A stretch of 64,000 nucleotides of DNA from Hanstruepera marina (GTDB lineage: Bacteria; Bacteroidota; Bacteroidia; Flavobacteriales; Flavobacteriaceae). Shown in pieces: positions 1 to 64,000 of this stretch (within the stretch, counting starts at the first letter, position 1; the number at the start of each line of letters is the position of its first letter). The notes beneath the pieces are model-generated. The model was not told the DNA's origin and did not search any database. It saw nothing but the letters and a program-made list of their open reading frames with translations. The position numbers were made by a program, and so were the translations under genes. Where the stretch lies: NCBI RefSeq assembly GCF_019880635.1, contig NZ_JAINVX010000002.1, positions 310,001 to 374,000 on the forward strand, written 5' to 3'.

Positions 1-1
1 G

Positions 2-160
2 TACTTAATAGATTTGCCAGAGTACTACATTGTCTGGTATCATAATAAAGGGTTTCCTCAGGGAAAGTTGGGCGATTATCTTCAAACGGTTTACGAACTA
101 AAAGTTAATGGGTTAGAAGATTTAGTAAGAAATATTAAAAATAACTTTCCAAGACCTTAA
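2..160 (+). CDS. DUF3820 family protein, 3' end only
   Basis: The window opens inside a gene. The frame ending at TAA 158-160 reads about 52 residues without a stop and contains DLPEYYIVWYHNKGFPQGKL followed by LQTVYELKVNGLEDLVRNI. This matches my memory of the C-terminal half of DUF3820 proteins (small proteins of about 70 residues, sometimes called putative quorum-sensing-regulated virulence factors). The biochemical function is not established. The start codon lies outside the window, so length and regulation cannot be judged. pyrG follows 92 bp later on the same strand with its own promoter-like box, so co-transcription is possible but not required. Confidence 0.75.
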   Translation, partial: YLIDLPEYYIVWYHNKGFPQGKLGDYLQTVYELKVNGLEDLVRNIKNNFPRP

Positions 161-224
161 AAACTTTAATTAATTTGCCCTTTTTAATCTTAAAAACAAT
201 ACCTGATTACCTAATTTAATTTTG

Positions 225-232
225 TAAATTTG
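225..232 (+). promoter_or_regulatory. Bacteroidota -7 box before pyrG
   Basis: TAAATTTG matches the Bacteroidota -7 consensus TAnnTTTG and ends 20 bp before the pyrG start. I see no clean TTG -33 partner at the usual 17-21 bp upstream, only a weak CTG, so this is a partial match. Confidence 0.4.
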
Positions 233-243
233 CCTGCGTTTAA

Positions 244-1889
<1,646 letters not shown>

Positions 1890-1890
<1 letters not shown>

Positions 1891-1919
1891 TTTTGGATAG
1901 TTTTTTGACAATCCAAAAT
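1890..1919 (+). other. Stem-loop between pyrG and yidC
   Basis: A perfect 9-bp inverted repeat (ATTTTGGAT / ATCCAAAAT) with a 12-base loop begins at the last base of the pyrG stop codon. No U-run follows the right arm, so it is not a convincing intrinsic terminator. It could instead be an RNA 3'-end stabiliser or an attenuating structure. Confidence 0.4.
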
Positions 1920-1992
1920 GTAATAACAACTAAATAGTCAGAAGAAGAGTAAGTAGCATAAAGCATTTTCTCAATTTGGCCGTAATTTTAAT

Positions 1993-3891
1993 ATGGAAGA
2001 AAAGAAATTTGACCTAAATTCAATAATCGGATTTATCTTGATTTTTGGAATACTTGTGTACATGATGTACACCAATCAACCAACACCTGAAGAGTTAGCA
2101 GAGCAGGAAAAAGCTAAACAGGAACAAGTAGATGCTGAAAAGAAAACACAACAAGATAAGGCTGCTGCGGTAACATCAGCTGAAGATTTTTCGGCAGCTG
2201 CGGTTCAGGATTCTGCACAAATGGTAGCTTTAAACAATAAGTTGGGTGCTTTTGCTTATTCTGCGACATTACCATCTGCAACAGCAAAAGAAACATTAGT
2301 AGAAAATGACGTGTTGGCTATTAAGTTTAGTAATAAAGGCGGATATGTTTCAGAAATAAAATTGAAGCAATTTGTAGACTATGACTCTATTCCAATTTAT
2401 TTAATTAAAGATGGTAATGCCGACTTTAATATTAACTTCAGCACCACAGATAGCCGTAACTTAAACACTAGAGATTTGTATTTTCAGCCTAATATTTCCA
2501 AAAATGGGGAGAATACAGTTGTTTCTATGAAATTAAAGGTTTCTGAACAGGCCTTTTTAGAGTACCGTTACGAACTGAAACCTAATGAGTACATGATGGA
2601 CTTTACCATTCGTTCTCAAGGATTGGCTTCTGTTTTTAACTCATCACAACCAATAGGTTTGGATTGGGATTTAAAAGCCATTCGCCACGCGAAAAGTATT
2701 TCATATGAAAACAGGTATACAGAAGTTGTATTTGAATATGAAGATGGGAAAGATGATTATTTAGGTCAGCAAGAATTAACAGAAGACACCGCACAGGATG
2801 TAACTTATGTAGCTTACAAACAGCACTTTTTCACGTCTATTCTATTAGCTGATACACCATTTAAATCAGCAAGTTTAAAATCAGAAAATCTAGTTCAGGA
2901 TGAAGAAATAGATACGGTTTATACAAAGGCTTTTGCAACCAAGTTGCCTTTGGAATTACAAGGTGGTGAATTAAATAAAAGTATGAATTGGTACTATGGG
3001 CCAAGCGATTATAAAATTTTAAATAACTACGACCGAAATCTGGATGAGGTAGTTCCTTTGGGTTGGGGGATTTTTGGGTGGATAAACCGCTACGTGTTTA
3101 TTCCAATGTTTGGATTTTTAAGTGGATTCTTGCCATACGGAATAGCTATTATTGTTATGACAATTTTAGTGCGAATTGTTATGTCACCTGTTACATATAA
3201 GTCTTATGTGTCACAAGCTAAAATGAAGGTTATAAAACCAGAAATTGCAGAAATTAATGCCAAGTATAAAGACAATGCCATGAAAAAACAGCAAGAAACC
3301 ATGGCCTTGTATAGTAAAGCAGGTGTTAGCCCTATGGCTGGTTGTTTGCCGGCTTTAATGCAATTGCCAGTCTTTTATGCTTTGTTTCAGTTTTTCCCTT
3401 CGGCATTCGATTTAAGACAAAAAAGCTTCCTTTGGGCAGAAGATTTATCATCTTATGACACTATAGCGAAGTTGCCGTTTAATATTCCTTTTTATGGAGA
3501 CCATGTAAGCTTGTTCCCTATATTGGCATCTTTAGCGATTTTTTTCTATATGCGAATGACAACCGGTCAGCAAATGGCGTCGCAACCTACACAAGAAGGA
3601 ATGCCAGACATGGGTAAAATGATGAAGTATATGATATATTTCTCACCAATCATGATGTTGTTCTTCTTTAACAACTACGCTTCTGGTTTAAGTTTGTATT
3701 ACTTTGTTTCCAATTTAATTACCATAGGTATTATGTTGGTTATTAAAAAGTACATTATAGATGAAGATAAGATTCATGCTAAAATTCAAGAGAACAAGAA
3801 GAAGCCTAAAAAGCAAAATAAGTTTCAGCGAAAAATGGCAGAAATGATGGAGCAGGCCGAGCAGCAAAAAAAGAACCAAAACCGTAAATAA
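1993..3891 (+). CDS. yidC: Membrane protein insertase YidC
   Basis: It inserts and folds inner-membrane proteins alone or together with Sec. The 632 residues start with one membrane segment (IIGFILIFGILVYMMY, about 10-25), then a charged linker and a large periplasmic beta domain (about 70-350). The conserved multi-span insertase core follows from about 360, including a loop with MKVIKPEIAEINAKYK and the segment SPMAGCLPALMQLPVFYALF. A long basic tail rich in Lys, Gln and Arg ends the protein and probably contacts ribosomes. The large periplasmic domain is the Gram-negative form. It lies downstream of pyrG and is closed by a strong terminator at 3894-3923. Confidence 0.97.
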   Translation: MEEKKFDLNSIIGFILIFGILVYMMYTNQPTPEELAEQEKAKQEQVDAEKKTQQDKAAAVTSAEDFSAAAVQDSAQMVALNNKLGAFAYSATLPSATAKETLVENDVLAIKFSNKGGYVSEIKLKQFVDYDSIPIYLIKDGNADFNINFSTTDSRNLNTRDLYFQPNISKNGENTVVSMKLKVSEQAFLEYRYELKPNEYMMDFTIRSQGLASVFNSSQPIGLDWDLKAIRHAKSISYENRYTEVVFEYEDGKDDYLGQQELTEDTAQDVTYVAYKQHFFTSILLADTPFKSASLKSENLVQDEEIDTVYTKAFATKLPLELQGGELNKSMNWYYGPSDYKILNNYDRNLDEVVPLGWGIFGWINRYVFIPMFGFLSGFLPYGIAIIVMTILVRIVMSPVTYKSYVSQAKMKVIKPEIAEINAKYKDNAMKKQQETMALYSKAGVSPMAGCLPALMQLPVFYALFQFFPSAFDLRQKSFLWAEDLSSYDTIAKLPFNIPFYGDHVSLFPILASLAIFFYMRMTTGQQMASQPTQEGMPDMGKMMKYMIYFSPIMMLFFFNNYASGLSLYYFVSNLITIGIMLVIKKYIIDEDKIHAKIQENKKKPKKQNKFQRKMAEMMEQAEQQKKNQNRK

Positions 3892-3893
3892 GT

Positions 3894-3923
3894 AAAAAGG
3901 CTGTCAATTTTGGCAGCTTTTTT
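3894..3923 (+). terminator. Intrinsic terminator after yidC
   Basis: An A-run plus GGCTGTC, a short AT loop, then GGCAGC followed by at least six T. The stem pairs GCTGTC with GGCAGC (one G-U) and is extended by A-T pairs. It begins a few bases after the yidC stop. Confidence 0.8.
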
Positions 3924-3981
3924 GTTATAAAACATTTTCATAAAATTTACGTTTATTAAAATTGTAAAACTTAATTCAAAA

Positions 3982-4686
3982 ATGAAATCTATTGTTTCTA
4001 TTTTAATTGTATTAATAGCTGGATTAGCCTCTGCTCAAGAGTTTAATCAGTTTGACGCTAATGGCAAGCGACATGGTGATTGGAAGAAAAACTTTGAAGG
4101 CACGCGAGTTTTGCGTTATGAAGGAAAATTTAATCATGGTCAAGAGGTAGGCCAGTTTAAGTTTTACAAGAATATAAATGGTAAGGCTGTGCTAACGGCC
4201 ACCCGAGATTTTAATGGCGATGGTACAGCAAAGGTTACATTTTTTGCTTCTAACGGAAAGGTTGTGAGTGAGGGCTTAATGAAAGATAGGACATATATAG
4301 GTCCGTGGAAGTACTTTCATAACAATTCAGATCAGCTGATGACACTAGAGCATTATAATAGTTCTGGAGAATTAGATGGCGACCGCATAATTTATTATCC
4401 TAATGGACAAATGGCTGAAAAAACATTTTATAAAAGTGGTAAGTTAGATGGTAAAGCCTATTGGTATGCTGAAAATGGTGTGCTTATTAAGGAATATTTA
4501 TACAACAATGGCTTGTTGCATGGTAAGGCATCATTTTATGACAAAGCAGGTACCATAATGGTTGAGGGAGTGTATAGAAATGATAAGAAACACGGTATAT
4601 GGAAATACTACGAAAATGGTGAACTAAAGGAAGAAAAGGACTTTACGGTTTACAGTAAAAACCCTTACAAGAAAAAGAAAAACTAA
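3982..4686 (+). CDS. Secreted YwqK/MORN-repeat protein
   Basis: The 234 residues begin with a signal peptide (MKSIVSILIVLIAGLASAQ). The rest is built of repeated beta-hairpin units of the form G-x-x-x-Y-Y-x-N-G-x-x-x-x-E, for example DGDRIIYYPNGQMAEKTFY, DGKAYWYAENGVLIKEYLY and HGIWKYYENGELKEEKDF. These are MORN-like repeats of the YwqK 'antitoxin' family annotation. No toxin partner is visible, so that label should not be taken as function. A basic tail (KNPYKKKKN) ends the protein. It is flanked by terminators on both sides and is probably monocistronic. The location is inferred to be periplasm or cell surface. The role is unknown. Confidence 0.85.
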   Translation: MKSIVSILIVLIAGLASAQEFNQFDANGKRHGDWKKNFEGTRVLRYEGKFNHGQEVGQFKFYKNINGKAVLTATRDFNGDGTAKVTFFASNGKVVSEGLMKDRTYIGPWKYFHNNSDQLMTLEHYNSSGELDGDRIIYYPNGQMAEKTFYKSGKLDGKAYWYAENGVLIKEYLYNNGLLHGKASFYDKAGTIMVEGVYRNDKKHGIWKYYENGELKEEKDFTVYSKNPYKKKKN

Positions 4687-4710
4687 TATAACAGAGTTTA
4701 TATAAAATGA

Positions 4711-4738
4711 AAGCTCCTTAAGAAATTAAGGAGCTTTA
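4711..4738 (+). terminator. Intrinsic terminator after the YwqK-like gene
   Basis: A perfect 11-bp stem (AAGCTCCTTAA / TTAAGGAGCTT) around a GAAA loop, with a short T-run. It sits 25 bp after the stop codon. Confidence 0.8.
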
Positions 4739-5175
4739 CTATGTTAGGTATAATCTAATTTGAATTTATAAGCTATTAATCATCAAAATGGGGAAGTACC
4801 TAAACATAAGCATGGGCAATATATATAATTATTTAGGACTCACAAAATATTCTATAAATAAATAGTTTTATTACATGAGAAAAGACTATTCTTTATTTAG
4901 AATAGCCTTCCTCTTTTTCATAGCCATTTTTAACTAACTAACTAACTTAATTTGACAACCAACCAAATATAAAACGACTATGTTTTTTTGCTGTTAATAA
5001 TAAAGGTGGTAAAACAACCTTGTTAAATTTTATAACGTCATAGGCAGCATGAAACATCAACAGCAAATATGATTCGCGTACTCTTGTCGTTCAATTAGTA
5101 AAGGCTGCGCACCACCTAAACTTCAAATTTTTTTAATAACTTAAATTTTTTGGAACTTGACTTTACTTTTTTAAA
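4739..5175. other. Gene-free, AT-rich intergenic region
   Basis: No ORF with coding character was found on either strand. A small hairpin (CTATTCT / AGAATAG) lies at 4886-4905. One frame at about 4990-5035 reads AVNNKGGKTTLLNFITS and then a stop, which resembles a worn ParA-type Walker A but is too short to call. Nothing else is recognisable. Confidence 0.5.
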
Positions 5176-5218
5176 TTGGTCTTCTGATCGCTATTGCAAT
5201 AACAATTCAAAAGACCAA
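5176..5218 (-). terminator. Possible terminator of the fasciclin gene
   Basis: Inverted repeat TTGGTCTT / AAGACCAA with a 27-base AT-rich loop, 26-68 bp beyond the minus-strand stop codon. Read on the minus strand only a short T stretch follows. The long loop and weak U-run make this tentative. Confidence 0.4.
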
Positions 5219-5243
5219 CTCTATCATTAATCTATCTTAATTT

Positions 5244-6695
5244 TTAGTTAGGTAACATGACTTTGTTTAGTACATGTATTACTCCATTTCCTGCTTGTAC
5301 ATCTACGGCAACAACTCCAATATCAGTTGCACCTGAACCATCTGTAATATCAGCAATGTTATCTCCAGTTCCAGGAACATTCAATGTAAATACGCCACCT
5401 TGCAAAGAAGTTACGGGATTGGCACCTGTCATTAAGTCTCCTGAAGTAATATTAGCCTCGCTAGCTACATGATATAATAATACTGCTGTCAAGGTCGGTT
5501 CAGCTGGTACACCACCTAAATCTTCTATTAATGCATCAAAGGCGTCATTGGTTGGGGCAAAAACTGTATAGTTAGGATTAATGCCATCTGCATTACTTCC
5601 TGTTGTTCTACTTAATATTTCCGCAAAATCAGTTCCAGGAGTTAAGTCTGTTAAAGCTGCTTGTAAAGTGTCGAATAATGGATCTGCAACCGCAAAAGTT
5701 ACTACAGTTGGAATATCTATTACGGTATCAACTGCATGGATAATTCCATTTGTCCCAACTACATCCGCCTGAAAGACAGAAGAAATACCATTAAAAGTAA
5801 CACCATCTGTTGTGTCGTAATATATGCTTATGTTATTATCATTAGGACCCATAGCAGAGGTGAAAGTGTATCCTGATCCAGCATCTATTAAAAAGTCAGC
5901 ATTAATGGCTGCACCAATAACGTGATTTAGTAATAAAACTCTTAAGGCTGCAGTATCAACACTACCTAAAGGTGTACCATCTAAAAATGTTTCGAAGGCA
6001 TCATTGTTTGGAGCTAAAACTGTAAATGGTCCTGCACCACGTAATGTGCTCACTAAATTATTACCCATACCATCATCATCAGCAGCACCAAGAGCAGTTA
6101 CTAAACTTGAAAATGAATCATTCATAATAGCATGATCTACAATATCTGGTAAACCTATAACGGCATTTATAATATGGATTGTACCGTTGGATGCATTAAC
6201 GTCTGCAGTTGTTACGGTTGCAGTGTTGTTAAAGCGCACTCCATTTGTAGCATCAAAATACAGACTGATATTTAAGCCTGCGGCGCTAGTGGCACTACCT
6301 GATGCATATCCTGTTCCTTGTGCTTGTAAGTCTGCAGCTTTTACATCTGCCATAATTACATGGTTTAGTAATACTTGAGAAAGTACATCTGTTGGAACGT
6401 CTTCTAAAGAAGCAAAACCATTGGCATTCAAAAATGCAGTAAACGCTGCATTTGTTGGTGCTAACACTGTAAATGGGCCATCGCCTTCTAGTACGTCAAC
6501 TAAATTCCCGTCAGCACGCACTAGGGCTTGAACTAGTGTTGACAATTCTGGAGTTTCCAGAGCAATTTCTACAATAGATTTAGCCTGAGGTGCTGGACTA
6601 GGTGTAGTATTGTCATCATCGCTACTACACGAAAGAGTAACCAATAACACCAGGGCTAAAGCTGTTATTTTTTTTAAAGCTGTTAATGTTTTCAT
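5244..6695 (-). CDS. Lipoprotein with three fasciclin (FAS1) domains
   Basis: The 483 residues begin with a lipoprotein signal ending LVTLSCSSDDD. The Cys followed by Ser-Ser-Asp-Asp-Asp fits the Bacteroidota surface-export signal, so the protein is probably anchored on the outside of the outer membrane. Three FAS1 repeats follow (about 40-180, 185-330, 335-483). Each has the signature (G)PFTVLAPTNAAF or FTVFAPTNDAF, then a LLNHVI or LLYHVA block, and ends with GxIHxxNxV. FAS1 domains mediate adhesion or ligand binding. No enzymatic motif is seen. It is monocistronic, with its own promoter-like sequence upstream at 6731-6763. Confidence 0.92.
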   Translation of the reverse strand: MKTLTALKKITALALVLLVTLSCSSDDDNTTPSPAPQAKSIVEIALETPELSTLVQALVRADGNLVDVLEGDGPFTVLAPTNAAFTAFLNANGFASLEDVPTDVLSQVLLNHVIMADVKAADLQAQGTGYASGSATSAAGLNISLYFDATNGVRFNNTATVTTADVNASNGTIHIINAVIGLPDIVDHAIMNDSFSSLVTALGAADDDGMGNNLVSTLRGAGPFTVLAPNNDAFETFLDGTPLGSVDTAALRVLLLNHVIGAAINADFLIDAGSGYTFTSAMGPNDNNISIYYDTTDGVTFNGISSVFQADVVGTNGIIHAVDTVIDIPTVVTFAVADPLFDTLQAALTDLTPGTDFAEILSRTTGSNADGINPNYTVFAPTNDAFDALIEDLGGVPAEPTLTAVLLYHVASEANITSGDLMTGANPVTSLQGGVFTLNVPGTGDNIADITDGSGATDIGVVAVDVQAGNGVIHVLNKVMLPN

Positions 6696-6730
6696 TGTTT
6701 TTGATTTAAGATTATTAAATTTTTGTTTAG

Positions 6731-6763
6731 CAAATATATAAAAAGATTAAACAAACAACCAAA
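6731..6763 (-). promoter_or_regulatory. Promoter-like sequence for the fasciclin lipoprotein
   Basis: On the minus strand TATATTTG (plus 6731-6738) fits the -7 box TAnnTTTG. TTG or TTTG candidates occur about 17 bp (6756-6758) and 21 bp (6760-6763) further upstream. The box lies about 36 bp before the start codon. Confidence 0.5.
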
Positions 6764-6879
6764 TAATGTTTAAAAAAATTAACAAAACTTTAAACAAATA
6801 AAAATATTTTCACTCTCAATCATTTAATTATTCGATAGTTTAGAGGAAAAACAATGGTATATAAATAAGAGTATTTATG

Positions 6880-6887
6880 TATCTTTG
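6880..6887 (+). promoter_or_regulatory. -7 box almost abutting the mnmA start
   Basis: TATCTTTG fits TAnnTTTG and ends 9 bp before the ATG at 6897. The predicted transcript would start at or within a few bases of the start codon, leaving little or no room for a ribosome-binding site. No good -33 box was found. Confidence 0.45.
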
Positions 6888-6896
6888 CAGCCCATT

Positions 6897-8093
6897 ATGA
6901 AGGAACAAAAGCGTGTTATAATAGGTTTATCAGGTGGAGTAGATTCCAGCGTTGCTGCATACCTTTTAAAAGAGCAAGGGTATGAGGTTATTGGCTTGTT
7001 CATGAAAAATTGGCATGACGATTCTGTGACTATTTCAGATGAATGCCCTTGGTTGGATGATAGTAATGATGCTATGTTGGTAGCCGATAAATTGGGCATA
7101 CCCTTTCAAACGGTCGATCTAAGTGAGCAATATAAAGAGCGCATTGTAGATTATATGTTTAGGGAGTATGAAAATGGACGTACTCCAAATCCTGATGTGC
7201 TTTGTAATAGAGAAATTAAGTTTGACGTATTCATGAAAATTGCTCTTGATTTAGGAGCCGATTTTGTTGCTACAGGTCATTATTGTAGAAAAGGAAGTAT
7301 TGAAAAATATGGAAAGGTAGTCTATCAATTACTGTCTGGTGTCGATAACAATAAGGACCAATCGTATTTTTTATGTCAATTGTCTCAAGACCAATTGTCA
7401 AAATCACTATTTCCAATTGGAGAACTCACCAAACCAGAAGTGCGTGAAATAGCAACCAAATTAGATTTGGTTACAGCCGATAAAAAAGATTCACAAGGGC
7501 TATGCTTTATAGGTAAGGTAAGATTACCAGATTTTCTACAGCAACAACTCAAACCAAAAGACGGTGTGATTGTTGAGGTGCCACAATCCAATTCAAATTA
7601 TAAAAACCATATTAATAATTTCGATTCTAAATGGGAAGAACTAGAGTACAAATCTAGAAAACTAAAATATGACGTTTCCGACGGCAAAATAGTTGGGAAA
7701 CATCAAGGAGCCCATTTTTATACAAAAGGACAGCGCAAAGGCTTGGCAGTAGGCGGAACTCCAGAGCCATTATTTGTTATTGATACTGATGTTGAGAAAA
7801 ATGTAATTTATACAGGTCAAGGTAAGGCGCATCCAGGATTGTACAAGTCGGCATTGTTTATTAAAAATGAAGAACTACATTGGATTCGTGAAGATTTAGC
7901 ATTGCAAATTGGTGAAACAATGTCCGTTGATGCCAGAATCCGGTATAGGCAACCATTACAAAAAGCTACATTGCATAAAGTAGAGTCAGGTTTGTACATA
8001 GAATTTGAAGAACCACAATCAGCCATAACCGAAGGGCAGTTTGCGGCTTGGTATCTAAACGATGAACTTTTGGGTTCAGGAGTAATATCTTAA
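6897..8093 (+). CDS. mnmA: tRNA-specific 2-thiouridylase MnmA
   Basis: It thiolates U34 of tRNA-Lys, -Glu and -Gln using ATP and sulfur from a relay or IscS-type donor. The ATG at 6897 gives 398 residues starting [18 protein letters not shown]. An in-frame TTG at 6885 lies inside the promoter box and is unlikely to be used. The PP-loop SGGVDSS is at 12-18. The catalytic cysteines sit in DVLCNRE (Cys103) and GLCFIG (Cys203). The insert of about 25 residues before the [13 protein letters not shown] block makes it a little longer than E. coli MnmA, as I recall for Bacteroidota members. The next gene, a subtilase, follows 92 bp downstream. Confidence 0.96.
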
Positions 8094-8116
8094 TGTTAAA
8101 TTGAATTACCGGATTA

Positions 8117-8149
8117 ATTTTCATGATATGGTATTATATCATTGAAAAT
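8117..8149. other. Inverted repeat between mnmA and the subtilase gene
   Basis: ATTTTCATGATAT and ATATCATTGAAAAT form a near-perfect inverted repeat (one extra T) around a 6-base loop. It has no T-run. It could be a weak terminator or an operator for the gene starting at 8186. Confidence 0.35.
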
Positions 8150-8185
8150 CCATAAATTTCAGATTAAGAATTTCTTAAAGCATTT

Positions 8186-9790
8186 ATGTTAAAAAAAATA
8201 TTGGCTATTTACTTTCTGTTGATTGGGACAATTGTTTTGGCTCAAGAAGATGCCTTGGTCTACTTCAATGCTAAAACTGATGTTGCTTCAGCACTAGCAA
8301 ACCCTTTAACTATTTTAACACAAGAAGCGATACATAGAAAAAACTTACGTGGAACCTTGATAGACTTTAGGGATGTTCCCGTAGATGAAACGTATATTTC
8401 TCAAATAAAAAATACTGAAGGAATAACGGTTTTGGCAAAATCCAAATGGTTTAATGCTGTTCATGTGCAAGGATCAGAAGTTCACATTAATAATTTATTA
8501 AATGAAAGTTTTGTGGGGCATATTGAGTTTTTTGATAGAAACCTAAATGAATCTAGGGTTGGTGATATTAACAAAAAGCCTAGTATAGAAAATAGAAGAC
8601 CAAATTTTGAATATGGTAATGCAACTACTCAAGTAGAGATGATTAATGTAGATGATTTACATGCTCTGGGATATACAGGTGAAGGTGTAATTATTGCTGC
8701 TTTAGATGCCGGATTTGGGAATGTAGATACTATGACGGGGTTTCAAAGATTAAGGGACTCGGGTAACATATTGGGTGTCTATGATTTTTACAATAGATCT
8801 GAAAATGTATATATTGACGAAGCTGGATATCATGGTACAATTTCATTAAGTACTATGGCTGGTTTTTTCGAAGGGGAATACACAGGAACTGCCCCAAATG
8901 CCAGTTTCTATCTTTTTAGAACAGATAATGCTTTTGGAATTGATCAACCTATAGAAGAAAGTCTTTGGATTGAAGCGGCAGAGCGAGCAGACAGTTTAGG
9001 AGCTGATATAATAAGTTCCTCTTTGGGTTTCAGAGGGTGGTTTGAAGAACGTTATAGTTATACGCCTGAAGATATGGATGGTAACACAACATATATAACC
9101 CGAGGCGCTAATATGGCTTTTGAAAAAGGTATGCTAATTGTGAATTCGGCCGGAAATGAAGGTGAAGATGGTGTTATTGCTCCAGCAGATGCAGAGCATG
9201 TTTTAACGGTTGGAGCTGTTTATGGTTCTGGAGAATATGCCTATTTTAGTTCACAGGGGAATTCATTTCAGCCTTCTCAAAAGCCAGATGTTGTAGCAAG
9301 GGGATGGAATGTTGCGGTAATTCATGAAAGTGATGAGGTTAGGGTAGCTCACGGAACATCCTTCAGTTCTCCAATTGTAGCAGGTGCTATTGCTTGTTTA
9401 TGGCAAGCCGTTCCAAGTTTGACTCATGCCGAAATAATGCAAGCTGTAAAACAATCAGCCTCACAATATAGCACACCTGATAATTTTTTGGGGTATGGAA
9501 TACCAAACTTTGGTCTAGCGTTAAATACTTTGTCGTCTGAAGACGAGGAAGTAAATGATTTTGCAGTTTTTCCCAATCCGGTATCCAATAACTTGCAGAT
9601 TATTTTTCCTGAAAACGTTGAAGTAGTAAATCTTGAACTGTATAACATGTTAGGTAAGCTTATAATGAAGAAGACCATTTTTAGAAATTACAATACAATA
9701 AATTTAAAAGAATTGGTTGCTGGTATGTACATTCTTAAAATCCAAACTTTCAATCATGGCTTTAAAACCTTTAAACTACTTAAAAAATAA
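8186..9790 (+). CDS. T9SS-secreted subtilisin-like serine protease (S8)
   Basis: The 534 residues begin with a signal peptide (to about residue 19, IVLAQ). An S8 catalytic domain follows, with Asp in ALDAGFG (about 174), His in YHGTIS (about 216), the oxyanion Asn in NSAGNEG, and Ser in GTSFSSPIVAGA (about 392), so the triad is complete. The C-terminal 75 or so residues (FAVFPNPVSNNLQI ... LVAGMYILKI ... FKLLKK) are a type A T9SS sorting domain, so the mature protease is expected on the cell surface or released. It overlaps the following gene by one base (TAATG), which suggests translational coupling with an enzyme of unrelated function. Confidence 0.93.
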   Translation: MLKKILAIYFLLIGTIVLAQEDALVYFNAKTDVASALANPLTILTQEAIHRKNLRGTLIDFRDVPVDETYISQIKNTEGITVLAKSKWFNAVHVQGSEVHINNLLNESFVGHIEFFDRNLNESRVGDINKKPSIENRRPNFEYGNATTQVEMINVDDLHALGYTGEGVIIAALDAGFGNVDTMTGFQRLRDSGNILGVYDFYNRSENVYIDEAGYHGTISLSTMAGFFEGEYTGTAPNASFYLFRTDNAFGIDQPIEESLWIEAAERADSLGADIISSSLGFRGWFEERYSYTPEDMDGNTTYITRGANMAFEKGMLIVNSAGNEGEDGVIAPADAEHVLTVGAVYGSGEYAYFSSQGNSFQPSQKPDVVARGWNVAVIHESDEVRVAHGTSFSSPIVAGAIACLWQAVPSLTHAEIMQAVKQSASQYSTPDNFLGYGIPNFGLALNTLSSEDEEVNDFAVFPNPVSNNLQIIFPENVEVVNLELYNMLGKLIMKKTIFRNYNTINLKELVAGMYILKIQTFNHGFKTFKLLKK

Positions 9791-10731
9791 TGAATAACAG
9801 AATTACCAAACTTTTCAATATACAATATCCCATAATTCAAGCTGGCATGATTTGGAATAGTGGCTGGCGATTAGCTTCGACTTCTAGTAATGCTGGTGCT
9901 TTGGGTTTAATAGGAGCAGGAAGCATGTATCCAGATGTTTTACGTGAACATATTCAAAAGTGTAAACAAGCAACCGATAAACCATTTGGTGTAAACGTCC
10001 CAATGTTGTACCCTAATATCAAGGAGATTATGGATATTATTGTTGAAGAGGGTGTCAAGATAGTCTTTACTTCGGCTGGAAACCCAAAAACTTGGACGAG
10101 TTGGTTGCAGGAAAAAGGGATTACGGTAGTGCATGTGGTTAGTAGTGTTAAGTTTGCTTTAAAGGCACAAGAAGCTGGTGTAAATGCTGTGGTTGCTGAA
10201 GGTTTTGAAGCAGGAGGGCATAACGGTCGCGATGAAACAACAACGCTTACACTAATTCCTATGGTAAAAGAGCAATTGCAGATTCCGCTTATTGCAGCAG
10301 GAGGTATTGCAACGGGTCAGGCTATGTTAGCTGCTATGGTTTTGGGTGCAGATGCTGTACAGGTTGGTAGCCGGTTTGTGGCTAGTGAGGAAAGTTCGGC
10401 GCATCAAGCTTTTAAACAGGTCGTAGTTGATGCCAAAGAAGGAGATACGCAATTAACCTTAAAAGAATTGGCGCCAGTCCGATTAATCAAGAATAAGTTT
10501 TTTAACGATGTCCAAGAGTTATATAAAACGGCTCCAACTTCAGAACAGCTAAAAGAACTATTAGGCAGAGCTCGAGCAAAAAGAGGTATGTTTGAAGGTG
10601 ATTTGGATGATGGGGAATTAGAGATAGGACAAATTGCTGGATTGATTCACGATATTAAACCTGTAGCTCAAATTGTCGAAGATATGATGCAGGAATTTGA
10701 AGCTGCAAAAAAACGAGTTTCCAATCTATAA
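9790..10731 (+). CDS. NAD(P)H-dependent flavin oxidoreductase / nitronate monooxygenase family
   Basis: This 313-residue FMN-dependent TIM-barrel protein is of the 2-nitropropane dioxygenase/FabK-like family. It shows FNIQYPIIQAGM at the N-terminus, PFGVNVPML, VAEGFEAGGHNGRD (the conserved His region), IPLIAAGGIATG and GADAVQVGSRF, which are FMN-phosphate and barrel motifs. Family members oxidise nitronates or reduce enoyl-ACP, and the sequence does not decide between them. Its start overlaps the subtilase stop by one base. Only 3 bp separate its stop from the convergent gene at 10735, with no terminator between. Confidence 0.9.
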   Translation: MNNRITKLFNIQYPIIQAGMIWNSGWRLASTSSNAGALGLIGAGSMYPDVLREHIQKCKQATDKPFGVNVPMLYPNIKEIMDIIVEEGVKIVFTSAGNPKTWTSWLQEKGITVVHVVSSVKFALKAQEAGVNAVVAEGFEAGGHNGRDETTTLTLIPMVKEQLQIPLIAAGGIATGQAMLAAMVLGADAVQVGSRFVASEESSAHQAFKQVVVDAKEGDTQLTLKELAPVRLIKNKFFNDVQELYKTAPTSEQLKELLGRARAKRGMFEGDLDDGELEIGQIAGLIHDIKPVAQIVEDMMQEFEAAKKRVSNL

Positions 10732-10734
10732 TTA

Positions 10735-11661
10735 TTAATCGGTCTTATTAGCTTTAAAAAGAATTTGGTACAGCTTGCTTGACCCATTATTTACTTTATT
10801 AAGCTCTTTAATCAAACTGTCAAGGTCTAAAGGTTGTTCATGTTTTATTTGTGTATGATCACGTTTACTTGTAAAATAAAGTACACCATTTTTTACAAAT
10901 GGACAGTAATCCATTTTGTCAGAATTAATTTCTGAACCTAAATTTTCAGCTTTTAACCAACGGTTTTCGGTTCGTTTACTGATATAAATATCACCACTTC
11001 CCAATCCATCAGTTCTATTGTAACCACCAAACAAGATGTAAGACTCATCAGGAGCAATAAAAGCATTATATTCATAGCTGTCCGAATTTATTGTGTCGGG
11101 TAGGGCTTCAGGTTCTTGATACACACCATTTTTTAAAACACTGACATATATATCATCTTTTCTGTTTTTTGAAGTATCGTCTCGTGTGAAATAAAAATTG
11201 CCATTATCAGCAATTGAAGGATAAAATTCACCATGTTCTGTATTGATAGGTGCCCCTAAATTTTTAGGTTCTGACCATGAGCTCTTTAGGCTCGATCTTT
11301 CAACATACCAAATATCAAAATCCTTGGGTTTCATGGAATCATCTAAGGGTCGAGTTGATACAAAGTATAGTTTTAATCCATCAGGAGAAAAACAAGGTTC
11401 CAAATCAAAATACTGTCCTGAAAATGAAGCTACCTTTGCATCATTCCAGGGCCCTTTTATTTTTTGTACTAAAATAATGGTCGATAAATTTCCCATGACA
11501 CTTTGTGCTGTAAACAATATTTCATTGCCATCTGGGGAGATCGCAATATCACGAACATTGGGAAATTTTGTTGTGATTTCTGATAAAAAGGGTTCCGATT
11601 GATGTTGGCAGTAGCAAAGATTACAAGTAAGGATGATAGTGAGTGAAAGAATAAGCTTCAT
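10735..11661 (-). CDS. Secreted PD40/TolB-like beta-propeller protein
   Basis: I choose the inner ATG at 11661, which gives 308 residues beginning with a signal peptide (MKLILSLTIILTCNLCYCQ). The outer ATG at 11697 would add 12 residues in front of it. Several WD40-like PD40 repeats are visible, including ISPDGNEILFTA, FSPDGLKLYFVSTR, YPSIADNGNFYFTRDD and IAPDESYILFGGYN. Such propellers are common in Bacteroidota periplasmic sensors and OmpA-like proteins, but no extra domain is fused here. Substrate or partner is unknown. It is convergent with the flavin oxidoreductase gene. Confidence 0.82.
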   Translation of the reverse strand: MKLILSLTIILTCNLCYCQHQSEPFLSEITTKFPNVRDIAISPDGNEILFTAQSVMGNLSTIILVQKIKGPWNDAKVASFSGQYFDLEPCFSPDGLKLYFVSTRPLDDSMKPKDFDIWYVERSSLKSSWSEPKNLGAPINTEHGEFYPSIADNGNFYFTRDDTSKNRKDDIYVSVLKNGVYQEPEALPDTINSDSYEYNAFIAPDESYILFGGYNRTDGLGSGDIYISKRTENRWLKAENLGSEINSDKMDYCPFVKNGVLYFTSKRDHTQIKHEQPLDLDSLIKELNKVNNGSSKLYQILFKANKTD

Positions 11662-11764
11662 AATTAAAAATTGATTGAACACAAGATAGTAATTCATTGG
11701 ATAGCGGCTTCATAATGATTTGTTAATCAAAAGAGAAGATTTAGAGGACTACAAGTAGTATTCT

Positions 11765-11786
11765 AAAAAAAACTGCCGAAGCAGTT
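11765..11786 (-). terminator. Intrinsic terminator (minus strand)
   Basis: On the minus strand AACTGC, a TTCG tetraloop and GCAGTT are followed by six or more T. It is placed 43 bp past the stop of the gene at 11829-12650. Confidence 0.85.
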
Positions 11787-11828
11787 ATTATTGCTCCAAC
11801 AGTTTTCAATTTTTAAAATATGGTTATT

Positions 11829-12650
11829 CTAGTTTTCAGGCTTGTTTAAAGCAGCTACTAGACGTACTATTTCTTGCTTAACATCTTCTGAAAGCTGATC
11901 CGACTGCTCTCTAATTTCCTTTAAATCTTTGTCGGGGTGTACTTTCTTAAAAATAGTTGGGAAATCCATATTCTTCATATTATCTAAATATGTGAAACTA
12001 TCAAAATCCAACACGGTAATATAGTTGCCTTCGTCATCAGCACCACCCATTATGCGTTCCCAAACAGAAAAATCTCTTAAGTGGCCTGCTTTAACTGCTT
12101 CACGTATGGCTGGCATCCAGACGTCATCAACTATTTTACGGTAATCACTTTTGTTGTCATCATCTACTTGAATAAAGTTTATCATGCTCATGGCAGAATA
12201 ACTAGGCCCTTGTAAAGCGCTAGACCTTAATATGTATATCTGACTTCCAACAAAATCAGCCATGCTTTGGAATGTATTGTACATTTCCAATGCTTTGTCA
12301 CCAAATGCTTTCCCGGCTGTTCTTGGGCCAAAATCAGGAGCAATCATCATATCCAATTGTTTCATGTCTGTAAAAACAGTCACCATCCGGTAATCACACT
12401 TACATTCCTCTCCATTAGGATACATGGTTTCTACTAAAACCCAATCTAATACAGCACCGGCCTCCTGTGCTGCTTTGTTAAATTTAATACCATTCTCTTT
12501 AAGCCAAGAGCCTAGCTCATTAGATTTAGATTTAATACAGCCTATTTCAACATATACATTTTCAGGGGCTTCTTGTCCAAAAGAGGGGGCTTGAAAAATA
12601 AACGTAAAAAATAGTAAATAAATTAGTTTTGCTTTTTTAATTGTTTTCAT
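11829..12650 (-). CDS. Secreted protein of unknown function
   Basis: The 273 residues have a signal peptide (MKTIKKAKLIYLLFFTFIFQAPSFGQ). The mature part seems to hold two related halves. VYVEIGCIKSKSNELGSWL at the start and YSAMSMINFIQVDDDNKSDYRKIVDDVW in the middle each begin with a beta strand and continue into a helix, reminiscent of dimeric alpha-beta barrel (NIPSNAP/ABM-like) proteins. That fold is only a guess. One CKC cluster (ECKCDY) lies near residue 84. The C-terminus is helical and charged. It is monocistronic, with a strong terminator, and no function can be assigned. Confidence 0.7.
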   Translation of the reverse strand: MKTIKKAKLIYLLFFTFIFQAPSFGQEAPENVYVEIGCIKSKSNELGSWLKENGIKFNKAAQEAGAVLDWVLVETMYPNGEECKCDYRMVTVFTDMKQLDMMIAPDFGPRTAGKAFGDKALEMYNTFQSMADFVGSQIYILRSSALQGPSYSAMSMINFIQVDDDNKSDYRKIVDDVWMPAIREAVKAGHLRDFSVWERIMGGADDEGNYITVLDFDSFTYLDNMKNMDFPTIFKKVHPDKDLKEIREQSDQLSEDVKQEIVRLVAALNKPEN

Positions 12651-12947
12651 AATTAAGTTGTATTGGTTAGTTAATAAATGTTTACAATTTCAATAGATAT
12701 TATGAGATTATAATATCTGATTAACATTAACTTTTAAATAGGAATAGATGGATGAGTAGAGAAAGGCAGAATGTTTCTATCTAATAAAGATAATCAATTT
12801 TTTGATAAAGAGGTTGGTTCTTCTGGTATTAATATTAAGATTATCAGTTGTTTAACTGATTTTTAATGAGTCAGGAACTTTAAAACCCCAAATTATTTGA
12901 GGGCTTTTAATAAATTATTTCCCATTCTAAAGTACTACTTTTGCCAA
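12651..12947. other. Divergent intergenic region with two palindromes
   Basis: No coding sequence. A perfect 9-bp palindrome (AGATATTAT / ATAATATCT, 6-base loop) at 12695-12718 lies about 45 bp upstream of the minus-strand gene and could be an operator. A second hairpin (ATCAGTT / AACTGAT, then T5) lies at 12843-12864, before the MATE gene promoter. Confidence 0.4.
12936..12943 (+). promoter_or_regulatory. -7 box just before the MATE gene start
   Basis: TACTTTTG fits TAnnTTTG and ends 4 bp before the ATG at 12948, so the transcript would be leaderless or nearly so. No clear -33 box. Confidence 0.45.
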
Positions 12948-14333
12948 ATGGTTTTAAGCAATTACACCAAGGAGTTTAAATATAATTGGCAACTGGCTTC
13001 ACCCGTTATGTTGGGTATGTTGGGGCATACCTTCGTGAGTTTTGTTGATAATATCATGGTAGGACAGTTAGGGACTGCCGAACTAGCTGCGGTATCGTTG
13101 GGTAACAGTTTTATGTTTATAGCCATGTCGTTGGGTATTGGTTTTTCAACAGCTATAACACCTTTAGTAGCTGAAGCTGATGCTGAAAACAACTTTGCTT
13201 CGGGTAAGTCAGCTTTTAAGCATGGATTGTTTTTGTGTACAGCTTTGGGAATTTTATTGTTTCTAATGGTGTTTTTTGCGAAGCCCCTTATGTATCTCAT
13301 GAAGCAACCAGCCGAAGTTGTGGAATTGGCCATTCCGTATTTAGATTTGGTAGCATTTTCATTAATTCCTCTAGTCTCATTTCAAGCCTTTAAGCAGTTT
13401 AGTGATGGTCTGTCTATGACACGCTATCCTATGTATGCTACTTTGGTAGCGAATATTGTAAATGTAGCCTTAAACTACGTTCTGATTTTTGGAAAGTTAG
13501 GCTTTCCGCAAATGGGCATCGTTGGTGCGGCTTACGGCACATTAATATCCCGTTTTGTAATGGTTGGATTTTTATGGTGGCTCTTGAAGGGGCATGAAAA
13601 ATCCAAAGCCTATGTTACACAAATCAAATTGTTTGTATTGAATTCCAACATGGTTAAAAAAATCATGAGTTTGGGTTCACCAAGTGCCATGCAAATGTTT
13701 TTTGAAGTGGCCATTTTTACGGCAGCTATATGGTTAAGCGGATTGTTGGGTAAAAATGCACAGGCCGCCAATCAAATAGCCTTAAATTTATCGTCTATGA
13801 CGTTTATGGTTGCTATGGGTTTAAGTGTGGCATCCATGATACGGGTTGGCAACCAAAAAGGATTGCAGAATTATTTGGAGTTAAGGCGTATTGCATTTTC
13901 ATTATTTTTAATGGGAGCATTGTTTGCCATATGTTTTGGACTCTTGTTTTTTGCCTTTCACACTGAGTTGCCAAAATTATATTTAGATCAAAATGATATG
14001 TTAAATGCTATTGATAATACTGAAGTGATGGCTATAGCCTCAAAACTTTTGATTGCAGCTGCAATATTTCAAGTTAGTGATAGTATTCAGGTTGTAGTTC
14101 TTGGGGCATTAAGAGGCTTGCAAGACGTTAAAATACCAACAATAATAACTTTCATCTCATATTGGGTTGTTGGTTTTCCTATAAGTATTTATTTTGGAAA
14201 ATCTGATAGTCTGGGTAGTTTTGGAATATGGCTTGGACTGTTGGCTGGTTTATCTACTGCCGCTATTTTATTGTATATTAGATTTAATTATTTAACAAAA
14301 AAGTTAATTGATGCAAAACATGGAACTTCCTAA
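12948..14333 (+). CDS. MATE family multidrug/Na+ (H+) antiporter
   Basis: The ATG at 12948 gives 461 residues (MVLSNYTKEFKYNW...). An upstream in-frame TTG at 12897 would add 17 residues and would lie upstream of the promoter box, so it is rejected. About twelve hydrophobic segments are arranged in two MatE halves. The N-half shows LASPVMLGMLGHTFVSFVD, NIMVGQLGTAELAAVSLGNS and AITPLVAEA. The C-half shows SPSAMQMFFEVAIFTA and GALRGLQDVKIPTII. It exports cationic compounds driven by an ion gradient, and the substrate is unknown. The 3' end overlaps the next small gene. Confidence 0.93.
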   Translation: MVLSNYTKEFKYNWQLASPVMLGMLGHTFVSFVDNIMVGQLGTAELAAVSLGNSFMFIAMSLGIGFSTAITPLVAEADAENNFASGKSAFKHGLFLCTALGILLFLMVFFAKPLMYLMKQPAEVVELAIPYLDLVAFSLIPLVSFQAFKQFSDGLSMTRYPMYATLVANIVNVALNYVLIFGKLGFPQMGIVGAAYGTLISRFVMVGFLWWLLKGHEKSKAYVTQIKLFVLNSNMVKKIMSLGSPSAMQMFFEVAIFTAAIWLSGLLGKNAQAANQIALNLSSMTFMVAMGLSVASMIRVGNQKGLQNYLELRRIAFSLFLMGALFAICFGLLFFAFHTELPKLYLDQNDMLNAIDNTEVMAIASKLLIAAAIFQVSDSIQVVVLGALRGLQDVKIPTIITFISYWVVGFPISIYFGKSDSLGSFGIWLGLLAGLSTAAILLYIRFNYLTKKLIDAKHGTS

Positions 14334-14547
14334 ATTTATTTTAGGCGATAATACCGATTATCCTAACGCTATTTATGTGATACATACCGAATTTCCACGA
14401 TTTATTATCAACCTTGAAAATGATGAAGTAGAATGGTTGGAGGATTTTGATCAACAGGATCAACGTGAATTGGAAACTGAAGCTGAAAACTTAATTGAAC
14501 AAGCCAACAAGTTTTACGATAGGGAAGTAGAACGCTACGAAGAATAG
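14320..14547 (+). CDS. Small acidic conserved hypothetical protein
   Basis: 75 residues from the ATG at 14320 (MELPKFILGDNTDYPNAIYV), overlapping the MATE stop by 14 bp. Another ATG at 14311 would add MQN. It is strongly acidic, with a C-terminal helix rich in Glu, Asp and Gln. There is no signal peptide and no known domain. I recall similar small proteins in other Flavobacteriia, but with no known function. It is tightly coupled to the downstream PAP2 gene (2 bp gap). Confidence 0.7.
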   Translation: MELPKFILGDNTDYPNAIYVIHTEFPRFIINLENDEVEWLEDFDQQDQRELETEAENLIEQANKFYDREVERYEE

Positions 14548-14549
14548 TT

Positions 14550-15125
14550 ATGTTAGAACAATTAGTGCAGTTGGATACTGACCTTTTCTTATACCTTAAT
14601 AATTTAGGAACAAACACATGGGATGCCTTTTGGATGTTTTATACCACTAAATTTTATTGGATACCGCTATATGCCGTTTTGTTATTTTTGATTTACAAGA
14701 TGCCGAATCCCAAAATTTTTATTTTAACTGTTGTTTTAATAGTTTTAATGATTTCATTTACAGATCAGGTTACTAACGTGTTTAAAAAGATATTAGTTAT
14801 GCGTTTAAGGCCTTGTCATGATCCACTTTTGGAAGGGTTGGTTAGATTGGTGAAGCCCAATTGTGGCGGCCAATTTGGATATTTTTCTGGGCATGCATCC
14901 AACTCGATGGCAGTAGCCGTATTTACAGGATTTATGTTGCGTTACCGCTTTAAATACTTGCTTTATATTTTAATAGCCTGGTCAATAGGTATGGGTTATA
15001 GCCGCATTTATATAGGTGTGCATTATCCACTTGATGTATTGAGTGGTTGGATTTTTGGGGGACTTTCGGGATATATGTTTTACCGCTTGGATAAATATTT
15101 TCAAAACCGATTTAGAATGCGATAG
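14550..15125 (+). CDS. PAP2-family membrane phosphatase
   Basis: This 191-residue integral membrane enzyme has five or six hydrophobic segments. All three PAP2 motifs are present: KKILVMRLRP (K-x6-RP), FSGHASNS (SGH), and SRIYIGVHYPLDV (SR-x5-H-x3-D). It should remove a phosphate from a lipid or undecaprenyl diphosphate on the periplasmic face (UppP/BcrC-like or LpxE/LpxF-like). Its stop lies one base from the stop of a convergent ArnT-like cluster that acts on lipid carriers or lipid A. This fits a lipid A phosphate-removal role but does not prove it. Confidence 0.88.
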   Translation: MLEQLVQLDTDLFLYLNNLGTNTWDAFWMFYTTKFYWIPLYAVLLFLIYKMPNPKIFILTVVLIVLMISFTDQVTNVFKKILVMRLRPCHDPLLEGLVRLVKPNCGGQFGYFSGHASNSMAVAVFTGFMLRYRFKYLLYILIAWSIGMGYSRIYIGVHYPLDVLSGWIFGGLSGYMFYRLDKYFQNRFRMR

Positions 15126-16754
15126 CTACCGCTTGGTTAGAATGTAGTAATTGGCCTGTAAGCGCTCTTTATATTGTTTTGAATCTGTATCGACTTGGTT
15201 TAAATCGAAAGAGCCTTGCTTTTCAATATGATATAAGGACTGCATATAGTCCGAATCTTCAGGGCTGATTCCTATGGCCAATAAACCAAATGTATTGTCT
15301 TTGGGAAATTCAATAGTGCCATCTTCTGATTTTATTGCTGGAATTTTATCACCATATTGCCAAATAACTTCTGGTGCGATATAATTAAACTGATAAAGAT
15401 TTAAATTACTGGTTGCTTTCAAACCACTAATAGGTTTGTAGGTTTCACTAATTAATACGTTTTTTATTGGTAAAGCCGTAAGTAATAGGGCTGCAAATAG
15501 AGCAAATGTTAAATAAAACACGCTGGGTAGTTGCTTCTTTTTTAAAAACTTAAAAATTAAAACCCCAATAGTGAAAAGTAGTAAGCCTGAAGTAATAATA
15601 TAGCCATAATAGCCTTTCATATTGCCCTTTAAAAACCATGCAACAATAAAAATATAAGCTATTCCAATAAAACCTATTAGGCCAAAATTAAAATAGAGAG
15701 GATATGTTTCGCGTTTGTCTTTTAGAGTTTTAAATTCTCGAATTACATAATCCATATAAAAACTGATATTTATGGACAACGGAATTAAAACAGGCATTAA
15801 ATAGCGTGACTTTTTCTCTGGAATAAGCGATAACAATATAACGGCCAATAGTGTCCACAATAAACTAAACTGATAAGCTTTTAAATGCCTGACCCGATTC
15901 TTTAAGTACGGATACAACAAGCTGATAAATGCAGGAATGGTCCATATCCCACTTTGTGTGAAAAAGCTCCAATAATAGTAAAATGGTCTAACATTATAAC
16001 TACTCCAGTTACCCGTTTCTTTTTCAGCAATAGTTGTAAAAGTTTCAGGGTCATAGGCACGAATATATAAATACCACCAACTGCCAAGTAAAACCCCTAC
16101 TATCAAGATAATTACAATGGCTACAAGTTTTTTAGATAAGGGTTTATATTTAAAAGTAAATCCATAAGCCAACAAAAAGGGTAGAAATAAGGCATATAAA
16201 GAAACAGGCCCTTTACTTAAAAACGAACAGCCTAAAAATACACTGGCTAGTAAAGCATATTTAAAATGTGATTTTTCATGTTCAAAAAACTGAAACAAAA
16301 AGTATATGGCAACACACATAAAACCATGGGTAAATATATCCCAAGGCGCTTCAATTATAATACCGATTACGTAAAATGATGAACCAATAATTAAAGCATT
16401 TCTGAATGCAAAAAATGTATCTTGAGTCAGCTTATATGAAAGCTTAAAAACAAAAACAGTTAGTAAAACCACAAATAATACTGCAGGAAGTCGCATGGCA
16501 AATACACTTTTAACACCAAAAATTGAAGCAGAAATAGCCGTAAGCCAAGTTGGTAGTGGTGGTTTTTCATAACGGGCTTCGCCATTCATTGTTGTCAATA
16601 GCCAATTATTATCAGTTAGCATCTCACGAGCTGTAATAAAATTACGCGCTTCCATAATAGTTACTTCCAATACATGTAAATTGGGGAGCAACATAATTAT
16701 CAATATTATGCAAAGTGTTAAAATAGGGTATGAATTAACGAGTCGCTTTAGCAT
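15126..16754 (-). CDS. ArnT-like lipid-linked glycosyltransferase (GT83/GT39-type)
   Basis: 542 residues with about eleven or more membrane segments. The first periplasmic loop contains EARNFITAREML and GEARYEKPPLPTW, the metal/donor-binding block of ArnT-type transferases that use polyprenyl-phosphate sugars. The C-terminal part is a soluble domain of about 120 residues. It likely transfers a sugar from undecaprenyl phosphate to lipid A or another envelope acceptor in the periplasm. It is last of three genes (17364-18080, 16735-17367, 15126-16754) that overlap by 4 and 20 bp, so they form an operon with an ArnC-like synthase and an LAB_N protein. Confidence 0.88.
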   Translation of the reverse strand: MLKRLVNSYPILTLCIILIIMLLPNLHVLEVTIMEARNFITAREMLTDNNWLLTTMNGEARYEKPPLPTWLTAISASIFGVKSVFAMRLPAVLFVVLLTVFVFKLSYKLTQDTFFAFRNALIIGSSFYVIGIIIEAPWDIFTHGFMCVAIYFLFQFFEHEKSHFKYALLASVFLGCSFLSKGPVSLYALFLPFLLAYGFTFKYKPLSKKLVAIVIILIVGVLLGSWWYLYIRAYDPETFTTIAEKETGNWSSYNVRPFYYYWSFFTQSGIWTIPAFISLLYPYLKNRVRHLKAYQFSLLWTLLAVILLSLIPEKKSRYLMPVLIPLSINISFYMDYVIREFKTLKDKRETYPLYFNFGLIGFIGIAYIFIVAWFLKGNMKGYYGYIITSGLLLFTIGVLIFKFLKKKQLPSVFYLTFALFAALLLTALPIKNVLISETYKPISGLKATSNLNLYQFNYIAPEVIWQYGDKIPAIKSEDGTIEFPKDNTFGLLAIGISPEDSDYMQSLYHIEKQGSFDLNQVDTDSKQYKERLQANYYILTKR

Positions 16755-17367
16755 ATCGGTAAATTAAAACTAAATTTCTAACATAAATAGTAGCGCCTAA
16801 AATATGCCCTACAAATAAAACCGGATCTTTTCTAAAAACGGCATAAGTTAAAATCAATATAGACCCTATTAAACTTAATGACCAAAACCCCATGGGTAAA
16901 GAAGATTCTTTTTGCTTTTCAGAATATAACCATTGATAAACAAAACGTAAAGTAAACACTACTTGAGAAACAATACCAAGAATTAACAGCCATAAAGGAA
17001 TAGCATCGTTTTTAAATAACTTTTCTACATCTATAGCGTTATTATTAAAATAGTAAATGACAATAAAAGAAGGCATTAATAAAATAAACCATTGCAGCCA
17101 TTTAGGTATCTGTTCCCATTTGTCCTGTAACTGGAGATTTCTGATGTAAATAAAATAGGTTAAACCTTGGCCGAGCATAATGGCAAAGTCGTCTCGTAAA
17201 TATCCGTATACAAATAATAGAAATGAGGCTATTAAGCTTAAAGTCCAAAAAATAGTAGGTGTAATAACACGACCTTCTTTTTCTGAATACACCCATTGAA
17301 TTATAAGTCGCGAGGAAAATAATATTTGAGCAAAAAACCCAATGCTATATATTATCCAATGACTCAT
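16735..17367 (-). CDS. Double LAB_N (lipid A biosynthesis N-terminal domain) membrane protein
   Basis: 210 residues made of two copies of the LAB_N module. The first copy (about 5-75) has FFAQILFSSRLIIQWVYSEK and TPTIFWTLSLIASFLLFVYG. The second (about 125-205) has IVSQVVFTLRFVYQWLYSEK and LPMGFWSLSLIGSILILTYA. Each module has three membrane segments. Outside Bacteroidota, LAB_N occurs as a separate small protein or fused near LpxB, and it is linked to lipid carrier or lipid A modification. It is co-translated with the flanking GT2 and ArnT-like genes. The precise activity is unknown, and a flippase or scaffold role is inference. Confidence 0.85.
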   Translation of the reverse strand: MSHWIIYSIGFFAQILFSSRLIIQWVYSEKEGRVITPTIFWTLSLIASFLLFVYGYLRDDFAIMLGQGLTYFIYIRNLQLQDKWEQIPKWLQWFILLMPSFIVIYYFNNNAIDVEKLFKNDAIPLWLLILGIVSQVVFTLRFVYQWLYSEKQKESSLPMGFWSLSLIGSILILTYAVFRKDPVLFVGHILGATIYVRNLVLIYRYAKATR

Positions 17368-18080
17368 TCGCTAGTTTTGGCAACGGTATAATTAATGTAC
17401 TTTTTCTTCATCCATAAATACGCAAAGCAATCCATTAAAGGCCCTATAAGCCTGTTCCAGACCCCAAATTTTGCCTGACCCGCTACACGAGGAAAATGCT
17501 GAACCGGAATCTGTATTATTTTTCCATGCTGTAATAAAATCATAGCAGGTAAAAACCGATGTAAACCTTTAAACATAGGAATGCGTTTGGCATATTCAGT
17601 CTTTATGACTTTTAAAGGGCAGCCTGTATCGTCCATACCATCGTGAGTAAAAGCTCTGCGAACTCCGTTGGCAATGGTCGATGACATGTTTTTTACAAAT
17701 GAGTCTTTTCGGTTTGCTCGTACACCAGTTACTAAATCATACGCTCCAATATGCTCCAACAATAAATTAAAATCTTCAGGAGCTGTTTGCAAATCAGAAT
17801 CTATATACCCAACCAATTCAGTATCTGCGTAATCAAACCCAGCTTTTATAGCAGCACTTAAACCTCTGTTTTCAGCAAATGAAATAAAATGAAAACCTGC
17901 GTTTCTATTTGATATGGTTTCAATAAGTTCTTGACTGTTATCTTTTGAGCCATCGTTAACAAATAAAATTTTGGTTTTTTTTGAAGCTATTTTGGTGTAG
18001 GCTAATAACTCTTTTTCAACGCGGAGTAAATTATCTTCTTCATTATAAACGGGGACTATAATGGTAAATTGGTAATTCAT
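17364..18080 (-). CDS. GT2 glycosyltransferase, DPM1/ArnC-like
   Basis: 238 residues with a GT-A fold, starting FTIIVPVYNEEDNL, then LFVNDGSKDNS, and DSDLQTAP as the DxD region. This is the pattern of polyprenyl-phosphate sugar synthases such as dolichol-phosphate mannose synthase and ArnC. The C-terminus (VAGQAKFGVWNRLIGPLMDCF) is the membrane-associated helix common to this group. It probably charges undecaprenyl phosphate with a sugar for the ArnT-like transferase two genes downstream. It is first gene of the minus-strand operon, divergent from the epimerase at 18171. Confidence 0.9.
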   Translation of the reverse strand: MNYQFTIIVPVYNEEDNLLRVEKELLAYTKIASKKTKILFVNDGSKDNSQELIETISNRNAGFHFISFAENRGLSAAIKAGFDYADTELVGYIDSDLQTAPEDFNLLLEHIGAYDLVTGVRANRKDSFVKNMSSTIANGVRRAFTHDGMDDTGCPLKVIKTEYAKRIPMFKGLHRFLPAMILLQHGKIIQIPVQHFPRVAGQAKFGVWNRLIGPLMDCFAYLWMKKKYINYTVAKTSE

Positions 18081-18170
18081 GTAACTCTAGTTAGTTATGC
18101 AAATGTATTCTTTTTTAAAGAAATCTTTTCTTATCAAAAAAAAATGTTTCTTTGTAAGATATTATTGTAT

Positions 18171-19112
18171 ATGAAAGTATTAGTAACAGGAGCAGTTGGT
18201 TTTATTGGTTCGCATACTGCAGAGCGTTTGTGTTCAATGGGTTTTGAGGTTTATGGACTCGATAATTTTTCGCCCTATTATAGTGAGGAATTAAAACGAT
18301 TGAACGAAAAATCACTTATAAAAAACGGGGTTACCATGTTAGAGGTAGACTTGCGTTCAAATAATTTGAGTGAGATTTTGCCTAACGATATTGATTATAT
18401 TTTCCATTTTGCTGCCCAGCCCGGAATTTCCTCAACATCTACTTTTGAAGACTATTTTTCCAATAATATTTTGGCAACCAAAAATTTAACTGATTATGCG
18501 CTGTCATTGACTAACTTAAAACTGTTTGTCAATATTGGAACATCTTCAATTTACGGTTTAGAAGCTACGTTCCCCGAAGATAAAGCACCAAAACCAGCTT
18601 CATATTACGGTGTAACTAAACTGGCAGCAGAGCAATTGGTTTTGCAAAAATCTAGAGAGAAACAACTGAAAGCCTGTTCTTTGCGACTGTATTCCGTTTT
18701 TGGACCACGTGAACGACCAGAAAAAATGTATACCAAATTAATTGCTTGCGGGTTCAACAATGAAGCTTTTCCATTGTATGAAGGTAGTGCAGAACATTTA
18801 CGTAGTTTCACCTATGTAGGTGATATTGTAGATGGGGTAGTTAGTGTGATTGGTAAGGAGGATATTGTTAACGGTGAGGTTATTAATCTTGGAACTGAAA
18901 CAGAGCATACTACTAAAGAGGGTATAGAAGCCGTTGAGCGGGTAATGAATATGAAAATTGAAGTTAACCATGTTAAAGCTAGGGCAGGAGATCAGCTGCG
19001 AACAAAAGCAAACATAGATAAGGCGAAAAAGTTATTGAATTATAATCCTGAAACAACACTATCAGAAGGTGTTGAAAAACAAGTGGATTGGTACAAGAAA
19101 AATTTCCTATAA
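18171..19112 (+). CDS. NAD-dependent epimerase/dehydratase (SDR, nucleotide-sugar type)
   Basis: The ATG at 18171 gives 313 residues beginning MKVLVTGAVGFIGSH, a proper Rossmann start (GAVGFIG). The longer frame from 18069 would add 34 unlikely residues. The active site is visible as GTSSIYG and YYGVTKLAAE (Tyr-x3-Lys). The overall pattern (YGLDNFSPYYSEELKR near residue 33) resembles UDP-glucuronate/UDP-glucose 4-epimerases. It may supply the sugar for the divergent ArnC/ArnT-like operon, which is inference from location. The 3' end overlaps the convergent meaB by 6 bp. Confidence 0.88.
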   Translation: MKVLVTGAVGFIGSHTAERLCSMGFEVYGLDNFSPYYSEELKRLNEKSLIKNGVTMLEVDLRSNNLSEILPNDIDYIFHFAAQPGISSTSTFEDYFSNNILATKNLTDYALSLTNLKLFVNIGTSSIYGLEATFPEDKAPKPASYYGVTKLAAEQLVLQKSREKQLKACSLRLYSVFGPRERPEKMYTKLIACGFNNEAFPLYEGSAEHLRSFTYVGDIVDGVVSVIGKEDIVNGEVINLGTETEHTTKEGIEAVERVMNMKIEVNHVKARAGDQLRTKANIDKAKKLLNYNPETTLSEGVEKQVDWYKKNFL

Positions 19113-20195
19113 TCCTTGCTTTAAGTTTAAGAGATATTCTGCAGCTACAAATGGAGTGGTTTGGTTGGCTTCTATAAGTTTAAGCTGCTCAACTAAAGCT
19201 GTTTTTATCGTGGGGTGATTAAAAAACGCACTCTGTAGATTGTCTTTTATAGTTTGGATTAACCAATACTTATTTTGCTCTTGCCTTCTTTCAGAAAAAA
19301 AGGTGTTTTCTTTAGTTAATTCAATATAATCTTCAATGGTTTTCCAGATATCTGAAATCCCTTCATTGTTTAAGGCACTACAAAGTTGAACTTTAGGTGT
19401 CCAACCAGAAGCTTTTTCTGGATAGAGGTGGAGGGCACGATTAAACTCTACTTTGGCTAATTTAGCATGTTTAATATTGTCATTGTCAGCTTTGTTTATG
19501 GCAATGGCATCTGCCATTTCAATGATCCCACGTTTTATACCTTGAAGCTCATCACCAGCCCCTGCCAACTTAAGAAGCAAAAAGAAATCAACCATACTAT
19601 GTACAGCAGTTTCACTTTGTCCTACACCAACAGTTTCAATTAGAATGGTATCAAATCCAGCAGCTTCACATAAAATTATGGTTTCACGTGTTTTTCTGGC
19701 TACACCTCCCAATGAATCGCCAGAAGGAGAAGGTCTAATAAATACATTGCTGTCTTTAACCAAATCCTCCATGCGGGTTTTGTCACCAAGAATACTTCCT
19801 TTTGTAATGGAACTACTCGGGTCAATGGCCAATACAGCAACTTTTTTACCTAAAGCAGATAAGTGTTTCCCTAAAGCTTCAATAAAAGTACTTTTGCCAA
19901 CTCCAGGAACTCCGGTTATGCCAATTCTAACGGACTTGTTAGCGTGCGGTAAGCATGCTTTGATAATTGTATTGGCTTTCTCTAAATGCTTACTGTTTTT
20001 ACTCTCTACTAACGTGATAGCTCTACTTAATGCAGTAACTTGCCCTTTTAAAATTTCAGAAACCAAAGTCTCGGAAGAAACCGATAGCAAACGTTTTTGT
20101 TTAATTTTAAGTATGGCTTTGTCATTAGTGATTTCAGGATCTGAAATACCTTCTTGTTCTGATAATGCCGTTTTATGTCTCCCTTTTTTAGTCAA
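19107..20195 (-). CDS. meaB: MeaB/ArgK-type GTPase, methylmalonyl-CoA mutase chaperone
   Basis: This 362-residue G3E-family GTPase has the P-loop GITGVPGVGKSTF, AIDPSSSITKGSILGDKTRM as the switch region, LIETVGVGQSE, and the base-specificity motif NKADND. It guards adenosylcobalamin loading and integrity of methylmalonyl-CoA mutase. No mutase gene is nearby, but a cobalamin adenosyltransferase is encoded at 33723-34295. Its start overlaps the stop of the upstream DUF2911 gene by 8 bp, so the two are probably co-transcribed. Confidence 0.93.
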   Translation of the reverse strand: MTKKGRHKTALSEQEGISDPEITNDKAILKIKQKRLLSVSSETLVSEILKGQVTALSRAITLVESKNSKHLEKANTIIKACLPHANKSVRIGITGVPGVGKSTFIEALGKHLSALGKKVAVLAIDPSSSITKGSILGDKTRMEDLVKDSNVFIRPSPSGDSLGGVARKTRETIILCEAAGFDTILIETVGVGQSETAVHSMVDFFLLLKLAGAGDELQGIKRGIIEMADAIAINKADNDNIKHAKLAKVEFNRALHLYPEKASGWTPKVQLCSALNNEGISDIWKTIEDYIELTKENTFFSERRQEQNKYWLIQTIKDNLQSAFFNHPTIKTALVEQLKLIEANQTTPFVAAEYLLNLKQGL

Positions 20196-20754
20196 AAGTT
20201 TTTAAAGGTATACCAATTTTGGTGTTATCCCAAGCCATGGTTAAAGATATACTGTCCAATGTATTGTTAAAGCCAATGGTAAATTGTTCTACGATCTGAT
20301 TTAAGCGTTCAACAGGAACTGAAATATGTACAACATCAAACTCGGGTTCCCGTAACGGATTCATTTTGGCATCTACACCCCAAGGATATTGTTTGCTGTT
20401 AAACATAACCTGCCATGTAGAATCGTTAGGTATGGTCCATAGCGTATACTTTCCTGCTGGTAGCGAGTCGTTACCAATTTTTATAGGTTTTGAGCATTTA
20501 AAGGTAGTAGCCTCATTAGCACCAGTTCGCCAGACTTTGTTGTAGGGAACCAAACCGCCAAAAATGTCTCGGCCACGTTTTGATGGTCTATTGTATACCA
20601 CTTCAAAGACTAAATCATTTTCTATAAGCTTAACAGTATCTATTGGGCTCTTTCTTTTGGCCAAAAGGCTATCGTCCACAAAATAAGAATATAAAAAAAG
20701 ACTCACTGCTATGAGCACCAATAAGCCAAAAAACCATCGAAATTTATTATTCAT
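20188..20754 (-). CDS. DUF2911 domain protein
   Basis: 188 residues: one N-terminal membrane segment (FFGLLVLIAVSLFLYSYFV, about 8-26), then a periplasmic DUF2911 domain with YNRPSKRGRDIFGGLVPYN, VWRTGANEATTF and GKYTLWTIPNDSTW. This family is common in Bacteroidota and its function is unknown. The motif spacing matches other members I can recall. It is first gene of a two-gene unit with meaB, divergent from the ECF sigma gene across a 169-bp gap. Confidence 0.88.
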   Translation of the reverse strand: MNNKFRWFFGLLVLIAVSLFLYSYFVDDSLLAKRKSPIDTVKLIENDLVFEVVYNRPSKRGRDIFGGLVPYNKVWRTGANEATTFKCSKPIKIGNDSLPAGKYTLWTIPNDSTWQVMFNSKQYPWGVDAKMNPLREPEFDVVHISVPVERLNQIVEQFTIGFNNTLDSISLTMAWDNTKIGIPLKTFD

Positions 20755-20923
20755 TTCCCCAAAAAAATAGTGTTATAAAGATACTTTAAATGTTATTTGT
20801 AATAAAATAGTAAACCATAAAATTAATACAAATTTTTATCTGTAAAAAAAATTATATCTTTTTTGCAACATCAGAATTTTTTGTTCGTCTTTAAGATGAA
20901 CTAAACCAAAAACCAAACAGAGC

Positions 20924-21475
20924 ATGTTTCAAGTTGACATTGTTGAAAAATGCAAACAAAACGATCGTAAAGCGCAAATGCAGTTGTACAACCAGTACTG
21001 CAATGGTATGTATAGTGTTGCTAAGCGGTTTGTAAAACATGATGCCGAGGCCGAAGATGTTGTTCAGGATGCTTTTATTAAAGCGTTCACTAAACTCCAT
21101 CAGTATAGTGCAGAGGTAACGTTTGGGGCTTGGTTAAAACGTATTGTTGTCAATACTAGTATTGATGCTTTAAAATCTAAAAAACAACGTCTTGTTGAAT
21201 TAGAGGATGTGCACTTAAAAGTTGTTGATACTGGAGATGATGACAAATGGTTGGCAGATGATGCTGTGAGCATAGACGAAATAAAAGAAGCTATAAATCA
21301 ACTGTCTGACAAATACAAATATGTCGTTATGTTGTTTTTAATTGAAGGTTATGATCATCAAGAAATTTCAGAGATTTTAAATATTTCTGAAGTGGCTTCA
21401 AGAACACAGCTATATAGAGGTAAATTACAGTTGCAAAAATTGCTAAAACAAAAACAAAATGGCACAGGATATTAG
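20924..21475 (+). CDS. ECF-type RNA polymerase sigma factor
   Basis: 183 residues with region 2 (YNQYCNGMYSVAKRFVKHDAEAEDVVQDAFIKAF in pieces, including the DAEDxxQ-like core) and region 4 (LSDKYKYVVMLFLIEGYDHQEISEILN, a helix-turn-helix). Region 3 is absent, as in ECF sigmas. It directs transcription of an unknown regulon, possibly envelope stress. The next gene begins 17 bp before its stop and has the layout of a membrane partner. The third gene is the secreted repeat protein at 22056. Confidence 0.93.
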   Translation: MFQVDIVEKCKQNDRKAQMQLYNQYCNGMYSVAKRFVKHDAEAEDVVQDAFIKAFTKLHQYSAEVTFGAWLKRIVVNTSIDALKSKKQRLVELEDVHLKVVDTGDDDKWLADDAVSIDEIKEAINQLSDKYKYVVMLFLIEGYDHQEISEILNISEVASRTQLYRGKLQLQKLLKQKQNGTGY

Positions 21476-22043
21476 AAAATTATTTGAAGAGGCGCGCAAC
21501 AATACAGAAGATAAAATGTCTTCAGGTCACGAAGCACGATTCTTAAAAAAGTTGGATAGCCAATTACCAATTAAGAAATCCAAAAGCTTTAATTGGTTGC
21601 AAATAGCAGCCAGTATAGTAGTTATTATGGGATTGGGATACGGTACGTTCACCTATTTTAATAATCCAATAGAACCTGTTAAGGTTGTCGATACTAATAA
21701 AAATCAGGAGGAGCCTACAAAAAGCTTGGGTGATATTTCACCAGATTTAAAAAAGGTTGAAGACTATTATTTGGCAAATATCAATTTAGAGTTGTCAAAG
21801 GTTAAGCTAACCCCTGATAATAAAGAGTTAATCGATGGTTACATCAGTAGGTTGGACGAGTTAAATAAGGAATACAAACGCCTGTCTATAGAACTTACCG
21901 AGTCTGGTGCTAATGAGCTAACTGTAAATGCCTTAATTACCAATTTAAAGTTTCGTTTAAACCTAATGTACCGTTTAAAGGAACAATTAAAGTTACTGAA
22001 CGAAACTAACGAGAGTCAGAATCCCAACAAGATTAATGCATAA
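21459..22043 (+). CDS. Single-pass membrane protein, candidate anti-sigma factor
   Basis: 194 residues: a cytoplasmic N-terminus of about 45 residues (MAQDIRKLFEEARNN...), one membrane helix (FNWLQIAASIVVIMGLGYGTFTYF, in two parts, about 44-68), and a periplasmic helical domain. The topology and the 17-bp overlap with the sigma gene fit an anti-sigma factor, but no zinc-binding HxxxCxxC motif is present, so this is inference. I do not recognise the periplasmic domain. Confidence 0.7.
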   Translation: MAQDIRKLFEEARNNTEDKMSSGHEARFLKKLDSQLPIKKSKSFNWLQIAASIVVIMGLGYGTFTYFNNPIEPVKVVDTNKNQEEPTKSLGDISPDLKKVEDYYLANINLELSKVKLTPDNKELIDGYISRLDELNKEYKRLSIELTESGANELTVNALITNLKFRLNLMYRLKEQLKLLNETNESQNPNKINA

Positions 22044-22055
22044 AACAATCAAAAA

Positions 22056-23609
22056 ATGAAAACAGTAAATATATTAAGTATACTATTTTTCTTAACCATA
22101 AGTGTTTCGGCACAACAACGTTTAGAAAAAATTTCACAATCAGTTAATGTAAATGATAATGTGACTATTAATCTCAACACAAGTCAAACCAATATTATTA
22201 TAGATACTTGGAACAAAGATATCATAGAGGTTGAGGCTTATATGGAGAGTAACTCCCTTACAAAACAAGAACTGGAAACCTATTTAAAAGGATGGAAGGT
22301 AAATGTTGATGGATCTAAAGATAACGTTACCATTAGTTCTAATGCTTCAGGTATATCTTGGACAGAAAGTGTAGGTCTTCTTGAATTGGAATCAATAGAT
22401 GCATTACAAGATCTAGAAATTGAATTGGCAGAATTAGAAGTGCAATTGGCTAAAATGCCAGAGCTATCGTTTTTAGAAAACATGAATTTTTCTGATATGC
22501 CAAAAATGCCAAAAATGCCTAAACTACCAGATTTGCCAGAAGGTATGAATAACATTAATTTCGATTTTGATAAATACGAAAAAGAGGGAGAAGCCTACAT
22601 GGACAAATGGAGTAAAGAGTATGGAGAAAAGTATGGTGAAGCTTATGCCAAAAAAATGGAAAATTGGGCTAAAAAAGTAGATAGAGAGGCTTTAGCTAAA
22701 TACGAAAAGGAAATGGAGAAATGGGGTGAAGAATTTGGTGAGCGATTTGGTGAAGAGTTCGGAGAAAAGTTTGGCAAGGAAATGGAAGCTTGGGGCGAAG
22801 AGTTTGGTGAGCGATTTGGAAAAAGTATGGAAGCCTGGGGTGAAAAGTTCGGTGAAGATATGGAGAAATGGGGAGAAGAATTTGGTAAGGAAATGGAAGA
22901 ACGTGCCAAGGTTTATGAAGAGCGTGCAAAAATAATTGAAGAGCAAGCAGAAGCTAACGAAGGATTATTTAAAGAAAGAGAAGAAGCATATCGTGCACTT
23001 TTAGAAACAGAATCCAAAAAGAATTTGAATATTAAGAAAACCATTAAGATAAAAATCCCAAAAGATGCTAAACTAAAAGTTAATGTGCGTCATGGTGAAT
23101 TAAAGTTTTCTAATGTGATACACAATTTAAAGGCCGATTTAAATCATGCCACCTTTTTGGCAAATAGCATTGATGGAGAAAAAACCTCCATCAATGCTTC
23201 CTATACATCGGTATTTGTTAAAAACTGGAATATGGGCGAGTTAAAATTAAATTTCGTTCAAGACGCCATACTTCAGGATGTCAATGGTATGGTTTTAAAT
23301 TCCAATTCGTCTAATATAGGAATTGATAGATTGTCTGGAAACGCTATAATTAATGGTAGCTTTGGCGACTTGGTTATACACAATATAAATGACAACTTTA
23401 ATAATTTAAACATAACTTTAGATAATAGTAATGCTGCAGTTAAATTGCCAAAAAGTGATTTTAAGTTGCAATATCAAGGCAAGAATTCTTATTTAGAGCA
23501 CCCAGAAAACAATAAGGGGAAATCGGTTTCTTCATTTAATTTGGGGAGCATAGCTAATAATAAAACTATTGTAATAAACGCAAAATATAGTAAGGTAATC
23601 ATGCAATAG
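22056..23609 (+). CDS. Secreted protein with 11-residue amphipathic repeats and DUF4097-like beta domain
   Basis: The 517 residues have a signal peptide (MKTVNILSILFFLTISVSAQ). The N-terminal part (about 20-125) and C-terminal part (about 330-517) look like the two ends of a DUF4097-type adhesin beta structure, with many short strands rich in Asn, Ser and Ile. Between them (about 170-320) lies a highly charged segment with repeated units such as WGEEFGERFGE and WGEEFGKEMEE, periodic in 11 and 15 residues, probably one long helix. It is third in the sigma/anti-sigma transcription unit, 12 bp after its neighbour. The function is unknown. It may be the sensed or controlled envelope component. 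Confidence 0.75.
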   Translation: MKTVNILSILFFLTISVSAQQRLEKISQSVNVNDNVTINLNTSQTNIIIDTWNKDIIEVEAYMESNSLTKQELETYLKGWKVNVDGSKDNVTISSNASGISWTESVGLLELESIDALQDLEIELAELEVQLAKMPELSFLENMNFSDMPKMPKMPKLPDLPEGMNNINFDFDKYEKEGEAYMDKWSKEYGEKYGEAYAKKMENWAKKVDREALAKYEKEMEKWGEEFGERFGEEFGEKFGKEMEAWGEEFGERFGKSMEAWGEKFGEDMEKWGEEFGKEMEERAKVYEERAKIIEEQAEANEGLFKEREEAYRALLETESKKNLNIKKTIKIKIPKDAKLKVNVRHGELKFSNVIHNLKADLNHATFLANSIDGEKTSINASYTSVFVKNWNMGELKLNFVQDAILQDVNGMVLNSNSSNIGIDRLSGNAIINGSFGDLVIHNINDNFNNLNITLDNSNAAVKLPKSDFKLQYQGKNSYLEHPENNKGKSVSSFNLGSIANNKTIVINAKYSKVIMQ

Positions 23610-23638
23610 TTTTTTATTTTTGGGTTTTCATGCTGTAA

Positions 23639-24331
23639 ATGAACGCCACTCAATTTTCTTCTTTTTTAAACGGTATTAGCAAAAAACCGTTATATGTTTT
23701 AGATAAAGCCATTCCTTTAAATCAGTATACACCTATTAATTTATCTGAAACCAATCCAGATTTACTAGCATTTAATGTTTCTAATTCCCAAGATTGGGAA
23801 ACGTATTTAGATGCTTATCTACAAAACAATCAGTCGCAAGTAGCTTACGGAGGTTATGCGGAAAAACGCAATATATACAAGCGCAGTTCATATTTTAATG
23901 TATCTCATAAAGATTTGGAACGCAATATTCATCTCGGAATAGATTTATGGTTAGCTGTAGGAAGTTGTATTTATGCACCTTTAGACGGTACAATTCATAG
24001 TTATGCCAATAATGTTAATCATGGAGATTATGGGCCAACTATCATTCTTAAACACACAATTAAAGATGGGGTGTTTTATTCATTGTATGGACATTTAAGT
24101 TTAGAATCTATAAATAATCTAACCATAGGGCAAGCTTTCAAAGCTGGCGATTGCTTGGCTACGCTTGGAGATGCTAAAGTGAATGGTGATTATGCGCCGC
24201 ATTTACATTTTCAGATTATTCGAGATATTGGTAATTACAAAGGCGATTACCCTGGCGTGACTAGCCAAAAAGATTTACAGTTTTATTTAAACAATTGTCC
24301 AGACCCTAATTTGCTACTAAAATTGCCTTAA
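23639..24331 (+). CDS. M23 (LytM-type) peptidase domain protein
   Basis: The 230 residues end in a peptidase M23 domain with HLGIDLW (H-x3-D zinc ligands, near 102-106), SLYGHLS and HLHFQI (H-x-H). The zinc site and catalytic histidines appear complete, so it could cleave peptidoglycan cross-links. No signal peptide or membrane segment is visible at the N-terminus, which is odd for a cell-wall enzyme. Either export is atypical or the substrate is not the wall. It lies 29 bp after the sigma operon, and its last 4 bp overlap a convergent gene. Confidence 0.85.
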   Translation: MNATQFSSFLNGISKKPLYVLDKAIPLNQYTPINLSETNPDLLAFNVSNSQDWETYLDAYLQNNQSQVAYGGYAEKRNIYKRSSYFNVSHKDLERNIHLGIDLWLAVGSCIYAPLDGTIHSYANNVNHGDYGPTIILKHTIKDGVFYSLYGHLSLESINNLTIGQAFKAGDCLATLGDAKVNGDYAPHLHFQIIRDIGNYKGDYPGVTSQKDLQFYLNNCPDPNLLLKLP

Positions 24332-25086
24332 TGTGATACTAAAAGTTTACTAACGTTTTGGTTACCATCTATGGTTTTAACAGTTAAAAAATATAAAGAA
24401 CTAGGTAGTGCAGATGTATCTATAACGATTCCTTCAGGAGTTGTAGAACTGCTATCCATTTGCTTTAAAAGCACCGTTTTACCATCAAGGGATTGTATTG
24501 TTAATGACTCAATAGCGGTTTGATTATTGGTAAGTTTAATTGTTACCGTATCTTGTGCTGGATTTGGATAAATAAAAATAGCTGTTGAATTATTAAATGT
24601 TTCGACAGATAGGGTTTCTAAAAGAATGTCATTTGCGGTTCCTAAAATATCACTTCCAGAGCTGTTTATTACTACAGTACCATCGGCAGCATCATAATTG
24701 TGAGCAATGGATATGGCTTGCGTTTCATCGAGAACTTCAAATTCAATAGTAAAAATAATTTCATCAGTAGTAATGTTTCCAGATAAACTAGCTGCCTCAT
24801 ATTTTACTAAACCAGGTGTGCCAGTATTATTAACTGGAGTAAAATCAAAAGCATATACTGGAGTTAAACCATTAAGTTGAATAACACTAGGGTTATAAAT
24901 AAGTTTTATTCGTAATGCATTATAGGGGTTTCCAGTAGATAGTATAGAATAATTAAATGTTTGTCCATTACTTAATGGAGGAGTAACATCTACTGTTGCA
25001 ACTAAATCAACTGATTGGGCGCTTAAACTCATGCTTATAAAAAAGAACAAGGCAACTTGTAGAAAATATGGCTTTAATTGTTTCAT
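24328..25086 (-). CDS. Cohesin-like surface protein with T9SS sorting domain
   Basis: The 252 residues have a signal peptide (MKQLKPYFLQVALFFFISMSLSAQ). Residues 27-165 form a beta domain resembling cohesin/CBM-like folds: YNALRIKLIYNPSVIQLNG, then GLVKYEAASLSGN and EIIFTIEFEVLDE. The last 85 residues (IFIYPNPAQDTVTIKL ... SLYFLTVKT ... KLLVSH) are a type A T9SS sorting domain. It lies 10 bp after the end of the 1,524-residue gene, whose C-terminus is a dockerin. This suggests a cell-surface receptor/ligand pair. The cohesin assignment is by pattern and needs a profile search. Confidence 0.75.
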   Translation of the reverse strand: MKQLKPYFLQVALFFFISMSLSAQSVDLVATVDVTPPLSNGQTFNYSILSTGNPYNALRIKLIYNPSVIQLNGLTPVYAFDFTPVNNTGTPGLVKYEAASLSGNITTDEIIFTIEFEVLDETQAISIAHNYDAADGTVVINSSGSDILGTANDILLETLSVETFNNSTAIFIYPNPAQDTVTIKLTNNQTAIESLTIQSLDGKTVLLKQMDSSSTTPEGIVIDTSALPSSLYFLTVKTIDGNQNVSKLLVSH

Positions 25087-25096
25087 CTTTTAAATT

Positions 25097-28000
25097 TTAA
25101 TCATTTTGAGTATCACCAAGTAATTGATAGTTTCCAGAAAATAATCCAAGGTCAAAAATATTTATGGTTTGGTTGCCGTCAAAGTCAGCCCGCGAATCAA
25201 AACCAGAATCACCATCGCTTAAGTTGTAAGTGCCAGCAAAAATTCCCAAATCAAAAATATTAACGGCATTATCATTATTAACATCACCTGCCAGTAGCAT
25301 CGGGATAATTTCTGTTCCGTTGGCATTTACAGCTACTATTTTTAATTGTTGTAAATATTGAGGATGTTTTACTAAAACCTTATAGGTACCCTTACTAATA
25401 GTTGAACTCAAATTAATAGTGCCACCCGAACTTCCAGTTTCATTAAAAGTATAGGCAGGTGTTATTAAATCGTCCATAGTATAAAACAAAACAGAGTAGG
25501 AGCCACTATAGTCTGATCGCCCTTGTAGACTTACACTTAAATCTACGGTGTATTCCGGAATTAAAACATCAATGGTCTGGTCACATGATAATGAGGTGTT
25601 ACCAGAAGCATCCGTAGCAGTCCAAGTAATAGTTGTTGTGCCCAATGGGAATGGATCTGTAAGCAATAACCCATCAGAACGTGAAAAGTCATAAGTAATA
25701 GCACTATCGCAATTATCTAATGCCGTAGGATTTGATATAACGATATTAGCTTCTGTAGTACCAATCGGTATCTCCTCAACAAGGTTTATAGGACATGTTA
25801 GGGTTGGTGCTTCCGTATCGTCTAAAACGGTCCATTCAAAAGATTGGTTAACATCTAAACTTCCAGGTTTTTTTAGGGTTACTGTAACTTGATGCACTCC
25901 ATCGTTATTGGGGCCACCAAAAACAGCGGTTTCGTCAATAGTGCCAAATATTAAACCGTTTGTAGGTTCTATGGCAATACCTAATGGTTGTCCCGAAATT
26001 TCATATGTTAAATTATCTAAAGGATTACCGCCAGATCCTTCGGCTTGAAAATCTGAAATTTCTAATTCACAGTCTATACGGTCTGCTAGAGGTTGTAATT
26101 CCAATTCAGGGTATTGAATACCTAAAATTTCAATACCATTAACTAAAGGGTTTTGTAAATCAGAATGTATAAATCCTATTTCCAAAGCGCCTCCAGTAAC
26201 AGTAACATTAAATTGTTCCATGCCCCCAACTTCATGACCAAAACGTAACGATAAATCAAGGTTGGCTATTTTGCGTTCCCCTTCAATATCAACATGAAAC
26301 AAACGCTCACCGGGTTCCGATGTACCACTGTATAAGTTAGCAAAATATAAATTAACAATATAATCACCATCTGGGACATTAATAGCATAAATCATGGGAT
26401 AGTCAGGCCCACTGTTACTATGTTGACTACTTAAAACAGTAGTGTAAGTACTGCTATCCATGTAGTCGGGTATGGATGCGTCCCTGTTATTATAGTTTAC
26501 ACTACCATTAAACGGATTACCTGAAGCCACAACAAACGACTCACCATTACGGGTTATATTGTCTTCCCAATTAGGGCCGCCATCTGTAGCTACTACTTCA
26601 ACACCACCGGCATTTATTCTAACTATTGGAGTAAAAATATCGGTGAGTTCAGCAGTTATATCAGCCTGTATTGCAGAATTGTTACCAGAGTGGACAACAG
26701 AAATAGCTGCGGTTTTTGAGCCAATAACGGCATCAGAACTAAAATCTATAGGGATAGTTACAGATGAACCTGGGTTAATGTTAAAAGGCAAACTTACATC
26801 AGTAGAAAACAAACTGCTATCAGCTCCAGTAAAGTTAATTGCAGTAACCGTAATTACGGTATCTGTTGGACCACCTTCATTATTTAAGGTTAGGTATTTT
26901 GTGCGTTGCGAATTAGTAACTGGAGTCAATCCAAATTGCAACGGATCTGGATTAATGGATATAATACCATCTAGATTTTCATAAACCTCTATAAAATCCC
27001 ATGTCGCCGTAAAAGAGTTTGGTGTAGTTTGCGAACGTGCTGTTGAAATCAAACCAACTGCTAAACCTTTATCATCAGTATCATCTAAAAATGCTAAAGG
27101 AATCGTTACAGGACTGCCCAAAATAATTAATGTTTGGCCATCATCTAAAGAGTAAAAAGGCTGTGCCAATAAGGTAGCGGGATCAATAGATATATATAAA
27201 TCAACCGAACCCGAATTTAAAATATTGGGTATATCAAAACTAGTGTTAGACGTTACAACTCCTCCAGTTTCCAATAGTACTTGTAAACCATTAACGTTGT
27301 CGCTATTGTCAGTGCCATTCATCAACACAAATTTTAGATAGTTATTTTGATCGCCTGTTCCTAGCTGTATACCATAGGATTGAAAATCTAGGGGGTTGTT
27401 CTGCATACCATTTGAGCCAAAATATGGCGATTCAATTCTAGAGTGTACGGTAAAGGCATTTGAATTAACATCCACATTTACACCAAATTGAAAACCATAA
27501 TCTTGGTCATTGTTATTTTCAAAAGCGTCACCTCCAGTAACACCATCAACAGTAGCTTTTCCCGCAGCACCCCCAAAAGACATCTGCGTTTCATTAAACT
27601 GGTCAAGATAGTCTGTGTTGCCAGTTGGATCTAACATCAAGCCCGTAAAGCCAAGCCCAAAAAAGCCGGTACCGGGATCATTATTCCAAAACGGGTAGTC
27701 AATAGGCAGGTTTGTAGTCGTTCCGTTATGGGCATCTAGAGCAAAAGCATCATCAACATCTAAAATACCATCATTGTCATCGTCAGGATCATTTAAATCA
27801 GAAATAAAATCACCATCATTATCTTTAGGTTTGCTACTTTGTGAACAAATATTGGTATTGTTATCAATCTCATCTTGATTTGTAAACCCATCATTATCGG
27901 TGTCAGCATTGGGGTCATAACCAGGATCGCCAGGTTGTAAGCAGGTTATATCTGAAGGTTCAAAAATGGTTATACTATTGGAACCATAGGTTGCTGCCCA

Positions 28001-29671
28001 AACAGTGCCTGGAAAAATATCATCATCACCTTGTGCAATAACATCTAAAGGAATACTTCCAAAACCGTTAAAAGTAATGTCATGCTCCAAAACCGTATTG
28101 CCAGAAGCGTTAAGTACGTACCTGTTAATATCACCATTAAATGAAGCTGTTAAAATATTACCTTGCATGGCGCCCGAAAAATTACTGGCAGTGTACTCAG
28201 TAATACCATTTGTTGAAGATGAAATGACATCTAAAATATTATTTCGCGGGCTGGATACCGGTTCATCTACCAAATATTCACCCAGTTCAGGTTGATCTGG
28301 AAAATCATTGATTGTAAACGAATTATTAAAGTAACCTGAAGTGCCAACAAGTAAGGACGCTAAATCATGGTTGTTAGTTGCTACCCAAGAACCCTCAATT
28401 TGTTCATACGAAATAACATGGGCTCGCGAAGGAAATGCTAAAATGGGAATAGGATGCCCACCATAATAGGTTCTGTTTGCATCATTAATAGTACCAACAA
28501 AGTGCAGCGGATCGCCAGAGAATTCACTACCGCTCTCATTCATTTCATTGGTAATATAGTGCAAATTAGGATTATAGGTAATAGTGCTTTCATCTCCCAA
28601 ATAGGTGTCTGTAGCACTATCATAAATTCTAGGAACGCCACCCCAAAGTGCATTGGGGCCATTGTCAGACGTGTAAATTCTATTGTTTTCTGTTACCACC
28701 ACATCATAAGCGTTTCTAAAACCAGGAGCAAAAATTTGTAAAGGGCCACCTGCTTCTGGAAAAGCCTGATTTAAACTATTGTTTCCACCAAAAGGATCAC
28801 CAATATCAATGGTTGCATTGTACATAGGATGTCCTACCGGATAGGGGAATTCAGGATGGGTATTGTCAATATCCTGACGTAAAGGGTCATTTAACGTAGG
28901 TAAGTCGTATACATATTGGGTATTCGTTCTAGGGTCGGTATAAACAGGCATGCTCTCTAAATCGGTTAAATTGACTATAAGCATGGAAGCCGATAGGAAA
29001 AATTCTGGAGTGCCTGCAAAATTATTACTTGGTGCGCCTTTGTTGGTTTGTCCGCCTTGCACGATGAGTAAATAATCGTTTCCGTCTTTGTTAAACATAT
29101 CCAAACCATTTATGGCATGGTTCTCTTCACAACGTGGTAAGCCTCGAATTAAATCAACCTTTTCCCAAACACCATTTACTTTTGTTATTCGGGATAACAT
29201 GCTGGAGTTCGTGTCTAAGTTTGAATCATTTCCAGCAGAACCACCACCCAGTAAATAATCAGATGATGTTACATATAATACAGGGTTTTGAGCTGTTCCT
29301 GCTGTCATGATTCCAGTTACCAGACGTTGTTGACTAGGATTGAACTCTCCTAAATCGTTATGGTTTGGAATCCCAGTTTTAATGATGTTTATTTCTTCAG
29401 TATCTATTACGGTGTAAGTACCTTCACCAGCAACAGCATTATCACGTTCAATGGTGTAGGCATATATAGTACCATTTTGTTGTGAGACATACAACCTATC
29501 GTCAGGGCCAAAGTCTAACGACGTAGGATTTAAAACACCTTCATTTTGTAAGCCTGTTGATCCAAAGCTAATGGATTGGGCAGCCATTTGATTACTAATG
29601 GATAAAACTAAAGTTAGGGCTACTAGAATAGGAAAATAGCACCTACTTGTAATATACGATAATACCATCAT
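25097..29671 (-). CDS. Giant secreted multidomain protein: propeller, lectin-like, malectin, dockerin
   Basis: The 1,524 residues have a signal peptide ending near residue 32 (NQMAAQ). Domains in order are: a beta-propeller resembling sorbosone dehydrogenase/PQQ proteins (about 33-575), Asp-rich thrombospondin type 3-like calcium repeats (about 590-660, DNDGD and DPDDDNDGILD), a concanavalin-like domain (about 690-900), a choice-of-anchor/Ig domain (about 925-1035), malectin (about 1045-1200, INAGG to NPLVNGIEIL), a putative Ig domain (about 1205-1285) and a HYR domain (about 1295-1375). It ends with a C-terminal dockerin-like pair of calcium loops (DVNNDNAVNIFDLGIFAG and DFDGNQTINIFDLGLFSG). 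It has no T9SS sorting domain. It is probably a glycan-binding cell-surface or secreted protein held by its neighbour. Confidence 0.82.
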   Translation of the reverse strand: MMVLSYITSRCYFPILVALTLVLSISNQMAAQSISFGSTGLQNEGVLNPTSLDFGPDDRLYVSQQNGTIYAYTIERDNAVAGEGTYTVIDTEEINIIKTGIPNHNDLGEFNPSQQRLVTGIMTAGTAQNPVLYVTSSDYLLGGGSAGNDSNLDTNSSMLSRITKVNGVWEKVDLIRGLPRCEENHAINGLDMFNKDGNDYLLIVQGGQTNKGAPSNNFAGTPEFFLSASMLIVNLTDLESMPVYTDPRTNTQYVYDLPTLNDPLRQDIDNTHPEFPYPVGHPMYNATIDIGDPFGGNNSLNQAFPEAGGPLQIFAPGFRNAYDVVVTENNRIYTSDNGPNALWGGVPRIYDSATDTYLGDESTITYNPNLHYITNEMNESGSEFSGDPLHFVGTINDANRTYYGGHPIPILAFPSRAHVISYEQIEGSWVATNNHDLASLLVGTSGYFNNSFTINDFPDQPELGEYLVDEPVSSPRNNILDVISSSTNGITEYTASNFSGAMQGNILTASFNGDINRYVLNASGNTVLEHDITFNGFGSIPLDVIAQGDDDIFPGTVWAATYGSNSITIFEPSDITCLQPGDPGYDPNADTDNDGFTNQDEIDNNTNICSQSSKPKDNDGDFISDLNDPDDDNDGILDVDDAFALDAHNGTTTNLPIDYPFWNNDPGTGFFGLGFTGLMLDPTGNTDYLDQFNETQMSFGGAAGKATVDGVTGGDAFENNNDQDYGFQFGVNVDVNSNAFTVHSRIESPYFGSNGMQNNPLDFQSYGIQLGTGDQNNYLKFVLMNGTDNSDNVNGLQVLLETGGVVTSNTSFDIPNILNSGSVDLYISIDPATLLAQPFYSLDDGQTLIILGSPVTIPLAFLDDTDDKGLAVGLISTARSQTTPNSFTATWDFIEVYENLDGIISINPDPLQFGLTPVTNSQRTKYLTLNNEGGPTDTVITVTAINFTGADSSLFSTDVSLPFNINPGSSVTIPIDFSSDAVIGSKTAAISVVHSGNNSAIQADITAELTDIFTPIVRINAGGVEVVATDGGPNWEDNITRNGESFVVASGNPFNGSVNYNNRDASIPDYMDSSTYTTVLSSQHSNSGPDYPMIYAINVPDGDYIVNLYFANLYSGTSEPGERLFHVDIEGERKIANLDLSLRFGHEVGGMEQFNVTVTGGALEIGFIHSDLQNPLVNGIEILGIQYPELELQPLADRIDCELEISDFQAEGSGGNPLDNLTYEISGQPLGIAIEPTNGLIFGTIDETAVFGGPNNDGVHQVTVTLKKPGSLDVNQSFEWTVLDDTEAPTLTCPINLVEEIPIGTTEANIVISNPTALDNCDSAITYDFSRSDGLLLTDPFPLGTTTITWTATDASGNTSLSCDQTIDVLIPEYTVDLSVSLQGRSDYSGSYSVLFYTMDDLITPAYTFNETGSSGGTINLSSTISKGTYKVLVKHPQYLQQLKIVAVNANGTEIIPMLLAGDVNNDNAVNIFDLGIFAGTYNLSDGDSGFDSRADFDGNQTINIFDLGLFSGNYQLLGDTQND

Positions 29672-29825
29672 AATTTTACTTTTCGTTTACTTGTGCTATT
29701 AATCGAAAAAGCTTTTTTATTAGGAAAGTTGTCTATTGTAAATTTACTAATAACAAGAAATCTACAAGAATGTGAACGGTGTTTTTCGTTAAAAAGAAAA
29801 AAATATCGGTTTTAAAGTTTATTCC

Positions 29826-29855
29826 AAAAAAATACCGCGTCAAAAAACGCGGTAT
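29826..29855 (-). terminator. Intrinsic terminator after secA
   Basis: On the minus strand ATACCGCGT and ACGCGGTAT form a perfect 9-bp stem around a 6-base loop, followed by a T-run. It sits about 25 bp past the secA stop. Confidence 0.9.
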
Positions 29856-29879
29856 TAAGGATATAATGATTTTGAAATA

Positions 29880-32800
29880 TTATTCAACCAAAACCCAATC
29901 GCCTTTCGCAATTAAAGGTTCAGCTTGTTTATATTTTAAGGTTTTATTTTCGCCACTCATAACGTGTTTGATAGTCACACGGTCATTGCGCCCAATTTTT
30001 GGTCGGTCCCTAACGATGGTTTCTACAACTTCAGGTTGACGTTGTGTATTACCGGCAGCTCGACTTTGGGCAGCGCGCTCATCCATATTTGGAATATCCT
30101 CTTTTTCCGTTTTCAAGGTTTCCTTTTTACGGGTTTGACGGGCTTCCTGAATAGCATTGGTGGTTTCGGTAGGTAATTCACCTTTAAACAAGAATGAAAT
30201 TACATCTTTGTTCACCTGATCAATCATGCTTTTGAATAATTCAAACGCTTCAAACTTATAGATTAATAACGGATCTTTTTGCTCGTGTACAGCTAGCTGA
30301 ACCGATTGCTTTAACTCATCCATCTTACGCAAATGGGTTTTCCATGAATCGTCTACAATGGCTAGGGTAATGTTCTTTTCAAAATCGTTAATCAGCTGTT
30401 TGCCATTGGTTTCATAAGCCTTTTCTAAATCGGTGATAACCTGAAGGTTTTTTACACCATCAGTAAAAGGCACCACAATACGTTTAAATTTATCGCGCTG
30501 TGTTTCGTAAACATTTTTAATAACGGGGAAAGCAATCTCGGCGTTGCGCTCCATTTTGGCACGATAGTGTTCAAATGCGGCTTTGTAAATAATACCTGCT
30601 AGCTCTTGAGCGCCTAGTTTTCCAAATTCATCCTCTGAAACTGGTGCACTCATGGAGAAATAACGAATCAATTCAAATTCGAAATTTTTATAGTCATTAG
30701 CAGCTTTGTTGCTTTCCGCAATACCTTCAGAGGTGTCGTAAATCATGTTGGCTAAATCCACTCGTAAACGCTCACCGTGTAAAGCATGACGACGTCGTTT
30801 GTAAACCACTTCACGTTGCGAGTTCATAACATCATCATACTCCAGAAGCCTTTTACGAACACCAAAGTTATTTTCTTCTACCTTTTTCTGTGCACGTTCT
30901 ATAGATTTTGAAATCATGGAATGCTGAATGACTTCACCTTCTTCCAATCCCATTCTATCCATCATTTTGGCAATACGTTCACTACCAAATAAGCGCATTA
31001 GATTATCTTCTAAAGACACATAGAATTGTGAGCTTCCAGGGTCTCCTTGACGTCCAGCACGACCACGTAACTGTCTGTCCACACGTCGAGAGTCATGACG
31101 TTCGGTACCAACAATGGCTAAACCGCCAGCACCTTTTACTTCTTCTGATAATTTAATATCGGTACCACGACCAGCCATATTGGTGGCAATGGTTACCTGG
31201 CCAGCATTACCGGCTTCGGCTACAATTTCGGCTTCCTTTTTATGTTGCTTGGCATTAAGGACATTATGCGGTATTTTACGAATACTCAACATTTTTCCTA
31301 ACAATTCTGAAATTTCTACAGATGTTGTACCAATTAAAACCGGTCTTCCAGCTTGCGACAGTTTAGTAACTTCATCAATGACAGCATTGTATTTTTCGCG
31401 CTTGGTTTTATACACTAAATCTTCACGGTCGTCTCGAGCTATAGGTTTGTTGGTTGGAATTTCAACAACATCCAATTTATAAATTTCCCAGAATTCTCCA
31501 GCTTCGGTAACCGCTGTACCGGTCATACCAGATAACTTTCGGTACATTCTAAAGTAATTTTGAAGCGTTACCGTTGCAAAGGTTTGGGTGGCATCTTCAA
31601 TTTTTACATTTTCCTTGGCCTCAATGGCTTGGTGCAAACCATCAGAGTAACGGCGACCATCCATAATACGTCCCGTCTGCTCATCAACAATCATGACTTT
31701 ATTTTCCATTACCACATACTGAATATCCTTTTCAAATAAGGCATAGGCTTTCAGTAATTGGTTTAGGGTATGGATACGTTCAGATTTGACACCAAAATCC
31801 CTAAAGAGTTCTTCTTTTAAGTTGGCTTCTTCTTCCGATGTTAAGCCTTGAGATTCTATTTTGGCAATCTCGATACCAATTTCGGGCATCACGAAAAAGT
31901 CAGGATTATCTTTACCTGATAAGTGCTCGATACCTTTATCGGTCAATTCAATTTGATTGTTTTTTTCTTCAATTACATAGTACAGTTCTGCATCTACTTT
32001 AGGCATTTCACGGTTGTTGTCCTGCATGTAAAAGTTTTCAGTCTTTTGAAGCATTTGCTTGATGCCTTCTTCACTTAAAAACTTAATAAGCGCTTTGTTT
32101 TTTGGCATACCACGATACACACGCAGTAATTGAAAACTTCCTTCTTTGGTATCACCTTCGGCAATTAATTTTTTGGCTTCGGCTAAAACACCCGTAAGAT
32201 ATTTACGTTGTACCGAAACAATATCTTCTACTTTAGGTTTAAGTTCTACGAACTCATGGCGGTCGCCTTGCGGAATAGGTCCTGAAATAATTAAAGGAGT
32301 TCGGGCATCATCAATTAATACAGAATCCACCTCATCTACAATGGCATAGTGGTGTGGACGCTGAACCAAATCGTCAGGGGAGTGTGCCATATTATCACGT
32401 AAATAATCAAAACCAAACTCGTTGTTGGTACCGTAGGTAATATCGGCACGATAGGCTTTTTTACGAGCAGCTGAATTAGGCTGGTGGTAATCAATACAAT
32501 CTACACTTAATCCATGGAATTCAAAGATAGGAGCCATCCAGGCGCTATCACGTTTAGCAAGGTAATCGTTAACCGTTACCAAATGCACACCACGACCAGC
32601 TAATGCATTTAAGTAAACTGGTAGTGTGGCAACCAAGGTTTTACCTTCACCAGTTTGCATCTCGGCAATTTTACCTTGGTGCATAGCTATACCACCTATA
32701 AGCTGTACATCGTAATGTATCATATCCCAAGTAATAGGCTTGCCGGCAGCATCCCAAGAGTTGGCCCAAATAGCTTTGTCGTCATTAAGGGTTACATAGT

Positions 32801-33233
32801 CTTTTTCGCCCGATACTTCACGGTCAAAAGTATTAGCGGTAACTTCTATTTCGGTATGGTGCACAAAACGCTTGGCAGTTTCTTTTACAACAGCAAAAGC
32901 TTCAGGGAGAATGTCGTTTAAAATAGCCTCGGTTACTTTGTAAACCTCATCTTTTATAGTATCTATTTCGAGATAAATGTCCTCGCGCTCATCGATATCT
33001 TCGGTAGCTTCCGCTTTTGCTAAAAGGTCATCTATCTTTTCATTAAGCGGCTTTCGGGCTTCGGCAATTTGGGCTTTGAAATTAGCTGTTTTGGCACGTA
33101 GTTCGTCATGTGATAAGCCTTCTAAAGCAGCTTCGTGCGATTTGATTTGTTTTACTATTGGCATAATGGCGTTGACATCTTGTTTCGATTTGTCGCCTAC
33201 AAATACCTTAAGTACAGAATTTAAAAAACTCAT
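29880..33233 (-). CDS. secA: Preprotein translocase ATPase SecA
   Basis: This motor ATPase of the Sec pathway binds preproteins and SecYEG. The 1,117 residues are longer than the E. coli protein (901) but usual for Bacteroidota, owing to inserts in the first nucleotide-binding and preprotein regions. Walker A is MQTGEGKT (about 192-199), Walker B includes [15 protein letters not shown] (about 297-311), and motif VI is [15 protein letters not shown]. The C-terminus ends in [20 protein letters not shown] and lacks the usual zinc-binding CxC motif. It has its own promoter-like box and a strong terminator. Confidence 0.98.
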
Positions 33234-33253
33234 GTGTTGTATGTTTTAATTGT

Positions 33254-33311
33254 ATCAGTATAGTAACTGATAGTAATAGTTTTTCTTTGAGAATTAACGC
33301 TCCCAAAGATA
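33254..33311 (-). promoter_or_regulatory. secA promoter box and leader hairpin
   Basis: On the minus strand TATCTTTG (plus 33304-33311) fits TAnnTTTG, about 70 bp before the secA start. The leader between contains a hairpin ATCAGT / ACTGAT with a 6-base loop (33254-33271). No -33 box is clear. Whether the hairpin regulates secA is unknown. Confidence 0.4.
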
Positions 33312-33345
33312 CCGTTGTTCGGTTAATTTTTATAATTAATAGACA

Positions 33346-33374
33346 CAAAAAAAGCCTCAAAACGAGACTTTTTT
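33346..33374 (-). terminator. Terminator after the DUF2795 gene
   Basis: On the minus strand, A-run, GTCTC, short loop and GAGGC, then a run of T. The stem is extended by A-T pairs. It sits just past the stop at 33392. Confidence 0.7.
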
Positions 33375-33391
33375 ATATGTTGTTTAAACTA

Positions 33392-33613
33392 TTAATATTC
33401 GTCCTCATTCCAGAGGTAATCTTCGTCTGTTGGATAATCAGGCCATATTTCCTGAATCGATTCGTAAGAATCCCCTTCGTCTTCAATAGATTGTAGGTTT
33501 TCAACTACTTCCAACGGAGCACCAGTTCTAATGGAATAATCAATTAATTCGTCTTTAGTGGCTGGCCAAGGTGCGTCACTTAAATATGATGCTAATTCTA
33601 ATGTCCAATACAT
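33392..33613 (-). CDS. DUF2795 domain protein
   Basis: The 73 residues, MYWTLELASYLSDAPWPATK followed by DELIDYSIRTGAPLEVVENL, match the DUF2795 pattern seen in Bacteroidota small acidic proteins. The C-terminus is very acidic and Trp/Tyr-rich (IWPDYPTDEDYLWNEDEY). There is no signal peptide, so it is cytoplasmic. The function is unknown. It is transcribed on its own upstream of secA, from a well-formed promoter. Confidence 0.85.
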   Translation of the reverse strand: MYWTLELASYLSDAPWPATKDELIDYSIRTGAPLEVVENLQSIEDEGDSYESIQEIWPDYPTDEDYLWNEDEY

Positions 33614-33636
33614 TTGTAATGTGTTTTAATTTTTTG

Positions 33637-33666
33637 CAAAAATAAATTTTTAGTTTAAATAGGCAA
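33637..33666 (-). promoter_or_regulatory. Promoter of the DUF2795 gene
   Basis: On the minus strand TTG (plus 33664-33666), a 19-bp spacer and TATTTTTG (plus 33637-33644) match the Bacteroidota TTG-N19-TAnnTTTG consensus. The box ends 23 bp before the start codon. Confidence 0.6.
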
Positions 33667-33722
33667 GAAAAAAAACAATTAATTACGCATTAATAAAAAG
33701 AACGTGGTTGTTTACAAAAGCC

Positions 33723-34295
33723 TTAGTGTTTTTCTGGAATCCATTTCACTTCATCGGCTTGCAGTTCATAGGACAACTTTCGTGCCAATACAAATAAATA
33801 GTCAGAAAGCCGATTTAAATACATTAAAGCCAAAGGGTCTATAGGCTCGATGTCGTTTAATGCCGATGCTAAACGCTCAGCTCTACGGCACACACAGCGC
33901 GCAATGTGACAGAATGACACGGTTTGGTGGCCACCAGGAAGGACAAAATGTGTCATTTGTGGTAATGCGGTATTCATGGTGTCCATTTCGGTTTCTAAAA
34001 GTTCAATATTGGCTTCCGAAATTTTAGGAATGTTTAAACGTTCTTTACCACTTTTTAAAATAGCCTTTTCAGGATCTGTGGCTAAAATGGCGCCCACTGT
34101 AAACAAGCGGTCTTGTATATGGATTATGATGTCTTTATAGTGTTGTTTAATGTCTTGGTCGCGAATTAATCCTAAATGTGAGTTCAATTCATCTACCGTA
34201 CCATAACTATCTATACGAATATGGTGTTTAGGAACACGGGTTCCACCAAATAATGCTGTGGTTCCTTTATCGCCTGTTTTTGTGTAAATTTTCAT
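33723..34295 (-). CDS. PduO-type ATP:cob(I)alamin adenosyltransferase
   Basis: The 190 residues start MKIYTKTGDKGTTALFGG, the ATP-binding signature of PduO/MMAB enzymes. VDELNSHLGL, RCVCRRAER and YLNRLSDYLFVLAR follow, giving the conserved Arg and Asp residues of the trimer active site. It makes adenosylcobalamin, the cofactor of methylmalonyl-CoA mutase, and hands it to the enzyme with MeaB (encoded at 19107-20195). It appears monocistronic. The upstream side is a repeat-filled gap. Confidence 0.95.
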   Translation of the reverse strand: MKIYTKTGDKGTTALFGGTRVPKHHIRIDSYGTVDELNSHLGLIRDQDIKQHYKDIIIHIQDRLFTVGAILATDPEKAILKSGKERLNIPKISEANIELLETEMDTMNTALPQMTHFVLPGGHQTVSFCHIARCVCRRAERLASALNDIEPIDPLALMYLNRLSDYLFVLARKLSYELQADEVKWIPEKH

Positions 34296-34397
34296 GTGGT
34301 AAAGTTAAACGTAAAAAGTGTAAGGGCAAAAGGAATAAAAGCATTAATTATAGTAGTTAGATTCTTGACTGTGTTCTGAATAACAATTAACTGCAAT

Positions 34398-34426
34398 TGT
34401 CACACTGAGCCTGTCGAAGTGCATTC
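34398..34426. repeat. Repeat A, copy 1
   Basis: GTCACACTGAGCCTGTCGAAGTGCATTC. It has short complementary ends, CACT and AGTG, around GAGCCTGTCGA. Near-identical copies are at 34655-34682 and 45312-45338. Intergenic. Confidence 0.8.
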
Positions 34427-34466
34427 AAACATGGATATACTATCCAAAAATCAAAAGCTTTTCAAT

Positions 34467-34503
34467 TGTCATTGCGAAGGAGGAACGACTGCGGCAATCT
34501 CTT
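34467..34503. repeat. Repeat B, minimal copy
   Basis: TGTCATTGCGAAGGAGGAAC, then GACTGCGGCAATCTCT: the conserved arms of family B with almost no hairpin tip between them. Related copies are at 34704-34746, 37511-37560, 38042-38091 and 45359-45408. Confidence 0.75.
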
Positions 34504-34556
34504 ACAACGTTTAAGCACTATATAAATTTTAAAAGAAATTTTTAAAATGAGATATT

Positions 34557-34614
34557 GAGATTCTTCGTTTCACTACGTTCACCCTGAAATCGAAGATTCG
34601 ACGAAGTCAATGAC
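34557..34614. repeat. Repeat C, copy 1
   Basis: It begins GAGATTCTTCGTTTCAC, carries CTGAAATCGAAGATTCGAC and ends GTCAATGACA. Internal pairing of TCTTCG with CGAAGA is visible. Two further copies (37447 and 37981) are fused to a B repeat through CAATGACA / TGTCATTG. Confidence 0.75.
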
Positions 34615-34654
34615 AACGACTTTAACTTATCACATTGAAATTACCGATATTTAT

Positions 34655-34682
34655 GTCACACTGAGCCTGTCGAAGTGCATTC
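34655..34682. repeat. Repeat A, copy 2
   Basis: Identical to copy 1 over GTCACACTGAGCCTGTCGAA and the following GTGCATTC. Confidence 0.8.
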
Positions 34683-34703
34683 CAAATCATAAAAGCATTC
34701 AAA

Positions 34704-34746
34704 ATGTCATTCAGAAGGAGGTTGAAAACCGACTGAAGAATCTCTT
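34704..34746. repeat. Repeat B variant with GGTT/AACC tip
   Basis: ATGTCATTCAGAAGGAGG, then TTGAAAACCGACTGAAGAATCTCTT. The arms resemble family B, with the tip GGTT-GAAA-ACC. It ends 17 bp before the next gene's stop. Confidence 0.6.
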
Positions 34747-34762
34747 GGACTAAAATTAATAA

Positions 34763-35530
34763 TCAAACTCGAATCTTAAAATGCTCTTTGGCTTGTTCCT
34801 TTCTGAAAAACACAAAACCCCAAAAATACGTATCAATGGTTACGGTTACTTGTGGATGTTGTTTAATGGTTTCCCAGGCTTCCGTCATGCCTTTGGACCA
34901 ATAGATATCATCAAAAATAAAAACGGTATCGTTATGAATTGTAGGGAGAAGTCTCTCAAAATAATCCAGCGTTGCGGTTTTGGTATGATTGCCGTCAAAG
35001 AAAATAAAATCGAAAGTCTGACTGCTAAGGTCAGGCAGGTGGGTGTTAAAATCACCAGTTAATAATGAGATGGCGTTGTGGTTTTGTAAGTTTTGTTTAG
35101 CAAATCTGGATAAGTTTGGACAACCTTCAATACTGGTAATTTGGGCTTCAGGATTTCCCAAAGCCATGGCCTGGGTACCGATGCCTAACGAGGTTCCCAG
35201 TTCTAATACATTATGGGGTCTAAAGTATTGTGCCAAACGGTATAATAGCTTACTGCGTTTTAAGGAGGTTCCAGAAGTTTTTGCAATGGTAGAGACTTGT
35301 CGTTGATTGGATGGTTGGGTTTTAGAACCAGGTCCCAGATCGGTTATGGATATAATATGGTCATTTTGTAATAGTTGCTCGCGATAGGTAATTAATTTGG
35401 AATAATCTTTATAGACTGTTTGATCGTAAAAGCATTGGGTTACCAAATTGTAGACAAAAGGGGAATGCACACCATGTTGATTGGTGGACGCCAACAAAAA
35501 TTTAAAATAGGATATAACAGCGTGCCACAT
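34763..35530 (-). CDS. Class I SAM-dependent methyltransferase (O-methyltransferase-like)
   Basis: 255 residues. The SAM-binding core is VLELGTSLGIGTQAMALG (motif I, about 107-124), ITSIEGCP (acidic motif II), FDFIFFDGNHTK and TVFIFDDIYWSKGM. The layout resembles the catechol O-methyltransferase/MTF24 group. An N-terminal segment of about 90 residues has HGVHSPFVYNLVTQCFY, a feature I recall from Bacteroidota homologues. The substrate is unknown. Two bases separate its start from the stop of the ABC-F gene, so the two are probably co-transcribed. Confidence 0.85.
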   Translation of the reverse strand: MWHAVISYFKFLLASTNQHGVHSPFVYNLVTQCFYDQTVYKDYSKLITYREQLLQNDHIISITDLGPGSKTQPSNQRQVSTIAKTSGTSLKRSKLLYRLAQYFRPHNVLELGTSLGIGTQAMALGNPEAQITSIEGCPNLSRFAKQNLQNHNAISLLTGDFNTHLPDLSSQTFDFIFFDGNHTKTATLDYFERLLPTIHNDTVFIFDDIYWSKGMTEAWETIKQHPQVTVTIDTYFWGFVFFRKEQAKEHFKIRV

Positions 35531-35532
35531 GA

Positions 35533-37392
35533 TTACGGTTCCATTTTTTCCATAAGTTCCAACCAGCGCATTTCCTTTTCTTCAATGGTATCTAAAACAA
35601 CCTGTAATTTTTGGGACAAGTCTTGAATGGCTTCATTGGATAAATCAGGATTTAGAAATTCGTCTTCTAAAGTTTTTTTATCGAACTCCAAGGATTTTAA
35701 TTTGCTTTCTATGTTTTTAAACTCTTTTTGCTCATTATAGCTTAAGGCGTTGTTACTGTCTTTTTTCCATTGTTTCTTTTCCTTTTTAGGCGCGTCGGTC
35801 ACCAGGGGCTCTTGGCTGTCCTCATAGGCTCTAAAATCAGTATAATTACCTGGGAAATCATCAATCACACCGTTGCCACGAAATACAAAAAGATGGTCAA
35901 CAATCTTATCCATAAAGTATCGGTCGTGTGAAACCACGATTAGGCAACCTGGAAAATCCAACAAAAAGTTCTCCAGGACATTTAAGGTTACAATGTCAAG
36001 ATCGTTTGTTGGTTCATCCAGAATTAAAAAGTTGGGGTTTTGAATAAGCACCGTACATAAATACAAACGCTTACGTTCACCGCCACTTAACTTTTCAACA
36101 AAATCGTATTGTTTTTTACGGTCAAATAAAAAACGTTCCAACAATTGTTGGGCACTAATTTGCCGGCCTTTTTTTAAGGGGATATAATCGCCATAGGCTT
36201 TAATGACATCAATAACTTTTTGTTCAGGTTTTACAGGAATGCCGGCTTGGGTGTAATAGCCAAAATTAACCGTTTCACCAACCACAACTTTTCCGGCATC
36301 GGGTTTGATGCTTTGGGTCAATATATTAAGAAAGGTCGATTTTCCTGTGCCGTTTTTTCCTATAATACCAATACGCTCACCTTTTTTAAAGGTGTAGTCA
36401 AAGCCGTTTAAAATAACCTTGTCTTTATAGCTTTTGGTCAGGTTATGGAGCTCGATAATTTTACTGCCGAGACGTTCCATATTGAGTTCAAGCTGCACCT
36501 CATGGTCTTTGCGACGTTGGTGGGCACGATGCTTAATATCGTGAAAATCGTCAATCCGTGACTTGGATTTTGTAGTTCGGGCTTTGGGTTGTCGACGCAT
36601 CCATTCCAGTTCTTTTTTAAAGAGCTGTTTGGCTTTGTTGGTTTCAATGGCTTCTTGTTCCAGACGGGCGTCACGCTTCTCTAAATAATAACTGTAATTG
36701 CCTTTGTAAGTATAGAGTTGCCCTTGGTCGAGTTCGATAATTTCGTTGCAAACACGCTCCAAAAAGTAACGGTCGTGGGTAACCATCAGCAGGGTTAACT
36801 GTTCTTTCGCGAAAAAAGTCTCTAGCCATTCAATCATTTCTAAATCCAAATGGTTTGTAGGCTCATCTAGAATCAACAGATCTGGTTTTTTAAGTAGCGC
36901 AAGGGCAAGTGCTAAACGTTTCTTTTGTCCACCCGAGAGTGTTTTTATGTGTTGTTGTAAATTGTCGAGTTTAAGCTGAAATAGAATCTGTTTATATTGG
37001 GTTTCAAAATCCCAGGCTTGATGGCGTTCCATATTGTCAAACGCCTTTTGGTAAGCTTCAGTGTCTTCTGGGTTTTCCAAGGCATTTTCATAGGCTCTAA
37101 TTATGTCCAAGGTGGGGTTTTTGGTGCTGAAAATGGCAGCTTCAATAGTTAGGCTATCGTCCAGTTCAGGTTCTTGCGCCAAGAAAGCGACCTGAATGTC
37201 TTTGCGATACACAATTTGCCCAGTATCGGGTTCATCTTTGCCGGCAAGCATATTCAGTATGGAAGTTTTGCCTGTGCCGTTTTTAGCTATAAGAGCTATT
37301 TTCTGGTCTTTATGAATACTAAACGAGAGATTCTCGAAGAGTGTTAACTCGCCGTAATGTTTGGCAATATGTTCAACAGATAGGTAGTTCAC
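35533..37392 (-). CDS. ABC-F ATPase, Uup-like
   Basis: I place the start at GTG 37392 (MNYLSVEHIAKHYGELTLF), giving 619 residues. The longer frame to 37533 runs backwards into repeat DNA and adds unlikely sequence. There are two ABC domains without membrane segments: Walker A AKNGTGKTS and GKNGTGKST, signatures LSGGQKKR and LSGGERKR, and Walker B LLILDEPTNHLD and FLILDEPTNDLD. A charged linker and a C-terminal coiled coil (about 555-619) follow, as in Uup. ABC-F proteins act on ribosomes, and Uup is also linked to DNA transactions. It is co-transcribed with the methyltransferase downstream. Confidence 0.9.
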   Translation of the reverse strand: MNYLSVEHIAKHYGELTLFENLSFSIHKDQKIALIAKNGTGKTSILNMLAGKDEPDTGQIVYRKDIQVAFLAQEPELDDSLTIEAAIFSTKNPTLDIIRAYENALENPEDTEAYQKAFDNMERHQAWDFETQYKQILFQLKLDNLQQHIKTLSGGQKKRLALALALLKKPDLLILDEPTNHLDLEMIEWLETFFAKEQLTLLMVTHDRYFLERVCNEIIELDQGQLYTYKGNYSYYLEKRDARLEQEAIETNKAKQLFKKELEWMRRQPKARTTKSKSRIDDFHDIKHRAHQRRKDHEVQLELNMERLGSKIIELHNLTKSYKDKVILNGFDYTFKKGERIGIIGKNGTGKSTFLNILTQSIKPDAGKVVVGETVNFGYYTQAGIPVKPEQKVIDVIKAYGDYIPLKKGRQISAQQLLERFLFDRKKQYDFVEKLSGGERKRLYLCTVLIQNPNFLILDEPTNDLDIVTLNVLENFLLDFPGCLIVVSHDRYFMDKIVDHLFVFRGNGVIDDFPGNYTDFRAYEDSQEPLVTDAPKKEKKQWKKDSNNALSYNEQKEFKNIESKLKSLEFDKKTLEDEFLNPDLSNEAIQDLSQKLQVVLDTIEEKEMRWLELMEKMEP

Positions 37393-37446
37393 CGCGTATT
37401 TTTTGCAAATAACGTAAAAAAATAAGGTTTTGGTTAGAATGATATA

Positions 37447-37560
37447 GAGATTCTTCGTTTCACTGCGTTCACTCTGAAATCGAAGATTCGACCTAGTCAA
37501 TGACATTTTGCTTGTCATTGCGAGGAGGTCCAAATACTTTGGGACGACGTGGCAATCTCT
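37447..37560. repeat. C-B inverted repeat unit, copy 1
   Basis: The unit starts GAGATTCTTCG and ends GGCAATCTCT, so its ends are inverted copies of GAGATT. At its centre CAATGACA, a TTTTGCT loop and TGTCATTG form a hairpin. The B half has GGTCCAAATACTTTGGGACG, a hairpin tip with one mismatch. Confidence 0.8.
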
Positions 37561-37663
37561 TTCAGAGTACTGGTGTTATTTTTGAAATTGTTTTATTGTT
37601 TTGTTAGGTTGAGGGCAGTTGAGACTTAATTATATTCAAGTTTTAGTACTTTCTTTCTTTTTT

Positions 37664-37878
37664 TTAAACTCCCCTTCCTTTGTCTCCACCAGCTCCGACA
37701 AATTCATTGGCCTAGCGCCAGCTCGCTCCTGCGCTAAAATAGTCCGCTGGACTATTTCTTAACGCTTGGCCGTGTCTGAAGAGGGGAGCTAGTTTAGTTT
37801 TAGTTCATTTCCGAAGGGCTCCTCCCTTGAGTTGAAGGGAGGTGGCTAGGTTTGGTAAAACCTAGACGGAGGGTTTGA
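37664..37878. repeat. D repeat, copy 1 (full length)
   Basis: About 215 bp from TAAACTCCCCTTCC to GGAGGGTTTGA. The left half holds GGCCTAGCG ... CGCTTGGCC around AAATAGTCC-GCT-GGACTATTT. The right half has CCTCCCTT / AAGGGAGG and then a hairpin CTAGGTTT-GGTA-AAACCTAG. The same order of modules recurs in copies at 38136 and 43849. Confidence 0.85.
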
Positions 37879-37900
37879 TTAAAAAACGCTAATCGAAGTA

Positions 37901-37960
37901 CGGCAATCTCATTTTCTCTTATTATGAGATCCTGAAACAAGTTCAGCATGACAGAGAGAT
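37901..37960. repeat. B/C-related fragment
   Basis: CGGCAATCTC is followed by GAGATCCTGAAACAAGTTCA and GCATGACAGAGAGATT. The ends are GAGAT/AATCTC-like and the core CTGAAACAAGTTCAG is self-complementary. It is a degenerate member or a separate small family. Confidence 0.5.
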
Positions 37961-37980
37961 TAGCTGCGCTGAACCTAAAG

Positions 37981-38091
37981 GTTTCTTCACTTTGCTTCGC
38001 TTGTTCTGAAATCGAAGACTCGACCTAGTCAATGACATTTTGCTTGTCATTGCGAGGAGGTCCCAATACTTTGGGACGACGTGGCAATCTC
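37981..38091. repeat. C-B inverted repeat unit, copy 2
   Basis: The C half is diverged (GTTTCTTCACTTTGCTTCGC) but then carries CTGAAATCGAAGACTCGACC, the CAATGACA / TGTCATTG centre, and a B half with the perfect tip GTCCCAA-TACT-TTGGGAC, ending GGCAATCTC. Confidence 0.8.
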
Positions 38092-38135
38092 AAATTAAAA
38101 TGGGTAAGATTTGAAATAGTAATACTTTGCAACAG

Positions 38136-38353
38136 TCAAACTCCTCTTTCTTTACTTCCGTTAAAACTTCAGTAAATTCATTGCCAATGCGCGAGCTCAC
38201 ACCTGTGCTAAAATAGTCCGCTGGACTATTTCTTAACGCTTGACCGTATTTAAAGAGGGGAGCTGTGCTAGTTATAATTAATTAACCAAGAGGCTCCTCC
38301 CTTCATCTGAAGGGAGGTGGCTAGTCTCGTAAGAGGCTAGACTGAAGGTTTGA
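38136..38353. repeat. D repeat, copy 2 (full length, diverged)
   Basis: About 218 bp from TCAAACTCCTC to AAGGTTTGA. AAATAGTCCGCTGGACTATTT is conserved. The right-hand tips differ from copy 1 yet remain paired: CCTCCCTTCA-TC-TGAAGGGAGG and CTAGTCTC-GTAA-GAGGCTAG. Confidence 0.8.
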
Positions 38354-38440
38354 AAAGCGTTCTACAACCTACCATATTTTACGATAAAGCGAAAAGCTTA
38401 CAACGTTCATCGTAAAAAAACCAAAATTTAGGGGATATGT

Positions 38441-38470
38441 TTTGATATTCCTCGTGAAAGGCTATATTTG
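38441..38470 (+). promoter_or_regulatory. Promoter of the capsule export operon
   Basis: TTTG (38441-38444), an 18-bp spacer and TATATTTG (38463-38470) match the Bacteroidota promoter consensus closely. The predicted transcript start is about 15-20 bp before the wza-like ATG at 38493. It is the best promoter candidate in the capsule half of the window. Confidence 0.65.
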
Positions 38471-38492
38471 TGATGAAACCGATGCCCTAATT

Positions 38493-39287
38493 ATGAAGCA
38501 TTTATATATTGTATTTTTGGTTGTTATGGTCTGTGTCATGCAGTCCTGTATTCCCAATAAAAAGTTGGTATACCTACAAAACCAAGAAGCCGCTTTAGAT
38601 AGTACATTAATTTTAACCGAAGCTCAAAAACCCTACCGTGTACAGATTAATGATATTTTAAATATTGTGGTCAAGGTCATGGATCAAAATAATGTACAGA
38701 TTTTTAATCCAGCAGGTGAACGTCAATTAAACGCTAATGGTGAGGAGCGTGCTTTTTTTGATGGCTTTACGGTGGACTTACATGGCAATATTCGCATACC
38801 AGTACTCGGTGAAATAAATGTCTTAGGTTATACCACAGAAGAGATTGAGGAGTTATTGGAGAAAAAACTATTGGAAGAAGAGTTTAAAGAGACAGCCAAT
38901 ATATTTGTAAGTGTCAAACTAACGGGATTGCGTTACACGGTTAACGGCGAAGTGGGCAGTACAGGAACCCATACACTATACCAACCTCGTGTTAATGTGT
39001 TTGAAGCTTTGGCCAATGCTGGCGATATTACCGTCACAGGGAATCGCGAAGATGTGTTGATTATAAGGCAATACCCAAACGGACAACAGATCCATCATTT
39101 AAATTTATTGGATGTTAATGTCATGAAGTCACCCTACTATTATATTCAAATGAATGATATAATATATGTGAAGCCTTTAAAGCAAAAATCTTGGGGAACG
39201 GGTACAACAGGGCTTCAAACTTTGGGAACAATCATTACGGCATTGTCTTTGGTTACAACAACTTTATTATTGATAGATAGACTATAG
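38493..39287 (+). CDS. Polysaccharide export outer-membrane lipoprotein, Wza-like
   Basis: The ATG at 38493 gives 264 residues with a lipoprotein signal (MKHLYIVFLVVMVCVMQSC). A TTG at 38442 upstream lies in the promoter and is rejected. The Poly_export domain (PYRVQINDILNIVVKVM, GNIRIPVLGEINVLGYTTEE) and an SLBB-type segment (YTVNGEVGSTGTHTL) follow. The C-terminus has a hydrophobic stretch (TLGTIITALSLVTTTLLLI). It forms the outer-membrane exit channel for capsule or exopolysaccharide together with the BY-kinase encoded 2 bp downstream. Confidence 0.92.
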   Translation: MKHLYIVFLVVMVCVMQSCIPNKKLVYLQNQEAALDSTLILTEAQKPYRVQINDILNIVVKVMDQNNVQIFNPAGERQLNANGEERAFFDGFTVDLHGNIRIPVLGEINVLGYTTEEIEELLEKKLLEEEFKETANIFVSVKLTGLRYTVNGEVGSTGTHTLYQPRVNVFEALANAGDITVTGNREDVLIIRQYPNGQQIHHLNLLDVNVMKSPYYYIQMNDIIYVKPLKQKSWGTGTTGLQTLGTIITALSLVTTTLLLIDRL

Positions 39288-39289
39288 AC

Positions 39290-41767
39290 ATGGCAGAATA
39301 CGGATTCGAAGATAAGGATGTTGAAACTGGCGGGATGGCTTTCGATTTTAGAGGATTTTTGTTTAAAGCCCTCAATCTATGGAAATTAGTCTTATTGTCA
39401 ATTGGTTTAGCACTTATTGTAGCTTATTTAATAAATGTACGGAAGCAAAATGTTTACCGATTAAGTTCTTTAATTTCCGTTGAGAACGATCAAAACCCGT
39501 TTTTTACGGCGAATACTAGTATTTCCTTTAATTGGGGTGGGGTGTCCGGTAAAATGGGGAAAACCATCACTACGCTAAAAACACGAACCCATAATGAAAA
39601 AGTAGTTGATTCTTTAAAATCGTATCTAAATTATTATGTGGAGGGTAAATATAATAAAATAGACGTTTATAAGCAGGCGCCTTTTGTTTTTGTCCCGGTT
39701 TTGAGTGAATATCAAGTTAGGGGTCATTTTATAGGTATCCGTTTTGTTAGTGAAAATACCTTTCAAATAGTTACTAATTTTGAAAATGAACAAGGTCTTG
39801 CCCAACGTTATGATACGAAGCAAAAAAAACCGGTTGATTTACCTCTGGGAGATTTTGTTAAGGAATACTCATTAGGCGATTTAATACAGTTACCATTCTT
39901 AAATGGTATCATAAACATACGTAATAATCGTGTTATAAAACCGGGATCAGAATTTTTTATAAGATTTTCTGATTATGATGGATTGGTTTACTCATATCAA
40001 AGAAATATCAAGGTTAGCCCATTTAATCAAAATTCTGCGTCTGTATTGGTTTTGGCACTTACAGGAAATAACAAAGCGAAAATTGTAGATTATTTAAATA
40101 CAACAGCTGTTATTTTAAGCGAAACCGAACTGAAACGTAAAAACCAGTATGCAACCAATACCATTAAGTTTATTGATAGTAGTCTAGCAGCGGTAAATGA
40201 TAATCTGAAAGATGTTAATGAGGAAATGAACCAATTCCGTAAGGAAAACAAGGTTTTCGATGTGTCGGAGGAAATGAATCAAATTTCTGAAAAACTGAAA
40301 CAATATGAGGCTGAACGGGAGGCCGAGAACATTAAATTAGATTATTTAAAGACCTTGGAAACCTATCTGCGAACCAAAACTGATTATACTAATATTGCGG
40401 CACCAAGTTCGGTAGGTATTGAGGAGTCGAATATCCAACAATCTGTGTCTAAAATTACAGCTTTGGCTATTGAGCGTCAAAGCTTGGAATATACAACGCG
40501 GGAAGGTTCAGATCTATTTAAGGATATTGATAGAAGGATTGATGCCGAAAAGAATGTCCTATTGGAAACCATTGATGCCACCCGAAACACTATTCGAGTC
40601 TTGCTGCAAGGTCTAAACCGGAATGTAGCCAGTATGGAGGCAAAATTAAGTGAGCTTCCGGAAGACCAGCAGGAATATCTTAAGATTCAACGCAAATTAG
40701 ATATCAGTCAGGAGGCCTATAATGTGTATATGGATAAGCGCAGTGAGGCTGCCATAGTTAAAGCGGCCAACATTTCAGATATTAGTATAGTTGATGAGGC
40801 CAAAGATATTGGAGGCGGACTTATAGGACCCAATAAGTCGTTAAACTATATGATGGGTTTGATGATAGGTTTTTTTACGCCTATGTTTCTCATTTTCATT
40901 ATCTTTTTGCTAGATAATACCATACATGGTTCAGACGAGGTAGAACGGTTATCCAAAATTCCTATTTTAGGACTTATTGGTAAATACCGCTACCATAATA
41001 ATTTAGTGGTGTTTGAGAAGCCTAAATCGGCAGTAGCAGAGTCCTTTCGCTCTATCCGATCGTCTTTACAGTTTATATTGAATAAAACTCCGCGTGATGA
41101 TGGTCGAACCATAATGATTACCTCTTCGGTAAGTGGGGAGGGAAAAACATTTTGTTCTATCAATATCGCTACGGTGTATGCCTTAAGTGGTAAAAAAACC
41201 ATCTTATTGGGGCTGGATTTACGGAAGCCCAAAATATTTGATGATTTTAATATTACCAACGATTTAGGTATGGTGAATTATCTTATCGGCGAATCGGATT
41301 TTGATACGGTTAGTCATAAAACTCATATCGATAATTTAACGATAGTGACAGCTGGGCCTATTCCACCTAACCCTTCAGAATTATTGATGAGTGACCGTAT
41401 GCGAACGCTAATGACAGATTTACGGCAGACCTATGATATTATTATATTGGATACGCCGCCATTAGGCTTGGTTACTGATGCTTTGGAATTGGTTAAATAT
41501 GCCGATACTTCTATTTTTATGGTACGCTTGGATTATACCAAAAAGGGTATGTTACAGCTTGTTAATGCCAAGTACAGGGCTGGGGAGATTAAAAACATCA
41601 ATTTTGTCTTGAATTTTTATAAACATAAAACCAATCATAACTACGGCTATGGCTACGGCTATGGTTATGGCTATGGCTATGGTTATGGCGTGTATGGGAA
41701 TGCCTATCATGAAGATGGTAAACTATCTGCCTTTCAAAAGGTTAAGCGCTTCATAAAGAGGTTTTAA
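39290..41767 (+). CDS. Wzc-type tyrosine autokinase / polysaccharide co-polymerase
   Basis: 825 residues: an N-terminal membrane helix (about 32-50), a long periplasmic Wzz/GNVR region with coiled coil, and a second membrane helix (about 525-545, MMGLMIGFFTPMFLIFIIFLL in part). The cytoplasmic BY-kinase has Walker A SVSGEGKTF (about 613-621), Walker A' LLGLDLRKPKIF and Walker B IIILDTPPLGL. The C-terminus carries a Tyr cluster of eight consecutive GY-type units, the usual autophosphorylation site. It controls chain length and export with the Wza-like lipoprotein. The DNA under the Tyr cluster is a tandem hexamer. Confidence 0.93.
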   Translation: MAEYGFEDKDVETGGMAFDFRGFLFKALNLWKLVLLSIGLALIVAYLINVRKQNVYRLSSLISVENDQNPFFTANTSISFNWGGVSGKMGKTITTLKTRTHNEKVVDSLKSYLNYYVEGKYNKIDVYKQAPFVFVPVLSEYQVRGHFIGIRFVSENTFQIVTNFENEQGLAQRYDTKQKKPVDLPLGDFVKEYSLGDLIQLPFLNGIINIRNNRVIKPGSEFFIRFSDYDGLVYSYQRNIKVSPFNQNSASVLVLALTGNNKAKIVDYLNTTAVILSETELKRKNQYATNTIKFIDSSLAAVNDNLKDVNEEMNQFRKENKVFDVSEEMNQISEKLKQYEAEREAENIKLDYLKTLETYLRTKTDYTNIAAPSSVGIEESNIQQSVSKITALAIERQSLEYTTREGSDLFKDIDRRIDAEKNVLLETIDATRNTIRVLLQGLNRNVASMEAKLSELPEDQQEYLKIQRKLDISQEAYNVYMDKRSEAAIVKAANISDISIVDEAKDIGGGLIGPNKSLNYMMGLMIGFFTPMFLIFIIFLLDNTIHGSDEVERLSKIPILGLIGKYRYHNNLVVFEKPKSAVAESFRSIRSSLQFILNKTPRDDGRTIMITSSVSGEGKTFCSINIATVYALSGKKTILLGLDLRKPKIFDDFNITNDLGMVNYLIGESDFDTVSHKTHIDNLTIVTAGPIPPNPSELLMSDRMRTLMTDLRQTYDIIILDTPPLGLVTDALELVKYADTSIFMVRLDYTKKGMLQLVNAKYRAGEIKNINFVLNFYKHKTNHNYGYGYGYGYGYGYGYGVYGNAYHEDGKLSAFQKVKRFIKRF
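41642..41689 (+). repeat. Tandem hexanucleotide repeat in the wzc-like gene
   Basis: Eight units of TAYGGY (TACGGC, TATGGC or TATGGT) encode alternating Tyr and Gly. Unit gain or loss would change the number of tyrosines without shifting the frame. Confidence 0.9.
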
Positions 41768-41801
41768 AGTTTCAAGCTATTATTAATAATTGGGATTATA
41801 T

Positions 41802-43085
41802 ATGGAACATCATATTACTATTGTAGGTCTGGGATATGTAGGCTTGCCATTAGCAGTTGAATTTGCTAAGCACTATCCGGTAGTGGGTTTTGATATTAAT
41901 ACCAAGCGTGTAGTGGAGTTGCGTTCCGGTACAGACCGTACTTTAGAGGTGCCTTCACCCGAATTACAGGCCGTATTAGCGGTAGACAAGCAATCAAAAG
42001 GGCTTTACATTACGGACCAAGTGTCCGATTTGTCACAATCCAATGTTTACATTGTAACGGTTCCTACACCTACAGACGACTTGAACAAACCCATTTTTAC
42101 ACCTTTAATAAAGGCTAGTGAAAGCGTTGGAAGTGTTTTGAAGCAAGGGGATATCGTCATTTATGAATCTACGGTCTATCCGGGTGTTACCGAGGATATT
42201 TGTGTGCCTATTTTAGAGCGTGAGTCTGGATTACAATTTAATATGGATTTTTATGCGGGCTATTCCCCAGAGCGTATTAATCCGGGTGATAAACAACATA
42301 CCGTGACTAAAATATTAAAGGTAACATCGGGCTCCACACCCGAAATCGCCAAAATTATAGACGATTTATATAAATCAGTAATTACTGCAGGTACCCATAT
42401 GGCACCGTCTATTAAGGTGGCCGAGGCGGCGAAGGTTATTGAAAATTCACAACGGGATATCAACATTGCCTTTGTTAATGAGCTATCCAAAATTTTTCGC
42501 CTCTTGGATATTGATACCAAAGCTGTTTTGGAAGCGGCAGGAACCAAATGGAATTTTATTAAGTTCACTCCGGGTCTAGTAGGCGGGCATTGTATAGGCG
42601 TAGATCCTTATTATTTAGCGCAAAAAGCCATTGAATCGGGGTATAACCCCGAGATTATTTTGGCAGGGCGTAAAATGAATGATAGCATGGGCAGTTATGT
42701 GGCTACCGAAACCGTGAAAATGATGATAAAAAAGGGGGCAACCATTAAGGATTCCAGAGTATTGGTTCTGGGTATTACCTTTAAGGAAAACTGTCCTGAT
42801 ATTCGCAATTCTCGGGTTATCGATATTATTCGCGAGTTTGAAACCTATGATATTCAAGTGGATGTGTACGATCCTTGGGCATCGGCAGACGAAGTGCAGG
42901 AGGAATACGGTCTCGATTTAATTTGTAGTGATACATTGTTGGGCACTGACTACCAAGCTGTGGTTTTGGCCGTTTCTCATGATAAGTTTACAGATTTAAA
43001 TATTCAAAACTTAAAAGCTCCTTCTGGAGTAGTTTTTGATGTAAAGGCTATGTTGCCAGCCGAGCAGACTGATGCGCGGTTGTAG
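41802..43085 (+). CDS. UDP-N-acetyl-hexosamine 6-dehydrogenase, TviB/WbpO-like
   Basis: The ATG at 41802 gives 427 residues (MEHHITIVGLGYVGLPLAVEF). A TTG 12 bp upstream is unlikely. The Rossmann motif GLGYVG, the VPTPTDD and YESTVYPG segments, GYSPERINPGDK, the catalytic Cys265 in GGHCIGVDPYY, and TFKENCPDIRNS are all present. The sequence resembles Salmonella TviB very closely by eye, so the likely reaction is oxidation of UDP-GlcNAc or UDP-GalNAc to the uronic acid. Its usual partner, a TviC-like epimerase, lies at 44173, separated here by a repeat island. Confidence 0.92.
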   Translation: MEHHITIVGLGYVGLPLAVEFAKHYPVVGFDINTKRVVELRSGTDRTLEVPSPELQAVLAVDKQSKGLYITDQVSDLSQSNVYIVTVPTPTDDLNKPIFTPLIKASESVGSVLKQGDIVIYESTVYPGVTEDICVPILERESGLQFNMDFYAGYSPERINPGDKQHTVTKILKVTSGSTPEIAKIIDDLYKSVITAGTHMAPSIKVAEAAKVIENSQRDINIAFVNELSKIFRLLDIDTKAVLEAAGTKWNFIKFTPGLVGGHCIGVDPYYLAQKAIESGYNPEIILAGRKMNDSMGSYVATETVKMMIKKGATIKDSRVLVLGITFKENCPDIRNSRVIDIIREFETYDIQVDVYDPWASADEVQEEYGLDLICSDTLLGTDYQAVVLAVSHDKFTDLNIQNLKAPSGVVFDVKAMLPAEQTDARL

Positions 43086-43149
43086 TACTCTAAATCCCTA
43101 AAGAGGTTATTCATATGAACATGATTATCTATAGATTGAAGCCAAGTTG

Positions 43150-43215
43150 GGGCTCCTCCCTTTAGATAAAGGGAGTTGGATAAACTGTTGAAAACAGTTT
43201 AGACGAAGGGTTTGA
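43150..43215. repeat. D repeat, right-end fragment
   Basis: GGGGCTCCTCCCTTTA, a short loop, TAAAGGGAG, then ATAAACTGTTG / ACAGTTTAG and GAAGGGTTTGA. Only the right half of the D element is present. Confidence 0.75.
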
Positions 43216-43237
43216 AATAGTAATTATATATTTTAAA

Positions 43238-43398
43238 TCAAACTCCCCTTCCTTTGTCTCCGCCAGCTACGACAAATTCATTCCCCCTCTTCATCTGAAG
43301 AGAGGAGCTTAAATGGATAGTATATTACCAACTGGCTCCTCCCTTTAGATAAAGGGAGGTGGATAAACTGTTGAAAGCAGTTTAGACGGAGGGTTTGA
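43238..43398. repeat. D repeat, copy 3 (internally shortened)
   Basis: 161 bp from TCAAACTCCCC to GGAGGGTTTGA, lacking the AATAGTCC module. In its place is CCTCTTCA-TC-TGAAGAGAGG. The tip is ATAAACTGTTG / GCAGTTTAG. Its central spacer (TTAAATGGATAGTATATTAC) is the same as in copy 4. It ends 1-2 bp from the stop of the DUF559 gene. Confidence 0.85.
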
Positions 43399-43399
43399 A

Positions 43400-43765
43400 T
43401 TAGTTTTTAAAATTAAGAGCAATCGCTTTTAACACAGAAGGTAAATTTTCAAAAACTAATTTATTTTCAAATCGAATAACCGTATAGCCTAAATTTTCTA
43501 AATAGCTAGAACGTATATTATCATACTCTTGAGTTACTGGATTGTTGTGAACTTCACCATCTAGTTCAATGATAAGTTTTTCGGATGCACAGTAAAAGTC
43601 TACAATGTAGTTTCCAATACTATGTTGTTTTGTAAATCGTTTGCCTTTTAACTGCCTTGACTTAATATGTGTCCATAAAAACGCTTCAGCTGGAGTCAGT
43701 TTTTTTCTTAATTCCTGTCTTTTGGTTTTTAACTGGCTTTTGTTGTGTATGTGTTGTTTGGGCAT
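43400..43765 (-). CDS. DUF559 endonuclease-like protein (PD-(D/E)XK/Vsr-type fold)
   Basis: The 121 residues have a basic N-terminus, LRKKLTPAEAFLWTHIKSRQ, then IGNYIVDFYC with the conserved Asp, and KLIIELDGEVH with the E-x-D pair, followed by YLENLGYTVIRF. These are the hallmarks of DUF559, a Vsr-like PD-(D/E)XK nuclease fold. It is a stand-alone domain, encoded against the direction of the capsule genes, and bracketed by D repeats on both sides (stop 2 bp after copy 3, start 28 bp from a D fragment). Substrate and role are unknown. A link to the repeats is inferred from placement. Confidence 0.88.
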   Translation of the reverse strand: MPKQHIHNKSQLKTKRQELRKKLTPAEAFLWTHIKSRQLKGKRFTKQHSIGNYIVDFYCASEKLIIELDGEVHNNPVTQEYDNIRSSYLENLGYTVIRFENKLVFENLPSVLKAIALNFKN

Positions 43766-43792
43766 GAATTAAATATAATAAATTTAATTATT

Positions 43793-43848
43793 CAAACTCC
43801 TCTTTCTTTGTTTTCGTTGTCCCTGCAGCAAATTCATTCTCCTCTTAT
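43793..43848. repeat. D repeat, left-end fragment
   Basis: It begins TTCAAACTCCTCTTTCTTTG and continues to TTCTCCTCTTA, then is interrupted exactly where full copy 4 starts (TCAAACTCC at 43849). It looks like a D element entered by another D element. Confidence 0.75.
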
Positions 43849-44061
43849 CAAACTCCCCTTTCTTTGTCTCCACAAGCTACGACAAATTCATTGGCCTAGC
43901 GCCAGCTCGCTCCTGCGCTGAAATAGTCCGCTGGACTATTTCTTAACGCTTGGCCGTGTCTGAAGAGGGGAGCTTAAATGGATAGTATATTACCAACTGG
44001 CTCCTCACTTTAGATAAAGGGAGGTGGCTAGGTTTGATAAAACCTAGACGGAGGGTTTGAA
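43849..44061. repeat. D repeat, copy 4 (full length)
   Basis: About 213 bp with all modules: GGCCTAGCG ... CGCTTGGCC, AAATAGTCC-GCT-GGACTATTT, the shared central spacer, the TTTAGATAAA turn and CTAGGTTT-GATA-AAACCTAG, ending GGAGGGTTTGA. The left half matches copy 1 and the spacer matches copy 3. Confidence 0.85.
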
Positions 44062-44172
44062 ATCTTAATAGTGTTACCGTTACTCGATAGACCCAATCCC
44101 TTTATCTAATAGCTTATTATTTCCCTTTGTATTTCTGTGATTAGTGTTATTTTTATAGCATAAGTGTAAACT

Positions 44173-45153
44173 ATGTACGTAAACAAATATCATTCAATCG
44201 ACATATCAAACCTCAACTTTCTTGTTACAGGTGGAGGAGGATTTATTGGTTCTAATCTTGTTGCATACCTCTTAAAACACAAAGCCAAAACCGTACGTGT
44301 ATTGGATAATTTCTCCAATGGGTATCGTGAGAACCTTACCGAATTTATGAATCACCCTAATTTTGAACTTATGGAGGGGGATATCCGTGATTTGGACACC
44401 TGTAAGCAAGCCTTAACCGGTATGGATTATGTAAGCCATCAGGCGGCATTAGGCTCGGTACCACGGTCTATTAACGATCCTGCTACGACTAACGCTGTTA
44501 ATATTTCAGGTTTTTTAAACATGATGATTGCTTTAAAGGATTCTGATACCGTAAAACGGATGGTTTATGCGGCTTCGAGTTCGACTTATGGTGATAGTCC
44601 GTCATTACCAAAAGTAGAGCATACTATTGGAAAACCTCTATCGCCCTATGCGGTTACCAAGTTTGTAAATGAACTCTATGCTGATGTGTTTGGAAAAACG
44701 TATGGTACTGACGTTATAGGATTGCGTTATTTTAATGTGTTTGGCCCTAAACAGAGTCCCAATGGGGCTTATGCAGCGGTGATTCCTTTGTTTATGCAGG
44801 CTTTAAAAGATAATGTGTCTCCTAAAATTAATGGCGATGGTGAGCAAACCCGTGATTTCACCTATGTGGATAATGCCGTGCAAGCCAATGTACGCGGGTT
44901 TTTTGTAACAGATGCAGCCAAAAACCAGGTGTTTAATGTGGCCTGTGGCGAGCGTATTAGTATTAATTACCTATGGGAAAGCCTTCAACATGCTGCAGGC
45001 TCTGATTTACAAGCCGTTTATGGCTCACCACGACAAGGCGATGTGCGTGATAGTTTGGCTGATATTTCTAAAGCAGAACGCTTGCTAGGGTATAAACCTG
45101 AAGTTACAGTTCGTGAGGGTTTGAAACTGACTTGGGATTGGTTTAAGCACTAA
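44173..45153 (+). CDS. UDP-N-acetyl-hexosamine/hexuronate C4-epimerase, TviC/WbpP-like
   Basis: This 326-residue extended SDR starts with FLVTGGGGFIGSNL, then ASSSTYGD and SPYAVTKFVNELY (Ser, Tyr-x3-Lys), FNVFGPKQ and GDGEQTRDFTYVDN. The pattern is that of WbpP/TviC/Gne-type epimerases for UDP-GlcNAc(A)/UDP-GalNAc(A). With the TviB-like dehydrogenase it would supply UDP-GalNAcA, the precursor that gives the polymer its acidic sugar. The two genes are normally adjacent, but here 1.1 kb of repeats and a nuclease gene separate them. Confidence 0.9.
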   Translation: MYVNKYHSIDISNLNFLVTGGGGFIGSNLVAYLLKHKAKTVRVLDNFSNGYRENLTEFMNHPNFELMEGDIRDLDTCKQALTGMDYVSHQAALGSVPRSINDPATTNAVNISGFLNMMIALKDSDTVKRMVYAASSSTYGDSPSLPKVEHTIGKPLSPYAVTKFVNELYADVFGKTYGTDVIGLRYFNVFGPKQSPNGAYAAVIPLFMQALKDNVSPKINGDGEQTRDFTYVDNAVQANVRGFFVTDAAKNQVFNVACGERISINYLWESLQHAAGSDLQAVYGSPRQGDVRDSLADISKAERLLGYKPEVTVREGLKLTWDWFKH

Positions 45154-45154
45154 C

Positions 45155-45299
45155 TGTCATTGCGAGACAGAGCGTTAAAAAAACAGTTTGGTAAACTGTT
45201 TTCACGAATGGGCCAGCTGGCGAGTTGGCAAACGACATGGTAAATACGAAGTATTCACGAACACCTATTTCTAAAAATAATTACGCATGAGTAATCTCC
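45155..45299. repeat. B repeat with expanded multi-hairpin insert
   Basis: It starts TGTCATTGCGAGACAGAGCG and ends AGTAATCTCC, like the arms of family B. Inside are hairpins AAACAGTTT-GGT-AAACTGTTT and AATAC-GAA-GTATT, each followed by TCACGAA, and TTAC-GCATGA-GTAA. It begins 2 bp after the TviC-like stop. Confidence 0.7.
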
Positions 45300-45311
45300 A
45301 ACGCTTCCAGC

Positions 45312-45338
45312 TGTCACATTGAGCCTGTCGAAGTGCTC
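45312..45338. repeat. Repeat A, copy 3
   Basis: TGTCACATTGAGCCTGTCGA, then AGTGCTC. One base differs from copies 1 and 2 in the core. Confidence 0.75.
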
Positions 45339-45358
45339 GAAATATCAAATTTTTCTCG

Positions 45359-45408
45359 GTCATTGCGAGGATCCAGACGTTTACCGTCTGGAGACGCGGC
45401 AATCTCTT
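45359..45408. repeat. B repeat with CCAGACG/CGTCTGG tip
   Basis: GTCATTGCGAGGAT, then CCAGACG-TTTAC-CGTCTGG, then AGACGCGGCAATCTCT. The arms match the copies at 37511 and 38042, but the tip sequence is entirely different and still perfectly paired. Confidence 0.8.
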
Positions 45409-45441
45409 ATCCACCAACCGTTACCCATCATCTGCCATCGG

Positions 45442-45466
45442 TCATCACTCATCACTCATCACTCAC
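45442..45466. repeat. Short tandem heptamer repeat
   Basis: Three copies of TCATCAC and a partial fourth, in a CA-rich stretch with no coding potential. Confidence 0.7.
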
Positions 45467-45594
45467 CCGTCATACGTCATCAATCACCTTTCATTCCTTT
45501 TCCCAATAAAAACGAGCTCGTAATTCTTAATTCTTAAGTCATAATTATTTATATTAGCCCTAACCAAATTAATACGATTACCAATCCCTAGTAT

Positions 45595-46440
45595 ATGTCT
45601 TTAGAAACCCGTGTGTATCAAAAGGAACGTACCTTAAAAATGGGTGCGCTTTTAAAAGCGAGTTTAAAGGATTTGTTGGGCTCCCGGTTTTTAGCCCGAC
45701 AATTGGCCGAGCGGGATATTAAAGCGCAGTACCGCCAGTCCTATTTGGGGATTTTATGGGCCTTTGTTACGCCTATAGCTACGGCTGCAGTATGGATTTT
45801 TTTGAATAGCAGTGGTACGGTGCGTTTAAGTGATACTGGTGTGCCATATCCCGTTTATGCGTTTTCAGGCACGTTAATATGGTCTATTATTGTGGCGTCT
45901 ATTAATTCACCTATGCAGAGTACCAATGCAGCAAAGGGTATACTGACAAAAATTAATTTTCCAAAGGAAGCGCTGTTGCTCTCTGGTGTTTATAAACTTC
46001 TATTTGATAGTAGTATTAAGATATTGCTACTAGTGCTCTTTGTATTTATTTTTGGGGTTGGATTTCATTGGAGCTTGTTGTTGATGCCAGTTGCTGTTTT
46101 GGGAGCTGTTTTGTTTGGAAGTACTTTAGGTTTGTTTTTAACACCTATTGGTCTGCTGTATAAAGATATCGGGAAAATAATAACCTTTGGGATGCAGTTT
46201 TTAATGTATGTAACACCTGTGGTGTATGCTATACCCAAAGACGGTATTATGAAAATTCTTATGACCTATAACCCTATAACGCCCATTATTTTAACTACGC
46301 GTGATTTGGTAGTTGGATTTACACCACAATATTTAACCTATTTTTTAATGGTTTTGGGCGTATGTGTGCCTTTACTGTTTTTGGGTCTAGTACTGTACCG
46401 TATAGCGATACCCATTATTGTGGAACGCTTAAGTGCTTAA
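45595..46440 (+). CDS. ABC-2 type polysaccharide export permease, Wzm-like
   Basis: 281 residues with six hydrophobic segments. RQLAERDIKAQYRQSYLG is the conserved cytoplasmic entry before the first span of polysaccharide/O-antigen permeases, and VYAIPKDGIMKILMTYNPI is the last external loop. With the ATPase encoded 110 bp downstream it forms a transporter that moves undecaprenyl-linked polysaccharide across the inner membrane. It is preceded by a repeat-filled gap of 441 bp. Confidence 0.9.
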   Translation: MSLETRVYQKERTLKMGALLKASLKDLLGSRFLARQLAERDIKAQYRQSYLGILWAFVTPIATAAVWIFLNSSGTVRLSDTGVPYPVYAFSGTLIWSIIVASINSPMQSTNAAKGILTKINFPKEALLLSGVYKLLFDSSIKILLLVLFVFIFGVGFHWSLLLMPVAVLGAVLFGSTLGLFLTPIGLLYKDIGKIITFGMQFLMYVTPVVYAIPKDGIMKILMTYNPITPIILTTRDLVVGFTPQYLTYFLMVLGVCVPLLFLGLVLYRIAIPIIVERLSA

Positions 46441-46550
46441 ACAATTGACAATTAATGATGAATAATTAATAATTTGTAACGAAATTTAAACTAACCTATA
46501 TCATTATTAGTAAATAACCTTTTTATAACGAAAACCATAACCAAATATTA

Positions 46551-47774
46551 ATGAATAAAGAGCAACCCAACAACGAGGTTTTAGTAAAAGTAGAAGGCCT
46601 AAGCAAAAAGTTTTGTAAGGATCTGAAAACCAGTTTGTGGTATGGAGTTAAGGATATGGTAAATGGTGTACGTGGCTCTAGCCATGAGCGGCAGTTGCGC
46701 CCCAAGGAATTTTGGGCGGTAAAAGAGGTGAGTTTTGAACTGCGACGGGGAGAATGTTTGGGTTTAATAGGTCACAATGGTGCGGGCAAAAGTACCTTGC
46801 TTAAAATATTGAACGGGTTGATAAACCCCGATGCGGGCAAAGTGACAATGAAGGGCCGTGTTGGGGCCTTAATAGAACTGGGAGCCGGTTTTAATCCTAT
46901 ATTAAGCGGACGGGAAAATATTTATAATAATGGTGCTATTTTAGGATTTAGCCGTAAGGAGATTGATACTAAGCTGGATGATATTATTGCTTTTGCCGAG
47001 CTAGAGGAGTTTATAGATATGCCGGTACAACACTATAGTAGTGGGATGAAGGTACGCCTAGGCTTCGCTGTTGCGGCCCAGATGGAACCTGATATATTGA
47101 TTATTGATGAGGTCTTGGCAGTGGGCGATTTAGGTTTTATGCTCAAGTGTTTTAAAACCATTGATGCCATTTTACCAAATACGGCAATTGTTTTTGTTTC
47201 TCATAATATGCCAATGGTCTCGCGTATATGTAGTCAAGTTATTTTAATGGATAATGGACAGGCAAAATTTTTGGGAGTAGATGTAGGAAAGGGTATTGAT
47301 TTATATTACAATAGGTTTTCAGATAATGGTTCAAATATTATTTTCGATGATGGAAGTATTGTGGTTGAAGATGTGAAAATTAGTGGATGTGCAAATCATA
47401 AAAATGGAATTCCTCAATTACTATGGGGAGACACGTTAAATATTTATTTAAAGATTAGACTTAATTTAACTATGGAAGTACCAATATTCGGTATTTCAAT
47501 TTTTGATAAAGAACAACGCCCAGTTGCAATTTTGGAACATAATAAAAATGACTCCAATATCAAAATATTAGATAAGGGTATTGCTTTTAACGTTAAGCAT
47601 AATAATCTTCAACTTTCTAAAGGGGTATATTCTATAAATATATGGGTTAGTAAGACTGAAAATAAAGAACCTATGTTACGAATTAATGGCGTAATGAGTT
47701 TTCAGGTTATTAGTGATAAAGAAGTATGGCCTCCATTTTTGTTAGCAGCTACGTATGAAAATTGTAATCTATGA
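46551..47774 (+). CDS. ABC transporter ATPase with C-terminal carbohydrate-binding domain, Wzt-like
   Basis: 407 residues. The ABC domain (about 1-250) has Walker A GHNGAGKST, the H-loop SHN, the polysaccharide-family signature HYSSGMKVRLGFA and Walker B DILIIDEVLAVGD. Residues about 265-407 form an extra beta domain (VVEDVKISGCANHK ... FGISIFDKEQRPVAIL) like the Wzt C-terminal domain that recognises the polymer's non-reducing end. Base composition drops sharply between the two halves. The next gene overlaps the stop by 4 bp. Confidence 0.9.
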   Translation: MNKEQPNNEVLVKVEGLSKKFCKDLKTSLWYGVKDMVNGVRGSSHERQLRPKEFWAVKEVSFELRRGECLGLIGHNGAGKSTLLKILNGLINPDAGKVTMKGRVGALIELGAGFNPILSGRENIYNNGAILGFSRKEIDTKLDDIIAFAELEEFIDMPVQHYSSGMKVRLGFAVAAQMEPDILIIDEVLAVGDLGFMLKCFKTIDAILPNTAIVFVSHNMPMVSRICSQVILMDNGQAKFLGVDVGKGIDLYYNRFSDNGSNIIFDDGSIVVEDVKISGCANHKNGIPQLLWGDTLNIYLKIRLNLTMEVPIFGISIFDKEQRPVAILEHNKNDSNIKILDKGIAFNVKHNNLQLSKGVYSINIWVSKTENKEPMLRINGVMSFQVISDKEVWPPFLLAATYENCNL

Positions 47775-48454
47775 TATTAAATTTTAAAAAAAAAGGGGGA
47801 GAAAAGATATTTTGTATAGGCTTAAATAAGACAGGAACTACTTCTCTAGGTTCTTTTTTTGAGATGAACAACTATCCAGTTGCAAACCAAAGAGCTGGAG
47901 GGTTACTTTTGAAGGCTTATTTAAAAAGGGATTTTAATGAGATAATAAGATTTTGCTCATCAAAAGATCGAGTCGTTTTTCAAGATGTACCATTTTCACT
48001 GCCTTATACATATCAACATTTATTTACTAAATTTCCTGATAGTAAATTTATTTTAACAATAAGAAATTCTCCTGAAGAGTGGTATGAATCTATTTTGAAT
48101 TTTCACTCTAATTTTTATAATAATGGAAAAATTCCAACAAAAGAAAGCTTGAAAAATTCTAATTATATCTACAAAGGGTGGTCTTGGGAGCTTATGAATG
48201 GCATTTTTTTTAATAATAACGATATGCTTTATGATAAAGAATCTTTAATAAAATTTTATAACAACCATATAGAAACGGTTTTAGATTATTTTAAAAATAA
48301 CAAAGCCAAATTGTTGGTTATTAATATTGCTAATAAGTCAGATTTTTATAGATTGTGTGAGTTTTTTAAAATTAAAACACAAGACATTGGATTTCCAAAA
48401 ATAACTTCTGATGATATTGTTAATAGAAACTATTCATGTGACTTTTTAAAATAA
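47771..48454 (+). CDS. Sulfotransferase family protein
   Basis: The 227 residues open with FCIGLNKTGTTSLGSFFEM, containing the PAPS 5'-phosphosulfate-binding loop (KTGTTSL). FPDSKFILTIRNSPEEWYES follows, containing the 3'-phosphate-binding Arg/Ser (RNSPEEW). This suggests transfer of sulfate from PAPS to a sugar hydroxyl, here probably a residue of the exported polysaccharide. The ATG overlaps the Wzt-like stop by 4 bp. The region is very AT-rich, like neighbouring variable capsule genes. The acceptor is unknown. Confidence 0.85.
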   Translation: MILNFKKKGGEKIFCIGLNKTGTTSLGSFFEMNNYPVANQRAGGLLLKAYLKRDFNEIIRFCSSKDRVVFQDVPFSLPYTYQHLFTKFPDSKFILTIRNSPEEWYESILNFHSNFYNNGKIPTKESLKNSNYIYKGWSWELMNGIFFNNNDMLYDKESLIKFYNNHIETVLDYFKNNKAKLLVINIANKSDFYRLCEFFKIKTQDIGFPKITSDDIVNRNYSCDFLK

Positions 48455-48483
48455 TTAATTTATTGATAAGATATTTACATAAG

Positions 48484-49251
48484 ATGATAAAAAAAAAAAT
48501 AAAGAAAATATTTGAAGGTATAGCTTTTAAGTATGGCTACACTAAACATAATAATGGTGGTAAGATTTTGCATAAAAATAATCTACTGGCATCATTATTT
48601 ATAAATGTCAAAGAGATGGGCTTTCTGCCAAAACATATTGTTGATGTTGGGGCAAATCATGGAACTTGGACACGTGAAACTTTAAAGTATTTTCCAAATG
48701 CTTATTACACATTAATTGAGCCTCAAAAGTGGTTGCAAACCTCTTTTCAAGATTTATTAGATGCTAATGAAAAGATTTCCGTAAAAGCAGTAGGGTTAGG
48801 GGCTCAAAAGGGTAATTTTTTATTTACATTAGTAAACAGGGATGATAGTTGTTCATTTAGATATACTGAAGAAGAGGCAAATGAAAAAGGGTTTAAACAA
48901 ATTCAGATACCAGTTGAAACTTTAAACAATATTGTTAGTGAAAACGAGGATATACCATTGCCAGATATTGTTAAAATTGATGCTGAAGGATTGGACATAG
49001 AAGTGCTGAAAGGTGCTGATAAACTTTTTGGTAAAACTGAAATTTTTATGGTTGAAGCTAGTGTTAATTGCAAAATTTTTGAAAACAGTGTTTTAAGAAT
49101 GATTAATTTTATGGATAGAAACGGGTATACACTATTTGACATAACTGATTTGAACAAACCGTTTAAGCCTTATGTGTTATGGTTAGTAGAGTTAGTTTTT
49201 ATAAAAAAGGGAGGGGTATTGGATTCTTTTAAAATCGATGTTAATTTATGA
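48484..49251 (+). CDS. FkbM family methyltransferase
   Basis: The ATG at 48484 gives 255 residues (MIKKKIKKIFEG...). A TTG at 48463 would add seven residues. The SAM-binding motif is VDVGANHGTWTRETLKYFP. YYTLIEPQ, VKAVGLG and PDIVKIDAEGLDIEVLKGAD are typical FkbM blocks. Members O-methylate sugars or polyketides. Here it most likely methylates a capsule sugar. It overlaps the aminotransferase by 4 bp (ATGA). Confidence 0.88.
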   Translation: MIKKKIKKIFEGIAFKYGYTKHNNGGKILHKNNLLASLFINVKEMGFLPKHIVDVGANHGTWTRETLKYFPNAYYTLIEPQKWLQTSFQDLLDANEKISVKAVGLGAQKGNFLFTLVNRDDSCSFRYTEEEANEKGFKQIQIPVETLNNIVSENEDIPLPDIVKIDAEGLDIEVLKGADKLFGKTEIFMVEASVNCKIFENSVLRMINFMDRNGYTLFDITDLNKPFKPYVLWLVELVFIKKGGVLDSFKIDVNL

Positions 49252-50324
49252 TTAATGTTACCAAAACATTCTTACCGCCTCAAACAGAGTATCAATCTAT
49301 TTTAAAATACGCCTGGGATACAGGATGGATAACCAATCGTGGAGTATTGGTTCGAGAACTAGAAGGTAAGCTTCGAGATTATCTTAAAGTGCCCGATGTG
49401 TTATTAATGACCAATGGTACCTTACCTTTGCAAATTGCTATTAAGGCCCTTGGGCTTAAAAGAGAGATTATAACCACACCTTTTAGCTATGTAGCGACGA
49501 CAAGTAGTATTATTTGGGAAGGCTGTACGCCGGTGTTTGTAGATATCCATCCCGAGTATTTGACAATTGATGAAACCAAGATTGAAGCCGCTATTACTTC
49601 TAAAACGTCTGCTATTCTAGCGACTCATGTATTTGGTAACCCTTGTGATGTGGAGGCTATAGAAGCCATAGCGATTAAATATAACTTAAAAGTGATTTAT
49701 GATGCGGCACACTGCTTTGGGGTTACCTATAGAGGGCAGTCCATTTTTAATTATGGAGATGCCAGCACCTGTAGCTTTCACGCTACCAAACTATTTCATA
49801 CAGGGGAGGGTGGAGCCTTATTTTGTAAGTCAGATCAGTTTGATAAGATGTATTGGCATCATAATTTTGGTCATGATGGTCAAGAATCCTTTCATGGATT
49901 GGGTATTAATGCAAAGATGAGTGAACTCCAAGCGGCTATGGGTTTGGCAGTTTTACCTTATTTATCACATGTTTTGGAATCTAGAAAAACTGTTATTGAT
50001 GCTTATAATGAAGCTTTATATGGTTTAGATATTCAATTGTTGGGCCTAAGGAAACACACAGAATGGAACAATAGTTATTACCCTATTATTTTTAAGAACG
50101 AATCCCAATTATTGGCCGTAAAAAATGCTTTAAATCAAGCAAATATTTTTCCAAGACGGTATTTTTACCCTTCTTTAAATACTGTCAAATATATAAATGG
50201 AAAATCGATGCCAATTTCAGAGAGAATAGCTTCTAGAGCATTATGTTTGCCTCTATATAGCGGTTTGTCAAATGCAAATATTGAAAGGATTATTACAATA
50301 GTAAAAAAAGAATTATGTTGGTAA
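49248..50324 (+). CDS. DegT/DnrJ/EryC1/StrS sugar aminotransferase
   Basis: The 358-residue PLP enzyme of fold type I is recognisable by LMTNGTLPLQIAIKALGL, TTPFSYVATTSS, IYDAAHCFG (the Asp that binds PLP nitrogen) and FHATKLFHTGEGG, with the Schiff-base Lys181. It transaminates a nucleotide-linked 4-keto (or 3-keto) sugar. The next gene, an acetyltransferase of the PglD/NeuD type, starts 10 bp before its stop, so an N-acylated amino sugar is the likely product. The required dehydratase is not in the window. Confidence 0.9.
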   Translation: MINVTKTFLPPQTEYQSILKYAWDTGWITNRGVLVRELEGKLRDYLKVPDVLLMTNGTLPLQIAIKALGLKREIITTPFSYVATTSSIIWEGCTPVFVDIHPEYLTIDETKIEAAITSKTSAILATHVFGNPCDVEAIEAIAIKYNLKVIYDAAHCFGVTYRGQSIFNYGDASTCSFHATKLFHTGEGGALFCKSDQFDKMYWHHNFGHDGQESFHGLGINAKMSELQAAMGLAVLPYLSHVLESRKTVIDAYNEALYGLDIQLLGLRKHTEWNNSYYPIIFKNESQLLAVKNALNQANIFPRRYFYPSLNTVKYINGKSMPISERIASRALCLPLYSGLSNANIERIITIVKKELCW

Positions 50325-50962
50325 TTGGAGCTAAAGGGTTTGCTAAAGAAATATTAGAAGTGCTCTTTCAAAATAATGCTGTTGAAGAGCTATGCTTTTA
50401 TGATGATATTAGTAAAGATATTGAAGAAAAACTTTATGGTGAATACCCAATTTTAAATTCCACAAGTCAGGTAAAAAAACATTTCTTAAGTATTGAAAAA
50501 AATTTTGTAATCGGCATTGGTAATCCGAAGTTACGATTCTTAATGTATGAGAAATTCACAAAGATTGGGGGTGTTTTAAAAGGAACTATAAGTAATTCAG
50601 CTCAAATTAGTTCGTATGGAGTAGAAATAGATAGTGGAGTAAATATTATGCATGGAGCAATAGTGTCTAATGATGTCAAGATTGGTAAGGGTTGCATAAT
50701 ATATTACAATACAGTATTGACTCATGATGTTCAATTAGGAGATTTTGTGGAAGTCTCTCCCTCAGTTACATTATTAGGTAGATGCAAAATTAATAGTTTT
50801 TGCCAGATAGGTGCTAATACAACTGTATTGCCAGATATTGTTATTGGAGAAAATGTTATTATTGCTGCAGGATCTGTGGTTACTAAAGATGTTCCTAGTA
50901 ATTGTATGATTGCTGGGGTGCCTGCGGTAATTAAAAAGCAATTAGCACCATTAACTTTTTGA
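50315..50962 (+). CDS. PglD/NeuD-type sugar O/N-acetyltransferase
   Basis: 215 residues: an N-terminal Rossmann-like PglD_N domain (MLVIGAKGFAKEILEVLF), then a left-handed beta-helix of hexapeptide repeats (about 90-200) ending IIAAGSVVTKDVPSNCMIAGVPA. The His of the catalytic site is probably that in VLTHDVQLGD. It should acetylate the amino group made by the adjacent aminotransferase. The start ATG is inside the aminotransferase 3' end. Confidence 0.88.
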   Translation: MLVIGAKGFAKEILEVLFQNNAVEELCFYDDISKDIEEKLYGEYPILNSTSQVKKHFLSIEKNFVIGIGNPKLRFLMYEKFTKIGGVLKGTISNSAQISSYGVEIDSGVNIMHGAIVSNDVKIGKGCIIYYNTVLTHDVQLGDFVEVSPSVTLLGRCKINSFCQIGANTTVLPDIVIGENVIIAAGSVVTKDVPSNCMIAGVPAVIKKQLAPLTF

Positions 50963-50964
50963 AC

Positions 50965-51819
50965 ATGTTGAAAAATAGAGTGTTTTTGAGTGTTTGTATG
51001 ATAACTTATAACCATGAAAATTATATACAACAGGCTATAGAAGGTGTTTTAATGCAAAAAACAGATTTTGAAATTGAATTAATTATTGCAAATGATGCTT
51101 CAATAGATAAAACAGATGCACTAATAAATAGAATTATTGCGACTCACCCCAAAGCAAATATTATCAATTACTTTAATCATTCTTCAAATATAGGAATGTC
51201 AGCAAATTTTTCATTTGTGTTAAATAAAAGCAAAGGCAAGTACGTTGCAATCTGTGAAGGAGATGATTATTGGACAGATTTTTTAAAACTCCAAAAGCAA
51301 GTTGATTTTTTGGAAAGCCACGAAGAAATTAATATCTGTTTTCATAAGGCTAATCTATTGATTGATAATGAGTTTTTTTTACATAAGATTCCAAATCCAT
51401 TTGATGAAATACCTTTTAATTATCATGAGCTGTTAAAGTATTACAACTTTATAGCTACGGCAAGTGTGGTTTTTAGAAGGCCAAAAAATTTCCTCTTACC
51501 TATTTGGTTTAAGAATTTGCCGTTTGGAGATTTAGGTCTTTATAAATTGATATCTAAAGAAAAAAAAATACAATGTATAAATGAAGTAATGTCGGTGTAT
51601 CGTGTTCACGATAATGGTGTTTATTCTGGCCTTGATAAAACCCAAAAATCTAAAAAATATTTAGAATTTTATAAAATAATATATCCTTTATTGAGCAGAA
51701 GAGAAAAAAACATTGTTAGTGCAAAAAAAACTATAATTTATAATGCCATAGCAAAACAAAAATTTCCAAAGAGTATTATCTTTCAAAAAATGTATGGTTT
51801 GTATTTAGAGTATAAATAA
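50965..51819 (+). CDS. GT2 family glycosyltransferase
   Basis: The ATG at 50965 gives 284 residues (MLKNRVFLSVCMITYNHENYI). A TTG 6 bp upstream is less likely. GT-A motifs: IIANDASIDKT and CEGDDYWTD (the DxD equivalent). LRR-like motifs are absent, and the C-terminus is basic. It adds one sugar to the growing repeat unit, but donor and acceptor cannot be told. It is clearly related to the next gene, with EGVLMQKTDFEIELIIA versus NGVLMQKTNFEIELIIA, and to the partial gene at the right edge. Confidence 0.88.
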   Translation: MLKNRVFLSVCMITYNHENYIQQAIEGVLMQKTDFEIELIIANDASIDKTDALINRIIATHPKANIINYFNHSSNIGMSANFSFVLNKSKGKYVAICEGDDYWTDFLKLQKQVDFLESHEEINICFHKANLLIDNEFFLHKIPNPFDEIPFNYHELLKYYNFIATASVVFRRPKNFLLPIWFKNLPFGDLGLYKLISKEKKIQCINEVMSVYRVHDNGVYSGLDKTQKSKKYLEFYKIIYPLLSRREKNIVSAKKTIIYNAIAKQKFPKSIIFQKMYGLYLEYK

Positions 51820-51824
51820 AATCT

Positions 51825-52760
51825 ATGTCGATGAGGAGACCAAAGTTAAGTGTTTGCATGATTGTATATAATCAAGAATCATATGTAGAGGATGCTATCA
51901 ATGGTGTGTTAATGCAAAAAACCAATTTTGAAATTGAATTGATAATTGCGGATGATTGCTCAACCGATAAAACTGATTTTAAGATAAGGGAAGCTATTGC
52001 ATTAAGGTCAAGTTCAAGAAATATAAAATATTTTAGGCACGATCATAATATGGGAATGATGCCTAATTTTATATTTGCATTAAAACGTTGTCAAGGGCAA
52101 TATATTGCTTTGTGTGAAGGTGATGATTTTTGGATCGATGTTAATAAACTACAAAAACAGGTCAATTATTTAGACACTAACATAGATACGGTTTTATGTT
52201 TTCATGAGGTAAAGGTGTTGATGAAAAACAAAAAATTAGTTAAAGATTTTATTACTAAAGTGCCAAAACAATATGAGAATATTGAAGATTTAGCAAGGTT
52301 TGGGAATTATATTCACACCCCTTCTGTCGTATTTCGTAATGTTCTAGAAGAATATCCTTTTGAGTTTGAACAAGTCCCATTCGGAGACTATTTTTTGTAT
52401 ATGATGTTAGCGCAAAATGGTAAACTTCATTTTATGAAAGATTGTATGTCGGTTTATAGGTATCACGTTGGGATATTATCTGAAATGAATAATAATGATA
52501 TTTTAATTAAGAGCGTAAAACTATATTCTTGTATGATTTCTTATTTTACGGATAAAAATTTAAAGAAAATACTTTTTGAAAAACAAATAGGAGTTGCTAC
52601 TTATTATAATAAATTAATAAATGATGGATATAGGAAGCCATTGATTTATAGTTATAGATTTGAAAAACTAATTAGGTTTTTAAAACTAAATTACAGGAGC
52701 CCAAAAGAATTAATGAAGAAAACTATTAATAAATTGTTTAATCTGAAAAATGAAAGTTGA
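51825..52760 (+). CDS. GT2 family glycosyltransferase, paralogue of its neighbour
   Basis: 311 residues starting MSMRRPKLSVCMIVYNQESY. It shares IELIIADDCSTDKT and CEGDDFWID with the preceding gene, 5 bp upstream, and appears to be its tandem duplicate. It has an extra C-terminal basic tail (about 30 residues). It overlaps the next gene by 11 bp. Confidence 0.88.
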   Translation: MSMRRPKLSVCMIVYNQESYVEDAINGVLMQKTNFEIELIIADDCSTDKTDFKIREAIALRSSSRNIKYFRHDHNMGMMPNFIFALKRCQGQYIALCEGDDFWIDVNKLQKQVNYLDTNIDTVLCFHEVKVLMKNKKLVKDFITKVPKQYENIEDLARFGNYIHTPSVVFRNVLEEYPFEFEQVPFGDYFLYMMLAQNGKLHFMKDCMSVYRYHVGILSEMNNNDILIKSVKLYSCMISYFTDKNLKKILFEKQIGVATYYNKLINDGYRKPLIYSYRFEKLIRFLKLNYRSPKELMKKTINKLFNLKNES

Positions 52761-53574
52761 TTATAAGATTAGTGTAGTCATACCGTGTTATAATATGGGC
52801 GACTTTGTTAAGGATGCTTTAGCCTCTGTTTTTAAGTATCCCAAGCAAAAAGATTTAGAAATCATTGTGGTTAATGATGGTTCTGATGACGAGGGGTATA
52901 CTAAAAGGATATTAGATAGTTATACGGCAAAAAATTTAACTGTTGTACATCAAAAAAATGCAGGTTTAGGTGCGGCAAGAAATAAGGGGATTGAATTAGC
53001 TACTGCGCCTTATATAATTCCATTAGATGCCGATAATAAATTAAGACCGGTATATATTGAAAGGGGAACTGCACTATTGGACGAAAATCCAGAAGTGGGA
53101 ATGGTGTATGGAGATAACAGACAGTTTGGTATGAGTGAACAAGACATTAAGGTTGGAGAATTTAATGTGGCTAGGTTAATCAAAAAAAATTATATAGATG
53201 CTTGTGTGGTTTTACGTAAGAGGGCTTGGGAATCTGTAAAAGGTTATGATGAAAAGATGCCTGTTATGGGCTACGAAGACTGGGATTTAAATATGCGCCT
53301 GTTTTTTAAAGGATGGAGATTTAAATACATTCCTTTAGTATGCTACGATTATAGAGTTAGAGAAAATTCAATGTTGGTGAATTCTAATAGAAATAGAGAG
53401 TTGCTTATTTCATATATTTTTTCAAAGCCTGATTTAATTCAAGCGAAGATTTTAAGAGATAAAATTTTCTTGAGCCAAGATTATGAGAATGAATTGAAGA
53501 GTATTAAAAACCGAAAATTTATGAGAGTAGCTTTTAATATAGAAAAAATTTTAAAAACTGTTTTTAAGCAATAA
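52750..53574 (+). CDS. GT2 family glycosyltransferase
   Basis: 274 residues with ISVVIPCYNMGDFVKDAL, IIVVNDGSDDEG, AGLGAARNKGIELA, LDADNKLRP (DxD) and MGYEDWDLNMRL, the GT-A/ED-W-x-L pattern. It is more typical of chain-adding GT2 enzymes than its two upstream neighbours. One base after its stop the GT14 gene begins. Confidence 0.88.
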   Translation: MKVDYKISVVIPCYNMGDFVKDALASVFKYPKQKDLEIIVVNDGSDDEGYTKRILDSYTAKNLTVVHQKNAGLGAARNKGIELATAPYIIPLDADNKLRPVYIERGTALLDENPEVGMVYGDNRQFGMSEQDIKVGEFNVARLIKKNYIDACVVLRKRAWESVKGYDEKMPVMGYEDWDLNMRLFFKGWRFKYIPLVCYDYRVRENSMLVNSNRNRELLISYIFSKPDLIQAKILRDKIFLSQDYENELKSIKNRKFMRVAFNIEKILKTVFKQ

Positions 53575-54459
53575 ATGAAACATGCTATTTTAATAACGGC
53601 TTATAAAAACTTTGAGCACTTAAAAGATTTAGCTGAATTTTTTGATCAAAACTTTGAAATCTTTATTCACATTGATAAGAAAAGTAACTTAGAACCAAAA
53701 GTATTAAATGAATTACAGGACTTAATTCAAGTAAAGTTGGTTTCAAGAAAGTATAAAGTTAATTGGGGAGGTGTAAATCATTTAAAGTGTATATTGTATT
53801 TAGCTAAAGAAGCTTTGAAAAACAAAAATATTGAAAGATTCCATGTTATTAGTGGGCACGACTATCCAATAAAAACCTGTAGTTATTTTGTTGATTACTT
53901 TAAAAGGCATAGTTCTGAAAACTACTTGAATTTTCATGAATTACCATCAATAAAATGGCCAAATGGAGGTTTAGATAGAATTGAGTATTATAATTTTTAT
54001 GATTTATTAAATGCAAAAAGATATAGACATTATATTTTTAAGTTAGTGGAGATACAAAAAAAACTAAAGATAAAAAGGCGTATTTCAAAAAAAGTTCCAA
54101 AGCTATACGGAGGCGAAACATGGTGGAGCCTGTCAAGAGAGGCTTTGTCATATGTTATAGATTTTACTGATAAGAATAAATTTTTACTTAATAGGTTTAA
54201 ACATTCCTTTTGTTCAGAAGAAATGTATGTTCACACAGTATTACTTAACTCAAAGTTTGCTGCTACTGTTGTTAATGATAGTTTGAGGTATATAGATTGG
54301 TCAGACAGAAATGGGAATTTTCCAGCTAATTTAGATAATTCAGATTTAGAGAAGATGATTATATCTAAAAACAAATTTTTTGCTCGTAAATTTGAGTTTC
54401 CAATTTCTTTAAAATTAAAACTTTCTTTAATCAAGTATTTGGATAATATAAAAAAGTAG
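53575..54459 (+). CDS. GT14-like beta-1,6-N-acetylglucosaminyltransferase family
   Basis: 294 residues beginning MKHAILITAYKNFEHL. The family blocks are FIHIDKKS, VNWGGVNHLKCILYL, FHVISGHDYPIKT and GGETWWSLSREAL, then CSEEMYVHTVLLNS near the C-terminus, the 'branch' transferase pattern shared with core-2 enzymes. It probably adds a branching GlcNAc or other sugar. It sits directly between a GT2 and a GT4 gene. Confidence 0.85.
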   Translation: MKHAILITAYKNFEHLKDLAEFFDQNFEIFIHIDKKSNLEPKVLNELQDLIQVKLVSRKYKVNWGGVNHLKCILYLAKEALKNKNIERFHVISGHDYPIKTCSYFVDYFKRHSSENYLNFHELPSIKWPNGGLDRIEYYNFYDLLNAKRYRHYIFKLVEIQKKLKIKRRISKKVPKLYGGETWWSLSREALSYVIDFTDKNKFLLNRFKHSFCSEEMYVHTVLLNSKFAATVVNDSLRYIDWSDRNGNFPANLDNSDLEKMIISKNKFFARKFEFPISLKLKLSLIKYLDNIKK

Positions 54460-54466
54460 TTTAATT

Positions 54467-55549
54467 ATGAATATAGCTTTACTATCACCTAGTAGAAATT
54501 CTTATTCTGAAACTTTTATTCAGGCTCAAAAAAAATATCTAAAGGGGGATGTTTTTTATTATTATGATGGTTTGTTGCCAACTAAATTAGAAGGGCATGG
54601 AAGTATTTTGAGAAAGAATTTGTGGTTTTTAGGAAAGCTTAGGTTGTTAAAAAATGATTATAGGGTTCATAGTTTTTCTAGCTCTTTAAAAAAAAACAAA
54701 ATTGATGTAATATTGGCTCATTATGGTCCTACTGGAGAATCTGTAGCAGAGATAAGTAGGAGCTTAAAAATACCTTTAATAGTGCATTTTCATGGGTATG
54801 ATGCGAGTATGATTAATGTAATAAATTCAAATAACTCATATAAGCTTGTTTTTGATATTGCTAAATATGTCATTGTAGTTTCTAAAGAAATGAAATCTAG
54901 ATTAGTACAACTTGGATGCCCAACATCAAAAATAATTTATAATCCTTGTGCGCCTGAAGATTTTTTTGCAGAAATTACACCGAGGTTTTCCAAAAGACAG
55001 TTTATTGCTGTAGGCCGTTTTACTGATAAGAAAGCACCATATATTACAATTTTGGCTTTTAAAAATATCCTAAACACTTTTCCGGATGCAAAATTATTGA
55101 TTGCTGGTGATGGACCATTGTTAAATGCGTGTGTCAATTTAGTCGAATGTTTTAGGATTAGTGAAAATGTGAAATTTTTAGGAGTGATAACACCGAGCCT
55201 ATTCAAAAAAATATTAGAAGAGTCAATGGCATTTGTACAACATTCTATTACAGCGAATAATGGAGATATGGAAGGGACACCTGTAGCAATATTAGAAGCC
55301 TCGGCAGCGGGATTGCCAATAATTTCAACATATCATGCAGGTATTCCTGACGTGGTGTTAGATAAAGAAACCGGTCTTTTGGTAAATGAAAAAGATATAA
55401 ATGGTATGTCAAGAGCCATGATGAAAGTGCTAGAATTTCCTAAGTTAGCAATTGATTTAGGTATACAAGGAAAAAAAAGAATAAAGAAATATTACAGCAT
55501 GTCGATTCACATAGGAAAATTAAATGAAATAATTAGAAGCACGATATAA
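54467..55549 (+). CDS. GT4 (GT-B fold) glycosyltransferase
   Basis: 360 residues. It has VIVHFHGYDAS-like (LIVHFHGYDAS) N-terminal binding region, AVGRFTDKKAP, LLIAGDGPLLNAC, and the nucleotide-binding block EGTPVAILEASAAGLPIISTYHAGIPD, in pieces, with the E-x7-E motif. This is a retaining GT-B enzyme of the capsule assembly line. The donor is unknown. It follows the GT14 gene by 7 bp. Confidence 0.88.
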   Translation: MNIALLSPSRNSYSETFIQAQKKYLKGDVFYYYDGLLPTKLEGHGSILRKNLWFLGKLRLLKNDYRVHSFSSSLKKNKIDVILAHYGPTGESVAEISRSLKIPLIVHFHGYDASMINVINSNNSYKLVFDIAKYVIVVSKEMKSRLVQLGCPTSKIIYNPCAPEDFFAEITPRFSKRQFIAVGRFTDKKAPYITILAFKNILNTFPDAKLLIAGDGPLLNACVNLVECFRISENVKFLGVITPSLFKKILEESMAFVQHSITANNGDMEGTPVAILEASAAGLPIISTYHAGIPDVVLDKETGLLVNEKDINGMSRAMMKVLEFPKLAIDLGIQGKKRIKKYYSMSIHIGKLNEIIRSTI

Positions 55550-55561
55550 TTTAATCTTAAT

Positions 55562-57160
55562 ATGTTTTTGACCGTTAATCTTAAATCTGAAAATTATAGT
55601 AATTATGTTCTTCCGGTTAAACATTTTGATTCTAAATGCCAAATTATCATAGATTATGACATGACAAGTTCATTATCTTTTTTTGACCTAGAGATAATAT
55701 TTCAATATAATATAGTTAAATTTAGAAATTATGATTATAAGTGGACAGAAATCACTGGAAGGTGTATAGCAAATTGGTATGCACCAAAAATTATTCAATT
55801 AGCCAATGGCAAACTGGTCCAGGCAAATCGTAATATTGGTATTTGGGAGATAAACAAAAAGGAGCCTAATAAATTATTATGGCGGTTTAATCCAGAAAAT
55901 GCCCAGCCATTAACAAGATTTAAAGCGAATAGCCATGATAGACAAATCAAGCAAACTCAAACAACTTATAATTTTGATAAACCACTGGCGCTATTATTAC
56001 CTGGCAGAAGCGCCCTAGAAGTAAGTCGAAGTAAAATACCGTTTTCGGCCATTTTATGTTTTACAGATCATTGTGACTTTGATACGCTAAAGAATTTAAA
56101 GCAACAGCGCTTGTTTTTTAAGCAGCATAGCATTAAAACTACCAAGGGTTTTTTCTTAAACCATTATTCAAAACGTGACGATAATGCGGCTATGGAATAC
56201 CATGCTAACGAATATAAAGCTTGGATTGACGATGGTCATGAATTGGCATATCACGCCTTGTCTCAATCGATAAAGCCGAATGAAGAGGGCTTTAAGGACT
56301 TTGAGAATTTCACACCGCCATTAGATAATATTAATACATGGATTGATCATGGGTATCAACCGTATAATGTCTCATGCTTTGAAAATTATAATTTAAGTGT
56401 AGAACAATATGGGCGTCTTTTGCATGATAAAAACATTAGTATATTGTGGAATTATAGCGATTCCGGCACGTGTATTCCTGGAGTAATTAACCAAATAAAT
56501 CCAAGTCATTTTACATTACAAGCATTTCTTAAAGGAATTAAAGGTTTAGGTGTACTGGAGTCTACAAGGCTATGGATAAAGAATTTGCTGACTAATAATT
56601 TAGACCATTCGAATTATAATAGATTGTATAAAGATTTTGCTAATAACCTCAAAAAAAGAAAATGGGCAAAATGCTTTCGTAGCGCCTTCGGCATATCTAA
56701 AGTAATAATATCAACAGGGTTACATTACAATTCAAAAAAGTATAAAGTCAATACTTTGGCAAAATACACCCCGTTATTTTTTAGGCATAGGATTGGCAAA
56801 GTAGAATTTTATATATTTCAGACCATGGAAATGGTCGATTTCAAACAGGCGCTAAATCCTAGAAACATTAATACATTGATTGAAGAAAAAGGGATTTGTA
56901 TTGCACATACATATTTTTCAGTACCATTAAAGCACCATAAGGGACGCTTAATTATTGATGGTAGGATTGATTCAGAAGTCAATAAAAACTTTGCTTGTAT
57001 TTCAAAAAAAATATCAGAAAAAAAGCTTTGGAATCCCACAGTAAAGGAATTAATAACATACCTGGCTCCCTTAGAATATCTAGAGTTTGATGTGACTGAA
57101 GAGGGAGGTATATGTCTAATAAGTGAAAACCATTTTACAGCGAGAGAAGTAACCATATGA
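55562..57160 (+). CDS. Polysaccharide deacetylase-like protein with unusual N-terminal domain
   Basis: 532 residues. The middle contains FSAILCFTDHCDFDTLKNL (an Asp-rich NodB motif 1-like segment) and GHELAYHALSQS (an H-x3 motif 2-like segment), which indicate a carbohydrate esterase 4-like barrel. About 140 N-terminal residues form a beta-rich domain of no recognised family, and the C-terminus (about 400-532) is also unassigned. No signal peptide was found, so it may act on lipid-linked sugars inside the cell. Its stop overlaps the following FemAB gene by 4 bp, so the two are likely coupled. It could de-N-acetylate a residue that is then acylated. Confidence 0.7.
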   Translation: MFLTVNLKSENYSNYVLPVKHFDSKCQIIIDYDMTSSLSFFDLEIIFQYNIVKFRNYDYKWTEITGRCIANWYAPKIIQLANGKLVQANRNIGIWEINKKEPNKLLWRFNPENAQPLTRFKANSHDRQIKQTQTTYNFDKPLALLLPGRSALEVSRSKIPFSAILCFTDHCDFDTLKNLKQQRLFFKQHSIKTTKGFFLNHYSKRDDNAAMEYHANEYKAWIDDGHELAYHALSQSIKPNEEGFKDFENFTPPLDNINTWIDHGYQPYNVSCFENYNLSVEQYGRLLHDKNISILWNYSDSGTCIPGVINQINPSHFTLQAFLKGIKGLGVLESTRLWIKNLLTNNLDHSNYNRLYKDFANNLKKRKWAKCFRSAFGISKVIISTGLHYNSKKYKVNTLAKYTPLFFRHRIGKVEFYIFQTMEMVDFKQALNPRNINTLIEEKGICIAHTYFSVPLKHHKGRLIIDGRIDSEVNKNFACISKKISEKKLWNPTVKELITYLAPLEYLEFDVTEEGGICLISENHFTAREVTI

Positions 57161-58227
57161 CGCATTTTTTTACAACAGATCCTGTTTGGTTTTCAAAATG
57201 GGACGAATACATATCTAAAGAACCACGTGGCAACCACTTAGTCTTAACAGATTGGTTGGCATCGTATAAATCATATGGATTCGATTTTGAATTATGTGTT
57301 TTTTTGGACGGTGATACTATCGTGGGTGGATATGGGGCTGTAATAGCTAAAGCCATGTGGTTTAAGTTTTATATTATTCCACATGGGCCTATTTGTACCA
57401 AAGGGTATGAGTACCTGTTAAGTGACTGTCTCAAATATTTAAAAAAACGAGCTAAAAAATTAAAGTGCTGCTATGTGCAGTTTAGTATGCCTTTGTCATC
57501 AATCCAAGTAATCAGTAGCCATGTATTGAGCCCTAATGTTTTAGAAATACCAAAGGGTGACTTTAACAAGGGTAAACTTTTTAATTATATATATTGTTCC
57601 TACGGCATAAATTGGGTGGATTTTAAAGAGTGTAAATCACCTGAAGAATTATTAAATCAAATCTCAGCTAAAACGAGGAGAAATATTAGATTAGCACATA
57701 GGTTGGGTGTCGATATGCTTATGGTGGAGCAAGAACAGGATATAAAGGAGGGATATAAACTGGTTGAAGATAAAGCCCAGCAAGGCAAGTATGCATTAAG
57801 AGACTTTGATGATCTAAAAAATCAACTTCTAGCATTAATTTCAAAAGACAAAGCACATTTTATGCTGCTCAAACACGATAGTGAAATTAAAGGAGCTTCC
57901 TTCTCAGTTAGGGCTGGGAATTATTTTACAAATATTTTTGGTGGAACAAAAATAGGGAAACCAGATGTTAAGGCGGGCTATGCCTTACATTGGCAATGGA
58001 TTGTAAAATCATTTGAAATGGGGTTTAAAGGTTACAATATTTCAATGGGCGGTTCCAAGGGGGTTAGGGAATTTAAAGCGCATTTAGGAGCCCAAGAGAT
58101 TTTTTATGATAATCCACATCATTATAGTATTCTTAATCCTATAATGTTTAAAGTATATGTTAGGTGTGCTAAACTTCTAAAGGGCAATAAAGCAATAATT
58201 GCAGGTATATTAAAGCGATTTAAATGA
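57157..58227 (+). CDS. FemAB/GNAT-type aminoacyl- or acyltransferase
   Basis: 356 residues with two GNAT-like halves. Segment AKTRRNIRLAHRLGVDMLMV, followed by AGYALHWQWIVKSFEMGFKG and FKAHLGAQEIFYD, matches the FemAB/peptidoglycan-bridge ('BioF2-like') family. These enzymes move an amino acid from aminoacyl-tRNA, or an acyl group, onto an amine. In a capsule locus it may aminoacylate a sugar. It is coupled to the deacetylase-like gene before it and the GNAT gene after it (4 bp overlaps each). Confidence 0.82.
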   Translation: MTHFFTTDPVWFSKWDEYISKEPRGNHLVLTDWLASYKSYGFDFELCVFLDGDTIVGGYGAVIAKAMWFKFYIIPHGPICTKGYEYLLSDCLKYLKKRAKKLKCCYVQFSMPLSSIQVISSHVLSPNVLEIPKGDFNKGKLFNYIYCSYGINWVDFKECKSPEELLNQISAKTRRNIRLAHRLGVDMLMVEQEQDIKEGYKLVEDKAQQGKYALRDFDDLKNQLLALISKDKAHFMLLKHDSEIKGASFSVRAGNYFTNIFGGTKIGKPDVKAGYALHWQWIVKSFEMGFKGYNISMGGSKGVREFKAHLGAQEIFYDNPHHYSILNPIMFKVYVRCAKLLKGNKAIIAGILKRFK

Positions 58228-58703
58228 TTGGTAAGCTATTAAAGAAAATAGAAATCAAAGATATTGATGTATTTGTTTATACATTAAATAAGGAAGCTTA
58301 CAGGTCATTGCCAGAGCCGGAATATGATATAGAAATCAATAACCTATCAAAGAAAAAAACGCAATTTAAATTGTTGAAAAACAAACAGGTTGTTCACAGG
58401 AGTAATCTGTTTGAAAAAGTTTTTTTGTTGGGTTTAATTAAGAAAAAAGGCCCTGTTATTGGAGATTGTTTTACTGATGAAGCTTTTAGAGGTCTCAGTT
58501 TATATCCTAAAATGATTCATTTTATTTCCAAACGCTGTTTGTTTAATCAAAATATAAAGGAGGTGTTTATTATTGTAGATACCGTAAATAAACCGTCCAT
58601 AAAGGGGATTGAGAAAGCGGCTTATGTTAAACACGCCCATATTAATACCAAAAGATGGTTATGGTTTTATTATAAAACCACAATTAAATATTATAATAAT
58701 TAA
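58224..58703 (+). CDS. Small GNAT-like protein
   Basis: 159 residues. GPVIGDCFTDEAFRGLSLYP looks like a GNAT acetyl-CoA binding region, with beta strands before it and EVFIIVDTVNKPSIKGIEKA after it. The N-terminus is basic. It overlaps the FemAB gene by 4 bp and probably acts with it in acylating a capsule sugar. The assignment is by pattern only. Confidence 0.65.
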   Translation: MIGKLLKKIEIKDIDVFVYTLNKEAYRSLPEPEYDIEINNLSKKKTQFKLLKNKQVVHRSNLFEKVFLLGLIKKKGPVIGDCFTDEAFRGLSLYPKMIHFISKRCLFNQNIKEVFIIVDTVNKPSIKGIEKAAYVKHAHINTKRWLWFYYKTTIKYYNN

Positions 58704-58731
58704 AACATCATAAGCAGATAAAACATAAGGT

Positions 58732-59427
58732 ATGAATGCTAAACTAACCACAACCTTTAAAAAAGGGCTTTCAAAACTATTGCCAGATTCAGAAAAGTTG
58801 AGATATTTAACCTGGCTGCCAAAATTGGAATCCTTTCATAAATCATTTGGTAAGCAAGTTGTTTTCTTAAAAAGTCGGAATCAATTATACGATTATATTA
58901 ACGATCTGTTAGCTAACAAACCCCTTTCATATTGCGAGTTTGGCGTGTTTAAAGGAGCGAGTATTAAATATTGGGCAAATTTAAATTCCAATAAGGACTC
59001 AAAGTTTTATGGCTTTGATACCTTTAGTGGTTTGCCTGAAAGCTGGGATAATTTCACGGGGGGGTTGCAAAAGGGTTTTTTTGATGTTAAGGGCAAATTA
59101 CCTAATATCGAAGATAATCGAGTGTCATTTTACAAGGGTATGTTTCAGGAAACACTGCCAGGGTTTATAGAGTCCTATAAATCAGATAATACATTAATTA
59201 TTAATATAGATGCAGACCTGTACTCGTCTACTTTATTTGTGCTAACCAAATCACACGATATTATTAAAAAGGGTTCGGTAATTATTTTTGATGAGTTTTC
59301 AAGCGTTTTGCATGAATTTAGGGCTTTTGAAGACTATTGTCAAGCTTATAGTGTGGCATTTGAAGTATTGGCAGCTACTAAATCAAAAAAAACCTATTAT
59401 GCACATGTAGCTGTTAGAATAATATAG
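58732..59427 (+). CDS. TylF/MycF-like O-methyltransferase
   Basis: 231 residues. CEFGVFKGASIKYWANLN (SAM motif I), FYGFDTFSGLPESWDNF, the segment LIINIDADLYSSTLFVLT and IIFDEFSSVLHEFRAFEDY match macrocin O-methyltransferase-type enzymes that use a metal and methylate sugars. It is the second methyltransferase of the locus (after FkbM at 48484), which suggests more than one methylated position. Confidence 0.85.
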   Translation: MNAKLTTTFKKGLSKLLPDSEKLRYLTWLPKLESFHKSFGKQVVFLKSRNQLYDYINDLLANKPLSYCEFGVFKGASIKYWANLNSNKDSKFYGFDTFSGLPESWDNFTGGLQKGFFDVKGKLPNIEDNRVSFYKGMFQETLPGFIESYKSDNTLIINIDADLYSSTLFVLTKSHDIIKKGSVIIFDEFSSVLHEFRAFEDYCQAYSVAFEVLAATKSKKTYYAHVAVRII

Positions 59428-59458
59428 GCTTATAATAACGAATATTTAATACTGAACT

Positions 59459-60229
59459 ATGAAAGACAGAGTTAAAAATATAATTCCAAAGTTTATTTTA
59501 AAACGGTATTATAAGTATGTAAATTATAAACGATATTATGGAAGTAATGTAAAATGCCCCATTTGTAAATCGGAATATAGAATTTTTAAAACTTATGGTT
59601 TGTCTCAACGTAAAAATGCAGAATGTTTAAACTGTGGATCTTTGGAGCGACACCGTTTATTATGGAAATATCTTAATGAGAAAATTAATTTTTTTGAGAG
59701 TAAAAAACAGTTTAGAATGCTACACTTTGCTCCAGAAAAAATATTCTATAATATATTCACCCAAGTTAGTAACTTACAATACATACCGTGTGATTTAAAC
59801 CCTGAAGTTTTTAAATACAATGGGAATATCCCCATTGAAAAAGTAGATATTACTAAAATTCCTTATAAGGATAATGCATTCGATTTCATTCTTTGCAACC
59901 ATGTTCTTGAGCATATACCTAATGATAAATTGGCCATGTCAGAGTTGTTTAGGGTTATGAAACCTAACGGGTTTGGTATTTTTCAGGTCCCTTTAAACCC
60001 ATTGCTTAATGAGACATATGAAGATTTTTCTATAACATCCCCCGAAGCAAGAGAGAAAGCTTTTGGTCAAAAAGATCATGTTCGTGTTTACGGTCTCGAT
60101 TATAAAGAAAAATTGGAGAGTGTAGGGTTTAGGGTTAATGTGGACGATTATGTAAAATCCTTCGATAAGGATTTACGCTTTAAATATGGTTTTATGGAGT
60201 CTGAAAGGATCTATAACTGTAGCAAGTAA
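59459..60229 (+). CDS. SAM methyltransferase with N-terminal zinc-ribbon-like motif
   Basis: 256 residues. Near residues 35-60 it has CPIC and CLNC, a four-cysteine zinc-ribbon pattern, followed by the class I methyltransferase core (LHFAPEK, IPCDLNPEVF, FDFILCNHVLEHIPN, VMKPNGFGIFQVPL). The last motif resembles SAM enzymes of polysaccharide clusters with the NHVLEH signature. The modified sugar is unknown. It follows the TylF-like gene by 31 bp. Confidence 0.83.
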   Translation: MKDRVKNIIPKFILKRYYKYVNYKRYYGSNVKCPICKSEYRIFKTYGLSQRKNAECLNCGSLERHRLLWKYLNEKINFFESKKQFRMLHFAPEKIFYNIFTQVSNLQYIPCDLNPEVFKYNGNIPIEKVDITKIPYKDNAFDFILCNHVLEHIPNDKLAMSELFRVMKPNGFGIFQVPLNPLLNETYEDFSITSPEAREKAFGQKDHVRVYGLDYKEKLESVGFRVNVDDYVKSFDKDLRFKYGFMESERIYNCSK

Positions 60230-60239
60230 TTATAACCTT

Positions 60240-61211
60240 ATGAATCCAATGGTCTCCATAATAATACCGACATATAACAGAGCCAATTTAATTGGGGAGA
60301 CGCTTGATAGTATTCGTCAACAAACATACACCAATTGGGAATGTATAATAGTAGATGACGGTTCAACAGACGATACAGAACGTATAGTTGGAGAATATAT
60401 TCAAAACGACTCGAGATTTTCATTTCATAAAAGACCTGAAAATAGGCCAAAAGGAGCCAATGCCTGTCGAAATTATGGCTTTGAATTGGCTAAAGGTACT
60501 TATGTCAATTGGTTTGATAGTGATGACCAGATGCATCCAAAAAAGTTGGAAGTACAACTTAAAAAGTTAAGCGAACATCAAAGTGCTAATTATTGCATTT
60601 GTCAAACAGAAGTTTATGATTTGTTAAATGACAATTCATTAGGTTTAAGATCACCTAAAATCGAATCAGGTAATAGATTTGAAGATTATATTTGTTACAA
60701 GATTTTTTGGTTAACAACAAGCCCTTTGTGGAGAACTAAATTTATTATTAATAGTAAGTTGAGATTTGATGAAACATTGATGCAGTCTCAAGAATATGAT
60801 TTTCATATTAAAGCTTTAGCTATAGACTCAAATTATGTAGTAGAAAATGCAGTTTTAGTTAAAATGGTTATTCATGAGGAGAATTTATCTAATAACTGGA
60901 TGAAAAATGACCATAAAGTACTATCCAATGTTAAGGTGAAACAAAGAACTATAGAAAATTATCATGACCGATTGACTTTTACGACGCAGCTCAAAGTGTT
61001 GGAAATGGTAACTTTAGTTTTTAAGAATTTGGTTTTAGAAAAACGGTTTTATTTAGCACAAAAAGTTTTAAAGATATTAAAAAACATGCTACCATTTGTA
61101 AAAGTGGGTTCATTAAGAAAAAAACAATTCTATTTTCGAGCAAACCTTATGATTTGGTCATATCGTATATTTGGAAAAGGGTATAATTTATTAAAACCAT
61201 TGCATGCCTAA
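60240..61211 (+). CDS. GT2 family glycosyltransferase
   Basis: The ATG at 60240, just after the previous stop, gives 323 residues (MNPMVSIIIPTYNRANLI). A longer frame from 60186 overlaps the previous gene and is rejected. GT-A motifs: CIIVDDGSTDDTE, GANACRNYGFELA and WFDSDDQMHP. The C-terminus is rich in basic and aromatic residues. It overlaps the next gene by 8 bp. Confidence 0.88.
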   Translation: MNPMVSIIIPTYNRANLIGETLDSIRQQTYTNWECIIVDDGSTDDTERIVGEYIQNDSRFSFHKRPENRPKGANACRNYGFELAKGTYVNWFDSDDQMHPKKLEVQLKKLSEHQSANYCICQTEVYDLLNDNSLGLRSPKIESGNRFEDYICYKIFWLTTSPLWRTKFIINSKLRFDETLMQSQEYDFHIKALAIDSNYVVENAVLVKMVIHEENLSNNWMKNDHKVLSNVKVKQRTIENYHDRLTFTTQLKVLEMVTLVFKNLVLEKRFYLAQKVLKILKNMLPFVKVGSLRKKQFYFRANLMIWSYRIFGKGYNLLKPLHA

Positions 61212-62028
61212 TAAGTGGACATACCGTTGGAGTAAGTTAAAGTTAGTGGTAAAACATTATCTAAATCTTGTCTATAATAGTCTATGTAATAGAGTAGTGG
61301 CTAGACAAAAAAAGGATCCCAAAAGTATACCCATTATCATTATCAGTTATAACCAATTAACGCATATAAAACAATTGGTAAATTGGTTGTTAGAAAATTA
61401 CTATAAGAATATAATAATAGTGGATAACAAGTCTACATATCCTCCTCTTATGGAATACTTAAGATCTATTGAAGGTCCAGTAAAAGTAGAGTATTTGAAA
61501 AAAAATGAGGGGCATTTAGCCTTTTGGAAAAACAAAAATATTTTTAAAAAATATAGTAAGGGGTATTATGTAGTTACTGATGCCGATATTTTACCAATTG
61601 ATGAATGCCCAGGTGATATGATGTGGGTGCTGATGACTTTATTGGACAAGGCTTATGATAGAACTAAAGTAGGATTGTCACTAAAAATAGATGATATACC
61701 TGAACATAATCCTAATAAAAAGGCCGTTGAAAATTGGGAAAAACAGTTTTGGAAATCAGAATGCCATTCTAAAGCCTACAAAGCTGAAATTGATACAACT
61801 TGGGCTATGTATAGACCAGGGTATAAATATAAATTAAAACACTTTACAAAGGCTTGGCGTTCCAAACCGCCATATATGGCACGTCATGAAGGTTGGTATG
61901 TTGATACAGGTAATCTTACCGAAGAACAAAAGTATTACATGCAAACAGCAAACGAATCGGCATCTTGGAATATCGACAGTAATGGTAATTTAGTTAATAC
62001 AGTACATAAAGATTTATATAATGACTAG
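61204..62028 (+). CDS. GT2-like glycosyltransferase
   Basis: 274 residues. Residues about 42-115 show IPIIIISYNQLTHIKQLV, IIIVDNKSTYPPL and YYVVTDADILPIDECPGDMM in pieces, with a DAD metal-binding motif, as in GT2 enzymes. The rest (RPGYKYKLKHFTKAWRSKPP, ARHEGWYVDT) recalls bacterial galactosyltransferase-like GT families used for small glycans. It overlaps both neighbouring genes by 8 bp. Confidence 0.82.
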   Translation: MPNKWTYRWSKLKLVVKHYLNLVYNSLCNRVVARQKKDPKSIPIIIISYNQLTHIKQLVNWLLENYYKNIIIVDNKSTYPPLMEYLRSIEGPVKVEYLKKNEGHLAFWKNKNIFKKYSKGYYVVTDADILPIDECPGDMMWVLMTLLDKAYDRTKVGLSLKIDDIPEHNPNKKAVENWEKQFWKSECHSKAYKAEIDTTWAMYRPGYKYKLKHFTKAWRSKPPYMARHEGWYVDTGNLTEEQKYYMQTANESASWNIDSNGNLVNTVHKDLYND

Positions 62029-62905
62029 TATTGAGACATGGCCGTTAGTGTCTATTTGTATTCCAACCTATAATGGTGAAACGTATATAAAAGAAGCGTT
62101 ACAGTCAGCAATAAACCAAAATTATTCCAATCTGGAAATAGTAATTTCTGATGATGCTTCTAATGATAATACTTTGGCAATCATAGAGGGATTCAAATCC
62201 AAAACCAATATACCCATTAAAATATACAAACACACTCCAAACGGAATTGGAGCAAATTGGAACAATTGCATAAGGAAGGCCAAAGGCGATTACATAAAGT
62301 TCTTGTTTCAAGATGATATACTGGAAAAGCATTGCATTTCAAAATTGATGACCTTGATGGAAGACAACCCTAAAACGGGATTGGTTTACTGTAAACGGAG
62401 GTTTTTGGTGGACAACATGAGCGATAGAACTAAAGGTTTTATAGCCTATTATGGTAATTTACACACCTATTGGGAAGACTTTGAGGTGAAACAAGGAATA
62501 TTACCGGGGAAAACCTATTTAAAAGATAAACAATTTTTAAATTCTCCTAAAAATAAAATTGGCGAACCTACTAATGTCTTATTAAGACGGGAGTGCTTTA
62601 ATAAAGTAGGATACTTCAATGAAAAGCTACAGCAGGATTTAGATAGTGAATATTGGTATCGGGTAATGCGTTATTTCGATATTGGTTTTGTCGATGAGAT
62701 TTTGGCGGGTTTTAGGCTACATGATAAACAAGCCAGCGTTATAAATAAAAGGCGTGATATTCCTGATAGAACGCTACTGTATAAGTTGTTTTATAAAAAT
62801 TTATTTTGGCAATTACATAATAAGAACAAATGGAAGCTAATTAAATTATACAATCCTATAGTTAAAAGGCTTGTCACCATTAAAAAGCACCTCTATGGAG
62901 AATGA
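62021..62905 (+). CDS. GT2 family glycosyltransferase
   Basis: 294 residues. VSICIPTYNGETYIKEAL, IVISDDASNDNTLAII, NNCIRKAKGDYIKFLFQDDILE (DD motif) and QQDLDSEYWYRVMRYF are standard GT-A features. It is translationally linked to both neighbours. Confidence 0.88.
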   Translation: MTSIETWPLVSICIPTYNGETYIKEALQSAINQNYSNLEIVISDDASNDNTLAIIEGFKSKTNIPIKIYKHTPNGIGANWNNCIRKAKGDYIKFLFQDDILEKHCISKLMTLMEDNPKTGLVYCKRRFLVDNMSDRTKGFIAYYGNLHTYWEDFEVKQGILPGKTYLKDKQFLNSPKNKIGEPTNVLLRRECFNKVGYFNEKLQQDLDSEYWYRVMRYFDIGFVDEILAGFRLHDKQASVINKRRDIPDRTLLYKLFYKNLFWQLHNKNKWKLIKLYNPIVKRLVTIKKHLYGE

Positions 62906-63815
62906 ACAGCCCTTGGTAAGCATCATTTTACCAGTGTATAACGGAGAAAAAACCATAAAAGCAACTTTGGATAGTTTGTTAAACCAAACCTATGAGCATT
63001 TTGAGTTGCATATTGGAATCGACGGCACGAATGATGCCTCAAAAACAATAATTGAGTCTTTTGATGACAAGAGGATTGTTATACATGAAAACCCCACCAA
63101 TTTAGGTTTAGCTAAAAATGTAAATAAATTAATTTCTTTAACGCCTTTAAACAGTGATTTAATAGCCATGGCAGAACAAGACGATTTCTACGTTCCTGAA
63201 CGTTTGGAATGGCAAGTGGCCATTATGAGAAAATACCCTAATGTTGGTTTAGTGTCGGGAATTACAGAATTTGTAGGAGATAATAAATCTGTTTTTTTTC
63301 CAGGGATTTTAGTAAAAGGCAAGGCCTTTCCACAAGGTGAGGAACTGTTCAAATACTTGTATATAAATCAACTAAAAGTAGTCAATACATGCATGATGTT
63401 CCGTAAGTCTGTTCATATGGATAACAATTTAAGTTTTAAAGATACCTATGGTAATTTTAATGTAGATTGGAATTATGTATTACGTTTCGCTTTGGTTTCA
63501 AACATTTTCGGAATTCCAAAAGTTTTGGTTAAAATGAACCGGAAATCAAACCGCCAATCGGTAACAACAAATAAAAGAAAACAATATCAGGCTTCAAGAC
63601 AATTGCTAAAAGACTTTAAAAAGGAGTTTCCTGTACTCATTCCAAATAAAGATTATAAAGCGGCTTTAAAAGCACACCGTAAAATTGAATTTGGTATTAA
63701 CGGAAGACTCATGGTAATACTTAAAGGTATATATTATTCTTTAATATATTTAGATATGTATTTTGTGAAGTATATTTTTTTGAGAATAAAAACTTTAATT
63801 GCTCAACATTCATGA
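62895..63815 (+). CDS. GT2 family glycosyltransferase
   Basis: The ATG at 62895 gives 306 residues (MENEQPLVSIILPVYNGEKT), overlapping the previous gene by 11 bp. A TTG 24 bp upstream would only add residues without family support. GT-A motifs: LHIGIDGTNDASKTI and MAEQDDFYVPERLEW. The middle has an ExDxxY-like block. It is the last complete gene in the window. Confidence 0.88.
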   Translation: MENEQPLVSIILPVYNGEKTIKATLDSLLNQTYEHFELHIGIDGTNDASKTIIESFDDKRIVIHENPTNLGLAKNVNKLISLTPLNSDLIAMAEQDDFYVPERLEWQVAIMRKYPNVGLVSGITEFVGDNKSVFFPGILVKGKAFPQGEELFKYLYINQLKVVNTCMMFRKSVHMDNNLSFKDTYGNFNVDWNYVLRFALVSNIFGIPKVLVKMNRKSNRQSVTTNKRKQYQASRQLLKDFKKEFPVLIPNKDYKAALKAHRKIEFGINGRLMVILKGIYYSLIYLDMYFVKYIFLRIKTLIAQHS

Positions 63816-63816
63816 T

Positions 63817-64000
63817 ATGAAAAAGAACCCCGTAGTCAGTATATGTATGATTACTTATAACCATGAGGCGTTTATTGAGCAGGCTATTAATAGTGTGTTA
63901 ATGCAAATAATGGAGTATGAATTTGAGTTAGTTGTAGTAAATGATTGTTCAACGGATAACACGCATGTAATCATTGAATCTTTAAAAAAATCTAATCCAA
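63817..64000 (+). CDS. GT2 glycosyltransferase, 5' end only
   Basis: The open frame from ATG 63817 to the edge gives 61 residues (MKKNPVVSICMITYNHEAFI, then NSVLMQIMEYEFELVVVNDC, STDNTHVIIESLKK). It is a third relative of the glycosyltransferases at 50965 and 51825, sharing SICMITYNHE and the VLMQ block. It is coupled to the previous gene (1 bp gap). The 3' end lies beyond the window. Confidence 0.85.
   Translation, partial: MKKNPVVSICMITYNHEAFIEQAINSVLMQIMEYEFELVVVNDCSTDNTHVIIESLKKSNP

Follow-up and report, generated by a model that had tools for sequence, protein, structure and literature searches.

Palindromic repeats that accompany DUF559 nuclease genes: a possible two-part selfish system in Flavobacteriaceae and other bacteria

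The window analysed here is a stretch of 64,000 nucleotides from Hanstruepera marina (contig NZ_JAINVX010000002.1, positions 310,001 to 374,000), in which a small gene of the DUF559 family is found between copies of a palindromic repeat, denoted D. The relevant features, in window coordinates, are the following:

37666-37879, forward strand: full D element without an adjoining DUF559 gene (repeat comparison, model match)
38136-38355, forward strand: full D element, diverged (75%), without an adjoining DUF559 gene (repeat comparison, model match)
41790-43085, forward strand: UDP-glucose/GDP-mannose dehydrogenase family gene, adjoining the insertion site on the left
43150-43217, forward strand: solo unit b of D, with two hairpins and the tail GGGTTTGAA (alignment, model match)
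43238-43399, forward strand: full D element made of unit a, a spacer and unit b; the GTTTGAA of its tail adjoins the DUF559 stop codon
43400-43765, reverse strand: DUF559 (PF04480) nuclease gene, 121 aa (Pfam match)
43791-43846, forward strand: unit a fragment (TTCAAACTCC...CTCCTCTT), truncated at the start of the next D
43847-44062, forward strand: full D element with an extra stretch of ~55 nt, upstream of DUF559; a mosaic of the 37666 and 43238 copies
44173-45153, forward strand: NAD-dependent epimerase/dehydratase family gene, adjoining the insertion site on the right

The D element is a composite palindromic repeat, in which two different hairpin units (a and b) stand head to head with their tails outward. 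Unit b opens with a CTCC..GGAG hairpin, which TGG separates from a second hairpin; GAC and the tail GGAGGGTTTGAA follow. The unit ends in alignments are GGCTCC.. and ..GGGTTTGA. The hairpins covary, as 13 of 18 pairs carried changes on both sides among 39 distinct a and b unit sequences, a set that includes partial units and is biased toward the model to which it was aligned; 90.7% of the cells pair in these units, compared with 41-68% when the partners were slid. Inspection of D revealed no GTAG tag at the foot of the repeat, and GTAG was seen only within hairpin 2 of some a units. No Rfam match was obtained at E 1 for positions 37400-44200, and D was consequently rejected as a known RNA family. 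A search of the H. marina genome with the covariance model of unit b, in which 150 of 671 candidates were scored, returned 11 matches (two overlapping others), all confined to 49 kb of contig C5 (347.8-396.6 kb) and clustering around the window DUF559 gene and its paralogue, L003. Thus, within the candidates scored, D was rejected as a genome-wide repeat. Repeats of a CATTGCGAGG..GGCAATCTC type were also noted at 37460-37575 and 37940-38095, beside the two gene-less D copies.

An earlier note on this DNA had described the DUF559 gene as tightly bracketed by D repeats, and this arrangement was borne out with small coordinate corrections. The repeat indeed closes on the stop codon, but with no gap of 2 bp, since GTTTGAA ends at 43399 and the stop codon (43400-43402) directly adjoins it. 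Likewise, a D fragment is present near the start codon, with TTCAAAC beginning at 43791 and thus 25 nt, rather than 28 bp, away; as described, this fragment is cut exactly where the full copy begins (43847). The central piece shared by the two flanking copies (43294-43365 and 43959-44030) is 96% identical, and not identical as first read. The 43847 copy also matches the 37666 copy (89% over 213 bp, including the extra ~55-nt stretch), and because it is a mosaic of this kind the flanking copies can only in part be called recently related to each other.

The window protein matched PF04480 with E 9.9e-35 and 119.2 bits, well over the Pfam gathering cut-off of 20.6 and across most of the model (positions 3-106 of 109), which places it in the DUF559 family. 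As its gene is the sole ORF of at least 60 aa between the D copies, a transposon with a DDE or HUH enzyme was ruled out. A predicted structure (pLDDT 90.7) matched the DUF559 structure 3hrl with Z 15.6, the homing endonuclease I-Bth0305I with Z 11.6 (rmsd 3.0 Å over 93 residues; Foldseek probability 1.00) and Vsr (1cw0) with Z 10.0, in agreement with the Vsr-like fold expected by the earlier note. Judged by this model, the window protein is a small nuclease with a Vsr-like fold of the EDxHD kind. Our own assignment of candidate active-site residues comprises E27, D56, E67, D69, H73 and D82, of which E27, D56, E67, H73 and D82 were invariant across 45 aligned copies. Both the fold, in the model, and the motif of the EDxHD homing endonucleases (E27, D56, H73 and D82, matched by us to the family motif given in the accessible text of PMC3943268) are hence found in the protein. 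Elsewhere in the genome, a Vsr-like gene (L004, G000:C4:536005) appears frameshifted and had no such repeats by eye.

The association between gene and repeat was assessed in the 80 DUF559 loci most similar to the window gene, a biased sample with at least 73 loci from Bacteroidota, of which 76 had 250 bp of sequence to either side of the gene and were counted. Within this distance, a hairpin with a C/T-only 7-nt arm (pyrimidine arm / purine arm) was found on one or both sides in 76/76 loci and on both in 59/76, against 18/220 and 0/220, respectively, for control ORFs from the same loci. Hairpins of reverse polarity were seen at 13/76 (both sides, 2/76), and the hairpin density fell from 1.3 per 250 bp beside DUF559 to 0-0.07 past 1 kb. 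These counts support the proposal that DUF559 and palindromic repeats belong together. Among further free-standing DUF559 genes in Flavobacteriaceae, 15/19 had a hairpin, 10/19 had one on both sides and 4/19 had none by this measure, the measured ORF in one of these four (L114) not being the DUF559 gene; measured within 400 bp from the match, 10/11 of the same set were positive. Outside the first sample (Cyanobacteriota, Deinococcota, Pseudomonadota and a Bacillota plasmid), a hairpin was present at 14/16 loci, the exceptions being L207 and the Bacillota plasmid L220, and at 1/12 control ORFs, measured slightly less laxly; hairpins on both sides (6/16) are rarer there than in Bacteroidota. C/T-arm hairpins thus lie beside DUF559 in nine phyla, five of them represented by one locus each. 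Conversely, Y1 transposase (Y1_Tnp) loci in Flavobacteriaceae had such a hairpin in 0/27 cases (30 given). Because the central ORF was possibly not the Y1 gene in part of these 27 loci, the count was redone from the match itself, within 400 bp, in the 23 uncut loci, giving 0/23. For GIY-YIG genes, the values were 1/30 and, measured from the match, 1/26.

On the genome level, a lax and noisy repeat pattern applied to 149 genomes gave a weak result, with a mean net excess of 3.7 in the 55 genomes with DUF559 and of 0.3 in the remaining 94 (one-sided p 0.0025), and an excess of at least 8 in 10/55 and 6/94, respectively. The positive genomes were assigned by hand, 72 having any match, of which 17 were short or weak, mostly Vsr-like ends. 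The expected tie between repeats and DUF559-bearing genomes is visible as a higher excess, but an excess is also seen in some genomes that lack the gene. Similarly, DUF559 genes without D, which the earlier note had regarded as evidence against a link, do occur in relatives, since D itself is local; yet the sampled genes have other C/T-arm hairpins.

The tails of the repeats face the gene on both sides at 28 of the 80 loci, point away at 10, are mixed at 9 and were left unclassified at 33. Two layouts can be distinguished, one with DUF559 between D-type composites with tails facing the gene, as in the window, and the other with DUF559 inside a composite with tails outward; because the orientations vary, the outer ends of the element are not uniquely defined. 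Direct repeats outnumber inverted ones at the flanks (53/76), and with inverted flank similarity weak and direct similarity stronger, a TIR-bounded transposon was rejected. In Salegentibacter tibetensis (L019), three DUF559 copies stand apparently in tandem with a repeat between them.

The sequences compared further indicate that repeat versions differ between DUF559 subfamilies and that D is a local one. In three genomes with two DUF559 genes each (55-66% identity), the paired repeats were unrelated (similarity scores 11-13). Of the 12 nearest DUF559 relatives elsewhere, 9 scored at least 20 (top values 160, 93.5, 71, 34.5 and 30), and the remaining three had unrelated repeats (13-15.5). Within H. 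marina, the window gene and L003 (78% identity) share D with a score of 82, and a MetH-borne DUF559 (42% identity) does not share it (score 10). Across 2850 DUF559 pairs, repeat similarity climbed with identity (rank correlation 0.30; 0/999 permutations as high), and among pairs without common neighbour genes the share with similar repeats was 0.05, 0.15, 0.40 and 0.67 in the identity bins 0.4-0.6, 0.6-0.7, 0.7-0.8 and 0.8 up (n 1972, 681, 75 and 3), host relatedness still being partly mixed into these statistics.

A comparison of close relatives for empty sites, as suggested by the earlier note, revealed that gene and repeats differ together. The window site carries D-DUF559-D in H. marina (G000) and in two genomes of the same genus (G151 and G152), and is empty in a third (G149), where the dehydrogenase stop has the epimerase gene directly next to it. 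In a fourth (G150), the site holds a GIY-YIG gene (Pfam E 3.6e-14) between other inverted repeats. This gene (L291:998-1309) is bracketed by CATTACGAG..GGCAATCTC / GAGATTGC..CGCAATGACA, CGTC-like by our reading, and at the orthologous locus of Hanstruepera flava a GIY-YIG gene (L005:4136-4441) lies beside the epimerase, followed downstream by a CATTGCGAG..GGCAATC repeat. The idea that GIY-YIG genes partner CGTC-type repeats was set aside as a weak lead only (1/30; 5/30 against 1/7 control ORFs), with CGTC-type motifs at 2/29 and 6/29 of these genes and reversed-motif controls at 0/29 and 1/29.

At the second site, that of L003, the D-DUF559-D arrangement of G000 is replaced in G149 by two D copies ~20 nt apart without DUF559, both flanks being orthologous, and likewise by D-D without the gene in G151, where one flank was matched. 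The two paralogous cassettes of H. marina lie 43 kb apart among different neighbours. Matches to the D model, some of them overlapping, numbered 10 in G000, 11 in G152, 14 in G151, 3 in G149 and 0 in G150; the difference in D copy number between the window and H. flava resembles tandem duplication, which needs no nuclease. A site filled in some relatives and unfilled in others, a trait of homing endonucleases, was thus found at the window site, and also in RecG, LeuS and MetH. Taken as sequence comparisons, these data support mobility of DUF559 with its repeats. The patchy presence could also reflect an old insertion followed by repeated recombination loss; the direct repeats at most flanks facilitate such loss, which may account for part of the patchiness.

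The cases in RecG, LeuS and MetH are insertions within host genes. DUF559 with repeats lies in frame in RecG in 4/148 genomes with a match, in the editing region of LeuS in 13/148 (one with a broken frame, two degenerate) and in frame in MetH in 3/100 searched, with a fourth case in G146. DUF559 is also fused to a PALP enzyme and to HemD, two of the six HemD fusions (L103 and L122) being assigned by our own reading. Host and DUF559 domains were recognized by Pfam in one frame in 5/5 tested ORFs, and no intein domain was found in five fused ORFs. The joints of the inserts are palindromes, e.g. CCCCCTAGCCCCCAAAGGGGG / CCCCCTTCGGGGGTTAGGGGG in LeuS, and the unfilled sites that were read (15 LeuS, 45-162 nt; 8 RecG, 15-63 nt) hold short variable loops, some with other repeats. 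In the DUF559 tree, the RecG, MetH and HemD inserts form one clade each, and those of LeuS, RecG and MetH with the insert of L102 a single clade (support 99/97). A tree of the LeuS flanks with 27 rows, 12 of them filled and 15 unfilled, explains the insert with 4 changes (4-6 across bootstraps, 9 in shuffles); the distribution is patchy yet clustered, the clustering being what vertical descent predicts. Two LeuS inserts (G113 and G002; L133 and L135) hold DUF559 remnants without the conserved residues, which points to possible structural domestication, and in other genomes (L188, L189, L191, L194, L196 and L200) the same LeuS site carries in-frame CATTGCGA/CATTCCGA-type repeats, as a shared permissive site would.

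Among known systems, the Rickettsia palindromic elements are alike in being palindromes inserted in frame in protein genes, and we know of no DUF559 gene associated with them. They are named in the accessible part of Di Nocera et al. 2013 (PMC3733652), which describes GTAG repeats linked to RAYT, CGTC repeats that have no dedicated transposase and no known enzyme, and Y1 genes with GGGGWSAS inverted repeats. According to the same text, the REP/REPIN sequences with RAYT (REPtrons) consist of short palindromes, solo or head to head, beside one nuclease gene, with gene-less copies of which some lie inside genes. Here, too, palindromes were found on both flanks of the gene and, unaccompanied by it, at other places. 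However, RAYT is a Y1 HUH transposase and DUF559 a PD-(D/E)XK/EDxHD-fold protein, and D is without the GTAG foot, low-copy and local. With a PF04480 protein of predicted Vsr-like fold, and no Y1_Tnp match in the H. marina genome, REP-RAYT membership by enzyme was rejected; the RAYT-like role envisaged earlier fits the layout but not the enzyme, DUF559 not being of the HUH kind. The CGTC repeats are similar in that they are palindromes, also inside genes, without a known dedicated transposase (PMC3733652, accessible part), but they differ in sequence and stem, and a CGTC motif of our own definition occurred near 5/80 DUF559 genes (~1 expected from density), far below the C/T-arm hairpins. The EDxHD homing endonuclease I-Bth0305I resembles DUF559 in the fold of its catalytic domain and in occupying one site with unfilled alleles in relatives; DUF559 differs in having no extra DNA-binding domain within 121 aa, in that no intron or intein was seen around the gene, and in being flanked by palindromes, with host frames running through the insert. 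Vsr, the very-short-patch repair endonuclease, is a host repair enzyme to which, to our knowledge, no repeats belong. It shares the fold (1cw0, Z 10.0), and Caulobacter VsrA carries DUF559 (PMC12907096, accessible part). In the accessible parts of the open-access literature searched, no link between DUF559 and repeats was visible.

The association, the matching repeat types, the covariation of the D hairpins, the presence and absence at orthologous sites, the in-frame inserts, the conserved acidic and His residues and the predicted fold form the basis of the reading we favour and hold to be probable, namely that a homing-like DUF559 nuclease and pyrimidine/purine-armed repeats make up a two-part selfish system whose spread would depend on cuts made in or next to the repeats. 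DUF559 would cut or nick DNA within or close to repeats of its own type, perhaps at an extruded hairpin. As in homing, repair would then copy into the cut site either the gene together with its repeats or just the repeats, and D and similar elements would be the gene-less form of the system. Since DUF559 falls outside the HUH class and, among characterised structures, comes closest to a homing endonuclease, break-and-copy is likelier than strand transfer of the RAYT type. That the gene and its repeats come and go together suggests a widespread, overlooked kind of selfish DNA. More tentatively, and at somewhat less than even chances, DUF559 nucleases may drive the widespread palindromic family of the CCCTCTCCC...GGGAGAGGG kind, whose breadth in bacteria is partly general background, as a self-contained mobile class that would spread by hairpin cutting and copying and live in frame in essential genes without splicing. 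Some large bacterial palindromic repeat families have no known enzyme, as stated for CGTC in the accessible part of PMC3733652. Should DUF559 serve one such family, a common protein family without an assigned function, E. coli YcjD included, would gain a role and REP-like spread a second chemistry, and the cases inside LeuS, RecG and MetH, where the reading frame is kept, would illustrate a way for selfish DNA to persist in housekeeping genes.

The strongest rival, which we consider unlikely, is that DUF559 is a guest, i.e. that another enzyme spreads the palindromes and a homing-type gene settles between them, using them as its target. The D-D arrangement without the gene at the second site in G149 and G151, next to D-gene-D in G000, speaks for this reading, and Y1 transposase genes lying between inverted repeats that carry a GGGGWSAS motif are on record (PMC3733652, accessible part). 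However, the genome has no Y1_Tnp match and Y1 loci lie by such hairpins in 0/27 cases (0/23 on the stricter measure), grounds on which RAYT was also rejected as the mover; in the tested pairs the repeats track the DUF559 subfamily and not the genome, and D matches occur only near two DUF559 genes (150/671 candidates scored). A less probable rival holds that the insertions are old, the cassette now being lost via its flanking direct repeats with DUF559 as a dead or domesticated passenger. The one-clade MetH, RecG and HemD inserts, the clustering of LeuS inserts on the host tree, the G113 and G002 inserts without conserved residues and the frequent direct repeats all speak for it, but E27, D56, E67, H73 and D82 are invariant in 45 aligned copies, paralogous cassettes stand 43 kb apart among different neighbours, and presence is patchy both on the LeuS tree and within the genus. 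We give little credence to the repeats as regulatory hairpins (terminators or mRNA stabilisers) moving only with the gene, for although covarying hairpins adjoin the stop codon and could end transcription, repeats stand on both sides in 59/76 loci, inside reading frames and as gene-less D copies. Least credible of all is a mismatch repair enzyme of the Vsr type that happens to be encoded near repeats, in spite of the Vsr fold of the model and the argument, in the accessible part of PMC12907096, that the DUF559 protein VsrA of Caulobacter is a repair enzyme, the association being strong and broad (76/76 loci; 14/16 in other phyla) and coincidence unlikely.

In E. coli K-12, the stop codon of the DUF559 gene ycjD lies inside a C-rich/G-rich palindrome, with another palindrome downstream. 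The gene is present in 3365/5426 complete E. coli genomes, and a 62-nt segment that includes its downstream repeat has matches in 5100/5426, at a median of 4 places each (L355, L358). E. coli was rejected as a source of clean empty sites, since, among the 60 of 5385 records listed, the 22 without ycjD matched sapF only, one of them also a repeat piece; an eef operon is reported at the place of ycjD in the accessible part of PMC12817139. On two cyanobacterial plasmids (L207 and L215), DUF559 overlaps or is in frame with genes beside BREX pglX/brxC, and on three Deinococcus plasmids (L209, L211 and L213) DUF559 lies in aromatic-acid catabolism clusters (hpa, paa) with palindromes flanking it.
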